This document shows, piece after piece, positions 1 to 64,000 of a DNA stretch of 64,000 bases. Each line of letters starts with the position of its first letter. Within the stretch, counting starts at the first letter, position 1. The stretch lies in contig CAJXJR010000003.1 of the NCBI GenBank assembly GCA_913055155.1, positions 124,001 through 188,000 of the forward strand. The letters run 5' to 3'. Below the pieces are notes generated by a model that was not told where the DNA came from, did not search any database, and saw only the letters and a program-made list of their open reading frames with translations. A program made the position numbers and the translations under genes. The stretch comes from an uncultured Erythrobacter sp. (GTDB taxonomy: Bacteria > Pseudomonadota > Alphaproteobacteria > Sphingomonadales > Sphingomonadaceae).

Positions 1-59
1 GCAAGGCCGCCAAGGAAGTGAAGGCCCTGTGGAAATGGATGAAGAAGGCGCTGGCCTAA
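1..59 (+). CDS. 3' end of an unidentified gene (C-terminal 18 residues)
   Basis: The left edge cuts a plus-strand frame that stays open from base 3 to a TAA at 57-59. The visible tail is KAAKEVKALWKWMKKALA, basic and amphipathic. There is too little to name a family. The next gene starts about 40 bases downstream, so the two could be co-transcribed. That this is a real gene rests only on the open frame and codon style. Confidence 0.4.
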   Translation, partial: KAAKEVKALWKWMKKALA

Positions 60-101
60 CGCTGCTGGACTAACACCGCGCTTCTCGCCAGAACTCCCCG
101 G

Positions 102-1709
102 ATGGGGAGAGGATACGACTACATCGTCATCGGCGCGGGTTCGTCCGGCGCGGTGGTGGCCGCGCGGCTGAGCGAGGATCCGGCCATATCGGTGCTGCTG
201 GTGGAAGCGGGCGGGCCCAACCGCCACCCGCTGCAACTGATGCCGCTGGCCTTCCCGCGCGTGGCACTGGGCAATGTCGGCACCTGGCAGTTCGAAAGCG
301 AGCCCGAGCCTGCCCTCAATGGTCGCAGCCTGGGCTTGCCGCGCGGACGCACCTTGGGCGGCACCTCGTCGATCAACGCCATGATCGCGGTGCGCGGCAA
401 CCGGCGCGACTTCGACGACTGGGCCGCGGCGGGCCTCGACGGCTGGGCCTTCGACGACGTGCTGCCCTATTTCCGCAAGCTGGAAAGCCACTGGCGCGGC
501 GAGAGCGAATGGCATGGTGGCAACGGGCCTGTCGGTATCACGCGGATGCATGGGCCGGACTTGCTGTTCGAAGCCCACCGGGCAGCCGCCGAAATGGCCG
601 GCATTGCCTATTGCGAAGACCCCAATACCGCCGAACAGGATGGTATATCCCACATGGAATCGACCGTGTCCGGCGGTCGCCGCGCCAGCGCCTCGCGCGC
701 TTACCTCGACCCGGCGAAGGGGCGTCCCAACCTGACGGTGATGACCGACGCGCTGGTGACGCGCATCGTGGTGGAAAATGGCCGGGCAACGGGCATCGAA
801 GTCGCCAGGAATGGCGCGAGCGAGACGATCACCGCCGACAGCGAAGTGATCCTCAGCGCGGGCGCCTATGGCTCGCCGCAAGTGCTAATGCTGTCGGGCA
901 TCGGCAACCCCAACGAACTGCGCACCTTGGGAATCGACCCGGTGCATGCCCTGCCCGGCGTCGGTAGCGACCTGGCCGACCATCCGGTGGTGATCCACGA
1001 ATATGAACTCAAGGAAGACCTTGGCCTCACCCGCCACTTGCGCATCGACCGGGCAGCCATCGCTGCCGCGCGCTGGTTCCTGAATGGCAGCGGCCCCTTC
1101 GCTTACACCGGCACGCTCGCCAACGTCTTCATGCGCACCAGCCCGGAAGCAGACCGGCCCGACATGCAGCTGATGTGCCTGCCGATGAGCGGCAATGCAC
1201 GGCTGTGGGTGCCCGGCTTGCAGCGGAAACCGCAGTCTTACCTCTCGGTGCGCACCGGCTACCTGCCGCTGAAATCGCGCGGCTGGGTGAAGCTGCGCAG
1301 CGCCGACCCGCGCGATCCGCCGCGCATTTTCCTCAACATGTTCTCGGCGCCGGGAGACATGGCTGGGATGATCCGCTCGATCCGCCTGACACGCGAGATC
1401 TACGCGCAGGACCCGCTGGCCAGCCTGATAACGCAGGAGACCATGCCAGGCGAAGAGTTACAGAGCGATGCGCAGCTGGAGGCCTTCGTCCGTGAAAACG
1501 CCACCCACCGCGCGCATCCGGCCTGCTCGTGCCGCATGGGCCTGGACGAAGGCGCTGTAGTGGATGCCCAGCTACGCGTGCACGGGATAGAAGGTTTGCG
1601 CGTCGCCGATGCCAGCGTGATGCCCGCCCTTCCGCGCGGCAACCCCAACCTTGCCTGCATGATGATCGGCGAGAAGCTGGCCGACCTTATCCTTCGCCAT
1701 CGGGCATAG
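102..1709 (+). CDS. GMC-family FAD-dependent oxidoreductase (choline/alcohol dehydrogenase-like)
   Basis: A flavoprotein of 535 residues, the usual length for bacterial glucose-methanol-choline oxidoreductases, which oxidise alcohols to aldehydes. The N-terminus carries the ADP-binding GAGSSG at residues 11-16, and GGTSSINAM near residue 90 is the GMC signature that contacts FAD. The C-terminus has the catalytic pair, His472 in AHPACSCRMG and Asn514 in RGNPNL. There is no signal peptide, so it is probably cytoplasmic. The start is fixed by the lack of another start codon before the Rossmann strand; no clear ribosome site precedes it. The substrate cannot be told from sequence: choline, alkyl or aryl alcohols are all possible. 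It is convergent with the next gene, whose stop lies inside its 3' end. Confidence 0.88.
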   Translation: MGRGYDYIVIGAGSSGAVVAARLSEDPAISVLLVEAGGPNRHPLQLMPLAFPRVALGNVGTWQFESEPEPALNGRSLGLPRGRTLGGTSSINAMIAVRGNRRDFDDWAAAGLDGWAFDDVLPYFRKLESHWRGESEWHGGNGPVGITRMHGPDLLFEAHRAAAEMAGIAYCEDPNTAEQDGISHMESTVSGGRRASASRAYLDPAKGRPNLTVMTDALVTRIVVENGRATGIEVARNGASETITADSEVILSAGAYGSPQVLMLSGIGNPNELRTLGIDPVHALPGVGSDLADHPVVIHEYELKEDLGLTRHLRIDRAAIAAARWFLNGSGPFAYTGTLANVFMRTSPEADRPDMQLMCLPMSGNARLWVPGLQRKPQSYLSVRTGYLPLKSRGWVKLRSADPRDPPRIFLNMFSAPGDMAGMIRSIRLTREIYAQDPLASLITQETMPGEELQSDAQLEAFVRENATHRAHPACSCRMGLDEGAVVDAQLRVHGIEGLRVADASVMPALPRGNPNLACMMIGEKLADLILRHRA

Positions 1710-2118
1710 CAGGGGGCTCCGGCACCCACACCGCGCCCTTTATGTAGCGGATCAGGCCATTATCGCTGAGCAGGTAGTGGATGTAGAACTCCACTGGCAC
1801 GCTGACGCCCACAGGCACCGGCGTCATCCCCGGATAGCCGCGCCTGTCCAGCTCCTCCTGCGACAATTCCTTAAGCCCGGTAAAATGGATGACCACGTTG
1901 GCAACGAAACCCTGCTTGCCGGGAAAGAACTCCTTGAACTCCACTTCCTCGCGGCAGAATTCGTGGAAGAAGCGATAGAAATCGCGGAAAGCCGCCTTGC
2001 CGCGCACGGCGAATCCGGCGTTCTCCAGCACGAAATCGTCGGTGAAGAAGGTTTCGAGCGTGTCGTAGTCCTGCGCGTTGAAGGCCTCGATATAGCGGTG
2101 ATAGTCGGTCTCGTTCAT
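1687..2118 (-). CDS. NTF2-like / SnoaL-type protein
   Basis: A 143-residue protein starting MNETDYHRYIEAFNA, with the cone-shaped NTF2/ketosteroid-isomerase pattern. It has an N-terminal helix pair, then the FFTDDFVLENAG strand, then LYS/ARG-poor aromatic strands (FYRFFHEF, VEFYIHYLL) that line a small-ligand pocket. Members are isomerases, cyclases or ligand-binding proteins; none is assigned here. It converges with the GMC oxidoreductase with a 23-base 3' overlap and is divergent from rpiB, sharing a spacer of about 95 bases. The ATG at 2118 is chosen because the frame upstream of it reads through low-complexity sequence antisense to rpiB and does not continue the fold. Confidence 0.72.
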   Translation of the reverse strand: MNETDYHRYIEAFNAQDYDTLETFFTDDFVLENAGFAVRGKAAFRDFYRFFHEFCREEVEFKEFFPGKQGFVANVVIHFTGLKELSQEELDRRGYPGMTPVPVGVSVPVEFYIHYLLSDNGLIRYIKGAVWVPEPPAMPDGEG

Positions 2119-2214
2119 GCGGCGGTACGCTACAGCCACGCTTGTGGGGGAGAAAGGCTTTTTGTGGGCCTTTTCGGGTGGCGAACTTGGTCCCCCGGCA
2201 CTATGTGCGTGCCC

Positions 2215-2649
2215 ATGAAGATTGCCATTGCCTCCGATCACGCCGCTTTCGACCTCAAGGCCGAACTGCGGGAGTGGCTTGTCGACGCAGGACACGAAGT
2301 CGCCGACCTCGGCACCGATACCACCGATTCTGTCGATTATCCCGATTACGGTTACAAGCTGGCCGAGGTGGTCGCCGAAGGCACGGTGGAGCGCGGCATT
2401 GCACTGTGCGGCTCGGGCATCGGCATCTCGATGTCCGCCAATCGCAACCCGGCGGTGCGCTGCGCGCTGGTTTCCGAACCGCTTTCCGCAAGGCTCTGCC
2501 GCGAGCACAACGATGCCAACATCATCGCCATGGGCGCCCGCCTGATCGGCCCCGACATGGCCAAAGCCTGTATTGAAGCCTTCCTTGAAACGGAGTTCGC
2601 TGGTGGGCGCCATCAGCGCCGTGTCGACAAGCTGTCCAACCCGTCCTGA
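2215..2649 (+). CDS. rpiB: ribose-5-phosphate isomerase B
   Basis: Interconverts ribose 5-phosphate and ribulose 5-phosphate in the pentose phosphate pathway. The 144-residue product is typical for RpiB/LacAB proteins. It opens [15 protein letters not shown], where Asp8-His9 bind the sugar phosphate. [14 protein letters not shown] carries catalytic Cys65, and the [12 protein letters not shown] segment is the other family hallmark. An in-frame ATG at 2203 would add four residues (MCVP); the 2215 start matches the family N-terminus. The gene is followed by glyA after 10 bases, so they are probably one operon supplying pentose and one-carbon metabolism. Confidence 0.95.
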
Positions 2650-2659
2650 AAGACCTGAC

Positions 2660-3976
<1,317 letters not shown>

Positions 3977-3979
3977 GTG

Positions 3980-4201
3980 ATGACCGATCCGAACAAGCCG
4001 ATCGACAATCGCATCCTGGTCGACGCCGTCGACGAGGTGAAGGCCATGGGCAAGGATGGCATGCACCATCCGTCGTCCAAACCTGTGCTGACCGGCGCTG
4101 CCGTTGGCGCCGCGGCGGGCTGGGTGCTGCCGGTCGTCGGCCCAGTCCTGGGCGGCCTCGCCGGTGCGGGCTTCATGCTCTACAAGCGGATCCGGCCCTG
4201 A
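3980..4201 (+). CDS. small Gly/Ala-rich membrane-associated protein, function unknown
   Basis: A 73-residue protein between glyA and nrdR. The N-terminal half is polar (MTDPNKPIDNRILVDAVDEV). The C-terminal half, about residues 38-68, is a glycine- and alanine-rich hydrophobic stretch broken by VVGPVLGG and ending YKRIRP, so it could be a hairpin or single membrane segment. The start is ATG 3980, with GGAGG six bases upstream inside the end of glyA; a GTG one codon earlier is possible. It ends three bases before nrdR. I recognise no family; the position suggests passive co-expression. Confidence 0.65.
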   Translation: MTDPNKPIDNRILVDAVDEVKAMGKDGMHHPSSKPVLTGAAVGAAAGWVLPVVGPVLGGLAGAGFMLYKRIRP

Positions 4202-4204
4202 TCG

Positions 4205-4690
4205 ATGCGCTGCCCTTTCTGCGCGCATGATGACAGCCAGGTAAAGGACTCGCGCCCCACCGAGGATAACACCGCGATCCGCCGCCGCCGCCAGTGCGAA
4301 GGTTGCGGCGCGCGCTTCACCACGTTCGAGCGGGTGCAGCTGCGCGATGTCACCGTGGTGAAATCCGCTGCCGACGGAACCCCAGTTCGCCGCGAAAGCT
4401 TCGACCGCTCGAAGATAGAGCAATCGGTGGCGCTAGCTTGCCGCAAGCGCGGGATCGAACAGGAACGGATCGACCAGCTCGTGTCCGGCATCCAGCGGCA
4501 GGTGGAGACCATGGGCGAAAGCGAAATCCCCTCCGCCCGTATCGGTGAAATGGTGATGGAAGGGCTGCGTCAACTCGACTCCGTGGCCTACATCCGTTTT
4601 GCAAGCGTCTACCGCGATTTCTCCGAAGCACGCGATTTCGAGGAATTTGCCAGCACCGTGCAGCAGGCGGGCTCCGATGGCGGAAGCTGA
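4205..4690 (+). CDS. nrdR: transcriptional repressor NrdR
   Basis: Zinc-ribbon/ATP-cone repressor of ribonucleotide reductase genes, responding to dATP/ATP. The 161-residue protein has the four zinc cysteines Cys3, Cys6, Cys31 and Cys34 (MRCPFC and CEGCGARF), a basic stretch RRRR between them, and an ATP-cone from about 48 to 140 ([20 protein letters not shown] onward). Length and motifs match the family exactly. Its last 14 bases overlap the start of trmJ, indicating translational coupling. No NrdR box is expected or seen here; its targets lie elsewhere. Confidence 0.96.
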
Positions 4691-5414
4691 GGACAGCCAG
4701 CCCGTCATCGTGCTGGTCCGCCCGCAGCTGGGCGAGAACATCGGCAAGGCGGCGCGCGCCATGCTGAATTTCGGGCTGACGGAGATGCGGCTGGTGTCGC
4801 CGCGCGATGGCTGGCCCAATCCTTCCGCGGGGCCTGCTGCGGCAGGCGCGGACGTGGTGCTGGAACGCGCCAGGGTCTTCGAGACCACTGCCGAGGCCGT
4901 GGCCGACTGCGCCCATGTCTATGCCACCACGGTGCGCAAGCGCGGGGTGACCAAGCCGGTGCAGACCCCGGAACAGGCCGCTCGCGACATTCCGCAATTG
5001 CCGGGTCGCAGCGCCGTGCTGTTCGGCCCCGAACGCTCCGGTCTGGAAACCGAGGACGTGGCGCTGGCCCGCACCATCATTACCGCGCCGATCAACCCTG
5101 ACTTTGGCTCGCTCAACCTCGCGCAAGCGGTGATCCTGGTGGCTTACGAGCTATCCAAGCACCGCGACCTGGCGGTTCCCACGCAGGAAGAGCTGCTGCC
5201 CCCTGCCCCGCAGGACGAGCTCGACGGGCTGATCGCGCACCTTGAACGCATGCTGGAGCCAAAGGGCTATTTCCTGCCCGAAACCCGTGCCGAGGCCACG
5301 CGACGAACCTTGCGCGGCGTGCTGACCAAGCCGGGCTGGAACCACCTCGAAGTGCGCACGCTGCGCGGCGTACTTTCCTCGCTGGAGCGCAAGCCGCGCG
5401 ACGCTACTGACTAA
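4677..5414 (+). CDS. trmJ: tRNA (cytidine/uridine-32-2'-O)-methyltransferase TrmJ-like (SpoU/SPOUT family)
   Basis: SAM-dependent RNA 2'-O-ribose methyltransferase. The N-terminal part has the SPOUT motif 1 block [17 protein letters not shown]. Motif 2 is [15 protein letters not shown] and motif 3 is [13 protein letters not shown], which form the trefoil-knot cofactor site. A C-terminal helical extension of about 80 residues with [16 protein letters not shown] is typical of TrmJ/LasT proteins. The gene starts inside nrdR and ends the rpiB-glyA-nrdR run. TrmJ is the best match by length (245 aa) and motif; a related rRNA methyltransferase cannot be excluded. Confidence 0.85.
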
Positions 5415-5419
5415 TAAAC

Positions 5420-5448
5420 GTGACATTTTCTCCCCTCCCGTGTTATGG
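5420..5448 (+). promoter_or_regulatory. putative sigma-70 promoter for the small secreted protein
   Basis: GTGACA at 5420-5425 and TTATGG at 5443-5448 are separated by exactly 17 bases, immediately after the trmJ stop and 26 bases before the next start codon. A strong ribosome site (AGGAGGGG) follows. Both hexamers deviate from consensus. Confidence 0.35.
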
Positions 5449-5474
5449 ACAAAGTCAAGGAGGAGGGGAAAACA

Positions 5475-5816
5475 ATGAAATTCCACCTGATTGCCGCGAC
5501 CGCCTTGCTTGTCGGTAGTACCGCCGTGCTGGCGCAGGAAGCCGAAGACAATGAAGCGCGCGATGCAGAAGCGACGGCCGCAGCCGCGTCGCAGGCAGAG
5601 GAAGACGCCCCTTCCGCAGAAGAACTGGCGCGCGGCGAGGAAGTGGTCTGCCGCCGCGAACGCGTGACCGGATCGCGCGTCCGCGTGCGCGAAACCTGCA
5701 TGACCCGCAACGAGTGGAACGGCGTGGAAGCCCGCACGCGTGACGGCCTGAACCGCATGGCCAGCGGCGCTGCCGGCGGCGTCGCCTGCACGCAGGATCA
5801 ATTCGGCGGCTGCTGA
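5475..5816 (+). CDS. small secreted protein of unknown function with one Cys pair motif
   Basis: A 113-residue protein with a clear signal peptide (MKFHLIAATALLVGSTAVLA, cleaved before QEAED). A low-complexity Ala/Glu-rich linker follows to about residue 60, then a conserved-looking core, VVCRRERVTGSRVRVRETC and NEWNGVEART. Similar short C-x(n)-TGSR-x(n)-C-x(n)-EW proteins are frequent in sphingomonads, but no function is known to me. The start is ATG 5475 with AGGAGGGG (5461-5468) seven bases upstream, an unusually strong site. It is probably periplasmic and monocistronic. Confidence 0.75.
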   Translation: MKFHLIAATALLVGSTAVLAQEAEDNEARDAEATAAAASQAEEDAPSAEELARGEEVVCRRERVTGSRVRVRETCMTRNEWNGVEARTRDGLNRMASGAAGGVACTQDQFGGC

Positions 5817-5831
5817 CACGCCCCACACCCC

Positions 5832-5859
5832 TTGACTTACGCGCGCGCACGGCTAAATG
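5832..5859 (+). promoter_or_regulatory. putative rpsD promoter
   Basis: TTGACT at 5832-5837 and TAAATG at 5854-5859 are separated by 16 bases, the first good -35/-10 pair after the secreted-protein gene. It would give rpsD a leader of about 120 bases. Assignment is by eye. Confidence 0.45.
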
Positions 5860-5906
5860 CGCGCCTTCGCTGAAATTGGCTCCGCACCCCGGTGAAGCGG
5901 TAGCCG

Positions 5907-5965
5907 CGCCTGTCGGATGGTCAGGCGGTGCGATGCCGGGTTGAATGGCCATCACTGGGATGGTC
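5907..5965 (+). promoter_or_regulatory. rpsD 5' leader with two stem-loops
   Basis: Two hairpins fall in the rpsD leader. CGCCTG (5907-5912) pairs with CAGGCG (5922-5927) over a 9-base loop. GGCCAT (5947-5952) pairs with ATGGTC (5960-5965) over a 7-base loop, ending 22 bases before the start codon. Ribosomal protein S4 regulates its own synthesis through mRNA structures in several bacterial groups, so a role in autoregulation is possible; it is inference here. Confidence 0.3.
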
Positions 5966-5987
5966 CAGCAAATGAAGGAAGTGAATC

Positions 5988-6602
5988 ATGTCGAAGCGCA
6001 CGCGCGCCAAGCACAAACTCGACCGCCGGATGGGCGAAAACATCTGGGGTCGTCCCAATTCCCCGGTGAACAAGCGTTCCTACGGCCCCGGCCAGCACGG
6101 CCAGCGCCGCAAGGGCAAGATGTCGGACTTCGGCCTGCAGCTGCGCGCCAAGCAGAAGCTGAAGGGCTACTACGGCGACGTCACCGAAAAGCAGTTCCGC
6201 GCCACCTACAAGGATGCCACCCGCATGAAGGGTGATACCGGCCAGAACCTGATCGGCCTGCTCGAGCGCCGCCTGGACATGATCGTTTACCGCGCCAAGT
6301 TCGCGCCGACGATCTTCGCTGCCCGCCAGATCGTGAACCACGGCCACATCAAGGTGAATGGCGTGAAGTGCAACATCCCGTCGCGCCGCTGCGACGTGGG
6401 CGACGTGATCTCGCTGGGTGACAAGGCCAAGGAAATGGCCCTGATCATCGAAGCGCAGAGCCTGCCCGAGCGCGAAGTGCCCGACTATGTCGCCCAGGAA
6501 GGCAACGATTCGGTCACCTTCACCCGCGTGCCCACGCTGGACGAAGTGCCCTACCCGGTGCAGATGGAACCGAACCTGGTGGTCGAGTTCTACTCGCGCT
6601 GA
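5988..6602 (+). CDS. rpsD: 30S ribosomal protein S4
   Basis: Primary 16S rRNA-binding protein that nucleates small-subunit assembly. 204 residues. N-terminal [20 protein letters not shown] is typical of the alphaproteobacterial form. The C-terminal S4 RNA-binding domain, about residues 94-160, contains [20 protein letters not shown] and [10 protein letters not shown]. Start ATG 5988 has a GAAGGAAG ribosome site. As in many alphaproteobacteria it stands alone, outside the alpha operon, with its own promoter region and a strong terminator. Confidence 0.98.
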
Positions 6603-6628
6603 TCGGTTTGGCGATTACGAATTCAGGA

Positions 6629-6655
6629 GGGCGGCCTTGCGGGGCCGCCCTTTTC
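6629..6655 (+). terminator. rho-independent terminator of rpsD
   Basis: Eight-base-pair GC stem GGGCGGCC (6629-6636) / GGCCGCCC (6643-6650) with a six-base loop, followed directly by TTTT, 27 bases after the rpsD stop. Confidence 0.9.
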
Positions 6656-6851
6656 GTATGTGCGCGCGGCGTGCTGCCGGTCGCTAATGTGGAGCACGTG
6701 GAGCACTGTCCTGATGCAAATTCCCTGCCCCATGCGCAGGGGGGCGGGACGAGCGCCGAAAATAGCCGCCAAAAGGGCCTGCCGGACAGTGTGAAAGAGC
6801 CGCCAGGCGCCCTGCCCGTCGCCGCTGGTTGTAGGAAAGGCCGCGCGCCGC
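6656..6851. other. intergenic stretch between convergent rpsD and tsdA-like gene
   Basis: No coding frame of convincing style. It contains a perfect tandem pair of GTGGAGCAC (6689-6697 and 6698-6706) and a GC hairpin CCCTGC/GCAGGG near 6724-6742 that might terminate the minus-strand operon. Nothing else is recognised. Confidence 0.4.
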
Positions 6852-7859
6852 TTAAGGTACGCCGTCGCCCAGCAAGTCTCCATCGATCACCTGGCCGTAG
6901 AAATCGCCCGAGGCATGGTGCCGCTCGCGCGCCTGCTCGATGGTGATGCCCTGCTGGAACTGGCGCGGATCGGGCGGGCGTTCGTGGCTGTCGACAAAGG
7001 CGGCGACATCCCAGGCCTGCTGGTCGGTCAGGCTCATGCCATTGCCGAACGGCATGTTGGCCTTGATGAAGCCCGCCGCATTGGCCAGGCGCGACATGCC
7101 CGCGCCCCAGTTGTAGGACTTGTCCCCCCACAGCGGCGGGAAGGCATAGGTGCCATCGGGCGCCAGTTGCCCTTCCCCGTTGTCGCCGTGGCACAGCGCG
7201 CATTGTTCGGCATAGATCGTGGCGCCGCGAGCGATGTCATAGCCGCCGGCGGGCATGTCCACGTCCATGAAGCCGCGCTGCTCGAAGGCGATGCCCGTGG
7301 GCGCGCCGGTGGCGAGGAAGGCAAAGTAGGCCATGAAGTCGCGGTAGATATCGTGCCCCGCAGGTGGCGGCACACCGGCAGGCGAGGCCGAAGCATTCAT
7401 GGAGTAGATGAAACAGCCCATGATCCGGTCTTCCATGGTGTTGATGCGGTCGTTCTTGCGCCGGTATTCGGGGAACATCGCCGCTGCCGCCCACATCGGC
7501 GCAGAATTGGGATCGCGCCCGCCATCGAGGTGGCAATTGCTGCACACCAGCCCGCTGCCGACGAACTCGCGTGCATGTTCCCCGGTATTGGTGAACAGCG
7601 CCTGCCCGCGCCGGATCGAATCGCCCAGCGGCCCATCGGGAATGGCGGAATCGGGCGGCGGGGTGAATCCTGCGGTCGAAGCCATTGCCGGCGCTTCAGG
7701 CGCGGGCGCTTCGCCCTCTGGCGAGGTGTCGTCCGAACCGAACAGGAAGATCGCCCCCCATGTGGCCGAAAGGGCCACGAAAAACACCAGCAAGAGCTGC
7801 GTGATGCGCAGCTTGCGGCGGGTGGGCGTGCTTTCCACGCTAGGGTCTTCGCTCTCCAT
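6852..7859 (-). CDS. membrane-anchored dihaem cytochrome c, TsdA-like (thiosulfate dehydrogenase family)
   Basis: 335 residues with a cytoplasmic N-tail, one membrane anchor (about 18-40, LRITQLLLVFFVALSATWGA), an Ala/Pro/Glu linker and two haem c domains. Haem 1 is CSNCH at 106-110 and haem 2 is CALCH at 220-224. A cysteine in RIMGCF (Cys149) sits about 40 residues after the first haem, and a Lys/Met pair (K266, M269 in KANMP) sits 42-45 after the second. In TsdA the distal ligands are Cys for haem 1 and Lys/Met for haem 2, so the spacing fits. TsdA joins two thiosulfates to tetrathionate, but related enzymes exist. ATG 7859 is chosen over a TTG at 7895 that overlaps the tgt stop. It is last in the minus-strand run. 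Confidence 0.75.
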   Translation of the reverse strand: MESEDPSVESTPTRRKLRITQLLLVFFVALSATWGAIFLFGSDDTSPEGEAPAPEAPAMASTAGFTPPPDSAIPDGPLGDSIRRGQALFTNTGEHAREFVGSGLVCSNCHLDGGRDPNSAPMWAAAAMFPEYRRKNDRINTMEDRIMGCFIYSMNASASPAGVPPPAGHDIYRDFMAYFAFLATGAPTGIAFEQRGFMDVDMPAGGYDIARGATIYAEQCALCHGDNGEGQLAPDGTYAFPPLWGDKSYNWGAGMSRLANAAGFIKANMPFGNGMSLTDQQAWDVAAFVDSHERPPDPRQFQQGITIEQARERHHASGDFYGQVIDGDLLGDGVP

Positions 7860-7891
7860 CCATAAACGCTGCCACGAATTGCCCCCGTGCC

Positions 7892-9028
7892 TCAAGCACC
7901 AAGATAGTCGTGGCGGAAATCCCTGGCGAAAGCGGCCAGGCGTCCTTCGGCAATGGCATCGCGCAAGGCCTGCATCAGCTGCTGGTAGAAACTGAGGTTA
8001 TGCTCGGTCAGCAGCATGGCACCCAGCATTTCGCCCGACTTCTGCAAGTGGTGCAGGTAGGCGCGGGAATACCTGGCGCAGGTGGGGCAGCTGCAGCGTT
8101 CGTCCAGCGGCGAAAGGTCCTCCGCATGGCGCGCGTTGCGCAGGTTGAGCGGGCCGTTCCAGGTAAAGGCCTGCCCGTTGCGGCCGGAACGGGTGGGCAG
8201 CACGCAGTCGAACATATCGACCCCACGCTCCACCGCACCGACCAGGTCGTCGGGCTTGCCCACGCCCATCAGGTAACGCGGCGCGTCCTCGGGCAGCATG
8301 CCTGGCGCATAGTCGAGAACGCCGAACATCGCTTCCTGCCCCTCGCCCACGGCAAGGCCGCCGATGGCGTATCCGTCGAAACCGATTTCCCGCAGCGCCT
8401 CTGCCGAACGGGCGCGCAGCCCCTGGTCCAGGGCGCCCTGCTGGATGCCGAACAGCGCGCTGTTCGCGGCATGCTCTTCGCCTGCATCGAAAGCATCGCG
8501 GCTGCGCTTCGCCCAGCGCATGGAAAGCTCCATGCTCGCCTCGATCTCGGCCAGGGGACGATCCGCGCGCGGGCACTCGTCGAAGCACATCACGATATCG
8601 CTGCCCAGCAGGCGCTGGATTTCCATGCTGCGTTCGGGGCTGAGCATGTGCTTCGAGCCATCGATATGGCTGCGGAATTCCACGCCGTCCTCGGTCAGCT
8701 TGCGCAGTTCGCTGAGGCTCATCACCTGGTAGCCGCCACTGTCGGTCAGGATCGGGCGATCCCAGCGCATGAACTTGTGCAAGCCCCCCAGCCTCGCCAC
8801 TCGCTCCGCACCCGGACGCAGCATCAGGTGGTAGGTGTTGCCAAGGATGATGTCGGCGCCCGTCGCACGCACGTCCTCGGGCTTCATTGCCTTTACCGTG
8901 GCCGCCGTGCCCACCGGCATGAAGGCAGGCGTGCGGATGGTGCCGCGGCGCATGGCGATCTCGCCCGTGCGCGCCTTGCCGTCGGTTGCCTTGACGGTGA
9001 ACTGGAAGCGGGGAGCGTCAGAAGCCAT
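7892..9028 (-). CDS. tgt: tRNA-guanine transglycosylase (queuine tRNA-ribosyltransferase)
   Basis: Exchanges guanine-34 of GUN-anticodon tRNAs for preQ1 in queuosine synthesis. 378 residues. Asp96 in [10 protein letters not shown] and the nucleophile Asp274 in [10 protein letters not shown] are in place, as are the zinc ligands Cys312, Cys314, Cys317 (RCSCPTC) and His343. The (A)ATG at 9028 lies inside the end of the DUF481 gene (11-base overlap), so translation is probably coupled. queA, the next enzyme of the pathway, is 2.7 kb upstream on the same strand, separated by an ABC exporter and an outer-membrane protein gene. Confidence 0.97.
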
Positions 9029-9962
9029 AGACAAGCGTGAAGCGGGTCAGGGTGTCGGTGCTCACCGCGCCGACCGGCGGGTTGCTGTCGTATTCGATGG
9101 TCCACGAAAGCCGTGCGCTCAGCGCATCGGTCAGGCCCGCCTCGAGGCCCGTCGTGGCCGTCAGGCTGGTGTTGGCACTGTCGACGATCAGCAGCGCCTC
9201 GCCCCCCGTTTCCACGGTGGAATTGGCATCCTGCGTCAACTTGATGTTGTCGGAGATATCCCAGTCGAAATCGACGCCGAACAGCGCGGCAAGGCGGCTG
9301 GAATCGGTGCCGTCGGTGAACTGGGTGACGCGGTAGGCCGGGCCCGCCTTGACCGACAGTTCCATGGTCTCCGTATCGACCAGCTTGTAGCCGATGCCGC
9401 CAGACAGCGAATACCGCGAGGAATAGCCTTGCAGCCGGTCGCGCTCGTACTGCGCCAGCCCGAAAGCGAAGAGGCGCGGATTGATCTGGTAGTGCGGCTC
9501 GTAGCGGGCAAGGAACTGCTCGCGCGATGTCACACCGTTCTGGCGACGATAGTCGGCGGTGACGCGCAGGTTGTGTTCCCAGTCGATCCCTTCGCGTTCC
9601 AGTTCCAGCGCGGCGGTGACGCCGAATTCGTCGCTGTTGCCGCTGGACTGGAAGGCGCCGATCTGGCCCTGGCCGCTCCAGTGATCGAGCAGGCCCGCCT
9701 GGCGGATCTCTTCCTCTTCGCGGGCGGCCTCGACGGCAGCCAGTTCGGCCAGTTCGGCCTGGTAAGCGTTCCAGATCGCGTCGATCTCGGCTGCATCGTC
9801 GGGAAAGGCCGTGCGCGCGGTGGCGACGACGGCTTCGACCTGTTCGGCATCGCCGCTGGCAATGGCGGCATCGATCATGGTGCGCGCGGCTTCGGGCAAT
9901 TCGGCAGCGGCAGGCGCGCCAAGCAGCAGCAGGGGGGCGGCAAGAATGGGCAATTTCGTCAT
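9018..9962 (-). CDS. DUF481 family outer-membrane protein (YdiY-like)
   Basis: 314 residues. A signal peptide ([20 protein letters not shown]) precedes a charged, helical periplasmic segment (about 20-95, rich in Ala/Glu). A C-terminal beta-barrel-like domain has alternating aromatic strands ([32 protein letters not shown]) and ends in the outer-membrane C-terminal phenylalanine (FTLVYGF). DUF481 proteins are described as salt-induced outer-membrane proteins; function is otherwise unknown. The start ATG 9962 is preferred because it begins the signal sequence. It sits between tgt and an ABC-2 exporter and could act with either. Confidence 0.82.
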
Positions 9963-9980
9963 GGCCGCCCCGCTAGCCAA

Positions 9981-10760
9981 TCATTCGCGCAATCGCCAGC
10001 CCGTCTTGAAGATCCAGCCGATAATGGCGACGCACACCAGCAGGAAGCCCAGCGTCGCGCCGAAGGAAAGCCAGATCGGGAAATCCGACTGACCAAGGAA
10101 GGTCCAGCGCAGGCCGTTCACCAGGTAGACCACCGGGTTCACCAGCGTGACACTGCGCCACGGCTCTGGCAGCATTTCGATCGAATAGAAGGTGCCGCCC
10201 AGGAAGGTGAGCGGCATCAGGATCAGCAAGGGCACGATCTGCAGCTTCTCGAACCCGTCGGCCCACAGCCCGATGATGAAACCCAGCAACGAGAACGTGG
10301 CCGCCACCAGAAGGATATAGCCGAAGGCGAGGAACGGGTGGACGACCTGGTAATCGATGATGAGGGCCGCCGTGCCCATGATGATCGCAGCCAGGATCAG
10401 GCTTTTCACCGCTGCCGCGCCGACAAAGCCGATCAGTGTTTCGGCAACGCCAACGGGGGCCGACAGCAGTTCGTAGATCGCGCCGGTGAACTTTGGCATG
10501 TAGATGCCGAAACTGGCGTTGCTGGTGCTTTCGGAAAGCAGCGTCAGCATCAGCAGGCCGGGTACGATGAAGCTGCCGTAATCGACCCCGCCGGGCAATT
10601 CCATCCGGCTGCCGATCGCCGCACCGAACACCACCAGGTATAGCGAGGTCGTAATCACGGGCGACAGGATCGAGCCGAAGATGGTGCGGAACATGCGCAT
10701 CAGCTCGTTCTTGAAGATGGCGAAGGCGCCCCGAACGTTAAAAGCCGCGTTGAAGATCAT
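9981..10760 (-). CDS. ABC-2 type transporter permease
   Basis: 259-residue integral membrane protein with six predicted helices (for example SPVITTSLYLVVFGAAIG, LLVAATFSLLGFIIGLWA, FGATLGFLLVCVAIIGWIF). It contains the ABC-2 signature region PLTFLGGTFYSIEMLPEPWR before helix 6. Its ATG overlaps the stop of the ATPase gene by four bases (ATGA), so the two form one exporter. Members of this family (YadH/NodJ-like) export drugs, polysaccharides or lipids; the substrate is not evident. Confidence 0.9.
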   Translation of the reverse strand: MIFNAAFNVRGAFAIFKNELMRMFRTIFGSILSPVITTSLYLVVFGAAIGSRMELPGGVDYGSFIVPGLLMLTLLSESTSNASFGIYMPKFTGAIYELLSAPVGVAETLIGFVGAAAVKSLILAAIIMGTAALIIDYQVVHPFLAFGYILLVAATFSLLGFIIGLWADGFEKLQIVPLLILMPLTFLGGTFYSIEMLPEPWRSVTLVNPVVYLVNGLRWTFLGQSDFPIWLSFGATLGFLLVCVAIIGWIFKTGWRLRE

Positions 10761-11701
10761 GCCGCCACCTCCGGTTCCTTCAGCAGGTCGACGAAGATAT
10801 CCTCCAGCGTGGATTCGCAGGTCTCCAGCCCGGTGTAGGCCAGCCCCTCGCGCGTCATCAGCTTCGCCAGCTCGGCCACCTCGCGCTTGCCCTTTCCGGT
10901 GCCGTCGCCGCCGCGATAGACCAGCAGCCTGCCATCCTGCTCCAGGTGCACGGGATAGGCCGACAGCGATGCGGGAACCTCGGCAAGCGGGGCATCAAAG
11001 GTAAAGTGCGCTTCCGTCCGGCCCAGCTTGGCCATGATCGCGTCCTTCTCGTCCACCAGCAGGATCTGGCCCCTGTTGATCACGCCCACCCGGTCCGCCA
11101 TTTCCTCGGCTTCCTCGATGTAATGGGTGGTCAGGATAATGGTGGTGCCGCGTTCGCGCAGGGCATCAATCTGGCGCCACATGTCGCGCCGCAGCTCCAC
11201 GTCGACACCCGCCGTGGGTTCGTCCAGGAACAGCAGTTGCGGATCGTGGGCCAGCGCCTTGGCGATCATCACGCGGCGCTTCATCCCGCCCGACAGGGCA
11301 CGAATTTGCGCATCGCGCTTGTCCCACAGGGAAAGGCTGCGCAGAACCTCCTCGATACGCGCTTCGTCCGGCGGGCAGCCGAACATTCCGCGCGAATAGC
11401 GGACCTGCCGGATCACCTTGTCGAACATGTCGAAGCTGAGTTCCTGCGGTACCAGCCCGATATCGCGGCGCACCTGCTTCCAGTATTTGGCCAGGTCCTG
11501 CCCGAATGCATGGATACTGCCCCCGGTGGGGCGCACCATGCCGCACACCGCGCCGATCAACGTGGTCTTGCCCGCGCCATTTGGCCCCAGCAGCGCGAAG
11601 ATCTCGCCGCGCTTGATCGCCAGGTCGACGCCGCGCAGCGCCTTCACTCCGCCCTTGTAGGTCTTTTCGAGGCCGCGAATGTCGAGAATCGGATCAGGCA
11701 T
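10757..11701 (-). CDS. ABC transporter ATP-binding protein (YadG/CcmA-like exporter)
   Basis: 314 residues. Walker A is GPNGAGKTT (about 38-46), the signature is LSGGMKRRV, Walker B is LLFLDEPTAGVD, and the switch His lies in TTHYIEEAEE. A C-terminal extension of about 80 residues (HFTFDAPLAEVPASL onward) is typical of exporters of the DrrA/YadG type. It energises the permease encoded immediately downstream with a four-base overlap. It follows queA on the same strand after a 42-base gap. Confidence 0.92.
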   Translation of the reverse strand: MPDPILDIRGLEKTYKGGVKALRGVDLAIKRGEIFALLGPNGAGKTTLIGAVCGMVRPTGGSIHAFGQDLAKYWKQVRRDIGLVPQELSFDMFDKVIRQVRYSRGMFGCPPDEARIEEVLRSLSLWDKRDAQIRALSGGMKRRVMIAKALAHDPQLLFLDEPTAGVDVELRRDMWRQIDALRERGTTIILTTHYIEEAEEMADRVGVINRGQILLVDEKDAIMAKLGRTEAHFTFDAPLAEVPASLSAYPVHLEQDGRLLVYRGGDGTGKGKREVAELAKLMTREGLAYTGLETCESTLEDIFVDLLKEPEVAA

Positions 11702-11743
11702 AGTGGCACTTGTGGAGTGTGCCTGCCGAATTGCAAGCTGACC

Positions 11744-12772
11744 TTAAGGGATCAGCAGGCTGGAATCGCCGTAGCTGTAGAAGCGATAGCGCTGCGCGAT
11801 GGCGTGGGCGTAGACGGCCTGCATCTTCTCGCGTCCCATCAGCGCGGAGACCAGCATCATCAGCGTGGACCTGGGCAGGTGGAAATTGGTCATCAGCCCA
11901 TCCACCGCGCGGAAGGTGTAGCCAGGCGTGATGAAGATATCGGTGTCGCCTGAAAACGGGCGGATCACTCTATCCTGCCCGGTCGCGCTTTCCAGCAGGC
12001 GCAGGCTGGTGGTGCCCACCGCGATCACGCGCCCGCCCGCAGCAAGCGCGGCATTGAGGCGGTCCGCCGTTGCAGCATCGATCACGCCGAACTCGGCATG
12101 CATCCGGTGGTCTTCGGTATCTTCCGCCTTTACCGGCAGGAAGGTGCCCGCGCCGACATGCAGGGTCAGCGTTTCGCGGCCGATCCCGGCCTCGTCCAGC
12201 GCGGCGATCAGGCGATCGGTGAAATGCAGCGCAGCGGTGGGCGCGGCGACGGCGCCGTCTTTCTGCGCGAACATCGTCTGGTAGTCTTCGCGATCCTGCG
12301 CGTCGGTTTCTCGCTTGCCCGCGATATAGGGCGGCAGCGGCATGCGCCCCGCCCGCTCCAACAGCACTTCGACAGGCTCCTCGCCCTCGAAAGCGAGGGT
12401 GAAGCTGCCGTCTTCGTGGCGTTCCTCGGCAATGGCGAAGACATCCGCGCCGAATTCCACGCGGTCGCCCGGCCTCAGCCGCTTGGCGTTGCGGATAAAG
12501 GCCTGCCAGCGGCGCAGGTCCAGCCGCTTGTGCAGCGTGGCGCCAATGCGTGCCTCGCCTCGTTTTCCTTCAAGCTGGGCGGGGATCACGCGGGTATCGT
12601 TGAAAACCAGCACGTCGCCCGCACGCAGCAGCTTCGGCAGGTCCAGCACGCCCCAATCGGCAAAGGGTTCATCCCCCTGCACCACCAGCATGCGCGCAGC
12701 ATCGCGCGGGCGCGCGGGGCGCAGCGCGATCAGATCCTGCGGCAGATCGAAGTCGAAAAGATTAACCCGCAT
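11744..12772 (-). CDS. queA: S-adenosylmethionine:tRNA ribosyltransferase-isomerase
   Basis: Transfers and rearranges the ribosyl group of SAM to preQ1-modified tRNA, giving epoxyqueuosine; it acts after Tgt. 342 residues with the family blocks [47 protein letters not shown] and [17 protein letters not shown]. The ATG at 12772 starts 12 bases after the cyclophilin stop, so the two genes are probably co-transcribed. Confidence 0.97.
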
Positions 12773-12784
12773 GGGTTGGCTGCG

Positions 12785-13525
12785 TCACTCGTCGCCCGAG
12801 GCGTTGAGCATATCGAGCGTGATGCGTTCCGACGGCGGCGTCGTATCGTTCGGCATCATCTGCGGCACGTTGTCGGCGGCGATGCTGGCCTGCAGGATGC
12901 GCGTGGGATTGGCCGGCGGCTCGCCCCGTTCGATCGCATCGACTGCGGCCATGTTGTCGATCACGCGCCCGAAATTGGTGTAGCGGCGGTCCAGCGCAAA
13001 GCGCGGGTAGAAGACGATGAAGAACTGGCTGTTGGCGCTATTCTCGTCGTTCGCGCGAGCCATCGAGACGGTGCCGCGAACGTGCGGCAGCATGTTGAAC
13101 TCCTCCTCCAGGTCCGGCAGCGTGGAGCCGCCCTGGCCGGTGCCGGTGGGATCGCCAGTCTGCGCCATGAAACCGTCGATCACGCGGTGGAAGGGCACGC
13201 CGTTGTAGAACCCGTCGCGCGCCAGCTCCTTGATCCGCTCCACGTGGTTGGGCGCCCATTCAGGTACCAGGCGGATGGCCACGCGCTCTCCGGTCGATAG
13301 GTCGAGCAGGAGGATGTTCTCCTTGTCCTCTTCCATGTCGAAGTTCACGCGGATGGGCATCTGCGCGGTCTGCTCGGTGGTGGCCTCGGTCGCCTCCACC
13401 GCAGGCGAAAGGTCGATGTCCTGCGCAGCGGCGGGAACGGCGGTGAGGGTGAAAACGGCAGCGATGGCCGACAGCGCGATGTGGCGGATCATGGTCCAGT
13501 CCGGAATTGAAAGGTGATTTCGCAT
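12785..13525 (-). CDS. exported peptidyl-prolyl cis-trans isomerase, cyclophilin type
   Basis: Cyclophilin fold for proline isomerisation, probably periplasmic. Signal sequence IRHIALSAIAAVFTLTAVPAAA is followed by the mature domain. Cyclophilin blocks are FYNGVPFHRVIDGFMAQTGD, GQGGSTLPDLEEEF, VSMARANDENSANSQFFI and FGRVIDNMAAVDAI; the catalytic Arg is in FHRVIDGF and the Gln in AQTGD. Two starts compete. ATG 13525 has AGAGG five bases upstream but gives a long n-region; ATG 13492 gives a compact signal peptide but has no ribosome site. I keep the longer form on the ribosome-site evidence. queA follows. Confidence 0.88.
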   Translation of the reverse strand: MRNHLSIPDWTMIRHIALSAIAAVFTLTAVPAAAQDIDLSPAVEATEATTEQTAQMPIRVNFDMEEDKENILLLDLSTGERVAIRLVPEWAPNHVERIKELARDGFYNGVPFHRVIDGFMAQTGDPTGTGQGGSTLPDLEEEFNMLPHVRGTVSMARANDENSANSQFFIVFYPRFALDRRYTNFGRVIDNMAAVDAIERGEPPANPTRILQASIAADNVPQMMPNDTTPPSERITLDMLNASGDE

Positions 13526-13572
13526 GCGCCTCTATCGGTTGGGGGCTGACAGTTCAATGAACATGTGCGCGG

Positions 13573-14085
13573 CTAAAGGTCGCCGCGCCGGCCAAGCTCG
13601 GTCACGCGCTCGACCACCCGCTCCTTCACGGCGGGGCTGACAAAGGGGGTAATGTCGCCGCCGTAGATGGCAATTTCCTTCACCAGCTTGCTGGCGATGG
13701 GCTGCAGCGAGATATCCGCCATCAGGAACACCGGCTCTATCGAGGCATCGAGCTGCTGGTTCATGCCGGCCATCTGGTATTCGTACTCGAAGTCCGCCAC
13801 GGCTCGCAGCCCGCGGATGATGACGCTGGCGCCGACGTGGCTGGCAAATTTCATCAGCAATGCATCGAAACCGCGGATCTCGACATTGGTCAGGCCAAGG
13901 CGGTCGATCTCCGAACGCATCATGTCCATCCGTTCGTGCGGGGTGAACATGGGGTGCTTGGAAGGGTTGGTCGTCACGCCGATCACCAGCCGGTCCACCA
14001 GCTTGGCCCCGCGCCGGATGATATCGGCGTGGCCCAGCGTGCAGGGGTCGAAAGTGCCGGGGTAAAGGCCGATGCGTTCTGCCAT
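13573..14085 (-). CDS. coaD: phosphopantetheine adenylyltransferase
   Basis: Adenylates 4'-phosphopantetheine to dephospho-CoA, the fourth step of CoA synthesis. 170 residues. The nucleotidyltransferase motif is GTFDPCTLGHADII, the phosphopantetheine loop is VGVTTNPSKHPMFTP, and RGLRAVADFEYEYQM is the active-site Arg/Asp block. Its ATG shares one base with the stop of the prenyl synthase gene (TAATG), so translation is coupled. The cyclophilin gene is next downstream after 47 bases. Confidence 0.97.
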   Translation of the reverse strand: MAERIGLYPGTFDPCTLGHADIIRRGAKLVDRLVIGVTTNPSKHPMFTPHERMDMMRSEIDRLGLTNVEIRGFDALLMKFASHVGASVIIRGLRAVADFEYEYQMAGMNQQLDASIEPVFLMADISLQPIASKLVKEIAIYGGDITPFVSPAVKERVVERVTELGRRGDL

Positions 14086-14990
14086 TACCGATCCCTCTCG
14101 ACAATGAAGCGGGCTAGCGCGCGCAGCAGGTCGGCTTCCTCGCCGTGATCGAACAGGTGGCCGATCGCCTGTTCGGCCAGCGCATGGGCCTGTGCGCGTG
14201 CGGCATCTACGCCCATCAGCGAGACAAAGGTGGCCTTGCCCTGCTCGGCATCCTTGCGCAGCGCCTTGCCGGCCTTTTCCTCGTCGCCTTCTTCGTCCAG
14301 CAGGTCGTCGGCGATCTGGAAGGCCAGGCCGATGTCGCGGGCGTAGTTGCGCAAGTGGCCGCGGGCATCGCTGGGCACCTTGCCCAGGATCGCGCCCATT
14401 TCCACCGCCGCACCCAGCAAGGCGCCGGTTTTCAGCTGCTGCAGGCGGGTGACGCCGTGCAGGTCGAACTGTTCCTTCTCCGCCGCCATGTCCATCACCT
14501 GCCCCCCGGCCATGCCGTTGTGGCCGCTGGCGGCGGCCAGCGCGTGGACCAGCTCTGCGCGGATGAAGGGGTCCGTGCTCACCAGCGTGCCGCTGAGAAT
14601 CTCGAACGCCAGTGCGTGCAGCGAATCGCCGGCCAGGACGGCTGTCGCCTCGTCGTACTTGCGGTGCAGCGTGGGCTTGCCGTGGCGCAGGTCGTCATCG
14701 TCCATGCACGGCAAGTCGTCGTGGATCAGCGAGTAGACGTGGATCGCCTCGATCGCGCAGCCCGCGCGCACGGCGGCATCGCGGCTGGCGCCGTACATTT
14801 CCGCCACGGTGACGAGCAGCATCGGGCGAACCCGCTTGCCTCCGTCGATCACGGCGTAGCGCATGGCCTCCACCAATGGCGCGCGCGCATCATCGGGCAC
14901 GGGCAGCAACTGGTCGAAGCACGCATCCACCTCGCGCTGGATACGCTGCAGGCCCCTGCCAAGCATGTCGTCTGCCACAACCAGCCCCAT
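14085..14990 (-). CDS. ispA: geranyl/farnesyl diphosphate synthase
   Basis: Head-to-tail prenyl synthase making FPP for isoprenoids, quinones and carotenoids. 301 residues. The first aspartate-rich motif is DDLPCMDDDDLRHG and the second is QIADDLLDEEGD; the IPP-binding GGKRVRP is near residue 45. An FPP synthase is favoured by the family pattern upstream of the first motif (HVYSLIHDD), but GGPP synthase is not excluded. The ATG at 14990 lies five bases after the xseB stop; an earlier ATG at 15005 would overlap xseB. The xseB-ispA pairing is widespread in proteobacteria. Confidence 0.93.
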   Translation of the reverse strand: MGLVVADDMLGRGLQRIQREVDACFDQLLPVPDDARAPLVEAMRYAVIDGGKRVRPMLLVTVAEMYGASRDAAVRAGCAIEAIHVYSLIHDDLPCMDDDDLRHGKPTLHRKYDEATAVLAGDSLHALAFEILSGTLVSTDPFIRAELVHALAAASGHNGMAGGQVMDMAAEKEQFDLHGVTRLQQLKTGALLGAAVEMGAILGKVPSDARGHLRNYARDIGLAFQIADDLLDEEGDEEKAGKALRKDAEQGKATFVSLMGVDAARAQAHALAEQAIGHLFDHGEEADLLRALARFIVERDR

Positions 14991-14994
14991 CGCC

Positions 14995-15243
14995 CTACCC
15001 TGCATCGAAGGGCGCGGTGCCCTGCGGTTGGCCGTCGGGACCGGCCACGATCTTCTCGATCCGTTCCTGCGCCGCGTCCAGCCGCGCCTGGCAATGGCGA
15101 CGCAGTGCCTCGCCGCGTTCGTAAAGCGCAATGCTTTCATCTAGCGGCACTTCGCCGCCTTCCAGCCTGCGCACCACGTCTTCGAGGGCTTTCAGCGCTT
15201 CTTCAAAGCTCATTGCGGAGATATCGGGACTGTCGTCTGCCAT
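14995..15243 (-). CDS. xseB: exodeoxyribonuclease VII small subunit
   Basis: 82-residue helical partner of XseA in exonuclease VII, a single-strand DNA exonuclease. The typical pattern is present: MSFEEALKALEDVVRRLEGG, PLDESIALYERGEALRRHC, then a C-terminal helix. The start is ATG 15243 (MADDSPD). It is the first gene of the long minus-strand run and is divergent from the DUF2177 gene; the 63-base gap must hold both promoters. Confidence 0.95.
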   Translation of the reverse strand: MADDSPDISAMSFEEALKALEDVVRRLEGGEVPLDESIALYERGEALRRHCQARLDAAQERIEKIVAGPDGQPQGTAPFDAG

Positions 15244-15306
15244 GCGCGCGACCATTGACCTCGGCAGGGCGCATGGTCAAGCTGCGCGGCCTGGGGAGAG
15301 CCGCCA

Positions 15307-15708
15307 ATGAAGTGGATTATTGCCTATATCGCTGCCGCCGTCGCCTTTGGTGCGCTGGATGCCGTGTGGCTGCGCTGGGCGGCGGACAACCTCTATCGCC
15401 CGGTCATCGGCAGCATCATGGCAGAGGATTTCCGCATGGGCGCGGCGGCCGCGTTCTACCTGATATACATCGGCGGAATGGTGTGGTTCGCGATCAGGCC
15501 GGGCGTGGAATCGGGCAGCGTGGGCACCGCCCTGCTCAACGGCGCGCTGCTGGGCGGGCTGTGTTATGCCACCTTCGACCTTACCAGCCAGGCGGTGATG
15601 AAGGTGTGGGCGACTCACGTCAGCATTGCCGATATCGCCTGGGGCACCTTCGCCACGGCCGTGGCTGCCGGGGTCGCGACATGGGTGACGCTGAAACTGG
15701 CCAGCTGA
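15307..15708 (+). CDS. DUF2177 family membrane protein
   Basis: 133 residues with four predicted membrane helices (about 1-22, 46-64, 75-95, 107-131). The pattern LDAVWLRWA in helix 1 and LCYATFDLTSQAVMKVW in helix 3 matches the DUF2177 family of four-helix proteins of unknown function. A good ribosome site GGGGAGAG ends seven bases before ATG 15307. It is divergent from xseB and precedes purL by 77 bases. Confidence 0.82.
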   Translation: MKWIIAYIAAAVAFGALDAVWLRWAADNLYRPVIGSIMAEDFRMGAAAAFYLIYIGGMVWFAIRPGVESGSVGTALLNGALLGGLCYATFDLTSQAVMKVWATHVSIADIAWGTFATAVAAGVATWVTLKLAS

Positions 15709-15785
15709 CGCCGCCATCCTGAATTGGGCATAATCGGTGCTGTCGGGACTAGCGAAGGCGCGATGCCGGGGCTAAGGCGCTGGCC

Positions 15786-18032
15786 ATGTCTGGAATCGCC
15801 TCCCCCATCACCCCCGAAGTCGTCGAGCAACACGGTCTCAGCCCCGAGGAATACGAGCGCGTCCTGCATGCGCTGGGTCGTGAGCCCAACCTTGTGGAAC
15901 TTGGCATCTTCTCGGTCATGTGGTCCGAGCATTGTTCCTACAAGTCCAGCCGCCTGCACCTGAAGAAGCTTCCGACCGAAGCCCCGTGGGTTATCTGCGG
16001 CCCGGGAGAGAACGCCGGCGTGATCGATATTGGCGATGGCCAGGCAGCCATCTTCAAGATGGAGAGCCACAACCACCCCAGCTACATCGAGCCTTACCAG
16101 GGCGCGGCGACGGGCGTGGGCGGCATCCTGCGCGACGTGTTCACGATGGGCGCACGCCCGGTGGCCAATGCCAACGCGCTGCGCTTCGGGCGTCCCGACC
16201 ACCCCAAGATGAAGCACCTGGTGCAGGGCGTTGTCGCGGGTATCGGCGGCTATGGCAATTGCGTGGGCGTGCCGACCGTTTGCGGCGAGACCAATTTCAA
16301 CCCGGCTTACGACGGCAATATCCTGGTCAACGCCATGACCGTGGGCGTGGCCGATGCCGACAAGATCTTCTATTCCGCCGCCACCGGCGTGGGGAACCCG
16401 ATCGTCTACGTCGGTTCCAAGACCGGGCGCGACGGTATCCACGGCGCCACCATGGCCAGCGCCGACTTTGCCGAGGATGCCGAGGAAAAGCGCCCGACCG
16501 TGCAGGTGGGCGACCCCTTCACCGAAAAGCTGCTGATCGAGGCCTGCCTCGAACTGATGGCAACCGACGCGATCGTCGCCATCCAGGACATGGGCGCGGC
16601 CGGCCTCACCTCCTCCAGCGTGGAGATGGCCACCAACGGCAAGGCCGGTATCCGGCTGGACATGAACAAGGTGCCCTGCCGCGAAGAGGGCATGACGCCT
16701 TACGAGATGATGCTGAGCGAAAGCCAGGAGCGCATGCTCATGGTGCTGAAGCCCGGCAAGGAAGAGATGGCCGCCGCCATTTTCGAGAAGTGGGAACTGG
16801 ACTTCGCAGTAATCGGCGAAGTCACCGATACGCAGCACATGGTGCTGGAATTCGATGGCGAAGTGGTCTGCAATATCCCGCTTGGGCCGCTTGCCGCCGA
16901 TGCGCCGGAATACGACCGCCCCTACCTCTCGAAAGAGGAGTATACCAAGTGGGCGGGCATCGCGCCGATGACCAATCGTCCGGATACCGACGATGTGGGC
17001 GCAGACCTGTTGAAGCTGCTCGCCAGCCCGAACCTTTGCTCGCGCAGCTGGATTGCCGAGCAGTACGATAGTCAGGTAGGTGCCGATACGCTGCAGACGG
17101 GCGGCGACGCCGGCGTGGTGCGCGTGCATGGCACGAAAAAGGCACTGGCGATCAGCACCGATTGCACCCCGCGCTATGTCCATGCCGATCCCTACGAAGG
17201 CGGCAAGCAGGCGATTGCGGAGGCATACCGCAACCTGTGCGCGGTGGGCGCGCGCCCGCTGGCAGTGACCAATTGCCTCAACTTCGCCAACCCGCAGCGG
17301 CCGGAAATCATGGCGCAGTTCGTCCACGCGCTGGACGGCATGGGCCTGGCCTGCCGCGTGCTCGACTTCCCGATCGTTTCGGGCAACGTTTCGCTCTACA
17401 ACGAAAGCAAGGCAACCGGTGGCGGGTCTGCGATCCTTCCGACACCCGCCATCGGCGGTGTCGGTATTATCGACGACTACGACAGCATGATGACCATGCC
17501 GTTCAAGGCCGCCGGCGAAACCATCTACCTGGTCGGGGCCGAGGCTTGGGCCACGCCCGATCCGGAACGCTCGCACCTGGGCAAGTCGCTGTGGCTCAGC
17601 GTGGTGCACGGCCGTGACGAAGGCCGCGCGCCGCCGGTCGACTTGACGCTGGAGAAGAACGCGGGCGCAACCATTCGCGAACTGATCGCCGCCGGGCTGG
17701 TGAGCGCGGTGCACGATGTTTCCGACGGCGGCATCGCCGTGGCGCTGGCCGAGATGGCCATGGCCGGCGGCATCGGCGCCGATGTGCAGGGCAACCCCGA
17801 ATACACCGATGCGCAGTGGTGGTTCGGCGAAGACCAGGGCCGGTACGTCATCACCGTGCCGGACGTCGATGCCTTCAACCGCCAGCTGGCAAAGGGTACG
17901 GATAACGAGGACATGGCCCGCGTCGGCTTCCGTCGCCTGGGCACGACCGGCGGCGACAGCCTGCTGGGCGTCTCCTTGGACGAGCTGCGCACGGCGCACC
18001 AGAGCTTCTTCAAGGAGTGGATGGAAAGCTGA
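15786..18032 (+). CDS. purL: phosphoribosylformylglycinamidine synthase subunit PurL
   Basis: Catalyses the fourth step of purine synthesis (FGAR to FGAM) with PurQ and PurS. At 748 residues it is the small PurL type, not the 1300-residue single-chain form. N-terminal [20 protein letters not shown], the ATP/Mg site [11 protein letters not shown]-like [33 protein letters not shown] and the C-terminal AIR-synthase-like half with [13 protein letters not shown] are all present. The purQ/purS genes are not in the window. The long antisense frame opposite it is a codon-bias shadow. Confidence 0.97.
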
Positions 18033-18092
18033 CTTTGCCGGGCCAGCCGAACCGCGACGGGTGACGGCCTGTCGCATGGACAAGGGGTTCCC

Positions 18093-18608
18093 GTGGTCGC
18101 GAACGATCGCGTCATCTACGAATATCGCGTTTCCGTGGCCCGGCGCGGAACCACCATGCTGGTCATCGGTGTCCTGCTGATTGCAGCGTGGCTGCTGCTG
18201 GACCTGAGCCAGGTGGAGAGCGGTGCGCCGACGTTCTTCTTCGTCGTGATCGAATACCTGATGCTGCTGGTGGGGATCATCTTCGTTGTCCGTGGCGCGG
18301 TGCTGCGGCGCGACCGGGGCGAATGGCATATCCTCCTGACCTCCACTCGGCTGACTTGGTCTTCCCCTCCCCCTACCGGGCGCCTCGGGTTCGAGGGTGA
18401 CGACAGTTTCGATGTCGCCCTGGCCGACATTCGCGAAGTCATGTGCGACGACGGCAGGTCGGCCCAGCTCGATACTCTGCACGGCCGCTGGTGCCGCATC
18501 CGCATGCACGACGGGACCGAATACCAAGTGGGAACCGAGAGCGGGGTCAACCTGCTGGAGCTGGCCCGGAACCTGGAAGAGGCCGGAGTCCGCATCCGTC
18601 ACGCCTGA
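18093..18608 (+). CDS. two-helix membrane protein with cytoplasmic domain, unknown function
   Basis: 171 residues starting at a GTG with AAGGGG seven bases upstream. Two membrane helices (about 20-36, MLVIGVLLIAAWLLLDL, and 48-66, FFFVVIEYLMLLVGIIFVV) are followed by a soluble domain of about 100 residues with beta-rich pattern (EWHILLTSTRLTW, WCRIRMHDGTEYQVG). The arrangement resembles PH-domain-like bacterial membrane proteins, but I cannot assign a family. It lies between purL and a nitroreductase gene. Confidence 0.68.
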   Translation: MVANDRVIYEYRVSVARRGTTMLVIGVLLIAAWLLLDLSQVESGAPTFFFVVIEYLMLLVGIIFVVRGAVLRRDRGEWHILLTSTRLTWSSPPPTGRLGFEGDDSFDVALADIREVMCDDGRSAQLDTLHGRWCRIRMHDGTEYQVGTESGVNLLELARNLEEAGVRIRHA

Positions 18609-18658
18609 CAGCGGCGGTTGTCGCGCAGGCAAAAAGCGGTAATCCTGCCCGCATCGCA

Positions 18659-19345
18659 ATGCCCGAAAGCCACCAGCCCTTCCCGCCCCTGCCCGACCTT
18701 TCCGACGAAGAACGGATCGCCAGGGCACGCGCGGCCTTCGAACGGCTGAAAACGCGCCACTCCTGCCGCAGCTTCGCTTCGACGCCTGTTCCGCGCGAGG
18801 TCATCGAATATGCCATCCGCGCTGCGGGCACCGCACCCAATGGCGCTAACCACCAGCCCTGGCATTTCGCTGTCATCGGCTCGTCAGAGAAGAAACGCGC
18901 CGTGCGCGAGGCTGCCGAAGCCGAGGAACGGCGTTTCTACGGCGAGGACGGCGACAAGCCGAAGGCGAGTGAGGAGTGGCTGGGCGCCCTCGCCCCGATC
19001 GGTACCGATGCCAGCAAGCCCTTCCTGGAAACCGCGCCGTGGCTGATCGCCTGTTTCGCCCAGCGCACCGGCGGGATCGCGGAAGACGGGCAGACGCAGA
19101 ACTATTACGTCAATGAAAGTGTCGGCATCGCCTGCGGCATGCTGATCGCCACCCTGCACGAGGCGGGCCTCGCCACGCTGACGCACACGCCCTCACCCAT
19201 GGGATTCCTGCGCGACCTGTGCGGCAGGCCCAACAACGAAAAGCCGTTGATGATCGTGGTAGTCGGGCACCCGGCAGACGATGCCACGGTGCCCGATCAC
19301 GCGCTTAGGAAGAAACCGCTGCAGCAGATCGCCAGCTGGCTCTAG
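18659..19345 (+). CDS. nitroreductase family FMN-dependent oxidoreductase
   Basis: 228 residues. The N-terminal TRHSCRSFASTPVPREVIE motif is the FMN-phosphate Arg-Ser-x-Arg region of nitroreductases. APNGANHQPWHF follows, and the C-terminal IVVVGHPADDATVP completes the fold. The pattern is closest to the BluB/iodotyrosine-deiodinase side of the family rather than NfsB, judging by the insertion near residues 85-110 that would cover the flavin. The substrate is unknown. The stop overlaps the convergent serB stop by four bases. Confidence 0.85.
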   Translation: MPESHQPFPPLPDLSDEERIARARAAFERLKTRHSCRSFASTPVPREVIEYAIRAAGTAPNGANHQPWHFAVIGSSEKKRAVREAAEAEERRFYGEDGDKPKASEEWLGALAPIGTDASKPFLETAPWLIACFAQRTGGIAEDGQTQNYYVNESVGIACGMLIATLHEAGLATLTHTPSPMGFLRDLCGRPNNEKPLMIVVVGHPADDATVPDHALRKKPLQQIASWL

Positions 19346-20259
19346 GTCACCCAGTCCGCCTGCGGCACTTCCAGCAGCTTGAGCAGGCTGGTCAGGTCGC
19401 CGCGATCCACCCACCCGTTCGATGCCGCGCGCGCTTTGGGCTTGGCGCGATAGGCAATGCCGTAGGTTGCAGCATCCAGGATCGGGATATCGTTGGCTCC
19501 GTCGCCTGCGGCCATCACGGCGGCTTCGTCGCCCAGCTTGCCCAGTTCCTCTTGCAGCGTGGCCAGCTTGGTCGAACTGTCGCAGATCTCGCCGACCAGC
19601 CCGCCGGTCAGCTTGCCGCCGACCACGTCCAGCCGGTTGCCAACCACGCGGTCGAAGCCCAGCTGCGTGGCCACCACGTCTGCGAAGTGGTGAAAGCCGC
19701 CGGTCACCAGCACGGTGCGAGAGCCCTTGGCGCGCAGGGTCTCCACCAACACGCGCGCGCCTTCGGTCGGGCGGATACGTTCGTCCAGGCAGCGATAGAT
19801 CGCCTCTTCCTCCAGCCCCTCCAGCAACGCCACGCGTTCGCGCAGCGCGGCCTCGAAGTCGAGTTCGCCCTGCATCGCGCGCTCGGTAATGGCGGCAACC
19901 TTTTCCTTCAGGTCGGCAAAGTCGGCCAGTTCGTCGATACATTCCTGCCCGATCATGGTGGAATCCATGTCCGACACGAACAGGTCTGGCAGCCGGAAGA
20001 AATCGCGCGCAATGATCGCATCGCTGGGCGCGAAATGCGCATCGATGGCGCCGCGCAGCATTTCCAAGTCGTCACCCGGCGATTCGATCTGCAGCACATC
20101 GCCGCAGAAATCGAGCATGGCCGCGTGGGCCACGGGCACCTCGCTGTCTGCCAGCGCAGCCGTCATGGCGTCGAGGCTGCTTTCCAGCGTGGCGGGGTCT
20201 GCTATCAGCCGGGCAATGAGCAAGTCTGCAACTCCAGATAGGAAACTGGTCGCGCTCAT
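19342..20259 (-). CDS. serB: phosphoserine phosphatase
   Basis: HAD phosphatase releasing serine from phosphoserine. The N-terminal ACT-like region is followed by the HAD core: motif I VSDMDSTMIG (Asp97, Asp99), motif II VTGGFHHF and motif III AAGDGANDIPIL. The start is uncertain. ATG 20259 gives 305 residues but has no ribosome site. TTG 20223 (TTG CTC ATT GCC) is preceded by GGAG at a workable distance and gives 293 residues beginning at the first family-like segment LLIARLIADP. Either start overlaps the divergent miaA coding sequence (start 20216). Confidence 0.93.
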   Translation of the reverse strand: MSATSFLSGVADLLIARLIADPATLESSLDAMTAALADSEVPVAHAAMLDFCGDVLQIESPGDDLEMLRGAIDAHFAPSDAIIARDFFRLPDLFVSDMDSTMIGQECIDELADFADLKEKVAAITERAMQGELDFEAALRERVALLEGLEEEAIYRCLDERIRPTEGARVLVETLRAKGSRTVLVTGGFHHFADVVATQLGFDRVVGNRLDVVGGKLTGGLVGEICDSSTKLATLQEELGKLGDEAAVMAAGDGANDIPILDAATYGIAYRAKPKARAASNGWVDRGDLTSLLKLLEVPQADWVT

Positions 20260-21163
20260 TGCAGGGCCAACCGCCAGCGGCAAGAGCGATCTCGCCGTAA
20301 AACTGGCCTTGGCGCTGGAAAAGGCAGGCAAGTCGGCCGTGGTCATCAATGCCGACAGCGCGCAGGTCTATGCCGATTTGCAGGTGCTCAGCGCGCGCCC
20401 AACCGAACAAGAGATGCACGGCGTGCCGCACCGTCTGTTCGGCGCATGGGACGGGGCGCAGGCCTGCTCTGCCGCAGACTGGGCCGACGCGGCGAAGCGC
20501 GAGATAGAGAATGCGCAGCTGGCGGGCGCAGTGCCGATCCTGGTGGGTGGCACGGGCCTGTATATCCGTACGCTGCTGGAAGGGATCGCCCCGATCCCCG
20601 CGATCGACCAGCATGTTCGCGACACGGTTCGCGCGATGGACGCAGAAGCGCTCTACGCAGCGCTGCAACGGGAAGACCCTCACGCCGCGCAGGCGCTGAA
20701 CCCTGGCGACAGCCAGCGGCTGGCGCGGGCGCTGGAGGTGGTCCGATCCACCGACAGGCCCTTGCACGAATGGCAGCGCCACAAGGTCGGCGGCATCGGC
20801 AAGGCGGTGACCCTCGCCCCGCTGGTGCTGCTGCCCGATCGCGAATGGCTGTACGAACGTTGCGACCGCCGTTTCACGCTCATGATGGAAAACGGCGCTG
20901 TGGAAGAGGTGGAGCACCTGCTCGCCCGCAAGCTGCCGGACGACCTGCCCGTAATGCGCGCCATCGGCGTGCCGCAAATCGCAGATTACCTGCGCGGCGC
21001 GACCTCGCGCGAGGATGCGATTGCCCGCGGCCGGCAGGTCACGCGCAACTACGCCAAGCGGCAATATACCTGGCTGCGCCACCAGCCGCCGGACGATTGG
21101 AAGCGCCTTGAACCGGAAAATATCTCAATTGAGCGTGATTTTGATATTTTATTCTCCGATTAG
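20216..21163 (+). CDS. miaA: tRNA dimethylallyltransferase
   Basis: Adds the dimethylallyl group to N6 of A37 in UNN-reading tRNAs. 315 residues with the P-loop GPTASGKS at 17-24, the DSAQVYADLQVLSARP segment, VGGTGLYIRTLLEG and the C-terminal QYTWLRHQ block. ATG 20216 is the only sensible start before the P-loop strand. The gene is divergent from serB and their 5' ends overlap. An attenuator-like hairpin and ilvB follow it. Confidence 0.96.
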   Translation: MSKSATPDRKLVALIAGPTASGKSDLAVKLALALEKAGKSAVVINADSAQVYADLQVLSARPTEQEMHGVPHRLFGAWDGAQACSAADWADAAKREIENAQLAGAVPILVGGTGLYIRTLLEGIAPIPAIDQHVRDTVRAMDAEALYAALQREDPHAAQALNPGDSQRLARALEVVRSTDRPLHEWQRHKVGGIGKAVTLAPLVLLPDREWLYERCDRRFTLMMENGAVEEVEHLLARKLPDDLPVMRAIGVPQIADYLRGATSREDAIARGRQVTRNYAKRQYTWLRHQPPDDWKRLEPENISIERDFDILFSD

Positions 21164-21166
21164 CTG

Positions 21167-21195
21167 TTGACAGGACAGATTGTTCCTCATAGTGA
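21167..21195 (+). promoter_or_regulatory. possible ilvB promoter (perfect -35)
   Basis: A consensus TTGACA at 21167-21172, four bases after the miaA stop, is followed 17 bases later by a poor -10 (TAGTGA, 21190-21195). The strong -35 in the only spacer before ilvB makes it a candidate. If real, transcription would start about 20 bases before the hairpin at 21220. Confidence 0.3.
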
Positions 21196-21219
21196 CGCCC
21201 ACGGTGAGTAGGAGAGGAT

Positions 21220-21256
21220 GGCCCGGCACAAGCGATTGTGCCGGGTCAATCTTTTG
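21220..21256 (+). terminator. terminator-like hairpin before ilvB (candidate attenuator)
   Basis: Stem CCCGGCACAA (21222-21231) / TTGTGCCGGG (21236-21245), extended by two more pairs, closes the GNRA-type loop GCGA; TCAATCTTTT follows. This is a convincing intrinsic terminator. It lies 57 bases after the miaA stop and only 38 bases before the ilvB start, leaving little room for a promoter downstream. It therefore may act as an attenuator of ilvBNC rather than only as a miaA terminator. Confidence 0.65.
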
Positions 21257-21293
21257 CGGAAAGCCCGATTCTTGGTTCCTGAGGGAGAGTACC

Positions 21294-23036
21294 GTGTCCG
21301 ATGAACGCAGCGGCGCTGCGATACTGGTCGAAAGCCTGGTGCGGCAGGGAGTCGAATTCGTGTTCGGCTATCCCGGCGGCGCCGTGCTGCCCATTTACGA
21401 CGAACTGTTTTCCGACCAGCGCATCCGTCACATCCTCGTCCGGCACGAGGCCGGCGCGGCGCATGCTGCCGAAGGCTATGCCCGTTCCACCGGCAAGCCC
21501 GGCGTGGTGCTGGTAACCTCCGGCCCCGGCGCGACCAATGCCATCACCGGCATTGCCGATGCCTTCCTCGATTCGATCCCGCTGGTGGTCATCACCGGCC
21601 AGGTGCCGACCAACCTGATCGGCACCGATGCCTTCCAGGAAGCCGACACCATCGGCCTGACGCGGCATTGCTCGAAGCACAACTACCTGGTGAAGGATCC
21701 GGCTGACCTTGCCGCCACCATCGAGGAGGCGTTCGAAATCGCCTCTACCGGTCGCCCCGGCCCGGTCGTGATCGACGTGCCCAAGAACGTGCAGATCGCC
21801 ACGGCGGAAATGCCTGCGGGCGCCGCCGACCGGAAAAAGCGCTACAACCCGCGCATGGTCGCCTCGGCAGACGAAATTGCCGAAGCCGTCGAGATGATCG
21901 CCAATGCGGAACGCCCGGTTCTCTACACCGGCGGCGGCGTTATCAATTCCGGCCCTGCCGCATCGGAATCGCTGCGCCAGTTCCAGAAGCTGACCGGCGC
22001 GCCGCTGACCTCCACCCTGATGGGCCTTGGCGCCTTCCCTGCCGATCATCCGGATTGGCTGGGCATGCTGGGCATGCACGGCACTTATGAAGCCAACATG
22101 GCGATGAACCAGTGCGACGTGATGGTGTGCGTGGGCGCGCGTTTCGACGACCGCGTAACGGGCAGGCTCGACGCATTCTCGCCAGGTTCGAAGAAGATTC
22201 ACATCGATATCGACCGCGCCAGCATCAACAAGGTGGTGGAAGTCGATCTTGGCATCGTTGGCGATTGCGGCACGGTGCTGGAACAGATGATCGAATGCTG
22301 GGGCAACCGCCCGGCCGGCGACCTTGGCGAATGGAAAGCCCGGATTACCGGCTGGAAGGCACGCGACAGCCTGGCCTACCCCGATCGCGACGAGGCACTG
22401 ATGCCGCAGAAGGCGGTGGAAGTGCTCTACGCCATGACCAGGGACCGCGATCCCATCATCACCACCGAAGTGGGCCAGCACCAGATGTGGGCGGCGCAGT
22501 ATTTCGGCTTCATGGGCCCCAACAAGTGGCTGACCAGCGGCGGCCTTGGCACGATGGGCTATGGCATGCCCGCCGCCATCGGCGCGCAGCTGGGCAACCC
22601 CGATAGCCTGGTAATCGACATTGCCGGCGAAGCCAGCATCCAGATGAACATCCAGGAACTGGGCACCGCCAGCCAGTTCCGCTTGCCGGTAAAGGTGTTC
22701 ATCCTCAACAACGAATACATGGGCATGGTTCGCCAGTGGCAGGAACTGACTTATGAAAGCCGTTATTCGAACAGCTATTCCGACAGCCTGCCCGATTTCG
22801 TGCAGCTGGCCGAAAGCTATGGCTGGAAAGGCATTCGCATCACTTCCGAGGCAGAGCTGGAAGACGGCATCCGCGCCATGCTGGAGCATGACGGTCCGGT
22901 GATGGTGGATTGCCACGTGTCGAAGGAAGCCAACTGCTTCCCGATGATCCCCTCGGGCGCTGCCCATACCGAAATGCTGCTCTACGGCGACCAGGTCGCG
23001 GGCACGATGGAAGACGAAGCAAAGGCACTGGTGTGA
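21294..23036 (+). CDS. ilvB: acetolactate synthase large subunit
   Basis: ThDP-dependent catalytic subunit making acetolactate or acetohydroxybutyrate, the first common step of valine, leucine and isoleucine synthesis. 580 residues. The N-terminal Pyr domain has [14 protein letters not shown] and the catalytic Glu in [17 protein letters not shown]. The ThDP/Mg motif lies at about 440-470; the usual GDGS is replaced by IAGEAS here ([13 protein letters not shown]). The start is GTG 21294 with GAGGGAGAG six bases upstream. The frame stays open upstream to 21180 but has no ribosome site there. The stop overlaps ilvN by one base. Confidence 0.96.
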
Positions 23037-23551
23037 TGAAGATCCAGCATCGCGAATCCGAGCGGCACGTGCTGACCGTGGTCGTCGACAACGAGCCGGG
23101 CATCCTGGCCAAGATCACCGGCCTGTTCACCGCGCGCGGATACAACATCGACAGCCTGACCGTGGCGGACATTTCCGAAGACCACGCGATCAGCCGCATC
23201 ACCATCGTCACCGGCGGCCCGCCGCAGGTGATCGACCAGATCATGGCGCAGCTGGAGCGGCTGGTGCCGGTCCACCGCGTGACCGACCTGACCGACGAAG
23301 GCCCGCACGTGGAGCGCGAGCTGGCGCTGGTGAAGGTAAAAGGCACCGGCGACGACCGCGTGGAAGCCTTGCGCATCGCCGACGTGTTCCGCGCCAACGT
23401 GGTCGACACCACGACAGAGAGCTTCGTCTTCGAGCTGACCGGCTCGAAGGACAAGATCGACAGTTTCGTTGCACTCATGCGCGGCCTTGGCCTCGTCGAG
23501 GTCGGTCGTTCCGGCATCGTCGGCATGATGCGCGGCAGCGAAGCAGCCTAG
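23036..23551 (+). CDS. ilvN: acetolactate synthase small (regulatory) subunit
   Basis: 171 residues. The N-terminal ACT domain (LTVVVDNEPGILAKITGLF, ARGYNIDSLTVA) binds valine for feedback inhibition, and the C-terminal ALS_ss domain follows from about residue 85. Its ATG shares one base with the ilvB stop (TGATG), giving 1:1 coupled synthesis. ilvC follows after 73 bases that contain a small hairpin. Confidence 0.96.
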   Translation: MKIQHRESERHVLTVVVDNEPGILAKITGLFTARGYNIDSLTVADISEDHAISRITIVTGGPPQVIDQIMAQLERLVPVHRVTDLTDEGPHVERELALVKVKGTGDDRVEALRIADVFRANVVDTTTESFVFELTGSKDKIDSFVALMRGLGLVEVGRSGIVGMMRGSEAA

Positions 23552-23582
23552 GACGGTTTCAATCATTCACCGAGAGGCCTAG

Positions 23583-24644
<1,062 letters not shown>

Positions 24645-24663
24645 GTTGCCCGGAACCGTCTAA

Positions 24664-24723
24664 CCCGGTGGACATTGTCAACGTGGCGCGGCAAGCTGCG
24701 CTGCAGATAAATCCACCGGGGAG
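24664..24723 (+). promoter_or_regulatory. inverted repeat sequestering the ribosome site of the YceI gene
   Basis: CCCGGTGGA (24664-24672) and TCCACCGGG (24712-24720) are perfect 9-base complements. The 3' arm overlaps the Shine-Dalgarno sequence GGGGAG (24718-24723), eight bases before the ATG at 24731. Pairing would hide the ribosome site. A role in translational control is inferred. Confidence 0.4.
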
Positions 24724-24730
24724 ACTTTTC

Positions 24731-25381
24731 ATGCGTAAGACGATTCTGGCCGTTTCCGGCGCTGCAGCCCTGGGCGCAGTTGCCCTAACCGGGCTCAACG
24801 CCCAAGGCGGCCCTGCTGCAGAGGAAATGGACACCAGCGCCATTTCATCGGGCAGCTATTCCACCGATCCGGCCCACTCGCTGGTCGTGTGGCGCCTCGA
24901 TCACCTGGGCTTCAACGACTATGTCGGCATCTTCGGCGATGTTACCGGCACGATGAACCTGGACACCGAAAACCTGGCCAATTCCAGCGTCGACGTGACC
25001 ATCCCTATCGCCTCTGTCACCGTTGCCAGCGAAGGCCTGCGCGAACACCTGCTGCGCGCCGCCGGCAACGAAACCAACGTGCCCGATTTCTTCGGCCCGG
25101 AACCTGCCCCCGCGCGGTTCGTGTCCACCGCCGTGCACCAGACGGGCGATCACACCGCACACATCATGGGTGACCTGACTTTCAACGGCGTCACCAACCC
25201 GGTCACCATCCAGGCCGAACTGGCCGGTATGGGCACCAACATGATGAGCCAGAAGGAAACCGTGGGTTTCCACGGCACCACCACCATCACCCGTTCGGAA
25301 TGGAACCTGGGCTGGGGCATCCCCTTCGGCCTGGGCGACGAGGTGGAACTCGACATCACGGTGGCCTTCGAAAAGGACTGA
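24731..25381 (+). CDS. YceI-family periplasmic protein
   Basis: 216 residues. A signal peptide (MRKTILAVSGAAALGAVALTGLNA) is followed by the lipocalin-like YceI beta-barrel (YSTDPAHSLVVWRLDHLGFN, GDVTGTMNLD, VDVTIPIASVTV, GDLTFNGVTNPV, EVELDITVAFEKD). YceI proteins bind isoprenoid chains such as polyprenols. The gene sits between ilvC and leuA without an obvious metabolic link. It has its own structured 5' region and a strong terminator. Confidence 0.9.
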   Translation: MRKTILAVSGAAALGAVALTGLNAQGGPAAEEMDTSAISSGSYSTDPAHSLVVWRLDHLGFNDYVGIFGDVTGTMNLDTENLANSSVDVTIPIASVTVASEGLREHLLRAAGNETNVPDFFGPEPAPARFVSTAVHQTGDHTAHIMGDLTFNGVTNPVTIQAELAGMGTNMMSQKETVGFHGTTTITRSEWNLGWGIPFGLGDEVELDITVAFEKD

Positions 25382-25410
25382 TCCACCACCAAAAGACCGC
25401 CAATGCAAAA

Positions 25411-25453
25411 GGGGGTGCGCGGCCTGCAGGGGCGGCGCACCCCCATTTGTTTC
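25411..25453 (+). terminator. rho-independent terminator after the YceI gene
   Basis: Ten-base-pair stem GGGGGTGCGC (25411-25420) / GCGCACCCCC (25435-25444) with a 14-base GC-rich loop, followed by the T-rich ATTTGTTTC. Confidence 0.85.
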
Positions 25454-25489
25454 TGGACCTGTTACCCAATCGTCCCTACATGGGTTCGC

Positions 25490-25537
25490 ATGACGCAGGC
25501 CTACAGCCTATTCCTGCTTCGACTTACACGCCCTTAG
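25490..25537 (+). CDS. putative leucine-rich leader peptide of leuA
   Basis: A 15-codon frame, ATG to TAG, reading MTQAYSLFLLRLTRP. Four of its residues are leucine (codons CTA, CTG, CTT, CTT), clustered at positions 7-12. It lies 117 bases before leuA, and its stop codon falls inside the 5' arm of a long stem. This is the composition and placement expected of a leucine attenuation peptide. It has no clear ribosome site. An overlapping frame from ATG 25480 (MGSHDAGLQP...) is the alternative reading of this stretch. Confidence 0.55.
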   Translation: MTQAYSLFLLRLTRP

Positions 25538-25579
25538 GCGTGCATTTGTCCTGCGCGAAGCAGGGCTTCGCCTAAGGGC
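25513..25579 (+). promoter_or_regulatory. leuA leader RNA with mutually exclusive structures
   Basis: Two structures compete. Structure one is an 11-bp perfect stem, GCCCTTAGGCG (25530-25540) with CGCCTAAGGGC (25569-25579), enclosing a small hairpin CCTGC (25550-25554) / GCAGG (25560-25564). Structure two pairs CCTGCTTCG (25513-25521), which lies in the Leu codons of the leader peptide, with CGAAGCAGG (25556-25564), a perfect 9-bp match. A ribosome stalled on the Leu codons would cover the 5' partner of structure two. No U-run follows the long stem, so it is not a standard intrinsic terminator. Confidence 0.6.
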
Positions 25580-25653
25580 CGATCCACCACAGGTTGATAA
25601 ATTCGCAAGCGGCGTTACCCGCGTGCGTCAAAGTCGAAGAGAGCTGCTTAGCA

Positions 25654-27351
25654 ATGCCCATGTTGTCCGATCCCTCGGTCAAGTACCGTCCCTTCCCGCA
25701 AGTAAACTTGCCTGACCGGCAATGGCCCTCGCGCACGATTGCCGCCCCGCCCCGCTGGCTTTCCACCGACCTGCGCGACGGCAACCAGTCGATCATCGAT
25801 CCGATGGACCGCGCCAAGAAGACGCGCTTCTTCGACCTGCTGGTGGAAGTGGGCGTGAAGGAGATCGAAGTCGGCTTTCCCGCTGCCGGGCAGACCGAGT
25901 TCGACTTCATCTCGTGGCTGGTGCAGTCCGAACGCGTGCCCGAAGACGTGGTGGTGCAAGTGCTCACCCAGTCGCGCGAGGACCTTATCAAGCGCAGCTT
26001 CGAAAGCCTCGAAGGCGCACATTCGGCCATCGTCCACCTCTACAACGCCGTCAGCCCCGCCTGGCGCGACATCGTCTTCCGCATGAGCAAGGACGAAGTG
26101 AAGCAGGTCGCCGTGAAAGGCGCTCAGTTGCTGGTGGACGAGGCGGCGAAGCGCCCGAACACAAAGTGGCAGTTCGAATACTCGCCGGAAACTTTCTCTA
26201 CCGCGGAACTGGATTTCAGCCTGGAGGTTTGCGAGGCGGTGATGAATGTCGTCGGCCCGACGAAGGACTGGCCGATCATCCTCAACCTGCCCGCCACGGT
26301 AGAGGCAGCCACGCCCAACATCTACGCCGACCAGATCGAGTATTTCTGTCGCAACCTGCCCAACCGGGAAGCTGCGGTGATCTCGCTCCACACCCATAAC
26401 GACCGCGGCACCGGCGTCGCTGCCGCCGAACTGGGCCTGATGGCCGGCGCCGACCGCGTCGAAGGCTGCCTGTTCGGCAATGGCGAGCGCACCGGCAACT
26501 GCTGCCTGGTGACCGTGGCGCTGAACATGTACACCCAAGGCGTCGATCCCGGCCTCGACTTTTCCGATATCGACAAGGTGATCGAGACGGTGGAGTACTG
26601 CAACGAACTGCCCGTCCACCAGCGCCACCCCTATGGCGGCGAACTGGTGTTCACGGCCTTCTCCGGCAGCCACCAGGATGCCATCAAGAAAGGCTTCGAG
26701 GCGCACGAGCAGCAGAACGACCAGCAGTGGCGCGTGCCCTACCTGCCGATCGATCCGGCAGACCTTGGCCGCGATTACGAAGCGGTGATCCGCGTCAACT
26801 CGCAGTCCGGCAAGGGCGGCTTTGCCTGGGTGTTGCAGCAGACGCAGGGGCTGAAACTGCCCAAGAAGCTGCAAGCGCACTTTTCCAAGCACGTGCAGTT
26901 CATGGCTGACGATACCGGGCGCGAACTCAACGCCGACGACATCTGGGAATGCTTCAGGCAGACCTATTACGTCAAGGTGGAGAACCGGCAGTTCACGCTG
27001 GTCGACTATGACGAGAGCCGCACCGCGGACGGCGACCGCGTGTTCACCGGCACGATCCTGGTCGATGGCGAGGAACAGCGGGTTTCGGGTCGCGGCAAGG
27101 GCCTGATTTCCAGCGTGCTGGCCACCATTCGCGATGCCTATGGCCTCGATCTTGAAGTGGTCGACTATTCCGAGCACGCGCTGGGCACCGGCGTGGATGC
27201 ACGTGCGGCCGCCTATATCGAATGGGCCTTGCCCGACGGCCGCAGCGGCTGGGGCGTGGGCATCGACGAGGACGTGGCCACCGCCAGCGTGCGCGCGATC
27301 ATCTCTGCCGCCAACGGCGCTTCGCACGGGCCGGGAACGCAGCGGTTCTGA
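25654..27351 (+). CDS. leuA: 2-isopropylmalate synthase
   Basis: Condenses 2-oxoisovalerate with acetyl-CoA, the first committed step of leucine synthesis. At 565 residues it is the longer LeuA type. The TIM barrel starts at about 40 (RWLSTDLRDGNQSIIDPMD, with the metal-binding Asp in TDLRDGNQ). HTHNDRGTGVAAAELGLMAGADRVEGCLFGNGERTGN supplies the His metal ligands, and the C-terminal allosteric LeuA domain (about 420-560) includes GRGKGLISSVLATIRDA. ATG 25654 is used, with a second ATG two codons on; GAAGAGAG at 25636-25643 is the likely ribosome site. The leader peptide region upstream suggests leucine control. Confidence 0.96.
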   Translation: MPMLSDPSVKYRPFPQVNLPDRQWPSRTIAAPPRWLSTDLRDGNQSIIDPMDRAKKTRFFDLLVEVGVKEIEVGFPAAGQTEFDFISWLVQSERVPEDVVVQVLTQSREDLIKRSFESLEGAHSAIVHLYNAVSPAWRDIVFRMSKDEVKQVAVKGAQLLVDEAAKRPNTKWQFEYSPETFSTAELDFSLEVCEAVMNVVGPTKDWPIILNLPATVEAATPNIYADQIEYFCRNLPNREAAVISLHTHNDRGTGVAAAELGLMAGADRVEGCLFGNGERTGNCCLVTVALNMYTQGVDPGLDFSDIDKVIETVEYCNELPVHQRHPYGGELVFTAFSGSHQDAIKKGFEAHEQQNDQQWRVPYLPIDPADLGRDYEAVIRVNSQSGKGGFAWVLQQTQGLKLPKKLQAHFSKHVQFMADDTGRELNADDIWECFRQTYYVKVENRQFTLVDYDESRTADGDRVFTGTILVDGEEQRVSGRGKGLISSVLATIRDAYGLDLEVVDYSEHALGTGVDARAAAYIEWALPDGRSGWGVGIDEDVATASVRAIISAANGASHGPGTQRF

Positions 27352-27367
27352 GCAGCGATAGGTAGCA

Positions 27368-27431
27368 ATCCGGGGGGCAGCGCTTCCCGGATACTGACAG
27401 GTGCAGGGCTAGCTGGAAGCTTCACGCTTCC
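27368..27431 (+). other. two hairpins between leuA and the hybrid kinase gene
   Basis: ATCCGGG (27368-27374) / CCCGGAT (27386-27392) and GGAAGC (27415-27420) / GCTTCC (27426-27431). Neither is followed by a T-run. They may be weak terminators or mRNA 3'-end structures of leuA; no function is assigned. Confidence 0.3.
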
Positions 27432-27445
27432 TGCCGGACACAGCC

Positions 27446-29044
<1,599 letters not shown>

Positions 29045-29053
29045 CCGGCGCGG

Positions 29054-29623
29054 TCAGCCGTGCGGCTCGGTGTTCGCCCACAAGTCGTCGACCATCGCAT
29101 CGAGCACGGTAAAGTCCTGGCCGGATCGGAACGGGTCCTTGCGATTGAGCATGAGCCTGCCCGGCCCGCCATGCAGCAAGCGGCGACGCAAGGCGCGTTG
29201 CAACAGGTCCAGCCGCAACATCGCCTCGCCATCGGCATGGCGCGGGCAGGTGCCGACGCGGCGCGACCAGTCCGCCTCGATCTGGCCCACCCGATCGGCC
29301 ACCATGACGTTGTAGCTGCGATGCGGCCCGCGGTGCATCGGCAGCCCGACGTGCAAGGCGGCGGAGACACTGGCCGGCAACAGCAGGCCGTTACGGCGAA
29401 AGTCGTCGAAACCGATATGCTCGCGGCCAAGTCTGGCCAGCATGTTCGCAAGGCCGCGGGTGTTCAGCAATTGCAGCGGCAGCAGGTGATGGCGTTGCAT
29501 GTCCGCCTGGTAATCGGGCTGGCCACGAACATTGACCGACCGGAACGACAGGTGCGCGCGGCGATTGCCGACGTGCAACGCGCGAGCCTTGCGCGAAAAC
29601 CGACCTAGTGCGACCCCCTCCAC
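29054..29623 (-). CDS. AHH-type (HNH/Endo VII superfamily) nuclease-like protein
   Basis: 189 residues with no signal peptide. The core pattern matches the AHH branch of HNH/endonuclease VII folds: paired His45-His46 in DMQRHHLLPLQLL, then GFDDFRRNGLLLP with Asn78, then LPMHRGPHRSYN with His97 and His101. In this fold the HH pair and later His/Asn form the metal site. AHH domains are best known as the tips of polymorphic toxins; here the domain stands alone. The GTG start at 29623 overlaps the upstream gene by 19 bases. A TTG further in is also possible, so the N-terminus is uncertain. It converges with the hybrid kinase. Confidence 0.65.
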   Translation of the reverse strand: MEGVALGRFSRKARALHVGNRRAHLSFRSVNVRGQPDYQADMQRHHLLPLQLLNTRGLANMLARLGREHIGFDDFRRNGLLLPASVSAALHVGLPMHRGPHRSYNVMVADRVGQIEADWSRRVGTCPRHADGEAMLRLDLLQRALRRRLLHGGPGRLMLNRKDPFRSGQDFTVLDAMVDDLWANTEPHG

Positions 29624-30285
29624 ACCTCGACAATGCCGAAGCTATCCACAGGTTCAAGTCTCAATGTCTCCCCGGAAGGTCCGGTAAAACCGTAACTTTC
29701 CGTGATTCGGCCATGCTCGACCAGCCAGTTCAGCAGGCGCAGGGCAATCTTCGAGGCCTCCGCCCGGTCCATCACCACGTCCGGCCGCATGCGCAGTTCC
29801 TGGCCGGTGAACAGCGACAGGCCCTCGCTCTCCAGTCCGCCGTCGTCTGTCGGCACCAGCGCGGTGAGGCCAAGGCCGGGGAAGGCCCCGCCTTCGATCC
29901 AGCGCATCACGCTGGTGCGGAAATAACGGGCCTCGCTGATCGCCCGCGCGGGGTGCCAGGCCACGGCCTTCACCCCTTCCAGCTGCGCCAGGTTGGCCGC
30001 GATCATCGCCAGCGTGCGCACCACCGGGAACATCGCCCCGCCCGCTGCAAGGTGGGGGCCCGGCTTGACGAGGACCGGCTGAAAGGCGTCGGTTTCGGCG
30101 CCCGGTGCAATGCCGAAGGTGTGGGCCGTGGCCGGCACCTCGATCGAAGGTTGCGGCGCCAGCCCTGTCAGGTCGAAGGTCAGGCCGTTGGCCAGCAGTT
30201 CCAGCCAGCCTTCCTCCTGACCGCCCTCTTCCGAGGTATCGAGGCTGACCGAAAACTGCCCGGTGGATGCCGCCAGCGCGCGCAC
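29605..30285 (-). CDS. DUF4261-like protein of unknown function
   Basis: At least 226 residues. The middle has AVAWHPARAISEARYFRTSV. The C-terminal region has GLESEGLSLFTGQELRMRPD followed by LNWLVEHGRITESYGFTG; the pattern resembles DUF4261 proteins, seen by eye only. The listed start is a GTG at 30285. The frame remains open for 31 codons further upstream (to a TAG at 30379-30381) in protein-like sequence, including IISAVSLLFAPGRRP, but with no ATG, GTG or TTG. The true start could be a rare ATT at 30343-30345. It is co-oriented and overlapping with the AHH gene. Confidence 0.6.
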   Translation of the reverse strand: MRALAASTGQFSVSLDTSEEGGQEEGWLELLANGLTFDLTGLAPQPSIEVPATAHTFGIAPGAETDAFQPVLVKPGPHLAAGGAMFPVVRTLAMIAANLAQLEGVKAVAWHPARAISEARYFRTSVMRWIEGGAFPGLGLTALVPTDDGGLESEGLSLFTGQELRMRPDVVMDRAEASKIALRLLNWLVEHGRITESYGFTGPSGETLRLEPVDSFGIVEVWRGSH

Positions 30286-30558
30286 GTCTGCCGCGCGCGG
30301 CCGCCGGCCGGGCGCAAAGAGCAGCGAAACTGCCGAGATAATCGTATTATCTTCAAGGCGTTCGGCGCTGGCTATCGACTATATCCCCTTCGTCCAATGC
30401 GAGAAATTTTGACGACAAAGGCCTTACACGTCGAGTCTTTGGGCTCGATAGATTGGGAAATAGTTTTTCGCTATTGTGTATATTTGATGCACAACATGGC
30501 TGTCGAGAGCCCCTTCACCACGGTTGGAGGCGGCACGGGAAGGCGCTAAACCCCTCGC
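30286..30558. other. divergent intergenic region, locally AT-rich
   Basis: The part nearest the DUF4261-like gene is probably its uncounted 5' coding sequence. From about 30400 to 30490 the base composition falls well below the surroundings (TAGTTTTTCGCTATTGTGTA), and AATAG...CTATT forms a short inverted repeat. This is the likely promoter zone for recJ and the minus-strand pair. No exact consensus was found. Confidence 0.4.
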
Positions 30559-32340
30559 ATGGCGACACGATCTGCAATCCTTGGCGTTGAACGTTCACTG
30601 TCGGGCAAGGCCTGGCAATGGCGCGGCGGGAACATGCAGGTGGACGGGGATATCCACGGCCTGGGGCAGGATATCACCACCCAGCTGTTGCTTTCGCGCG
30701 GAGTCGCGCCGGATGATCTTGACCGCCATCGCCAGCCAAGCCTGCGCGAATTCCTGCCCGACCCGTCCGAATTCAACGACATGGACCGTGCGGCGCAGCG
30801 CATTGCCGAGGCGGTGCTGAGCCATGAAACGATCACCATCTACGGCGACTACGACGTGGATGGCGCCACCAGTTCGGCACTGCTGATCCGCCTGCTGCGG
30901 ATGCTGGGCCACGATGCCCGGCATTACATCCCCGATCGCCTGCTGGAAGGCTATGGCCCCAGCGGGGAGGCGCTGCTGAAGATCGGCCAGGAAGGCTCCA
31001 GCCTGATCGTAACGGTCGACTGCGGGGCCATGGCGCACGAGGCGCTTGGCATGGCGCACGATGCCGGGATCGACGTGATCGTGGTAGACCACCACAAGTG
31101 CTCGCCAGAGCTGCCGCGCAGCTATGCCCTGGTCAATCCCAACCGCCTGGACGAGAACGACCTTGCCGCATCGCACGGCCACCTTGCGGCAGTGGGCGTT
31201 GCCTTCCTGCTGGCCATTGCCGTGGTACGGACCCTGCGCGAACGCGGCTATTTCGCCGACCGGGCAGAACCGAACCTGATGGCCCTGCTGGACCTCGTGG
31301 CACTGGGCACGGTGGCTGACGTGGCGGCGATCCGCGGGCTGAACCGCGCCTTCGTGGCGCAGGGTCTGAAAGTGATGGGCAAGCGCGCCAACACCGGCAT
31401 GGCCGCGCTGATCGATGCCAGCCGCCTGAAGGCCGCACCCAAGTGCAGCGATTGCGGCTTTGCCCTGGGGCCGCGTATCAATGCGGGCGGGCGCGTGGGC
31501 GAAGCCACGCTGGGCGTGCGCCTGCTGACCACCGAAGACCCCGACGAGGCGCGCGCCATCGCCGAGCAGCTCTCGCAATTGAACGAGGAACGCCGAGCGA
31601 TAGAGGCGGCGGTGCAGGAAGAGGCCGAAGCGCAGCTGGCCGCGCAGCACAACCGTTCGGTGGTGACGCTTGCCGGCAAAGGCTGGCACCCCGGCGTGAT
31701 CGGCATCGTGGCCGGGCGCATCAAGGAAAAGACCGGCAAGCCCAGCCTGGTCGTCGCGCTGGATGCCGCCACCGGCCAGGGCAAGGGATCGGGCCGCTCC
31801 ATCGCCGGAGTCGACCTTGGCGCGGCCATTATCGCAGCACGCGAGGCTGGCCTGCTGGTGGCCGGGGGTGGCCACGCCATGGCCGCAGGCCTGACCGTGG
31901 AGGCAGACAGGCTCGACGAATTTGCCGAGTGGCTGGACGAACAGCTGGCCGCGAAGGTTGCCAGGGCCAGTGCCGAACAGACCATGCTGCTCGACCTGTC
32001 CGTCGCCCCCGGCGGGCTGACGCCCGAACTGGTCGAAACGCTTGAAAGCGCTGGCCCCTACGGCGTTGGCTGGCCGGGACCACGCATTGCCGTGGGGCCG
32101 GTGCACGTGGTGAAGGCCGACGTGGTCGGCACCGATCACCTGCGCATCATTGCCGCCGGGCAGGACGGGCGCAGCCTGAAAGCCATCGCATTCCGTGCCG
32201 CTTCCAGCGACATGGGCCAGTCGATCCTCCACGGATCGAAAGGGCGGCGCCTGTGGCTGGCCGGACGTGCGAAAATCGACGACTGGGGCGCTCGCCCGGC
32301 GGCGGAACTGCACCTGGAAGATGCCGCCTGGGCCGACTGA
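30559..32340 (+). CDS. recJ: single-stranded-DNA-specific exonuclease RecJ
   Basis: 5'-3' single-strand exonuclease for recombination and mismatch repair. 593 residues. DHH-family motif I is YGDYDVDGATSSALL, motif II/III is VTVDCGAMAHEA with VVDHHKCS, GPRINAGGRVGEA follows, and the DHHA1 motif is GGGHAMAAGL. A C-terminal OB-fold completes it. ATG 30559 gives a family-like N-terminus; there is no strong ribosome site (CCCCTCGC). It precedes the two tRNA-Glu genes. Confidence 0.96.
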   Translation: MATRSAILGVERSLSGKAWQWRGGNMQVDGDIHGLGQDITTQLLLSRGVAPDDLDRHRQPSLREFLPDPSEFNDMDRAAQRIAEAVLSHETITIYGDYDVDGATSSALLIRLLRMLGHDARHYIPDRLLEGYGPSGEALLKIGQEGSSLIVTVDCGAMAHEALGMAHDAGIDVIVVDHHKCSPELPRSYALVNPNRLDENDLAASHGHLAAVGVAFLLAIAVVRTLRERGYFADRAEPNLMALLDLVALGTVADVAAIRGLNRAFVAQGLKVMGKRANTGMAALIDASRLKAAPKCSDCGFALGPRINAGGRVGEATLGVRLLTTEDPDEARAIAEQLSQLNEERRAIEAAVQEEAEAQLAAQHNRSVVTLAGKGWHPGVIGIVAGRIKEKTGKPSLVVALDAATGQGKGSGRSIAGVDLGAAIIAAREAGLLVAGGGHAMAAGLTVEADRLDEFAEWLDEQLAAKVARASAEQTMLLDLSVAPGGLTPELVETLESAGPYGVGWPGPRIAVGPVHVVKADVVGTDHLRIIAAGQDGRSLKAIAFRAASSDMGQSILHGSKGRRLWLAGRAKIDDWGARPAAELHLEDAAWAD

Positions 32341-32419
32341 GAAAAAACACCGCGATATTGTTGCAAACGGGCTTGACCGCGCGCGCGCCTGCCCCTAATT
32401 GCGCCGCTCCATCGCGCGT

Positions 32420-32494
32420 GGCCCCTTCGTCTAGCGGTTAGGACGCGGCCCTTTCACGGCTGAAACACGGGTTCGATTCCCGTAGGGGTCACCA
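32420..32494 (+). tRNA. tRNA-Glu (anticodon TTC), copy 1
   Basis: 75 bases including the encoded CCA. The acceptor stem GGCCCCT pairs with AGGGGTC (one G-U). The D-arm has AGCGGTTAGG, the anticodon loop CTTTCAC gives TTC, and the T-arm ACGGG/CCCGT holds TTCGATT. Confidence 0.95.
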
Positions 32495-32551
32495 GCGATG
32501 GACAGGCTTTCCGACATCACCGGAAAACTGCCTTGCCGAACCTTCGGCCAA

Positions 32552-32626
32552 GGCCCCTTCGTCTAGCGGTCAGGACGCGGCCCTTTCACGGCTGAAACAC
32601 GGGTTCGATTCCCGTAGGGGTCACCA
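32552..32626 (+). tRNA. tRNA-Glu (anticodon TTC), copy 2
   Basis: Identical to copy 1 except for one D-loop base (AGCGGTCAGG instead of AGCGGTTAGG), again with encoded CCA. The 57-base spacer between the copies has no repeat of its own, so the pair is a simple tandem duplication and probably one transcript. Confidence 0.95.
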
Positions 32627-32711
32627 GCAGGCAGGCAAGCATGCACAGTTGCGGGGATCATTTTCCCCCGACGGTGGAAACCGTCACAAATCTCGCGCAT
32701 GAGGCGTGACC

Positions 32712-33896
32712 ATGGAAATGTCGCGCATCCCCCTGGCCGGCATCGTACTCGCCCTTGTCTGTGGCGGCGTGCTGGTGTTTTCCGGCGTTGGCGTCGGCCT
32801 GTCGCTGGCGCTGGTCGGCGTGTGGATACTGTCATTCTGGCTGGTTCCGGCTCCACCCCCGGAACCGCGGGAAAAACCGCAGGAAGCTATGCAGATCACC
32901 CGCTCGGGCATGCGCGAGCTGATCGAACATTCGGGCCTGCCGCTGCTGCTGCTGGACGGCAACCGCATCGTCATCGCCAACGCCAACGCGCGCGAGGCGA
33001 TCGGCAAGCACATCATCGGCCAGGATGCCCGCGTGGCGCTGCGCCATCCGGCAGCCGTGGACCTGCTGTCGCGCAAGGGCGGCGGCAGCATTACCGTGCA
33101 GGGCCTGACCGGGCCCAAGAGCAACTGGCAGATGACCTGCCAGCAGATCGACGAACGCTATGCGCTGGTGGAGCTCATCAACCGCACGTCCGAAGCCGAT
33201 GTCAGCCGCGCGCATACCGATTTCGTCGCCAACGCCAGCCACGAACTACGCACCCCGCTCGCCTCCATCATCGGTTACATGGAAACACTGGAAGACGAAG
33301 GCGAGGATATCGACCCGAAACAGGCCGCCAAGTTCTATGGCACCGTGCTGCGCGAGGCGCGGCGGCTGCAGACGCTGGTGGACGACCTGATGTCGCTCAG
33401 CCGCGTCGAGGCGGAAAAGCATGACCAGCCGCGCGAACCGCTAGAGCTTGCCCCGCTGGTGCGACAGGCCTCACGCGATGGCGCCGGGCCGGACCGGTTC
33501 GAACAGGTCCGGTTTGCCATCGAAGACGAGGGGCTGCGGGTGCGCGGCGATCATCGCCAGCTTGAACAGCTGGTGCGCAACCTGGTCGACAATGCGTTGA
33601 AATACGGTGGCGACGGCACCCCTGTCGAAGTCAGCCTGGTACCGGGCGAGCGCGACATGGCCGTACTCAAGGTGCGCGACCATGGCGAAGGCATTCCGCC
33701 CGAACACCTGCCCCACCTGACCCGGCGCTTCTATCGAACCGATCCGGGGCGCAGCCGCGCACAGGGCGGCACCGGCCTGGGGCTGGCGATCTGCAAGCAC
33801 ATCGTGGAACGCCACCGCGGTCGGCTGGATATCGACAGCAAGCTGGGCGACGGCACCACGGTGACCGTGCGCCTGCCGCTGGTTCAGGCCGACTAA
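32712..33896 (+). CDS. phoR: phosphate regulon sensor histidine kinase
   Basis: 394 residues. Two N-terminal membrane helices span 8-46, and a PAS-like domain (about 65-160) includes GLPLLLLDGNRIVIANANA. HisKA has His177 (NASHELRTPL) and HATPase_c has NLVDNALKYGG, DHGEGIPPEHLPHL and [12 protein letters not shown]. The PAS-HisKA layout after two helices without a large periplasmic loop is that of PhoR, which senses phosphate through the Pst/PhoU complex. It heads a cluster of porin, pst and phoU-phoB, which fixes the assignment. ATG 32712 with GAGG at 32701 is the start. Confidence 0.92.
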   Translation: MEMSRIPLAGIVLALVCGGVLVFSGVGVGLSLALVGVWILSFWLVPAPPPEPREKPQEAMQITRSGMRELIEHSGLPLLLLDGNRIVIANANAREAIGKHIIGQDARVALRHPAAVDLLSRKGGGSITVQGLTGPKSNWQMTCQQIDERYALVELINRTSEADVSRAHTDFVANASHELRTPLASIIGYMETLEDEGEDIDPKQAAKFYGTVLREARRLQTLVDDLMSLSRVEAEKHDQPREPLELAPLVRQASRDGAGPDRFEQVRFAIEDEGLRVRGDHRQLEQLVRNLVDNALKYGGDGTPVEVSLVPGERDMAVLKVRDHGEGIPPEHLPHLTRRFYRTDPGRSRAQGGTGLGLAICKHIVERHRGRLDIDSKLGDGTTVTVRLPLVQAD

Positions 33897-33960
33897 GACC
33901 CTTCCCCATTTCCCGAGTTTTCCACAGCCCATCCCCAAGCGGGAGGTGGCTCTTCACGCC

Positions 33961-33992
33961 TTGTAACAAGGGGGTCACAAACAAGTCATAGC
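33961..33992 (+). promoter_or_regulatory. PhoB box upstream of the phosphate porin
   Basis: Three related hexamers with an exact 11-base period, GTAACA (33963), GTCACA (33974) and GTCATA (33985), 40 to 70 bases before the porin start. This matches the PhoB-binding pattern of direct repeats spaced one helical turn apart. Confidence 0.7.
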
Positions 33993-34031
33993 GGGCACAC
34001 ACTTTCGCAACAAAAGTGAAGCCCTATTGTC

Positions 34032-35435
34032 ATGAAGAAGATTGTTACCGCAGCCATCCTGGCTGGAACCGCGCTTACTCCGGCCACCGCACTGGCCCAG
34101 GAAGCACCCTCTCTGGAAGACCAGGTTGCGGCACTTGTCGCCGAGGTTTCCCGGCTGAATCAGCGCGTTGCCGAGCTTGAAGCCGAACAGGCGCAGGCCG
34201 AAGCACAGCAGACCACCGCCGCAGTGGAACAGGCCGCAATGGCAGCGCAGGTTGCCGCCATCGAGGCCGCAATCCCCCCTGCCCCGACCGTAACTGCCGA
34301 TTCGCCGGTGGAAATCGCCTGGGCCGGCGCGCCCGAAATCGAAGGTGAAGGCGGATGGTCGTTCAAGCCCTTCGGTCGCCTGAATATCGATGCGGGCTCG
34401 TTCAACGCCCCCGATTCGACCGGTCGCGACGATGGCTTCAACAGCGAGATCCGCCGCGCCCGCCTGGGCATGGAAGGCGATATCCCCGGTGGGTTCGGCT
34501 ACAAGTTCGAAATCGATTTCGCCGGTAGCGATGTCGACGTTACCGACGCCATCATCACCTATGAAGACGGGCCGCTGAAGCTGACCGTCGGCCAGCACAA
34601 CAACTTCCAGTCGCTGGAAGAGCTGAACAGCAGCCGCTGGTCTTCCTTCATGGAACGCGCCGCCTTCACCGATGCCTTCGGTTTCGCCCGTCGCCTGGGC
34701 GTGTCTGCCGAAGTGGACGTGACCGACGACATCATGCTGCAGGCCGGCGTCTTCACCGATAACATCGCCGACCTGCCGGGCGACCGCTGGAGCGGCGACG
34801 TGCGCGTGGTCGCCAGCCCCAAGGTGGGTGACACGCAGCTGCACCTTGGCGGCTCGCTGCACTATGCCGACATCGGCGATGGCAACACCGTGCGCTATCG
34901 CCAGCGCCCGCTGGTGCACTTTACGTCCGAACGCTTCATCAACACCGGCAACATGGCTGCCGAAAGCGAATTCGGCGCCGGTGTCGAAGCCGCCGTCATC
35001 AGCGGCCCGTTCCACGCCGTGGCCGAAGGGTTCTGGCAGAGCGCCAACGATATCGGCGTGACCATGGACAATGCCAACTTCTTCGGCGGCTATGCCGAAG
35101 TCGGCATGTTCCTGACGCCGGGTGACAGCCGCGGCTATCGCGGCGGCAAGTTCAATCGCACCCGTCCGGCCAACCCGGTGGACGAAGGCGGCATGGGCGC
35201 GCTGCAGTTCAACCTGCGGTACGACTATCTCGACCTGACCGATACCGATGCAGGCATCATCGGCGGCACGCAGAACGGCTATTTCGCGTCGCTGATCTGG
35301 GTGCCCACCGATCACACCCGCCTGACCGTGAACTACGGTCGCCTGGAATATGACGATGCCGTGTATGCGGCCGCCGGCGGGGACCGCAACTATTCCGTCG
35401 ATGTCGTGGGGATGCGCGCGCAGATCGACTTCTGA
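34032..35435 (+). CDS. phosphate-selective porin of the OprO/OprP family
   Basis: 467 residues. A signal peptide (MKKIVTAAILAGTALTPATALA) is followed by a coiled coil of about 45 residues (LEDQVAALVAEVSRLNQRV onward), an Ala/Pro linker and a 16-strand-type barrel. The barrel opens FKPFGRLNIDAGSFN, IRRARLGMEGDI, GYKFEIDFAG and ends VDVVGMRAQIDF with terminal Phe. OprO/OprP porins take up phosphate or polyphosphate across the outer membrane. It lies between phoR and pstS and has its own PhoB box. Confidence 0.92.
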   Translation: MKKIVTAAILAGTALTPATALAQEAPSLEDQVAALVAEVSRLNQRVAELEAEQAQAEAQQTTAAVEQAAMAAQVAAIEAAIPPAPTVTADSPVEIAWAGAPEIEGEGGWSFKPFGRLNIDAGSFNAPDSTGRDDGFNSEIRRARLGMEGDIPGGFGYKFEIDFAGSDVDVTDAIITYEDGPLKLTVGQHNNFQSLEELNSSRWSSFMERAAFTDAFGFARRLGVSAEVDVTDDIMLQAGVFTDNIADLPGDRWSGDVRVVASPKVGDTQLHLGGSLHYADIGDGNTVRYRQRPLVHFTSERFINTGNMAAESEFGAGVEAAVISGPFHAVAEGFWQSANDIGVTMDNANFFGGYAEVGMFLTPGDSRGYRGGKFNRTRPANPVDEGGMGALQFNLRYDYLDLTDTDAGIIGGTQNGYFASLIWVPTDHTRLTVNYGRLEYDDAVYAAAGGDRNYSVDVVGMRAQIDF

Positions 35436-35474
35436 CCACCACCCGCATCACGCGGCGGACAAATATGACACGAG

Positions 35475-35513
35475 GTCACGCACCGAACGTCCTTTTGTCG
35501 CAATGCCGTCATA
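35475..35513 (+). promoter_or_regulatory. PhoB box upstream of pstS
   Basis: GTCACG (35475), GTCGCA (35497) and GTCATA (35508) fall on one 11-base grid (22 and 11 bases apart), 50 to 85 bases before the pstS start. The last two match the PhoB repeat best. Confidence 0.65.
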
Positions 35514-35558
35514 CAGTAGACCTAGCGGTCTGCCATCTGAACCGTAATGAGGTACAAC

Positions 35559-36599
35559 ATGACCCTGAATTTCCGTAACGCCGCCTCGGCCATCGCCCTC
35601 GTCGCGCTGGCTGCCTGCAACAATACCGGTGGCGGTGAAGCCCGCGATTCGATCCATGCCGTGGGTTCGTCTACCGTCTATCCCTTCGCCACCCGCGTGG
35701 CAGAGGCGTATACCCGTAACACCGGCAACCCCTCCCCGCTGATCGAATCGACCGGCACCGGCGGCGGCATGGCGCTGTTCTGCGCCGGCGTGGGTGCCGA
35801 TACGCCCGATATCGCCAACGCCTCGCGCCGCATGAAGCCCGGCGAGTTCGAGACCTGCGTCGAGAACGGGGTGGATAGCGTCACCGAAATCCAGGTCGGC
35901 ATGGACGGTATCGCCTTCGCCGCTGCCAACGGCGGCATCGACTTCGACCTGACGCCGGAAATCGTCTACCGCGCGATTGCCGCCAGCCCGTATGGCGAAG
36001 AGCAGACGGCAGAGATGTGGAGCGACATCGATCCCTCGCTGCCCGAAAAGCCGATCCTCGTCTACGGCCCGCCCGCCACGTCTGGCACGCGCGATGCGCT
36101 GGTCGAACTGGTGCTGATGCCGGGCTGCGAAGCCGGTGAAGGCATGGCCGAACTGGAAGAAAGCGACGAAGACGCCTTCGAAGCGATCTGCACCGAAGTC
36201 CGCACCGACGGCGCCTATGTCGAGCAGGGCGAGCAGGACAACCTGATTGTGCAAAAGATCGAAGGCAATGCCGATGCCATCGGCGTTTTCGGCTACTCCT
36301 ATCTTGAGGAAAACCTGGACCGTATCCACGGCCTGACCGTGAACGGCGTGGAGCCGACCTACGAAAACATCAGCAGCTTCAACTACATCGGCGCGCGCCC
36401 GCTGTTCATCTACGTGAAGAACGCACACCTCGACGCAATCCCCGGCCTGCGTGAATTCATCACCGAATGGTCGAATTCCTGGGGTTCCGACGGCCCGCTG
36501 ACCGCGGTGGGGCTTGTGCCGAATCCCGAAGACGTTATGGCACGCAGCAACGCCGCCGCGAGCGAGTTCACGCCGCTCACGGCATCTGACCTGCAGTAG
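35559..36599 (+). CDS. pstS: phosphate ABC transporter, phosphate-binding lipoprotein
   Basis: 346 residues. The signal peptide ends in the lipobox VALAACNN, so it should be anchored as a lipoprotein, unlike soluble E. coli PstS. The ligand-binding fold shows VGSSTVYPFATRVAEAY, the phosphate-site ESTGTGGGM, PDIANASRRM and PPATSGTRDALVEL. ATG 35559 is preferred over ATG 35547, since GAGG lies seven bases upstream of it. First gene of pstSCAB-phoU-phoB. Confidence 0.95.
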   Translation: MTLNFRNAASAIALVALAACNNTGGGEARDSIHAVGSSTVYPFATRVAEAYTRNTGNPSPLIESTGTGGGMALFCAGVGADTPDIANASRRMKPGEFETCVENGVDSVTEIQVGMDGIAFAAANGGIDFDLTPEIVYRAIAASPYGEEQTAEMWSDIDPSLPEKPILVYGPPATSGTRDALVELVLMPGCEAGEGMAELEESDEDAFEAICTEVRTDGAYVEQGEQDNLIVQKIEGNADAIGVFGYSYLEENLDRIHGLTVNGVEPTYENISSFNYIGARPLFIYVKNAHLDAIPGLREFITEWSNSWGSDGPLTAVGLVPNPEDVMARSNAAASEFTPLTASDLQ

Positions 36600-36618
36600 G
36601 ACGTAAAACCCAAGCGAC

Positions 36619-38004
36619 ATGTCGGCCAGCACCCTGATCCTATTAGTCCTTGGACTGGGGCTGGCCGGCTGGCTGGCCGCTCGTTCGCGCGCCGCAATGT
36701 TCCGCCGCGCGAACGATGGGCGGCGCATTGCCTCGCTGCCCGTCTATCACGGCTGGTATGCCGCGCTGTGGATTGTCATTCCGACACTGCTGTTCGCCCT
36801 CTTGTGGTCGGCCATTTCCGACCAGCTGGTTATGCAGCAGGTGCTGGCCAGTCCGGCAGCGGCGGAACTGCCCTCTTTCGGTATCCAGCGGCAAACGTGG
36901 CTGGCCGAAGCCCGCGCAGTTGCCACGGGGGCCGCATCCGGCGTGTTCAACCCGGAGGCCGAAGGGCTGGTTGAACCGTTCCGCGAAGCGCTGACCCGCT
37001 ACAACATCATCGGCCTGGTAGTGACCCTGCTGATTGCGCTGGCCGGCGGGGCCTGGGCCTTCCTTCGCCTGAAGCCCGATTTTCGCGCCCACACCCGGGT
37101 GGAGCGCACCGTCCTGGCGACCCTGCTGATCGCCTCGCTGGTGGCCATCCTGACCACCCTTGGCATCGTTGCCAGCCTGGTGTTCGAGACCATCCGCTTC
37201 TTCGGCATGGTCAATCCGATCGATTTCCTGTTCGGCATCCACTGGTCCCCCAACCCGATGACCGACGGATCGAACCCCGATCCTGAACGCTACGGCGCCG
37301 TGCCGCTGTTCTGGGGCACCTTCTTCATCGGCGTGGTGATCGCCATGATCGTGGCCATCCCGCTGGGCATGATGAGCGCCATTTACCTCAACCAGTATGC
37401 CGCGCCGCGCGTGCGCACCTGGCTGAAGCCCGCGCTGGAGATCCTCGCCGGCGTGCCGACGGTGGTCTATGGCTATTTCGCCGCGCTGACGATTGCCCCA
37501 GCCATTCGCGACATCGCGCTGAAGCTGGGGGTGGAGAACCCTTCCAGCGAAAGCGCACTGGCCGCCGGCCTGGTGATGGGCGTGATGATCATTCCCTTCG
37601 TCTCCTCCATGGCCGACGATTCGATTGCCGCCGTGCCGCAGGCGATGAAGGACGGATCGCTGGCGATGGGCGCAACGCAGAACGAAACGATCAAGCGCGT
37701 GCTGGTGCCTGCCGCCCTGCCCGGCATCGTCGCCGGCATCATGCTGGCAATTTCGCGCGCCATCGGCGAAACCATGATCGTGGTCATGGCCGCCAGCGCC
37801 ACCGCGCGCCTTTCCGCCAACCCGCTGGAGGCAATGACCACCGTTACCTACCAGATCGTTGCCAACCTGACGGGCGAGGCGAGCATGGACTCGGCTTCCA
37901 CGCTGGCCGCCTTCGCGCTGGGCTTCGTGCTGTTCCTGGTCACGCTGGTGCTCAACATCATTGCCCTGCGCATCGTGAAGAGGTTCCGCGAAGCTTATGA
38001 ATGA
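36619..38004 (+). CDS. pstC: phosphate ABC transporter permease PstC
   Basis: 461 residues, well above the roughly 320 of E. coli PstC. An N-terminal extension of about 170 residues has helices at 1-20 and 48-68 and a periplasmic segment. The BPD transporter domain then has helices from 180 on, and the EAA loop lies at AMKDGSLAMGATQNETIKRVL. Large PstC subunits are known in alphaproteobacteria. The gene end overlaps pstA by eight bases. Confidence 0.94.
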   Translation: MSASTLILLVLGLGLAGWLAARSRAAMFRRANDGRRIASLPVYHGWYAALWIVIPTLLFALLWSAISDQLVMQQVLASPAAAELPSFGIQRQTWLAEARAVATGAASGVFNPEAEGLVEPFREALTRYNIIGLVVTLLIALAGGAWAFLRLKPDFRAHTRVERTVLATLLIASLVAILTTLGIVASLVFETIRFFGMVNPIDFLFGIHWSPNPMTDGSNPDPERYGAVPLFWGTFFIGVVIAMIVAIPLGMMSAIYLNQYAAPRVRTWLKPALEILAGVPTVVYGYFAALTIAPAIRDIALKLGVENPSSESALAAGLVMGVMIIPFVSSMADDSIAAVPQAMKDGSLAMGATQNETIKRVLVPAALPGIVAGIMLAISRAIGETMIVVMAASATARLSANPLEAMTTVTYQIVANLTGEASMDSASTLAAFALGFVLFLVTLVLNIIALRIVKRFREAYE

Positions 38005-39256
38005 TGCAGCAGAAAACGTCGGCCCGACGCGCACTGCCGCGTTCGAAGCGCGGTTGAAGAAGCGCTACGCCGCTGAACGGCGCTTTAAGGCCATCGGTCT
38101 TGGCGCGATCCTGTTTTCCGTGGCCGTCCTGATATTCCTGCTGGTGACCATGGCGATGAATGGCATTGGCGGTTTCCAGCGTACCGAACTGCGCGTGCCA
38201 GTGGATTTCGCCGCGACCCCGGTTACGGTGATGCCGGATACCAGCGACGAACGCACCGTGGTGCAGTCTCTCGAACGGCAGGGACTACGCGACATCATCG
38301 AATTCAGCGCGACCCAGGCGCTGGGCGAGGAAGGGGCGGCGCAGGTCAACAGCGAAGCGTGGCGCCTGGTGGCGCAGCAGATCGCGGCCGACCCCGGCCT
38401 GGCGCGGGGTGAGCAGGTGTTCTGGCTGCCCACTTCCGAAGACCTTGCCACCGCCTATGCCGGAGACGGCAGTACCGATCTCCAGCCGCTGGCACAGCAG
38501 CTGGCGGCAGACGGTCTGTTGGCAGACAATTTCGATTTCGGCTTCCTCAAGCGGTCCGATGCCACCGATCCCCAGCTGGCCGGCATCTGGGGCGCCTTGA
38601 AGGGCTCCATCCTGACGATGATCGTCACCCTCTCGCTGGCTTTCCCGATCGGTGTGCTGGCGGCGCTCTATCTCGAGGAATATGCCCCCAAGAACCGCTG
38701 GACCGACCTGATCGAGGTCTCGATCAACAACCTGGCAGCCGTGCCCTCGATCATCTTCGGCCTGCTCGGCCTGGCGGTGTTCCTGTGGATCTTCCCCAGC
38801 TATCGCTCTGCCCCGCTGATCGGCGGCATGACGCTGGCGCTGATGACCATGCCGGTGATCGTGATTGCCGGGCGCAATGCCATCAAGGCGGTGCCGCCGT
38901 CGATCCGTGACGGCGCGCTGGCGGTGGGCGCCTCGCCGGTGCAGGTGGTGTTCCACCACGTGCTGCCGCTGGCCCTGCCCGGCATCCTCACCGGCACCAT
39001 CATCGGCATGGCCCGTGCGCTGGGAGAGACCGCGCCGCTGCTGCTGATCGGCATGCGCGCTTTCGTGGCCAGCCCGCCGCAGGGCTTCACCGACAATGCC
39101 ACGGTGCTGCCGATGCAGATTTTCCTGTGGTCCGATGAAATAGATCGCGGTTTCGTGGAGCGCACCAGCGCGGCGATTATCGTGCTATTGGTGTTCCTGC
39201 TGCTGATGAATGGCCTGGCCATTTACCTGCGCAATCGATTCGAGAAGAAATGGTGA
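37997..39256 (+). CDS. pstA: phosphate ABC transporter permease PstA (with DUF3333-type N-terminus)
   Basis: 419 residues. A membrane helix at about 35-52 is followed by a periplasmic insertion of about 150 residues ([19 protein letters not shown] onward), as in DUF3333-bearing PstA. The permease domain then has helices from about 190, and the EAA loop [23 protein letters not shown]. It overlaps pstC by eight bases and pstB by one base. Confidence 0.94.
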
Positions 39257-40086
39257 TGTCCGAAACAACCGACAGCCCGATCGCCAACCCGGTGAACAAG
39301 TCGCTCGAGAACGAGAATATCGCCCATGGCGAGCCCAAGATGCGCGCCCGCGGCGTGGATGTGTATTACGGCGACAAGAAGGCCATCGATGGTGTCGATA
39401 TCGACGTCTACACCGAATACGTGACTGCCTTCATCGGCCCCTCGGGCTGCGGCAAGTCCACCTTCCTGCGGGCGCTGAACCGCATGAACGATACGATTCC
39501 CTCGGCCCGCGTGACCGGCACGATCGAGCTCGACGGGGAAGATATCTACGCCAGCGGGATGGACGTGGTGCAGTTGCGTGCGCGCGTGGGCATGGTGTTC
39601 CAGAAGCCCAATCCCTTCCCCAAGTCGATCTACGACAACATCGCCTACGGCCCCAAGATCCACGGCCTGGCCGAGAGCAAGCCGGACCTCGACGAGATCG
39701 TCGAGAAAAGCCTGCGCCGCGCCGGCCTGTGGGAAGAGGTGAAGGACCGGCTGGCCGATTCGGGCACCGCGCTTTCGGGCGGCCAGCAACAGCGCCTGTG
39801 CATCGCGCGCGCCATTGCCGTCGATCCCGAAGTGATCCTGATGGACGAGCCCTGCTCCGCGCTCGACCCCATTGCCACCGCCAAGATCGAGGAACTGATC
39901 GACGAACTGCGCGGTCGCTATGGCATCGTTATCGTCACCCACTCCATGCAGCAGGCCGCGCGCGTTTCGCAGCGCACTGCCTTTTTCCACTTGGGACACC
40001 TCGTGGAATATGGACACACTTCTGACATATTCACTAATCCTGCCGAACAACGCACACAGGATTACATCACGGGACGATACGGCTGA
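39256..40086 (+). CDS. pstB: phosphate ABC transporter ATP-binding protein
   Basis: 276 residues. Walker A is GPSGCGKST, the Q-loop is [17 protein letters not shown] (highly characteristic of PstB), the signature is LSGGQQQRL, Walker B is [12 protein letters not shown], and the switch His is in [10 protein letters not shown]. The start ATG 39256 forms TGATG with the pstA stop; an ATG two codons earlier is also in frame. The stop shares a base with phoU. Confidence 0.97.
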
Positions 40087-40754
40087 TGGTCGAACACACA
40101 GTAAAGGCCTTTGACGAGGACATCACGCGACTGCGCGGCCTGATCGCCGAAATGGGCGGGCTGGCCGAAGTCGCTATCCAGCAAGCGCTTCAGGCGCTTG
40201 TCCAGGGTGACGAGGAACTGGCCGCAGAGGTGGTGGAGCGCGATGCCAAGCTCGACGCACTCGAAACCGAAGTCGATGCCATGGCTGTGCGCATCCTGGC
40301 CTTGCGCGCACCGATGGCCGACGACCTGCGCGAGATTGTCGCCGCGCTGAAGATCGGCGGCGTGGTGGAGCGGATCGGCGACTATGCCAAGAATATCGCC
40401 AAACGTGTTGGCCGGATCGAAGGCCGCAGCCATTTCGAACCACTTACGCTGCTGCCGGCCATGGGCGAACTGGCGGCGGAAATGGTGCATGACGTGCTGA
40501 CCGCCTATGCCGCCCGCGACCCGGTGATGGCCCGCGAGGTGATCGAGCGCGACGACAAGGTCGACGCCTTCTACGACAGCATCTTCCGCAACCTCGTCAG
40601 CCACATGGTGGAAAACCCCGCCACCATCAGCAGCGCTGCACAATTGCTGTTCGTTGCCCGCAACTTGGAACGCGTGGGCGACCATGCCACCAATGTCGCG
40701 GAAATGGTGCACTACTCGGCCACCGGCACCTACCCGGACGATATCGAGCGCTAG
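40086..40754 (+). CDS. phoU: phosphate signalling protein PhoU
   Basis: 222 residues forming two three-helix bundles with the PhoU metal-binding signatures (VERDAKLDALETEVDAMA and IERDDKVDAFYDSIF). It links the Pst transporter to PhoR and keeps the regulon off at high phosphate. Its ATG shares a base with the pstB stop. phoB follows after 113 bases. Confidence 0.96.
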   Translation: MVEHTVKAFDEDITRLRGLIAEMGGLAEVAIQQALQALVQGDEELAAEVVERDAKLDALETEVDAMAVRILALRAPMADDLREIVAALKIGGVVERIGDYAKNIAKRVGRIEGRSHFEPLTLLPAMGELAAEMVHDVLTAYAARDPVMAREVIERDDKVDAFYDSIFRNLVSHMVENPATISSAAQLLFVARNLERVGDHATNVAEMVHYSATGTYPDDIER

Positions 40755-40867
40755 TTTCCCCTTGCCTGGAACATTCCCGGCGGCTGCAACAAATCTGACA
40801 CAGAATTGAAATATCGCAGGGCTGGCGGCATGATTGGCCGTGCCGCGATCCAAGGGGTCCATTTGTC

Positions 40868-41557
40868 ATGTCCGCGCCCAAATTGCTGCTGGTGGAAGAC
40901 GACACCGCGCTTGCCGAACTGCTGGAATACCGTTTCGAAAACGAAGGCTACGATGTGCGCGTCAGTGCCGATGGCGACGATGCGCTGGTGATGGCCGCCG
41001 AAGACACGCCAGACCTCGTCATCCTCGACTGGATGATCGAGGGTACCAGCGGCATCGAAGTGTGCCGTCGCCTGCGGCGCGACAAGGCCACCGCGCACGT
41101 ACCGATCATCATGCTCACCGCGCGCGAGGCCGAGGATGATCGCGTGCGCGGGCTGGAAACCGGTGCTGACGACTATCTCACCAAGCCGTTCTCTCCGCGC
41201 GAACTGCTGGCACGGGTCTCTGCCGTGCTGCGGCGCGTGCGCCCTGCCCTTGCCGGCGAAACGATCGAGGCGGGCGACCTGAAACTGGATCCGGTTGCCC
41301 ACCGGGTGGAACGGCGTGGTCGCGCGCTGCAGATCGGGCCGACCGAATACCGGCTGATCAAGTTCTTCATGGAGCACCCGCGCCGGGTCTTCTCGCGCAG
41401 CCAGCTGCTCGACGCAGTCTGGGGCACGGGCAGCGAGATCGAGGAACGCACCGTCGATGTCCACATCCGCCGCCTGCGCAAGGCAATCGCGGTAGAGAAC
41501 GCTCGCGACCCGATTCGCACGGTCCGCTCTGCCGGCTATGCGCTTGAACCCGTGTGA
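40868..41557 (+). CDS. phoB: phosphate regulon response regulator PhoB
   Basis: 229 residues. The receiver domain has phospho-acceptor Asp54 (VILDWMIEG), acidic Asp11-Asp12 and Lys in LTKPFSPRELLARV. A winged-helix OmpR/PhoB domain at about 130-229 has PTEYRLIKFFMEHPRRVFSR, RTVDVHIRRLRKA and VRSAGYAL. Activated by PhoR, it would bind the boxes before the porin and pstS. A 113-base upstream gap may hold a separate promoter. Confidence 0.96.
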   Translation: MSAPKLLLVEDDTALAELLEYRFENEGYDVRVSADGDDALVMAAEDTPDLVILDWMIEGTSGIEVCRRLRRDKATAHVPIIMLTAREAEDDRVRGLETGADDYLTKPFSPRELLARVSAVLRRVRPALAGETIEAGDLKLDPVAHRVERRGRALQIGPTEYRLIKFFMEHPRRVFSRSQLLDAVWGTGSEIEERTVDVHIRRLRKAIAVENARDPIRTVRSAGYALEPV

Positions 41558-41746
41558 TTACCTATGGGAAAGCTCGGCAGATGGCAGCCATCGTCGATAT
41601 ACCCGGAAATTGGCAGTGAAGACCGGCCCCAACTGAGCTAGTATTCGTGCGACATTTGCAACGGTTCATCGCAAAGCCGCAGCACAGTGGAACCAAAATC
41701 GGGAAACGCCCTTCACATTATCAAGCGCTTCGCTTGAGCACATCGC
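41558..41746 (+). other. intergenic region before a small protein, with a palindromic hairpin at its end
   Basis: 189 bases without a gene. TCAAGCG (41721-41727) / CGCTTGA (41731-41737) form a perfect 7-bp hairpin with a CTT loop, ending nine bases before the GTG start at 41747, where the ribosome site should be. No terminator for phoB was identified. Confidence 0.4.
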
Positions 41747-41998
41747 GTGAGTTTACGACTCCTTATCAAGAAGATTATTGCTAGCACTATCGCCGCCGGG
41801 CTTGTCGCGGCTTCCACGCTGACGGCTGCTGCAGCCCTTGTTGCGCGCGATGCCGCTGTCGTTGCCGATGAAGAACGTTTCGGTGAGGAAGGTGGTGCAG
41901 GCACCATCCTCGTCGTCCTGCTGGCTGCTGCTTCTGCCGCTGGCCTCATCATCGCTATTGAAAGTGGTGAAGACGAAGACGCGCCTGTCAGCCCCTAG
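41747..41998 (+). CDS. small membrane protein with acidic PVSP tail, unknown function
   Basis: 83 residues. A basic N-terminus (MSLRLLIKK) leads into a hydrophobic signal/anchor (10-33). A charged stretch (DEERFGEEGGAG) follows, then a second hydrophobic helix (about 51-70, AGTILVVLLAAASAAGLIIAI) and an acidic tail ending EDEDAPVSP. An in-frame stop at 41735-41737 forces a GTG start or a later one. Small proteins with this two-helix layout and an acidic PVSP end recur in sphingomonads, to my recollection, with no known function. A strong terminator follows. Confidence 0.6.
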   Translation: MSLRLLIKKIIASTIAAGLVAASTLTAAAALVARDAAVVADEERFGEEGGAGTILVVLLAAASAAGLIIAIESGEDEDAPVSP

Positions 41999-42023
41999 GC
42001 TTTCGGATACAACCGGATAACGG

Positions 42024-42050
42024 AAACCCTCGCCTCGGCGGGGGTTTTTG
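42024..42050 (+). terminator. rho-independent terminator
   Basis: AACCCTCGCC / GGCGGGGGTT stem (one T-G pair) followed by TTTTTG, 26 bases after the small-protein stop. Confidence 0.85.
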
Positions 42051-42084
42051 TTTGCCTCTTGTCGCGGATGGCCTGCCAGGCGCT

Positions 42085-42807
42085 TCAGCGGCACGCGCCG
42101 ATCATCGCGCTGCGTCCCTGGTCGAAATGGAAATGATCGGCATGGGCAGCGTTGTAATCGGGTGAAAGCACGGTGCCGAAGCTTTCGCAGGCGGCATTGC
42201 GCACGGCTTTCAGGAATTGACCGGCAGGTTCGCCATTGTCCCAGTCGCTTAGCACGCTGATGCGGCGCCCGTCTGCCAGCTGGAAACCGGCAATATCGAT
42301 GGCGTTGCCCGTCGCATGCTCGCTCCACGGCGCACCGGCATCGCCATACATGCGGCGACAGTTGTAGGTACCGAGCTGCTCGACCCGTTCGACGCGGGTA
42401 CCGAGGATTTGTTGCGCCAGCCGCTGCACGTCGTGCTCCAGCCACAGCACCATGCCGGCAGCCACCGGACAGCTCATCTGCGGGAAGCCTGGGGCAAAGC
42501 GCATGGTATCAAGCGTCAGCCGGTCGTCGCGCAGGCAGGCGCCTTCGCCGATGGCGGGAAGCGCGGTGAAAGCCACTTCGCTGCGCGAAAGCACCGCGTG
42601 GCAACGTGCGGTATCGCCGCTCAAACGGCTAAGCTTGACCTGCGTTGCCCAGCCACGCTCTGCCCTGAGGTCGAGCGGGGCCCACGGGTCGTGCCGGGGA
42701 TTTGCTGCAAGGAAGGCTCGCGCGCCAAGCACCAGCGCAGCCGCCAGCAGCAGTAGCGCGGCCAGGCGCACGGCGCGCCGCAGCGTGGAACCGGTGCGCT
42801 TCACCAT
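42085..42807 (-). CDS. extensin-like C-terminal domain protein
   Basis: 240 residues. An N-terminal membrane anchor or uncleaved signal spans about 10-34 (RLAALLLLAAALVLGARAFL). The Extensin-like_C domain has SEHATGNAIDIAGFQLADG and HADHFHFDQG, whose His/Asp residues resemble the metal site of M15-type DD-peptidases; cysteines (CHAVLS, CLRDD, CPVA, CRRMYG, CESF, GACR) suggest disulfides. It probably acts on peptidoglycan in the periplasm, by inference. Its ATG overlaps the dnaE2 stop by one base. Confidence 0.85.
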   Translation of the reverse strand: MVKRTGSTLRRAVRLAALLLLAAALVLGARAFLAANPRHDPWAPLDLRAERGWATQVKLSRLSGDTARCHAVLSRSEVAFTALPAIGEGACLRDDRLTLDTMRFAPGFPQMSCPVAAGMVLWLEHDVQRLAQQILGTRVERVEQLGTYNCRRMYGDAGAPWSEHATGNAIDIAGFQLADGRRISVLSDWDNGEPAGQFLKAVRNAACESFGTVLSPDYNAAHADHFHFDQGRSAMIGACR

Positions 42808-45800
42808 CAGTGGAAATCCCGCGACTTGGGAATGATACGCACATTGCGCGGATGACCGCGGGTGTTTGGCAACTGATCGATCAGGTCGCGCGGGCGAATC
42901 GCCTTCTTCTCGCGCCGTTCCTCGCTGGTCAGGCTGGACATGGTCCGTCCGGCCGGCAGCGGGTTGTTCACATGGTCTGCCCGCGCAACCGGCGCGTTCA
43001 GCAAGTCGTCGGAGAGGCGATGCAGTTCGTGCGTCGCGTCGGTCATGTGGTGGGCGATGACGTGGATCACCTCGTCGTCATACTCCACCCGACCTCGCAC
43101 CTCCATTAACCGCGATCCCATCACCACGGTGCGCTGTTTTTCCTTCAGGTCCGGCCAGACCACCAGGTTGATGACGCCGGTTTCGTCCTCCAGCGTGATG
43201 AAGCACACGCCCTTGGCGCTGCCCGGTCGCTGGCGGATCAGCACCACGCCGGCCACCTGCACCATCGATCGGAACTTGCGATTGCGCAGGTCGCAGGCCC
43301 GCACGAAGCCGCGCTCTGCCAGCATGGGGCGCAGGAAGGCCATGGGGTGGGCTTTCAGCGAAAGCCGCGTGGTCTGGTAATCGGCCACCACCTCTTCGCT
43401 CAGCGGCATTTTCGGCAGGATCGCCCGACCCCGCTCGGCGCCCTCGTCGCGCTCGTCGGCATGGGCGAACAGCGGCAGGTCTGCCCCGCCCACCAGGCTG
43501 CGAGCATCCCACAGCGCCTGCCGGCGGGACATATCCATCGAACCGAAAGCATCGGCGCTGGCCAGGCGTTCGATATGGCTGACGGGGATGCGCGCCCGGT
43601 CGCGCAGTTCGGTGACGTCGGCGAAAGGCCCGCCGTCGGACCGCGCGGAGACCAGCGCGGCGGCGACGTGTTCGGGCAGGCCGTCCACCTGCCGCAAGCC
43701 AAGGCGCATGGCCACGTGGCGGTCGAGCCGCCCTTCCTCACAATCCTCGGCCTTGCCGATCACCTCCAGCGTGCAGTCCCATTCGGAGTGGTTCACGTCC
43801 ACCGGCAGCACTTCCACCCCGTGTTCGCGCGCATCGCGCACGATCTGTGCCGGGGCATAGAAGCCCATCGGCTGCGAATTGAGCAACGCGCAGGCAAAAG
43901 CGGCGGGGAAATGGCATTTCAGCCAGCTGCTGACGTAGACGAGGTGGGCAAAGCTGGCGGCGTGGCTTTCGGGGAAACCGTATTCGCCAAAGCCCTTGAT
44001 CTGGTTGAAACAGCGCGCGGCAAAATCCGGGTCATAGCCGCGCGCCACCATGCGCCCGACCATCAGCTCCTCCAGCTCGTGCACCATGCCCTTGCTGCGA
44101 AAGGTGGCCATGGCCTTGCGCAGGCGATTGGCCTCCGCGCCTGTAAACTTGGCGGCATCCAGCGCGATCTTCATCGCCTGTTCCTGGAAGATCGGCACGC
44201 CCAGCGTGCGTTCCAGGATGCTGGAAAGCTCGTCCGGCGGGCCGTGCTCGGGCGCAGGCGCGGGCAGCACCACCTGTTCCGCCCCGCGACGGCGTTTCAG
44301 GTAGGGATGCACCATGTCGCCCTGGATCGGGCCGGGGCGCACGATGGCGACCTGGATCACCAGGTCATAGAACTCGCGCGGGCGCAGGCGCGGCAGCATG
44401 TTCATCTGCGCGCGGCTTTCCACCTGGAACACGCCCAGCGAATCGCCCTTGCGCAGCATCTCGTAAGTCTCGGGGTCCTCGCGCGGAACCGTTGCCAGTG
44501 TCAGCGCGCGGTCGTGGTGGTCCTCCAGCAGGTCGAGGCACTTCTTGATGCAGGTGAGCATGCCCAGCGCCAGCACATCGACTTTCAGGATGCCCAGCGT
44601 CTCGATATCGTCCTTGTCCCATTCGATGAAGCTGCGATCGGGCATGGCGCCGTTGCCGATCGGCACGGTCTGCGTCAGCGGCCCGTCGGTGAGGATGAAC
44701 CCGCCGACATGCTGCGACAAATGGCGCGGCATTCCAATCATCTGCTCGGTCAGCTTGAGAACGCGCCTGAGGTGTGGATCACTGATATCCATGCCCGTTT
44801 CGGCAACATGGTTTGCGCCGATTTCCTTGCCCCACCCGCCCCAGACGGTGCGCGCCAGCGCAGAGGTGACATCTTCGGACAGGCCCATCGCCTTGCCCAC
44901 TTCGCGGATCGCCATGCGCGGGCGATAGTGGATGACGGTGGCGGTCAGGCCTGCGCGGTGGCGGCCATACTTGCGATAGATGTGCTGGATCACCTCCTCG
45001 CGCCGTTCATGCTCGAAGTCGACATCGATATCGGGCGGCTCCTTGCGCTCTTCCGAGATGAAGCGGTCGAACAGAAGGGCATGTTTGGCCGGATCGACGC
45101 TGGTGATCTCCAGGCAATAGCAGACCGCCGAATTGGCCGCGCTGCCACGTCCCTGGCACAGGATCGGCGGATCCACGCTGCGGGCAAAGTCGACGATATC
45201 CTTGATGGTGAGGAAGTAGCGCGCCAGCTCCAGCTTGGCGATCAGCGCCAGTTCGCGTTCCAGCGTCGCCTTCACAGAATCGGGCACGCCGCCCGGATAA
45301 CGCCGCGCTGCGCCCTCCCACGTGCAGGTCTCCAGGTGCTGCTGCGGGGTGCGGCCTTCGGGGTAGATCTCCTCCGGATATTCGTAGCGCAGTTCGTTCA
45401 GGCTGAACCGGCACGCGTCGGCCACCGTGCGCGCGGCGGTGATGGCATGCGGCCAGCGTTCGAACAGCCTGTGCATCTCTTCGGGGCTTTTCAGGTGCCT
45501 CTCGGCGTTGGCGTGGAGCAGGTGCCCTGCCCTTGCCACCGTGGTCTTGTGCCGGATTGCCGTCATCACGTCCTGCAAGGGGCGGCGATCGGGCGCATGG
45601 TAATGCACGTCGTTCGTCGCCAGCAGGCACAGGCCGTTGGCGCGGGCGAGCGCATCGAGCCGGTCGATCCGGGCAATGTCGTCTCCGCTGTAGAGATAGC
45701 TGGCGGCAAGGTGCTTCAGGCTGGGCAGTCCAGCGGAAAGGTGCGGCAACACGTCGAACAGCGTGCCTGTCGCCGCCCCCTCGCGCACGGTTCCGTCCAG

Positions 45801-46322
45801 CGCCACCACGTTGCTGGCCCAGCCGGGCACGGTGAAGGTCGTGCCCAGATCGTGCGGGGGAAGCAGAATCAGCTGCACCCCCTCGCTGTAATCTGCCAGC
45901 ATCGACAGGCTGATCTCGCACACGCCCTTGTCCTGCCAGTCCCCATCCAGCGTCGCCATGCGTCCTGCCGAAATCAGCGTGCACAGGCGACCATAGGCGG
46001 CCCGGTCGGTCGGATAGGCGAGGAAGGCCAGCCCCTCCACCACCTCGATCCGGCAGCCGATGACAGGGCGCAGCTTCAGCGTCTTCGCCTCGGCATGCAT
46101 GCGCACCACACCGGCCATGGAATTGGCATCGGCAATCCCGATCGCATCATAGCCAAGGCTGCGCGCGGTCAGCACTAGGTCCACCGCGTCGGACGCGCCG
46201 CGCAGGAAGGTGAAACAGCTCACCAGCCCCAATTCGACAAAAGACGCACGCGGCGGCACGGAAATGCTGTCGGGATCGTATTCGATCCTGCGCTTGTCAG
46301 GTGTGAGAGGAGCGTCCGGCAT
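42807..46322 (-). CDS. dnaE2: error-prone DNA polymerase DnaE2 (ImuC)
   Basis: C-family polymerase of the SOS mutasome, acting with ImuA and ImuB in translesion synthesis. 1171 residues. The PHP domain is at 20-220 (ELGLVSCFTFLRGAS), the polymerase core has PPDIDVDFEHERREEV with catalytic aspartates, VAIVRPGPIQGDMVHPYL and GVPIFQEQAMKIALDAA, and a C-terminal OB domain is present. It is about the usual DnaE2 length and lacks the C-terminal tau-binding tail of DnaE1. A perfect LexA box lies 30 bases upstream. The imuAB pair is 4.5 kb away rather than adjacent. Confidence 0.96.
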   Translation of the reverse strand: MPDAPLTPDKRRIEYDPDSISVPPRASFVELGLVSCFTFLRGASDAVDLVLTARSLGYDAIGIADANSMAGVVRMHAEAKTLKLRPVIGCRIEVVEGLAFLAYPTDRAAYGRLCTLISAGRMATLDGDWQDKGVCEISLSMLADYSEGVQLILLPPHDLGTTFTVPGWASNVVALDGTVREGAATGTLFDVLPHLSAGLPSLKHLAASYLYSGDDIARIDRLDALARANGLCLLATNDVHYHAPDRRPLQDVMTAIRHKTTVARAGHLLHANAERHLKSPEEMHRLFERWPHAITAARTVADACRFSLNELRYEYPEEIYPEGRTPQQHLETCTWEGAARRYPGGVPDSVKATLERELALIAKLELARYFLTIKDIVDFARSVDPPILCQGRGSAANSAVCYCLEITSVDPAKHALLFDRFISEERKEPPDIDVDFEHERREEVIQHIYRKYGRHRAGLTATVIHYRPRMAIREVGKAMGLSEDVTSALARTVWGGWGKEIGANHVAETGMDISDPHLRRVLKLTEQMIGMPRHLSQHVGGFILTDGPLTQTVPIGNGAMPDRSFIEWDKDDIETLGILKVDVLALGMLTCIKKCLDLLEDHHDRALTLATVPREDPETYEMLRKGDSLGVFQVESRAQMNMLPRLRPREFYDLVIQVAIVRPGPIQGDMVHPYLKRRRGAEQVVLPAPAPEHGPPDELSSILERTLGVPIFQEQAMKIALDAAKFTGAEANRLRKAMATFRSKGMVHELEELMVGRMVARGYDPDFAARCFNQIKGFGEYGFPESHAASFAHLVYVSSWLKCHFPAAFACALLNSQPMGFYAPAQIVRDAREHGVEVLPVDVNHSEWDCTLEVIGKAEDCEEGRLDRHVAMRLGLRQVDGLPEHVAAALVSARSDGGPFADVTELRDRARIPVSHIERLASADAFGSMDMSRRQALWDARSLVGGADLPLFAHADERDEGAERGRAILPKMPLSEEVVADYQTTRLSLKAHPMAFLRPMLAERGFVRACDLRNRKFRSMVQVAGVVLIRQRPGSAKGVCFITLEDETGVINLVVWPDLKEKQRTVVMGSRLMEVRGRVEYDDEVIHVIAHHMTDATHELHRLSDDLLNAPVARADHVNNPLPAGRTMSSLTSEERREKKAIRPRDLIDQLPNTRGHPRNVRIIPKSRDFH

Positions 46323-46352
46323 CAGATTGAAGGGCGATGGAAAAACACATAT

Positions 46353-46367
46353 GTTCTATATATGTTC
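46353..46367 (-). promoter_or_regulatory. LexA (SOS) box of dnaE2
   Basis: GTTC-TATATAT-GTTC at 46353-46367, a perfect alphaproteobacterial LexA site (GTTC-N7-GTTC), centred about 38 bases upstream of the dnaE2 start. The AT-rich core could overlap the -10 region. It also lies upstream of the divergent PilZ gene, 117 bases from its start. Confidence 0.85.
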
Positions 46368-46484
46368 CAACCACTGCAGCCAAGGGATTAGCGCCGGACA
46401 ATCTCATCTTAAGGATGAATCTTGGGGCGAGCTTAACCAACGCGGCCCCAGCGAGGTCATTCATAATAACAAGGGGGCATCGCC

Positions 46485-46889
46485 ATGAAACTGTTCGCGC
46501 GCACAAAACCGGTCGCCGCTCCTGAACGACGTGCCGGCCCGCGAACGCGCGTGGATTGCCTGGCGACCCTGCTGATGCCCAGCGGCAACCGCACAGGTCG
46601 TCTATTCGACATCTCCACCACCGGCGCCCGGCTGGTGACCGAAGATCCGCCGCCCAAGGGCGTTTCCGCCATTCTCGACTGGAACCTGCACGAGGCCTAT
46701 TGCCACGTCATCTGGACCAAGCCGGGAATGTGCGGTGTGGAGTTCGACCGTCCCGTGCCGGCCAGGGTCATAGAGGAACTGGCGAAGGAAGCCGGCACCG
46801 GGCCTAGGCCGGCGCCCCCCAACCCCGCCGACCGCCGTGGCGGTGACGGCAAGACGCCCCCAGCCCCGCCAACCCGCTTCGTCGGCTAG
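46485..46889 (+). CDS. PilZ domain protein
   Basis: 134 residues. The c-di-GMP-binding pattern is present: RxxxR at Arg16-Arg20 (RRAGPR) and DISTTGARL for the [D/N]xSxxG motif, with the beta-barrel strands up to GVEFDRPVP (about residue 90). The last 40 residues are a Pro/Gly-rich tail without predicted structure. AAGGGGGC precedes ATG 46485. It is a likely c-di-GMP receptor with no attached effector domain; its partner is unknown. Confidence 0.85.
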   Translation: MKLFARTKPVAAPERRAGPRTRVDCLATLLMPSGNRTGRLFDISTTGARLVTEDPPPKGVSAILDWNLHEAYCHVIWTKPGMCGVEFDRPVPARVIEELAKEAGTGPRPAPPNPADRRGGDGKTPPAPPTRFVG

Positions 46890-46982
46890 GACAAAGTCAA
46901 TCTACCGTCTGGACGCACGCGCATCGGCATGACAGACAGTACCGGGCAGCCCCGCAAAGGGGCGCACCTTGGGAGATGTCAT

Positions 46983-48353
46983 GTGAAGCGAATGCCGTTC
47001 AGCACGGCCATTGCCGACGCGCCCTTGCGTCCATACCAGATACTGGTCGCGCTATTCGGCCTTGCCATGCTGGTGATCGACGGGATCGACCTGCAATCGC
47101 TCAGCCTAGTCACCCCGGTCATCCTCGAGGAATGGGGTATCGATCGCGCGGTGTTCGGCCCGGCGCTGGCCGCCTCGCTGTTCGGCATGGGCTTCGGTTC
47201 ACTGGTCGGTGGCATCATGGGCGACCGGATCGGCCGCCTGCGCACCATGTTCCTGGCCTGCCTGATCTTCGGCACCTCCACCATCCTTGCCGCCTATACC
47301 AACGACGTGTGGCAGATGTCGGCCGTGCGCGTGCTGGGCGGGCTGGGTTTCGGCGCCGCTTATCCCAACGCCCTGGCACTGGTGAGCGACTGGGTACCGG
47401 GTCGCTGGCGCGCGCATGCCGTATCGCTGTTGTCTGTCGGCATCCCGGTGGGCATTTCGATCAGCGCCGCGCTGGTGCCAGCCATGCTGCCCGACCATGG
47501 CTGGCGCGGCATCTTCATCTGGTTCGGCGTGGGTTCGATCGTGTTCGGCTTCCTCCTGCTGGCACTGGTGCGCGAAGGGCCGGACTTCCTTATGGCCAGG
47601 GGCAAGGAAGCGGCAGCAAAGCGCGCGGCCGCAAAGGTGCTGGGCAATGACGTACAGATCGACACGGCTGACGAAGCCGGCGCTACCGACGGCGATAGGC
47701 CGGCGCCCACAGAGCGCATCGGCGTCCTCCATCCCACCAACATGCGGCTGAACATCGGCATGGTGGTGAGCTTTTCCGCTGCCACCACGCTGGTCTACGG
47801 CCTGCTGAACTGGACGCCCGAATTGCTCACCACCGCCGGGTTCACGCTGGAACAGGCGCTGCGGGCCAGCTTCTGGCAGGGGATCCTCTCCATCGTCGGC
47901 GGGCTATCCGCAGGCTTCACCACGCGCCACTTCGGCTCGAAGATGGTCACCCTCGTCGGGTCTGCCGCGATACTGCTGACAGTACTGGCGCTGGCCTTCA
48001 TGGTCGAAGGGCTTGGCCCGGTGCCCACGCCTGCCGAAGTGTCGGCCATCGTGCTGCTGGAGGGGCTGGCGGTGGGCCTCGTCTCCATGATGATCACGGT
48101 GTTCTACGTCATCATGGCGGAAGGCTACCCGTCCAGTTGCCGCTCTGCCGGGATCGGCTTCATCCTCACCGCCGGCCGGGTATTCTCGATCACCATGGTC
48201 TTCTTCGGCGGCGCGCTCATCAACATCGGCGGGGAGGAGACCTTCTTCTGGTACTTCGCTACCCTCGTGGTGATCGCCCTGTGCGTCTTCGCCGCCGCCT
48301 TCATCATCGATAAGCAGGTGCAACCTGCCCGTCTCAAGGAGAAACTCGCATGA
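46983..48353 (+). CDS. MFS transporter, AAHS (aromatic acid:H+ symporter) type
   Basis: 456 residues with 12 membrane helices. The MFS loop motif GDRIGRLRTM lies between helices 2 and 3, and LVIDGIDLQSLSLVTP in helix 1 carries the acidic D-G-x-D pattern of the AAHS family (PcaK, BenK, TfdK). A central cytoplasmic loop runs from 215 to 265. The start is GTG 46983 with GGGAG seven bases upstream; ATG 46992 and a far upstream ATG 46929 are alternatives. It overlaps the dioxygenase gene by four bases, so it probably imports that enzyme's substrate, an organic acid. Confidence 0.85.
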   Translation: MKRMPFSTAIADAPLRPYQILVALFGLAMLVIDGIDLQSLSLVTPVILEEWGIDRAVFGPALAASLFGMGFGSLVGGIMGDRIGRLRTMFLACLIFGTSTILAAYTNDVWQMSAVRVLGGLGFGAAYPNALALVSDWVPGRWRAHAVSLLSVGIPVGISISAALVPAMLPDHGWRGIFIWFGVGSIVFGFLLLALVREGPDFLMARGKEAAAKRAAAKVLGNDVQIDTADEAGATDGDRPAPTERIGVLHPTNMRLNIGMVVSFSAATTLVYGLLNWTPELLTTAGFTLEQALRASFWQGILSIVGGLSAGFTTRHFGSKMVTLVGSAAILLTVLALAFMVEGLGPVPTPAEVSAIVLLEGLAVGLVSMMITVFYVIMAEGYPSSCRSAGIGFILTAGRVFSITMVFFGGALINIGGEETFFWYFATLVVIALCVFAAAFIIDKQVQPARLKEKLA

Positions 48354-49243
48354 CCGTTATCGCCGGCCGCCGCATCAGTCCGCAGAACCTGGGCGCGGAT
48401 TACAAGCGCTTCACCGTCACACCCTACGCAGGGGCCTTGGGCGCGGTGATCGAAGGGGTGGACCTGTCGCAGGACATGGACGACGAACTGATCGCGGAGA
48501 TTCGCCGCGCGCTGATCGAGAACCTCGTCATCTTTTTCCGCGGGCAGGACATGACGCCCGAACAGCACCTCGCCTTCGCCAAGCGGTTCGGTACGCTGAA
48601 CCAGCACGACCAGGTGAAGGGGATGGACGAGTACCCCGACATCATCGAAGTGCGGCAGGAGCCCACCGATACGCGCAATTTCGGCGGCGCATGGCACGGC
48701 GACGTGACTTACCTGCCAGAGCCGCCGCTGGGCTCCATCCTCTATGCCAAGGAAGTGCCGCCGGTGGGCGGGGACACGCTGTGGTCCAACCTCTACCTGG
48801 CTTACGAAGACCTTTCGCCCGGCTACCGCGCGATGATCGACCCGCTGACGGTGATCCACACGCCCGCGCTGATCTATGGCACCAAGTCGATGGACTGGAG
48901 CAAGGACAGCTCGGTGAAATCGGCACCCACCGAAGCCGCGCACTACGAAGTCGAACACCCGCTGGTGCGCACGCACCCGGAAAGCGGGCGCAAGCTGTTC
49001 TACGTCAGCGGCGCCTACACCCCGCGTTTCAAGGACCAGACCGAGGAAGAAAGCGGCCCCATCATCGACTACCTGATGTACCAGGCAACGCGTGAACCCT
49101 TCACCTGCCGTTGGCGCTGGCAAAAGGGCGACGTGGCCTTCTGGGACAACCGCGCCTGCCTGCACTACGCGCTGAATGACTATCACGGCCACCTGCGGGT
49201 GATGCACCGCGTGACGATCAATGGGGAGCGGCCTGTGGCTTGA
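48350..49243 (+). CDS. TauD/TfdA-family 2-oxoglutarate/Fe(II) dioxygenase
   Basis: 297 residues with a complete active site. The iron ligands are His116 and Asp118 (AWHGDVTYL) and His272 (CLHYALND). The 2-oxoglutarate/substrate arginines Arg283 and Arg287 sit 11 and 15 residues after His272, the same spacing as in TauD. The family releases sulfite from taurine or cleaves aryloxyalkanoates and similar acids by hydroxylation. Coupling to an AAHS transporter resembles the TfdA/TfdK pairing; the substrate remains unknown. Confidence 0.9.
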   Translation: MTVIAGRRISPQNLGADYKRFTVTPYAGALGAVIEGVDLSQDMDDELIAEIRRALIENLVIFFRGQDMTPEQHLAFAKRFGTLNQHDQVKGMDEYPDIIEVRQEPTDTRNFGGAWHGDVTYLPEPPLGSILYAKEVPPVGGDTLWSNLYLAYEDLSPGYRAMIDPLTVIHTPALIYGTKSMDWSKDSSVKSAPTEAAHYEVEHPLVRTHPESGRKLFYVSGAYTPRFKDQTEEESGPIIDYLMYQATREPFTCRWRWQKGDVAFWDNRACLHYALNDYHGHLRVMHRVTINGERPVA

Positions 49244-49289
49244 GAGGCGGCTTGCCCTGACCGGCCTCCCGCGCGATCAGGAAAGCTAC

Positions 49290-50756
49290 ATGGCACGGCG
49301 TCGCATCATCATTGTCGGAGGCGGGTTCGGCGGCGCATCGGCGGCAGTGCAACTGGCGCGCAAGATTGCCGAACCGCTGGCCATCACGATTGTCGAGCCA
49401 TCGCATCAGATCGGGCCAGGCCTCGCCTATTCCACCGACGACCCGACCTTTCGGCTCAATGCAATTTCCGGCCCGCATTCGATCGACGTTGCCGATCCTG
49501 GCCATTTCACCCGCTGGTGCGCGGCGAAAGGACTGGCGCAGAGCGACCCGGAAGCGCGGATTGCGAACGGCGAACTGTTCGTGCGTCGGCGCGACTTCCG
49601 CGACTACCTGGTGGAGACCGTCCGCGCGCATTTGTCACAAGAAAACGGCTCGACGATCACCCATGTCAGGGATCGGGCCAGCGATATTTCAGTCGATGAG
49701 CAAGGTGTGGCGGTGTCGCTCGAGGGCGGCAGGCGGATTGCCGCAGACATGGCGTTTCTTGCCGTCGGCAACCCGCCGCTGCGTCAGCCCGCCTGGGCAA
49801 GCGGAGCCGCTGCCGGGCACCCCGGACTGTTTGCGGAGCCGCTGCGGACGAGCTTCGACTCGGTCGAGCGCGATGCGAAAGTGCTGGTCGTCGGTGCAGG
49901 CCTGACTGCCCTCGACATCGTCGCCAGCCTGCTGGCGCGCGGCCATCGCGGATCGATTACGGCCATTTCACGCCGGGGCCTGCGCCCGGAACCGCAAGCC
50001 CCGCGCGTGCTCGCACCTCCGGCAGATCCACCCCAACCCCCGGTCATTCCGCTGGACCTGCTGGAAGGCGAATTGCCCGCTTATGCCACTGGTGAACCGC
50101 TGTCTGCCCTGGACCTCTTTCGCGGTATGAGGCGACACGCTGCCGAAACGGATGCGACAGAGCTTGGCTGGCAGGCCGCTTTCGATGCCGTTACGCTGCC
50201 GCTGTCGCGGATCTGGCCGAACTTGCCGCTGCCCGAGAAGCAGCGCGCGCTGCGACACCTGCGTGCCTATTACGATGCCCACCGCTTTCGCACGCCGCCG
50301 ATGACCGATGCGATGGTGCGAGCGCGGGAGGCCACAGGCCAGGTGATTTTTCGAAAAGCGAGCATCGAAAGGCTGGACGTCGATGACCAGAGGCGGCTGG
50401 TCGCATGGCTGCAAACGCCGGACACAGGGCACACGCGGGAGGCTTTCGATGCCGTCATCAACTGCACCGGTTTCGACAATGGCCGGGCATTGCAGGGCAA
50501 CAGCCTGCTCGCCCGCCTGCAGCGCCGCGGAATGATTGCGCCCCATCCCACGGGCCTTGGCATCGAAGTCGATATGCAGAACAGGATTATCACCGCGAGT
50601 GGCGAGAGCATCGCGCAAATCCGCGCAATCGGCCCGATGACCGCCGGCGTTTTCGGAGACCCGCTGGGCGTCTTCTTCATATCCGCCCAGGTGCACCGCC
50701 TGATACCCGGCCTGGCAGAGCAATTCGGGCTTACACTGACAAGCCGGAACTGCTGA
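49290..50756 (+). CDS. FAD/NAD(P)-binding protein (YdhS-like)
   Basis: 488 residues. The N-terminal FAD site is IIIVGGGFGGASAAVQLAR, EPSHQIGPGLAYSTDDP is characteristic of the FAD-NAD(P)-binding (NAD_binding_9) family, and a second dinucleotide motif VLVVGAGLTALDI lies at about 196-208. The C-terminus returns to the FAD with GPMTAGVFGDPLGV. These proteins are predicted oxidoreductases or N-hydroxylase relatives of unknown substrate. AGGAAAG precedes the ATG, 46 bases after the dioxygenase stop, so it is third in the operon. It converges with imuB. Confidence 0.82.
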   Translation: MARRRIIIVGGGFGGASAAVQLARKIAEPLAITIVEPSHQIGPGLAYSTDDPTFRLNAISGPHSIDVADPGHFTRWCAAKGLAQSDPEARIANGELFVRRRDFRDYLVETVRAHLSQENGSTITHVRDRASDISVDEQGVAVSLEGGRRIAADMAFLAVGNPPLRQPAWASGAAAGHPGLFAEPLRTSFDSVERDAKVLVVGAGLTALDIVASLLARGHRGSITAISRRGLRPEPQAPRVLAPPADPPQPPVIPLDLLEGELPAYATGEPLSALDLFRGMRRHAAETDATELGWQAAFDAVTLPLSRIWPNLPLPEKQRALRHLRAYYDAHRFRTPPMTDAMVRAREATGQVIFRKASIERLDVDDQRRLVAWLQTPDTGHTREAFDAVINCTGFDNGRALQGNSLLARLQRRGMIAPHPTGLGIEVDMQNRIITASGESIAQIRAIGPMTAGVFGDPLGVFFISAQVHRLIPGLAEQFGLTLTSRNC

Positions 50757-50774
50757 CGTCGCAAGAAAGGGGCC

Positions 50775-52391
50775 TCACCCAAACAACCCTTGCAAATACC
50801 AGTCGGGCATCCCCCCGCGCCCGTCGGTGGGCAGGCCATTGCGATAGATCCAGTAGCGGCGGCCTGTCTCGTCCTCCACGCGGTAATAGTCGCGCAGGCG
50901 CGCCGTGCCGCGTTCGCGCCACCATTCGGGTGCGATCCGTTCGGGGCCTTCCACGCGGGCGACTTCGCACACCTGCCCACGCCAGCTGAAGCGGCGGGGA
51001 TAGCCCTCGGGCGCTGCGTAGAGCACGGAGATGCGCTCGGGCCGATCAAGCAATTTCAGCGGGCGCGTGTGGAAGGCGAGCTGGTGCTGTTCGGCAGGTT
51101 CGGGCTCCAGCGGCGGCTGCCAATGTTGCGCGCGTTCGGGAATGTGGCTTGCACGCGGGACAGGGCGCTGCACCGCCTGCTGCCCCAGCCGCGTGGTAAG
51201 ACGGTCCATGCAGGCTGCCAGCGAAGTGCCGTGCTGCTCTGCTGCGGCCTCAAGGTCCGCTTGGTCAAGCCCCAGCGGCTGCGTCCACGCCGCGCGCAGG
51301 CGCAGCATTTCAATGCCGAAGCCTGCGTCAACATCGTCCAGCCGTTCCGCGAACAGGCGGATCATGTGTGCCGGATCGCGCGTGGCGGCGGCCAGTTCCA
51401 GTTCGCGCACCAGCACTTCGCCGTCCACCCGCCACAGGCCGAGTTGCAGGCGGCGCGCACCCTCCCCCTTGGCCTCCAGCGTGCGCGCCATGTCTGCGGC
51501 AAGATCTGCCACCACGGTGTCCAGCAATTGCCGATGGCGGATGGGTTCGAGCAGGCGGCGCTGCACCATCGGCGCGATGACGGGGACGACGGGCAACAAC
51601 GGCTCTGGCACGCGGCCCAGCAGCTGGTCCATGCGGATCAGCGGATTGGCCGAGGACGACTTGCGGTTGCGGAAGCGGCGTTGCAGCGCATCGCGCCCGC
51701 TGCCTTTTCGGTCGCGCCCCTCCTCTATCCCCGCAAGGTCGCCAAGGCGCTTCAGCCCAAGGCGGCGTAGCACCAGCAACACGTCGGTATCGAGCCGCAG
51801 CGCGGCCACCGGCAAGTCGGCAAGGCGCGCGGGCATGTCGTCGTCCGGCGCAAGAATGGCACCAGAGGCGGCATAGTGCGCCAGCGCCCAGGCTGCGCCT
51901 GCCGTGGGGGCAATGGCGCTGCGCACTTTCAGCCCGCGCGCGCTGCACCGCGCCTCCACGTCGGCCAGCAGGCGGCGCTCGCCGCCGAACAGGTGGGCGA
52001 CGGCGGTCACGTCCACCAGCACGCCATCGGGCGGGTCGATCGCACTCCACGGGCCCCAGCGCTGCGCCCACAGGGCAAGCCGTTCGAGGAAGGCAAGATC
52101 GCCCGCCGGATCGCTGGGGCGCACCTCCAGCGACGGGCACAGGGTGCGGGCATCGGCCAGCATCATGCCATTTGCAGCGCCTGCCTCTCGCGCGGCATGG
52201 TTAGCCGCATCAATGCGCGGGCCATGCGCGGTCTCTGCAATCAGCGCCAGCGGGGCGGCGTCCGGCCCTTCCCCGCGCCGGCAATTTTCAGCGTGCCGCC
52301 AGCGATCGAGCGCCAGGTCCGCGCACCAGATCGCCATGATCCGGCGCGGTGGTTGCTTGCACTCGTTCGGCGGCGAGGCCTTGTGGCTCAT
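50775..52391 (-). CDS. imuB: ImuB, inactive Y-family polymerase of the SOS mutasome
   Basis: 538 residues. Y-family palm (RRIMAIWCADLALDRWR) and little-finger regions are present, but the catalytic carboxylates of active DinB are not conserved at the first strand (MAIWCADLALDR). The protein fits ImuB, a scaffold bridging the beta clamp, ImuA and DnaE2. The C-terminal tail RYWIYRNGLPTDGRGGMPDWYLQGLFG is typical of the sphingomonad form. ATG 52391 overlaps imuA by 104 bases; ATG 52337 would reduce that to 50. It is translated from the same LexA-controlled message as imuA. Confidence 0.9.
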   Translation of the reverse strand: MSHKASPPNECKQPPRRIMAIWCADLALDRWRHAENCRRGEGPDAAPLALIAETAHGPRIDAANHAAREAGAANGMMLADARTLCPSLEVRPSDPAGDLAFLERLALWAQRWGPWSAIDPPDGVLVDVTAVAHLFGGERRLLADVEARCSARGLKVRSAIAPTAGAAWALAHYAASGAILAPDDDMPARLADLPVAALRLDTDVLLVLRRLGLKRLGDLAGIEEGRDRKGSGRDALQRRFRNRKSSSANPLIRMDQLLGRVPEPLLPVVPVIAPMVQRRLLEPIRHRQLLDTVVADLAADMARTLEAKGEGARRLQLGLWRVDGEVLVRELELAAATRDPAHMIRLFAERLDDVDAGFGIEMLRLRAAWTQPLGLDQADLEAAAEQHGTSLAACMDRLTTRLGQQAVQRPVPRASHIPERAQHWQPPLEPEPAEQHQLAFHTRPLKLLDRPERISVLYAAPEGYPRRFSWRGQVCEVARVEGPERIAPEWWRERGTARLRDYYRVEDETGRRYWIYRNGLPTDGRGGMPDWYLQGLFG

Positions 52392-53031
52392 CGCGCAAAA
52401 TCCATTCTCCGGGCGGGTGGGATCGGGCGCGGAACAGCTCGGCACGCCATGCCGGGCGACCGGGCGCGGCAATGTTCCAGCGCGGCGAGGAACTTGGCGC
52501 ACTTGCCAGCCGCCAGCGCATGCGGGCGGAGCTGAGATCGGCCTCGGCATCCAGCCTTACCAACAGCAGCGGCACGCCGTGTTTCTCCGCTGTCAGCGTC
52601 AGGCGGCGCGAGGCGGTGAAATCCAGCGCGCGCGGATTGCCTGCCACTTCGCCCACCACGGCGGCCAGGTCGCGGCAGCGCAGCCCCTCCTCCATGGCGA
52701 ACAGCGCATCCTCCGGTGTCTTCGCGGCGACATGGATCAGGCGGTGGCGCAATCCCTCCGGCAGGCCGGCACGGTAAGGCCGCCCGCCCAGCTTGATGGC
52801 GCGGGCATCCTGCACCCACAGCAGGCTGCGTTCCTCCGGCATCGTGCTTTCGTCATTCGCTGCCCGCAGCGCATCCTGCAGGAAGGCAAGCGCCGCACCT
52901 GCCCCGCAGCCCTGCGCGGCGGGGGCGAATATCTCGCTGTGCAGCGGCAGCGGCGCGCCCGGCTGCCAGCGCGGGTTGCGGGCAGCGTGCAGGGCCAGCT
53001 GCGATGCCTTGGGCAATGTGCTGGTGTCCAT
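52288..53031 (-). CDS. imuA: ImuA, RecA-like SOS mutagenesis protein
   Basis: 247 residues. A degenerate RecA/SulA-like fold is suggested by PLHSEIFAPAAQGCGAGAALAFL near the N-terminus (a Walker A-like region without GKT), then LLWVQDA, LRCRDLAAVVGEV and ASRRLTLTAEKHGVPLLLVR. This is the standard arrangement of ImuA, partner of ImuB and DnaE2. A perfect LexA box lies 18 bases upstream. The last 104 bases overlap imuB. Confidence 0.88.
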   Translation of the reverse strand: MDTSTLPKASQLALHAARNPRWQPGAPLPLHSEIFAPAAQGCGAGAALAFLQDALRAANDESTMPEERSLLWVQDARAIKLGGRPYRAGLPEGLRHRLIHVAAKTPEDALFAMEEGLRCRDLAAVVGEVAGNPRALDFTASRRLTLTAEKHGVPLLLVRLDAEADLSSARMRWRLASAPSSSPRWNIAAPGRPAWRAELFRARSHPPGEWILRDEPQGLAAERVQATTAPDHGDLVRGPGARSLAAR

Positions 53032-53048
53032 GACGATTCGACTCCTGT

Positions 53049-53063
53049 GTTCTTCTTATGTTC
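53049..53063 (-). promoter_or_regulatory. LexA (SOS) box of imuA-imuB
   Basis: GTTC-TTCTTAT-GTTC at 53049-53063, a perfect GTTC-N7-GTTC site ending 18 bases from the imuA ATG. It is the second of two independent SOS boxes in the window and lies between the divergent imuA and the PNPOx-fold gene. Confidence 0.85.
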
Positions 53064-53134
53064 CAATTCCGGCTTGCAGACAAGATCGGAACTTCTGCCC
53101 TCCCCGTCCCGTTGGTTGGACAAAGGAGATTGAA

Positions 53135-53605
53135 ATGACCTCGACACACGACCTGAAGCAGAAATTCTGGAAATCGCTGGCCGACAGCCCGTTCATCTTC
53201 CTTGAACCTGATGCAGATCCCGCCGCCGCCGTACCGATGACGGCGCAGCTGGACGAAGACGCCGACAGCGCGATCTGGTTCTTTACCACTCGCGATCACG
53301 CCCTCGCCAAGGGTGGCCCTGTCACGGCGACTTTCGCCGGCAAGGGACACGACATGTTCGCCCGCTTTTCCGGCACCCTGCGCAAGGAAACCAGCAAGGA
53401 ACGGTTCGAGAAGCAATGGAGCCACGTGGTCGGATCGTGGTTTCCCGGTGGCAAGGAAGATCCAAACCTGATCATGCTGCGGATGGACCTTGGCCAGGCG
53501 GAAATCTGGAACGCCGACCTAGGCTTCGTGGACACCACGAAAATGCTGCTGGGCTTCGACGTGCGCGAGGAGGCGCGCGAAAAGCACGCCGAAACCGTGC
53601 TGTAA
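53135..53605 (+). CDS. pyridoxamine 5'-phosphate oxidase-fold protein (general stress protein 26-like)
   Basis: 156 residues with the split-barrel flavin-binding fold: FWKSLADSPFIFLEP, VPMTAQLDEDADSAIWFFTT, FARFSGTLRKE and a WSHVVGSWFPGGKEDPNL segment typical of the stress-related subgroup. It may bind FMN, F420 or pyridoxal phosphate; no substrate is known. AAAGGAG precedes the ATG. It is divergent from imuA, sharing a 103-base promoter region that includes the LexA box. Confidence 0.85.
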   Translation: MTSTHDLKQKFWKSLADSPFIFLEPDADPAAAVPMTAQLDEDADSAIWFFTTRDHALAKGGPVTATFAGKGHDMFARFSGTLRKETSKERFEKQWSHVVGSWFPGGKEDPNLIMLRMDLGQAEIWNADLGFVDTTKMLLGFDVREEAREKHAETVL

Positions 53606-53624
53606 CTTGCCTGCAACGGATACG

Positions 53625-53665
53625 AAAAGGCCCGCCACTCGATCTGGAGTGGCGGGCCTTTTCAT
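53625..53665. terminator. bidirectional rho-independent terminator
   Basis: A perfect 15-bp stem, 53625-53639 with 53648-53662 (GGCCCGCCACT / AGTGGCGGGCC core), flanked by A4 on one side and T4 on the other. It serves the convergent PNPOx-fold and NSS transporter genes. Confidence 0.92.
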
Positions 53666-53673
53666 GCGTGGGA

Positions 53674-55092
53674 TCAGGCCAGCAGGTCCGGGAAGATGCC
53701 CACCACCATGATGGCCAGCAGCGCCACCGGACACAGGAACCGCACCAGGAACAGCCAGGTCAGGTGCAGCAGGCCGCCGATGCCGTTCTCCATGTCGATA
53801 AGCTTGCGATCGGCTACCCAGCCGACGAAGATCGCGGTCAGGATGGCGCCGATCGGCATGAAGAACTTGGCTGTCAGCCCGTCCAGCACATCGAAGAAGC
53901 CCTGCCCTTCGAAGATCGGAATGAAATTCAGCGGATGCCAGTCGGCCAGCGTGTTGGTCGACATGGCCGCCAGCGCACCCAGCACCATGGCTCCGGATGC
54001 GACCAGGATGGCACTGAGCGGGCGCACGATGCGGAAGCGGTCGATCACCCACGCAGTCGGCACCTCCAGCAGCGCCACCGAACTGGTGAGCGCGGCAAAA
54101 CCGACCATGATGAAGAACGCCAGCCCGATCAGCGCGCCTCCGGGCATTTCCTGGAAAGCGTGCGGCAGCGATTCGAACAGCAGGCCCGGCCCGGCCCCGG
54201 CAGCGAGGCCCGCGGAGAACACGATGGGGAAAATGCACAGGCCGGCCAGCAGAGCGACGGCGGTATCGGCGCTGGCGATGATCGCAGAAGTACTCGCCAG
54301 GTTCACATTGCGCCCGACATAGGAGCCATAGGTCACCATCCCCGCCACGCCCAGCGACAGCGAGAAGAAGGCCTGCCCCACGGCGGCCAGCATAACCTCG
54401 CCGGTCAGCTTCTCGGGCTCGAACGTGAACAGGTAGGACATCGTCTGCGTGAAGGCGCCGCCGAACATGCCATAGATGGTGATCGCCACCAGCAGGATGA
54501 AGAAGGCCGGCATCAGCCACTTGGCGACAATCTCGATCCCGCCGGACACGCCGCGCGCGACGAAGAACAGGGTGATGCCCAAAAACAGCGCGTCCAGCCC
54601 CACGGTCCATGCCGCGCTGCCGATCATTTCCGGGAACAACCCTTCGATATGCTCCGCCGATTGTCCGGCGAAAGCCCCGCCGGAAAGCCCGCTCTGGAAT
54701 ATGTCAGCGAAGAACACGCCAACGTAGTAGAGTACCCAGCCCCCCACGACGCAGTAGAAGCTGAGGATGAGGAAGGCGGAAAGCACGCCCACGCTGGCGA
54801 GAATGTCCCAGTGCGAGCTGGCGCGCGAGGCGCTGGCGACGCGGCGCACGCTTTCCGGCGCGGATGCCTGGCCGTGGCGACCGATCAGCGTTTCGGATAG
54901 CAGCACCGGCAGGCCGATCAGGATCACGCAGCCGATGTAGAACAGCACGAAGGCACCGCCACCGTTGGCACCTGCCTCTGCCGGGAACCGCCAGAGGTTG
55001 CCCAGCCCCACGGCAGAGCCGATGGCTGCAAGGATGAAAGCGCTTCGTGACGACCAGTGGTCTCTGGTCGATCCCGATTGCGTAAGTGCCAT
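53674..55092 (-). CDS. neurotransmitter:sodium symporter (NSS/SNF) family transporter
   Basis: 472 residues with about 12 membrane helices. The NSS signature is near the N-terminus, AIGSAVGLGNLWRFPAEAGANGGGAF, with the unwound helix-1 Asn/Gly that bind sodium and substrate. Bacterial NSS proteins (LeuT, TnaT, MhsT) import amino acids with sodium. The ATG at 55092 has GGGAGG at a good distance upstream; the substrate is not predictable from sequence. Confidence 0.92.
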   Translation of the reverse strand: MALTQSGSTRDHWSSRSAFILAAIGSAVGLGNLWRFPAEAGANGGGAFVLFYIGCVILIGLPVLLSETLIGRHGQASAPESVRRVASASRASSHWDILASVGVLSAFLILSFYCVVGGWVLYYVGVFFADIFQSGLSGGAFAGQSAEHIEGLFPEMIGSAAWTVGLDALFLGITLFFVARGVSGGIEIVAKWLMPAFFILLVAITIYGMFGGAFTQTMSYLFTFEPEKLTGEVMLAAVGQAFFSLSLGVAGMVTYGSYVGRNVNLASTSAIIASADTAVALLAGLCIFPIVFSAGLAAGAGPGLLFESLPHAFQEMPGGALIGLAFFIMVGFAALTSSVALLEVPTAWVIDRFRIVRPLSAILVASGAMVLGALAAMSTNTLADWHPLNFIPIFEGQGFFDVLDGLTAKFFMPIGAILTAIFVGWVADRKLIDMENGIGGLLHLTWLFLVRFLCPVALLAIMVVGIFPDLLA

Positions 55093-55219
55093 TAAACTAT
55101 CCTCCCGGCCCGAAGTCGTGGCGTCATGCAATGAAATTGCGCCCGCGTCGAGGGGGTCCTTCGTTGCGTCCCCGCCCGATACGTTGCAATGCCCTTTGCC
55201 AAGGCGCTATTCGGAACCC

Positions 55220-56905
55220 ATGACCCGTATGATTCTGGCCTTTCTGGCATTCCTGGCCGCCACGGCACAACCGGCCACAGCTCAACCATCCGGCGGCGAA
55301 TGCACCAGCGGGTCCGGTGAGAAGGGCGTAGCGCTGCTGATCGGGGTATCGGCCTACTACGGCACGCCGGGAGCCGGTGGCGGAGTGGATGCCGAGGGCT
55401 GGTCTCCGTTGCCCAACGCCGCGCGCGACATTGCCCTGGTGTGCAGATCGCTGGCGCAGGCGGGCTATGCCATGCAGGTGGTGCAGGACCCGGACTGGGC
55501 GACGCTGGACAGCGCCATCGCCGATTTCCACCTGGCCGCCAGCCAGGCGCCGTCAGCGCTGGTCTATTTTGCCGGTCACGGTTTCCAGTTCCAGGGAATG
55601 CAGTACCTCGTCCCTGCCGATGCGCCTGCGATTTCCGCGGCCGATGCGATGCGCAGCCATTTCATGCCGATCGACCGGCTGCTGGACGCAGCATCTGCCG
55701 CCGAGCAATTTTCGTTGTTCCTGATGGATGCCTGCCGCACCAGTTTCCCGCACGTGCATATCGTGGAGGAGGAGGCGGGTGATAGCCAGGCCGCGGCGCA
55801 GACCATCGGCCTGTTCGACGTGCCGGGCGGAGCGGTGATCTTTTCCACCGCTGCCGGACGCCCCGCCTATGACGACGCCCCGGTCGGCTCGAGCGAAAGC
55901 CCCTTTGCCGCAGCGGTGGCCCGCAACCTGGCGGTGCCAGGCCTACGACTGATGGATTTCTACACCAACCTGCACCTCGACGTGGTGGAGATGACAGAGG
56001 AAATGCAGCCCGCCGGGCCGCAGCATCCCGCGCTCTACAGCACGCGACCCGCCAACTTTTACCTGGTCGAGGCGCTGGACGAAGCGACCCTGGCGCAGCA
56101 GGCCGAAAACGCCGGGACCGCGCCCGAGTTGGCCTTCCCACCGATGGCCGAGATCGCCGTTACCGACGGTCGCATCCTGGTGGGGCAGGTGCTGGGAGAT
56201 ATCTCGCTGGCCAATATCCTAGCCGCCGCCGATGCCGGAGACAGCACCGCGCAATATGTCGCGGGCCTCGCCTACCAGCACGGCGTGGGCGTGGAGGAAG
56301 ACGCGGAAGCAGCCATCGCCTGGTTCGAAATGTCTGCCGCGCAAGGCAATGCCGCCGGCCAGACCTCGCTCGCCTACATGCTGACTTCAGAGGAATTCGC
56401 CGATCGCCCGCGCGCCCTTGCCCTGTTTCGCGCCGCCTCGGAACAGGGATATGCCAAGGCGAAATCGCAGCTTGGCTATTACCTGCTGAGCGGAGAGCTT
56501 GGCGAAGAGGACCGGGAAGAGGCGGTGGCGCTGTTCCGCGAGGCATCGCAAGCGGGCCACGTCTTTGCCACCTATGCGCTGGGCCAGTACGGCGAAGGCG
56601 AGCGCGCCAGTGCCGAGGCGCGCCTTGAAGAACTGGCTGCCGCAGGCGAACCCGAAGGCGACAACTGGCTGTGCGAAATGCGCTATATCGACCTTGATTT
56701 TGCACGCATGGCAGCCCCTTGCGAACGCGCCGCACTGGCTGGCTATGCCGCACCGCGCGCGATCTGGGCGGGCATGCTGGCCCGCGGTGACGGGGTGGAG
56801 CGCGACAGCGAACAGGCGCAATACTGGGCGCGGCTTGCCCTCACCCAGCTCGACCCGGCACGCAGGCAGGCGCTGCATGATTACACGCAGGGCCTGATCC
56901 GCTAA
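55220..56905 (+). CDS. exported caspase-fold (peptidase C14) protein with Sel1-like repeats
   Basis: 561 residues. A signal peptide (MTRMILAFLAFLAATAQPATA) is followed by a caspase p20-type domain at about 30-290. It has the His of ALVYFAGHGFQ (His120) and the Cys of FLMDACRTSF (Cys172), the His-Cys dyad of C14 enzymes, and FDVPGGAVIFSTAAG afterwards. A linker follows, then from about 345 Sel1/TPR-like repeats (AQYVAGLAYQHGVGVEEDAE, AGQTSLAYMLTS, AKSQLGYYLLSGELGEED, APRAIWAGMLARGDG). It is therefore a probable periplasmic protease-like protein with a protein-binding tail. It is divergent from the NSS gene, with no neighbour of related function. Confidence 0.86.
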   Translation: MTRMILAFLAFLAATAQPATAQPSGGECTSGSGEKGVALLIGVSAYYGTPGAGGGVDAEGWSPLPNAARDIALVCRSLAQAGYAMQVVQDPDWATLDSAIADFHLAASQAPSALVYFAGHGFQFQGMQYLVPADAPAISAADAMRSHFMPIDRLLDAASAAEQFSLFLMDACRTSFPHVHIVEEEAGDSQAAAQTIGLFDVPGGAVIFSTAAGRPAYDDAPVGSSESPFAAAVARNLAVPGLRLMDFYTNLHLDVVEMTEEMQPAGPQHPALYSTRPANFYLVEALDEATLAQQAENAGTAPELAFPPMAEIAVTDGRILVGQVLGDISLANILAAADAGDSTAQYVAGLAYQHGVGVEEDAEAAIAWFEMSAAQGNAAGQTSLAYMLTSEEFADRPRALALFRAASEQGYAKAKSQLGYYLLSGELGEEDREEAVALFREASQAGHVFATYALGQYGEGERASAEARLEELAAAGEPEGDNWLCEMRYIDLDFARMAAPCERAALAGYAAPRAIWAGMLARGDGVERDSEQAQYWARLALTQLDPARRQALHDYTQGLIR

Positions 56906-56953
56906 GGCCCCTTGCAGCACCCAGCGCACAGCACCAGCTTACAAAGGCACGCC

Positions 56954-57823
56954 ATGTCCACGACCTACAAGCTCGATACGTCCACCAGCCGCGCCAATCC
57001 CACGCCGCAGCCGATGCGGCGGCTGACCGTGCCGAAGATACGCGAACGCAAGGTGGACGGGGTGACCGCAGAACCGCTGGTGATGCTGACCGCCTATACC
57101 GCGCGGCAGGCCCAGTTGCTTGATCCGCATTGCGACCTGCTGCTGGTGGGCGATTCGCTGGGCCAGGTGATCTACGGGCTGCCCTCCACCATCCCCGTCA
57201 CCATGGAAATGATGGCCAACCACGCCGCTGCCGTGGTGCGCGGCAGCTATCACGCGGTGGTGGTGGTGGACATGCCCTTCGGCGCTTACGAGGCCTCTCC
57301 CGAAGATGCCTTCGACAGCGCCGCACGCCTGCTGAAGGAAAGCGGCGCTGCGGCGGTAAAGCTGGAAGGCGGCGAAGCCATGGCGGAGACGGTGGAATTC
57401 CTGGTCAAGCGCGGCATCCCGGTGATGGGCCATGTCGGCCTGACCCCGCAGGCGGTGAACGTGCTGGGCGGATACGCCGCACGCGGTCGCAGCGATGCGG
57501 AGGCAGAGAAGATCGTCGGCGATGCACGGGCGCTGGAACAGGCCGGGGCCTTTGCCATCGTGGTGGAAGGCGTGCTTGAACCCATCGCCATCGCAGTGAC
57601 CGAAGCGGTTTCCTGCCCCACCATCGGCATCGGCGCCTCCGCCAGGTGCGACGGGCAGGTGCTGGTGACGGACGACATGCTGGGCATGTTCGAACGCGTG
57701 CCGCGCTTCGTGAAACGCTACGAGGACCTGGCCACCACCATTTCCGAAACCGCCGCCAAGTATGCCGAGGAAGTGCGAGCCCGCAGCTTCCCCGGACCTG
57801 ACCAGCTCTACCAGCCGAAATAA
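56954..57823 (+). CDS. panB: 3-methyl-2-oxobutanoate hydroxymethyltransferase
   Basis: Transfers a hydroxymethyl group to 2-oxoisovalerate, making ketopantoate for CoA. 289 residues. [42 protein letters not shown] (Mg ligand Asp in GDSLG), [17 protein letters not shown] and [18 protein letters not shown] are the family blocks. ATG 56954 with AAAGG upstream. It uses the ilv-pathway intermediate and supplies the coaD pathway, though it is unlinked to both. Confidence 0.96.
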
Positions 57824-57891
57824 TTTCCGGACCCTGCGCGCGCGCCGCGCGTTGCCATTCCGTCTCCCTCCAGCAAGGATCAACCCCGCGC

Positions 57892-58968
57892 ATGGCGACC
57901 CTGCTTCGCTACTACAAGTTTTCCCTCGCCTTCACCGCAGTCTGCTTTGGCCTTGGCCTGTGGTACGGCATCGCCAGCACCGGCACGCTGTCGGGAGTGC
58001 TGGAAATCCTGTGGATCATCCTGATCCTCTCGATCCTCGAGGTTTCGCTCAGCTTCGATAACGCGGTCGTCAATGCCTCTATCCTGAAGGAGATGGACGA
58101 GAAGTGGCAGCAGCGCTTCCTTGTCTGGGGTATCGCCATCGCCGTCTTCGGCACGCGCATCATCTTCCCGCTGGCGATCGTGGCGATTGCCGCAGGGATC
58201 GGGCCTTTGCAGGCGATCGACCTGTCGCTCAACGATCCCGCGCGGTACGAACAAATCGTCTCCGGCGCGCATGTCGCCATTGCCGGGTTCGGCGGCGCCT
58301 TCCTTGCCATGGTCGGCCTGCGGTTCTTCTTCGATGCGGACAAGGACGTGCACTGGATCGCCATGGTGGAGCGCAATCTGTCGAAGGTCGCGGTGCTCCC
58401 GGCGATCGAAATCGGCGTGCTGCTGCTGGTGCTTTGGCTGATCTCCCTGCAATTACCCGGAGAAGAGGCGCTGACGTTCCTGACCGCAGGCGTGCTGGGC
58501 CTTGTCACCTACATTGCCGTCGATGCGCTGGGTGAATATCTCAACCTGCGCGAGGAAACCCGCAAGAATGCCTCCGGCGAAGTCATGCGCTCGGGCCTTG
58601 GCGGTTTTCTCTACCTCGAAGTGCTCGATGCCTCGTTCAGTTTCGACGGAGTGATCGGCGCCTTTGCCCTGTCGAACAACATGGTCATCATCGCGCTGGG
58701 CCTGTCCATCGGCGCCATGTTCGTGCGTTCGATGACGATCCACCTGGTGCGCAAGGGAACACTGTCGGAATATCGTTTCCTGGAAAACGGCGCATTCTGG
58801 GCGATCATCGTGCTTGGCGGCATCATGCTGACATCGGCCGTGCTGCACATTCCGGAGACCATTACCGGCCTGATCGGCGGCGGCCTGATCGGCATATCGT
58901 TCTGGTGGTCCGTGCGCCACAACCGGCGCGAGGCAGCGAAAGTGAAGCAGGCGCTTACGCCCGACTGA
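57892..58968 (+). CDS. TerC/DUF475 family integral membrane protein
   Basis: 358 residues with about nine helices. Both acidic TerC-type motifs are present: EVSLSFDNAVVNASIL (about 50-65) and EVLDASFSFDGVIGAFALS (about 237-255). TerC relatives are linked to metal ion export and tellurite resistance; DUF475 is the closest subfamily by length. It overlaps the convergent bile-acid-symporter-like gene by 14 bases. The 68-base upstream gap is too short for a manganese riboswitch. Confidence 0.88.
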   Translation: MATLLRYYKFSLAFTAVCFGLGLWYGIASTGTLSGVLEILWIILILSILEVSLSFDNAVVNASILKEMDEKWQQRFLVWGIAIAVFGTRIIFPLAIVAIAAGIGPLQAIDLSLNDPARYEQIVSGAHVAIAGFGGAFLAMVGLRFFFDADKDVHWIAMVERNLSKVAVLPAIEIGVLLLVLWLISLQLPGEEALTFLTAGVLGLVTYIAVDALGEYLNLREETRKNASGEVMRSGLGGFLYLEVLDASFSFDGVIGAFALSNNMVIIALGLSIGAMFVRSMTIHLVRKGTLSEYRFLENGAFWAIIVLGGIMLTSAVLHIPETITGLIGGGLIGISFWWSVRHNRREAAKVKQALTPD

Positions 58969-59914
58969 GCCGCGCTGCGACCGGGGCGGAGATGACCATC
59001 TGCAAGAGGTGGTAGACCAGCACCGGCAGCAGCACGAGACCAGCCACTTCCGGCGCGAACAGCACGCTTGCCAGCGGGGCGCCCATGGCAATGCTTTTCT
59101 GCGCTCCGGCGAACAGGAATGAGATACGGTCGGCAATGTCGAGGCGCAGCAGGCCACCCAGCCACCAGGCGCCAAAGAAGCCGAAAGCGAGCATGAAGCC
59201 CACGAGGCTCAGCAGCACGCCCCATTCGGGGAGCGAGATCAGGGTCCACAGCCCCTGCTCCACCGCCCCCGAGAAGGCCACGTAGACCGCGGTGGAGATC
59301 ACCAACCGGTCCATCCAGCCGAACAGCTTGCGCCGCTCTGCCACGAGTGGCCCCAGCCAGCCTTGCAACAGCTGGCCCAGCACGAAGGGCAGCAGCAGGA
59401 TCAGCGCGATCCGCTCCAGCCCGCCCAGATCGATGTCCGGCATGTCGCTGCTCGCCAGCACGCCGATCAGCGGAGCGGTGATGAACACGCCGAGGATGTT
59501 GAGCACCGCCGCGCCCACGACCGACAGCGATATGTTGCCTCCGGCGATGGAGCTGTAGGCCGTGGCTGACTGGACGGTAGAGGGAAGAACGCCAAGGAAG
59601 ATGAAACCCAGCGCCACGCTGGCAGGCAATTGCGTGGCGGCAAGGCCGCTGGCGGTGAGCGAGGCAAAGGCCATGCCGCCGAACACGAACAGGACCAGCG
59701 GCAGCAGGTAACGAAGGTTGCGCACGCCGTGCAGCACCTGCTGGCGCGGCAGGCGCAGGCCGTTGAGCAGGAACAGCAGGAACACGCCGGAATCGGAGAC
59801 CAGCCGCGCAATGGCCCGGCCCTCGCCCGTCACCGGCAGCAGGCTGGCGAGCAGGATCGCCAGCAGCAGCATCCGCACCAGCGGATCGAACAAGGCCCCC
59901 ATGCGCGCGACCAT
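58955..59914 (-). CDS. bile acid:sodium symporter-like (SBF-like) transporter
   Basis: 319 residues with ten predicted helices. FIFLGVLPSTVQSATAYSSIAGGN in helix 4 and LFAGAQKSIAMGAPLASVLF in helix 9 carry the crossover-helix sodium-site motifs of the SBF/ASBT fold. The closest group is the SBF-like (YfeH) family. The substrate is unknown. Two starts are possible (59914 or 59902); neither has a clear ribosome site. It is close to prsR but has its own direction of context, 25 bases downstream of it. Confidence 0.88.
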   Translation of the reverse strand: MVARMGALFDPLVRMLLLAILLASLLPVTGEGRAIARLVSDSGVFLLFLLNGLRLPRQQVLHGVRNLRYLLPLVLFVFGGMAFASLTASGLAATQLPASVALGFIFLGVLPSTVQSATAYSSIAGGNISLSVVGAAVLNILGVFITAPLIGVLASSDMPDIDLGGLERIALILLLPFVLGQLLQGWLGPLVAERRKLFGWMDRLVISTAVYVAFSGAVEQGLWTLISLPEWGVLLSLVGFMLAFGFFGAWWLGGLLRLDIADRISFLFAGAQKSIAMGAPLASVLFAPEVAGLVLLPVLVYHLLQMVISAPVAARLSRA

Positions 59915-59939
59915 CGCGCGACGCTGTGCCTACAGCGGG

Positions 59940-61316
59940 TCAGGTCTGCAAGTCGTATTGCTTGATGAGGTCGTACAGCGTCGGGCGGCTGATCCCCAGC
60001 ATCTTGGCCGTGCTGGAAATATTGCCCTCGCTGCGCGCCAGGGCGTGGCGGATCATCTTGCGGTCCGACTGCTCGCGCGCGCTCTTCAGGTTGAGCACCT
60101 GCGCGTCCTCCTCCTCGGCATTGCCAAGGTCGAGGTCGTCGGCATGCACCAGCTTGCCATCGGCCATGATGACGGCGCGCTTCACCCGGTTTTCCAGCTC
60201 GCGCACGTTGCCGGGCCAGCCCCAGCCGTCGATGGCGGCCAGCGCATCGGGCGCAAAGCCGGTGACGGCAGGATTCATTTCCGCAGCAAAGCGTTTCAGG
60301 AACACCTTGGCCAGCAGCGTGGCATCGCCCGGACGTTCTGCCAGCGCAGGGATCTTCACCACCACTTCGGCCAGGCGATAGAACAGGTCTTCGCGGAAGC
60401 GTCCGTCGGCGATCATGCCTTCCAGGTCCTGGTGCGTGGCGCACACGATGCGGGTGTCGACCGGAATGGACTTGCGCCCGCCGATGCGTTCGATCGTACG
60501 TTCCTGCAGGAAGCGCAGCAGCTTCACCTGCAAGGGCAGCGGGATGTCGCCCACCTCGTCAAGGAACAGCGTACCGCCGTCGGCCAGTTCGATCTTGCCC
60601 TCGGTGGTCTTCACCGCACCGGTAAAGGCGCCCTTCTCGTGCCCGAACAGCTCGCTTTCCAGCAGGTTTTCGGGGATCGCGGCGCAGTTGATGGCGATGA
60701 AGTTGCCCTGCTTGCGGTCGCTGGCGTCGTGCAGGCCGCGTGCCAGCAGTTCCTTGCCGGTGCCACTGGCGCCCAGCAGCATGACAGAGACATTGGTGTT
60801 GGCCACGCGCTCGATCGTGCGGGCGACCTTCACCATTTCCGGGGCGGAGGTAATGAGGCCACCCAGCACGGTGTTGCCCTCGCCAGCCTTGGCGGCGAGG
60901 CGGCGGTTCTCTTCCTCGATGCGGTGCAGGTTCAGCGCACGGCGCACGATCAGGCCCAGCTGGTCGATATCGACCGGCTTCTGGTAGAAATCGTAGGCTC
61001 CGCGTTCGATGGCATTGAGCGCGGATTCACGCGCGCCGTGGCCGGAGGCGACGATTACCTTGGTATCGGGCTTCAGCGCCATGATCGCATCGAGCACGGC
61101 AAACCCTTCGCTTGTCCCGTCGGGATCGGGCGGCAGGCCAAGGTCCAGCGTCACCACCGGCGGTTCTTCGGCGCGCAGCGCGGCAATCGCGCTTTCGCGA
61201 TCGCCCGCGATGATGACTTCGAAGTCCTCGTATGCCCATTTCAGCTGCGCCTGCAGGCCGGCATCGTCTTCGACAATCAGCAGCTTTGGCAGCAGCTTGG
61301 ATTTGGTGTCAGCCAT
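59940..61316 (-). CDS. prsR: PEP-CTERM-box response regulator, sigma-54 activator
   Basis: 458 residues. An N-terminal receiver has Asp58 in VTLDLGLPPDPDG. The AAA+ domain (about 150-385) has Walker A GASGTGKE, the sigma-54 contact loop in HEKGAFTGA and Walker B LFLDEVGD. The C-terminal Fis-type HTH has NISSTAKMLGISRPTLYDLI. The receiver sequence and pairing with prsK are those of PrsR, which activates RpoN-dependent expression of exopolysaccharide and exosortase-sorted genes. It starts one base inside the prsK end (61316). Confidence 0.94.
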   Translation of the reverse strand: MADTKSKLLPKLLIVEDDAGLQAQLKWAYEDFEVIIAGDRESAIAALRAEEPPVVTLDLGLPPDPDGTSEGFAVLDAIMALKPDTKVIVASGHGARESALNAIERGAYDFYQKPVDIDQLGLIVRRALNLHRIEEENRRLAAKAGEGNTVLGGLITSAPEMVKVARTIERVANTNVSVMLLGASGTGKELLARGLHDASDRKQGNFIAINCAAIPENLLESELFGHEKGAFTGAVKTTEGKIELADGGTLFLDEVGDIPLPLQVKLLRFLQERTIERIGGRKSIPVDTRIVCATHQDLEGMIADGRFREDLFYRLAEVVVKIPALAERPGDATLLAKVFLKRFAAEMNPAVTGFAPDALAAIDGWGWPGNVRELENRVKRAVIMADGKLVHADDLDLGNAEEEDAQVLNLKSAREQSDRKMIRHALARSEGNISSTAKMLGISRPTLYDLIKQYDLQT

Positions 61317-63430
61317 TATGCAACCTCGTTGGCCTGTTCTTGTTGGTTCATGGTTTCGATCAGCTCTGCCGTGGTGTTCAGCGGCAGGCGGATGATGAAG
61401 CGGGTGCCCAGCCCTTCACGCGATTCCACTTCCAGCTGGCCGCCCATGCCGCGCACCAGTTCGCGTGCCTCGAAGGCACCGATGCCGAAGCCGCCGGGCT
61501 TGGAGGAGTGGAACGGCTTGAACAGCCGCGTGCGGATGAATTCAGGGCTCATGCCCTCGCCCGAATCCACCACTTCGATGATGGCATTGCCCTCGTCGCG
61601 GCGCACGTCGAGGAAGACCGGCGCATTCTCTTCGCTCGCCTCGATGGCGTTCTGCACCAGGTGCACCAGCGCCTGCTCCAGCCCTTCGGCATCGGCCTTC
61701 ACCTCGCATTGCTGGCGCTGCGGCACCACGACTTCATGCTTGCCCCTGTACTGCGCGACGATGCCATCCAGCAGCATGTCGAGCCGTACTGCCTCGCGTT
61801 CCTTGCCGCCGTGGCCGCCATAGCGGCCCAGGCGCGCCAGCAGTGCCTGCAGCTTGTCGGTCGAATTGCGCAGGGTCAGGATCATGTCGGCCCGGAACTC
61901 GGGCTTGTCGGCATGCTTTTCCGCGTTGCCCGCCAGCAGGGAAAGCTGGCTGGCCAAGTTCTTGATATCGTGCATGACGAAGGCGATGCGGCGGTTGAAC
62001 TCGTCGAACCGCTGCGCTTCGCCAAGGGCATCCTGGCTGTTGCGCTCGGCAAGGTAGCTGGCCAGCTGGCGCCCGACCACGCGGAGCAGGTCGAAGTCCT
62101 CCCAGTCCAGCCGCCGCGCCACTGTGGGCCGGGCCAGCACCACGACGCCCACCAGCCGCTCGTAATGCAGCAGCGGCACCAGCGCCCAGGATCGTTCGTC
62201 CTCCACCAGCCACTCCGGCGTGGCGACTGCGGGCACCTGCTCGGCATCGCCGGCGCGAAGGTCATCGAGGTCGACGATGAACTGGTTTTCGGCCAGGAAC
62301 CTTGCCCCCAGCGCATCGATCGCTTCGGCGGGCACGTCGATACCCGGCCATTGCCAGCGCGCCTCCAGCGCAAGGCCACCCTCTTCGCGCGGAGTCAGCA
62401 GCAGGCCTGCCGGGCTGTCGGTAATGTCTGCCACCGCCTGCACCGCGCGTTCCGGCAGCGGCGGCGCCTGCGGCCCGGCTCGACCGATGGTATCGGTAAA
62501 ACGCAGCCATTCGGCGCGGTAGTCATAGCGGTGCTGGAACAGGTTCTTCGACAGCGTCACGCGCAGCCAGCCGCGCAGCTTTTTCGATGGCAGCACCGTC
62601 AGCGCAACCACGCTGGCAAGCAGCACGAACCCGGTCTGCAACATGCGCCCGTAGTCGCTGCCAAGGTAAGCAAGGCCCTGTGCCACCACCACCATCACCA
62701 CCAGGTAGGCGCCGATCAGCAGCAGCGAGAACGACTGGAATGTGAAGCTGCGCGAAGGGCTGAAACGCAATTCGCTTTCGTTGCGCACCAGGCCCATGGC
62801 CAGCAGCACCACTGCCACCGCCAGCGCCACGCTGCGCAGGTGGATCAGCAGTTCGGGCATGGCATCGCCCAGATAGGCGACGGTGTAGAGGTTCAGGTCA
62901 TACAGCCACAGCACCGCCAAGGCCGTGGCCGGCCACCGCAGGCCCTGCCGCGCCTGTGCTGCGGCGCCTGCGTAGAGGTTGTGCACCAGCACCAGCGCGC
63001 CGATGCAGAACAGCAGGCGGAAGGTGATGGCAAAGCGCAGCACCAGCAGTTCCGCCTCTGCCGATCCGCCATAGCGCAGAAGCACTGCAATGAAGGCGAA
63101 CTGCAGCAGTTCGACAAAGCCAAGCGCGAAGACCACCGGGCGAATGGGCCGCATCGACTTGTCGCGATCGTCGTGCCCGAACAGGCGGTATAGCATCCAC
63201 AGCCATGCGAGGTTACTGGCGATCGAGAAGATGCCGGTAGCGACATTTTCCGCCCCAAGGCCGATGATGGAAAAGGCCCATAGCGCCGAAACGAACAGCG
63301 CCGCAGCCGCGGCATTGACTGCCGGGCCCTGCGCGCGCTGGCTGGTCGCCAGCCACAGGGCCAGTGCCACCGCGCCGCAAGCGGTTACCAGGAATGCCAG
63401 GTAACTGGCGATATCCCAGAACGTGGTCAT
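61316..63430 (-). CDS. prsK: XrtA/PEP-CTERM system histidine kinase
   Basis: 704 residues. Eight or so N-terminal membrane helices (to about 290), a GAF-like domain (about 310-470), a HisKA-like helix with VMHDIKNLASQLSLL and HATPase_c with VQNAIEASEE, DSGEGMSPEF and GGFGIGAFEAREL. This layout is specific to PrsK, sensor of the exosortase-linked polysaccharide system. Its ATG shares one base with the sugar transferase stop (TAATG) and its own stop shares one base with the prsR start, so the three genes are tightly coupled. Confidence 0.95.
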   Translation of the reverse strand: MTTFWDIASYLAFLVTACGAVALALWLATSQRAQGPAVNAAAAALFVSALWAFSIIGLGAENVATGIFSIASNLAWLWMLYRLFGHDDRDKSMRPIRPVVFALGFVELLQFAFIAVLLRYGGSAEAELLVLRFAITFRLLFCIGALVLVHNLYAGAAAQARQGLRWPATALAVLWLYDLNLYTVAYLGDAMPELLIHLRSVALAVAVVLLAMGLVRNESELRFSPSRSFTFQSFSLLLIGAYLVVMVVVAQGLAYLGSDYGRMLQTGFVLLASVVALTVLPSKKLRGWLRVTLSKNLFQHRYDYRAEWLRFTDTIGRAGPQAPPLPERAVQAVADITDSPAGLLLTPREEGGLALEARWQWPGIDVPAEAIDALGARFLAENQFIVDLDDLRAGDAEQVPAVATPEWLVEDERSWALVPLLHYERLVGVVVLARPTVARRLDWEDFDLLRVVGRQLASYLAERNSQDALGEAQRFDEFNRRIAFVMHDIKNLASQLSLLAGNAEKHADKPEFRADMILTLRNSTDKLQALLARLGRYGGHGGKEREAVRLDMLLDGIVAQYRGKHEVVVPQRQQCEVKADAEGLEQALVHLVQNAIEASEENAPVFLDVRRDEGNAIIEVVDSGEGMSPEFIRTRLFKPFHSSKPGGFGIGAFEARELVRGMGGQLEVESREGLGTRFIIRLPLNTTAELIETMNQQEQANEVA

Positions 63431-64000
63431 TACCGCGCCCCTTCCGGCCACAGCACCACGCGTAGCGTCTGCAGCATGATCAGCAGGTCAAGGAAGGGCG
63501 TGTAGTTCTTGGCGTAGTAGAGATTGTATTCCAGCTTGTGGCGGGAATCCTCGATGCTGGCGCCATAGGGATAGTTGATCTGCGCCCAGCCGGTGATGCC
63601 CGGCTTCACCATGTGTCGTTCGGCGTAGAAGGGCAGCTTGTCCTCCAGGTCGTCGACAAAGGTGGGCACTTCGGGGCGCGGGCCGACGAAGCTCATGTGA
63701 CCGCACAGCACGGTCCACACCTGCGGCAATTCGTCGATCCGCACCTTGCGGATGAAGGCGCCGACGCGAGTGATGCGCGGATCGTTCTTTTCCGCCCACT
63801 TGGCCCCGTCCTTCTCCGCATCGGTGCACATGCTACGCAGCTTGATGAGTTCGAAGGTCTGGCCGTAGAGGCCCACGCGCTTCTGGCGGAAGAAGGCCGG
63901 CCCCCTGCTTTCCAGTTTCACGATCACGGCAAACAACGCAATCACCGGGAAGGTGAGCAGCAACAGCAGGCCGCTGGCGACTATGTCGAAAACCCGCTTG
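63430..64000 (-). CDS. undecaprenyl-phosphate sugar transferase (EPS/PEP-CTERM type), 5' end cut by the window
   Basis: The catalytic C-terminal half of a polyprenyl-phosphate glycose-1-phosphate transferase that starts exopolysaccharide repeat synthesis. [29 protein letters not shown]-type [25 protein letters not shown] and [17 protein letters not shown] are the family motifs. The frame stays open to base 64000 ([14 protein letters not shown]), so the N-terminal membrane part lies outside. Coupling to prsK supports the exosortase-associated (EpsB-like) group. Confidence 0.93.

Follow-up and report, generated by a model that had tools for sequence, protein, structure and literature searches.

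The element directly upstream of leuA in the window, the whole stretch of 64,000 nucleotides analyzed here, is almost certainly a leucine leader of this gene, and it most likely acts as a leucine gauge. Comparison of related sequences reveals a short leader frame, its conserved leucine codons, stems that covary, and a link to leuA. On balance, we favor the view that this is a leucine-sensing leader conserved in alphaproteobacteria, in which ribosome stalling at the Leu codons would reset the RNA folds and raise leuA expression.

Genomic locus and comparison set

The gene order in the window, as read from the translations, is presumably ilvB, ilvN, ilvC, a YceI-like gene, and then leuA. The leader ORF and the stems sit between the YceI-like gene (end at 25381) and leuA (25654), and a check of the sequence found all of them at the positions given in a first-pass annotation of this DNA. 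By LeuA identity, the closest named genera are Aurantiacibacter, Alteraurantiacibacter and other Erythrobacteraceae, and two metagenome or uncultured records are closer. The predicted fold of positions 25480-25660 has an energy of -74.7 kcal/mol (z -3.9), which is better than 200 of 200 dinucleotide shuffles. Elsewhere in the window, Rfam identifies two neighboring tRNA genes on the + strand (32420-32491 and 32552-32623). The features considered below are as follows.

25454..25482, + strand: weak predicted promoter (7/12 consensus matches) with a -35-like TGGACC (25454-25459), a 17-nt spacer and a -10-like TACATG (25477-25482)
25490..25537, + strand: leader ORF MTQAYSLFLLRLTRP, 15 codons with the stop TAG at 25535-25537, read from the sequence; its ATG is kept in the family
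25517..25525, + strand: segment A, CTT CGA CTT (Leu-Arg-Leu), the invariant codon core according to codon counts
25527..25542, + strand: hairpin H1, CACGCC-CTTA-GGCGTG, followed by the T-rich tail CATTTGTCC; from covariation and unprompted prediction
25530..25540, + strand: 5' arm of stem P1, GCCCTTAGGCG, containing the leader stop codon; from conservation and covariation
25550..25564, + strand: inner hairpin in the P1 loop, CCTGC-GCGAA-GCAGG; from the sequence and the predicted fold of the window
25569..25579, + strand: 3' arm of stem P1, CGCCTAAGGGC; from conservation and covariation
25631..25639, + strand: segment D, AAGTCGAAG, beside the leuA ribosome site and complementary to segment A; wobble covariation in part of the family
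25654..27351, + strand: leuA, 2-isopropylmalate synthase of the TIGR00970 type (809.7 bits, cut-off 697.4)

The family set comprised 80 named contigs (the best 80 of 594 candidates), 30 loci, 40 distant regions and locus L151, the distant regions being the 40 fetched out of 62 remaining family places with a LeuA identity of at least 60%. From the 151 family loci (L001-L151) we kept 146 distinct leaders, leaving out L008 (a run of N) and the duplicates L083, L089, L100 and L115; L152 is the same place as L122. Two alignments were used: A1 with 40 of the 146 leaders, picked by a script for diversity, and A2 with 38 sequences, consisting of 28 of 40 additionally fetched loci and 10 family loci, picked by hand. 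These 40 additional loci were passed to a stem script, which handled 36 of them; L226, L227 and L231 have no CGACT(T/A) string and L229 has another spacing. Among the 61 loci from the rest of the class, L184 and L207 are truncated by contig ends and L158 has leuA coding sequence upstream.

Leader ORF and its codons

The leader opens with an in-frame ATG in 143 of the 146 family leaders and with GTG or TTG in the remaining three; the two alternative frames have an ATG that stays open across the core in 7/146 and 22/146 leaders. The length is 15 or 16 codons in 120/143, and Leu makes up about 28% of the leader residues. The window's own leader has four Leu codons (CTA at 25508, CTG at 25514, CTT at 25517 and CTT at 25523). 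Rare codons are expected at sensing positions, and CTT or CTA constitute 396 of the 622 leader Leu codons (64%) compared with 9% in 80 leuA genes; CGA likewise constitutes 37% of the leader Arg codons vs 2% in leuA genes. The last Leu codon is CTT or CTA in all 143 leaders and is preceded by CGA in 142 of them, and the aligned leaders do not vary in the distance between the Leu codon preceding CGA and the P1 arm. As read from the sequence, the leader is a short ORF in which codons for the regulated amino acid are overrepresented.

Two subtypes account for most of the family. In the subtype of the window (n = 59) the P1 arm holds the TAG stop and the peptide typically ends in LRLTRP, whereas in the second one, termed RPWA (n = 78), the arm holds TGG and the typical end is LRL(T/I/M)RPWA. 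The remaining 9 leaders have other codons at the TAG/TGG position.

Stem P1 at the end of the leader

The arms GCCCTTAGGCG and CGCCTAAGGGC are perfectly complementary over 11 bp. The core of P1, eight pairs, forms in 146 of the 146 leaders, with 1166 of 1168 cells occupied by standard pairs, and the TAG/TGG difference between the subtypes is compensated in the stem by an A-U pair in one and a G-C pair in the other. RNAalifold found P1 unprompted in the 40 diverse leaders, with two-sided changes in 5 of the 8 pairs. In these leaders 29 cells are changed on both sides, as compared with 9.4 in shuffles, and sliding the partner strand abolishes the signal. With other families added (38 sequences), the two-sided cells number 51 vs 17.5, a level reached in 0/500 shuffles; two of the five measures in this test, pairs changed (60/500) and pair types (333/500), are not above shuffles. 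On a tree of 106 LeuA proteins we counted 9 same-branch co-changes in P1, all to standard pairs, where about 0.3 are expected. Three pairs contribute them, co-changing 2, 3 and 4 times (0.13, 0.04 and 0.10 expected), and the other five pairs have no same-branch co-change on this tree. Among the 36 further loci handled by the script, 33 have a P1 score of at least 14 out of 20; those below are L232, the loop of which is too short for the script, and L237 and L251, which have another leader form. Unanchored RNAalifold recovers P1 on the 78 RPWA leaders and, for the window's subtype (59 leaders), H1 alone. P1 was therefore judged on anchored stems and on A1 and A2, because its 3' arm was misaligned in the unanchored run on the 59 leaders.

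These comparisons bear out much of the first-pass annotation, which had described a 15-codon frame with four Leu codons and an 11-bp stem around its TAG and had proposed checking the covariation of the stem and the conservation of the codons in relatives. The frame is exact and conserved far beyond chance, its Leu codons are kept in the family leaders, and the stem is perfect and goes equally far beyond chance in conservation and covariation, the latter in alignments, against shuffles and on the LeuA tree.

Two roles for P1 were considered and rejected. As a terminator, it lacks the necessary tail: fewer than five T follow in the next 8 nt in 139/146 leaders, 137/146 have no TTTTT anywhere between P1 and leuA, and the absence of a T-run after the main stem, already pointed out for the window, holds after 25579. 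As for an anti-Shine-Dalgarno strand, the 3' arm and the loop end are no more complementary to the leuA ribosome site than expected. In the folding model, the openness of that site stays almost the same (0.45 vs 0.43) when a terminating ribosome masks the P1 arm.

A rival hairpin sharing the P1 arm

The arms of H1 (25527-25532 and 25537-25542) share the 5' arm of P1, and the two folds are mutually exclusive. RNAalifold on the 59 leaders of the window's subtype predicts exactly this hairpin. Its outer variable pair, which lies outside P1, is Watson-Crick in 51/59 of these leaders where 27 are expected from permutations that ignore relatedness; it is G-C in 28, A-T in 20, C-G in 2 and T-A in 1, and G-T in a further 6. 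On the LeuA tree the outer pair is standard in 32 of 33 leaders of the subtype, toggling through G-T.

Other measures of H1 are weaker. In the RPWA subtype, where the 3' base of the outer pair is the first base of the stop codon, this pair has no covariation (17/78, with 16.4 expected from the same kind of permutation). The mixed alignment of 40 leaders has only 2 two-sided pairs in H1, vs 1.5 in shuffles (274/500 reach this value). Same-branch co-changes are borderline on the whole LeuA tree (4 vs 1.6, p 0.059), a test in which a control column pair is also above chance (13 vs 5.7), and within the subtype their number on the tree is that of the best control (3 and 3). With weak two-sided and tree results, what speaks for H1 is the fidelity of its pairing in one subtype. 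The end of the leader thus carries two mutually exclusive, covarying folds, P1 strongly so and H1 in one subtype and more weakly on the tree, and we consider it quite likely that they are alternative folds in the window's subtype. The short T-rich tail after H1 at 25527-25542 had escaped the first-pass annotation.

A candidate pairing between Leu codons and the leuA ribosome site

The first-pass annotation had described a switchable leader RNA before leuA and had named a particular alternative pairing for it, a 9-base match between CCTGCTTCG (25513-25521) and CGAAGCAGG (25556-25564). The leucine leader with rival folds has held up, and the named pairing has not: the match is present in the window, but relatives do not keep it. 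Complementarity between the corresponding parts is at most 6 bases in the other 58 leaders of the subtype and reaches 7 in 1/78 of the other subtype; it is probably a chance match, and we rejected it as an alternative fold. The rival folds that relatives do back are H1 and, in part of the family, a pairing between the Leu codons and the region of the leuA ribosome site.

In this second pairing, CTTCGACTT (25517-25525, segment A) is fully complementary to AAGTCGAAG (segment D), and the helix is part of the predicted fold of the window. A downstream GTCG is present in 47/146 family leaders (53 sites). By permutations that ignore relatedness, the Leu wobble base matches segment D in 32 of these 53 sites vs 19.4 expected, and in 24/32 vs 12.3 expected for AGTCG sites alone. 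Outside the family the wobble signal is absent (3/6 vs 3.0, and 5/19 vs 3.6); we rejected the A:D pairing as a universal mechanism, and it would thus be a family-limited part of the mechanism.

Complementarity and modelled folding were also compared between the subtypes. In that of the window, the leader segment whose complementarity to the leuA ribosome site is most in excess lies over the Leu codons (mean z -0.75), whereas in the RPWA subtype the strongest segment is further upstream and weaker (-0.55). Masking a stalled ribosome raises the modelled openness of the ribosome site from 0.43 to 0.54 across 58 leaders of the window's subtype, and from 0.35 to 0.55 in the window itself; the rise exceeds 0.1 in 28/58, compared with 19% for shuffled leaders. 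For the RPWA subtype the mean rise is 0.047 vs 0.033 in the control, with more than 0.1 in 30/76 vs 20%. By eye, two more features recur about 20-60 nt before leuA in L004, L011, L094 and similar loci, all with the leader type of the window: another GC-rich hairpin containing a CTTGCCG string, and a GCGATAAGGC-like string near the ribosome site.

Predicted promoter and transcript start

When 143 leaders are aligned on their ATG, weak columns resembling a -35 element (-37 to -33) and a -10 element (-14 to -12) emerge, including T 57% at -36, T 50% or G 33% at -35, A 45% at -33 and A 62% at -12, together with C 73% at -1. No Shine-Dalgarno-like columns precede the ATG in these 143 leaders. Sequence features thus predict that transcription starts at or beside the leader ATG. 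With a predicted start at about 25489-25490, the leader mRNA would therefore be leaderless. A stricter promoter scan of the window listed no promoter. According to the first-pass annotation, a start downstream of 25540 would speak against the leader; the one predicted from these weak promoter signals coincides with the leader ATG.

By eye, GGGGGTGCGC...GCGCACCCCC followed by ATTTGTTT at 25411-25452, directly before the predicted promoter, is a probable terminator of the YceI-like gene. It is absent from the output of the terminator scan, and its loop is longer than the limit of the scan.

Specificity and taxonomic range of the leader

A covariance model, R1, was built from the leader and P1 and applied with a threshold of E 0.001 or better. 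It has one match apiece in 124 of 149 family genomes, all of them at leuA: 91 lie before an enzyme at least 60% identical to the LeuA of the window (the first type) and 33 before one that is 26-31% identical (the second type), one of the latter with a 22-nt overlap into the beginning of the leuA hit. Of the 92 genomes with a first-type leuA, 91 have the match there, and the exception, G052, has it before a second-type gene; this placement excludes G135, a C-terminal fragment located at the edge of a contig. The 25 family genomes without a match include 12 without a LeuA hit and 13 with a hit that is weak in most of them; some leuA genes therefore have no recognizable leader. In G052 (L243, L251) both leuA families are present and differ in the form of their leaders, as though gene and leader had traveled together.

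Matches were also found in 27 of 240 genomes sampled from the class, 24 of which belong to other families, all 24 being before a second-type leuA (19 from the comparison of places and 5 from a separate check). A phylum sample of 299 genomes added 8 new matches, all before leuA; among the matches listed, none is outside the class, the number of non-class genomes in this sample not being shown. In total, 156 of 156 matches are at leuA (124 in the family and 32 in the class and phylum samples, where the places were compared with leuA by eye). The leader is carried by two leuA families, TIGR00970 and TIGR00973, the second type being TIGR00973 by the curated cut-off in 2 tested proteins and in 9/13 genomes. 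Leaders of other families mostly end in LRLxRP or LRLxGP before the stop, and their P1 is mostly CCCCTGARCG/YGYTCAGGGG.

The first-type leuA genes of other families are preceded by yet another leader form: a CTNCGACT site is found upstream in 38/61 loci, and 10 of the 61 have two small ORFs in series with such sites. Folds after the CTNCGACT sites average z -1.6, often with a stop codon in the hairpin loop. Loci L153, L156, L160, L161, L165, L173 and L175-L178 have two serial small ORFs before a TIGR00970-like leuA, both with CTNCGACTT; the first often ends in LRLTxPxL and the second in LRLIGGxRA or similar. Compared with these, the one leader present in the window's family looks as though the two ORFs had been fused. 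No Rfam 15 family matched the leader at the gathering threshold in the window and 20 relatives, and a permissive scan of the leader region gave only far sub-threshold matches outside the leader.

Proposed mechanism and alternative explanations

The front edge of a ribosome lies about 16 nt past the first base of its P-site codon. In the mechanism that we propose, the ribosome would start at the leader AUG of the predicted leaderless mRNA and read the rare Leu codons, at which it would stall if too little Leu-tRNA is charged. Halted on the Leu codon that precedes CGA, it would cover the 5' part of H1 and just free the P1 arm, so that P1 would form and H1 would not. The stalled ribosome would also hold segment A, which could then no longer pair with segment D near the leuA ribosome site, and leuA would be translated. 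When leucine is plentiful, the ribosome would reach the stop codon inside the shared arm of P1 and H1 and leave; segment A could then pair with segment D, H1 or P1 would refold, and initiation at leuA would fall. An empty leader would adopt H1, and a leader with a ribosome stalled next to the arm would adopt P1; the Leu codons themselves, when free of ribosomes, would be the strand that covers the leuA start. The stalling, the order of folding and the role of translation are what we infer from the comparison, and we consider it an even call whether translation is the main output.

The output could instead be transcriptional, with H1 and its T-rich tail serving as a weak intrinsic terminator or as a pause hairpin melted by the leader ribosome, like the first trpL hairpin, which is an RNA polymerase pause hairpin, or with Rho terminating in the gap before leuA once the ribosome has left. 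The terminator scan does select H1 in the window (1 found, 0.3 in shuffles), and a T-rich tail (at least 4 T in an 8-nt window) follows it in 22/59 leaders of the window's subtype and in 10/13 such leaders before a second-type leuA, as compared with 7% of control windows. However, this tail is present in just 2/78 RPWA leaders and contains at least 5 T in just 6/59 leaders of the window's subtype, and 137/146 family leaders are devoid of TTTTT downstream of P1. Moreover, the polymerase is already beyond H1 when it transcribes the 3' arm of P1, and P1 would form too late to oppose termination there. As for Rho, the gap between P1 and leuA in the RPWA subtype is C-rich and G-poor (C/G 1.86 vs 1.04 upstream of the promoter) and could be a Rho-loading stretch, but C is not in excess in the gap of the window itself (C/G 0.95). 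Taken together, we regard transcription attenuation as rather unlikely.

Stalling could also be a property of the LRLxRP peptide itself rather than of leucine decoding alone, with leucine or some other signal as the trigger, which would agree with the conserved Leu-Arg-Leu-x-x-Pro end in the family and in many other leaders of the class; we nevertheless find nascent-peptide arrest improbable, since the constraint acts at the codon level (CGA in 142/143 despite six Arg codons, and Leu as rare CTT/CTA), RP and RPWA ends coexist, and by eye the class leaders L164, L167 and L171 have Leu runs without Arg. A binding site for a regulatory protein, with the leader peptide incidental, is a decidedly improbable reading: it could account for how very strongly CTNCGACTT and the CCC/GGG end of P1 are conserved, and excerpts of PMC1262725 contain such a proposal for the actinobacterial LEU element, yet the frame, the start codon and the Leu content are kept together, and the stop position and the stem change in a compensated manner. 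Finally, single-sequence 9-base complementarities do arise by chance, as with CCTGCTTCG and CGAAGCAGG, but the covariation and the 156/156 matches at leuA leave practically no room for chance features or the tail of an upstream gene without a role in leuA control, an explanation already refuted by the comparison.

Relation to known leader systems

Classical ilv/leu attenuators are ribosome-mediated and combine a leader peptide rich in codons of the end product with alternative stems that share one arm. The window leader has the same kind of peptide and likewise alternative stems with a common arm, and by analogy it would work like a ribosome-mediated leader. Unlike them, it has no U-tract terminator after the main stem, and leuA alone stands directly behind it; lacking the terminator, it is therefore not a classical transcription attenuator. 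In alphaproteobacteria, excerpts of the literature describe the ilvBN leader of Caulobacter as an example of a classical ribosome-mediated attenuator (PMC4117421) and mention an ilvB leader peptide (PMC1273637). The trpL leader of Sinorhizobium meliloti, in the excerpted account of PMC10117765, is leaderless, its mRNA beginning at its own AUG, as predicted for the leader of the window, which is also an alphaproteobacterial leader peptide. The two differ in that trpL has Trp codons and belongs to a trp attenuator, whereas the leader described here is for leucine and has no terminator after P1.

The literature searched contained no alphaproteobacterial leuA leader, an earlier mention in comparative attenuation papers being possible, and no account of leuA control in alphaproteobacteria. 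We tentatively suggest that the leader belongs to an unnamed, widespread alphaproteobacterial type, leaderless and without a U-tract terminator, with rare Leu-Arg-Leu codons at a fixed spacing from a covarying stop-codon stem, serving two families of 2-isopropylmalate synthase, acting on leuA translation, and forming a two-ORF relay in other orders. That it precedes leuA in most genomes sampled from one large family, and also in further families of its class, makes it a directly testable regulator of leucine synthesis, and a clean case for ribosome sensing without a U-tract terminator, perhaps on a leaderless mRNA. The alignment and the model could seed a new RNA family.

Compared by description, the nearest known system in plan appears to be the LEU element before leuA in Actinobacteria (Seliverstov et al. 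2005; PMC1262725), for which excerpts of that paper report mutations in the leuA leader of S. coelicolor with some effect, inconsistent with classical attenuation. In both systems a leader peptide with Leu codons precedes leuA, with alternative folds and no obvious terminator, as far as the excerpts describe the LEU element (PMC1262725). The run of Leu codons in the LEU element pairs with the Shine-Dalgarno region of leuA (excerpts of PMC1262725), whereas the corresponding pairing of the window leader is supported in part of one family. The LEU element is described there as a pseudoknot on a base stem (PMC1262725), in contrast to the core found here, which consists of P1 at the stop codon, H1 in one subtype, and the near-invariant CTNCGACTT.
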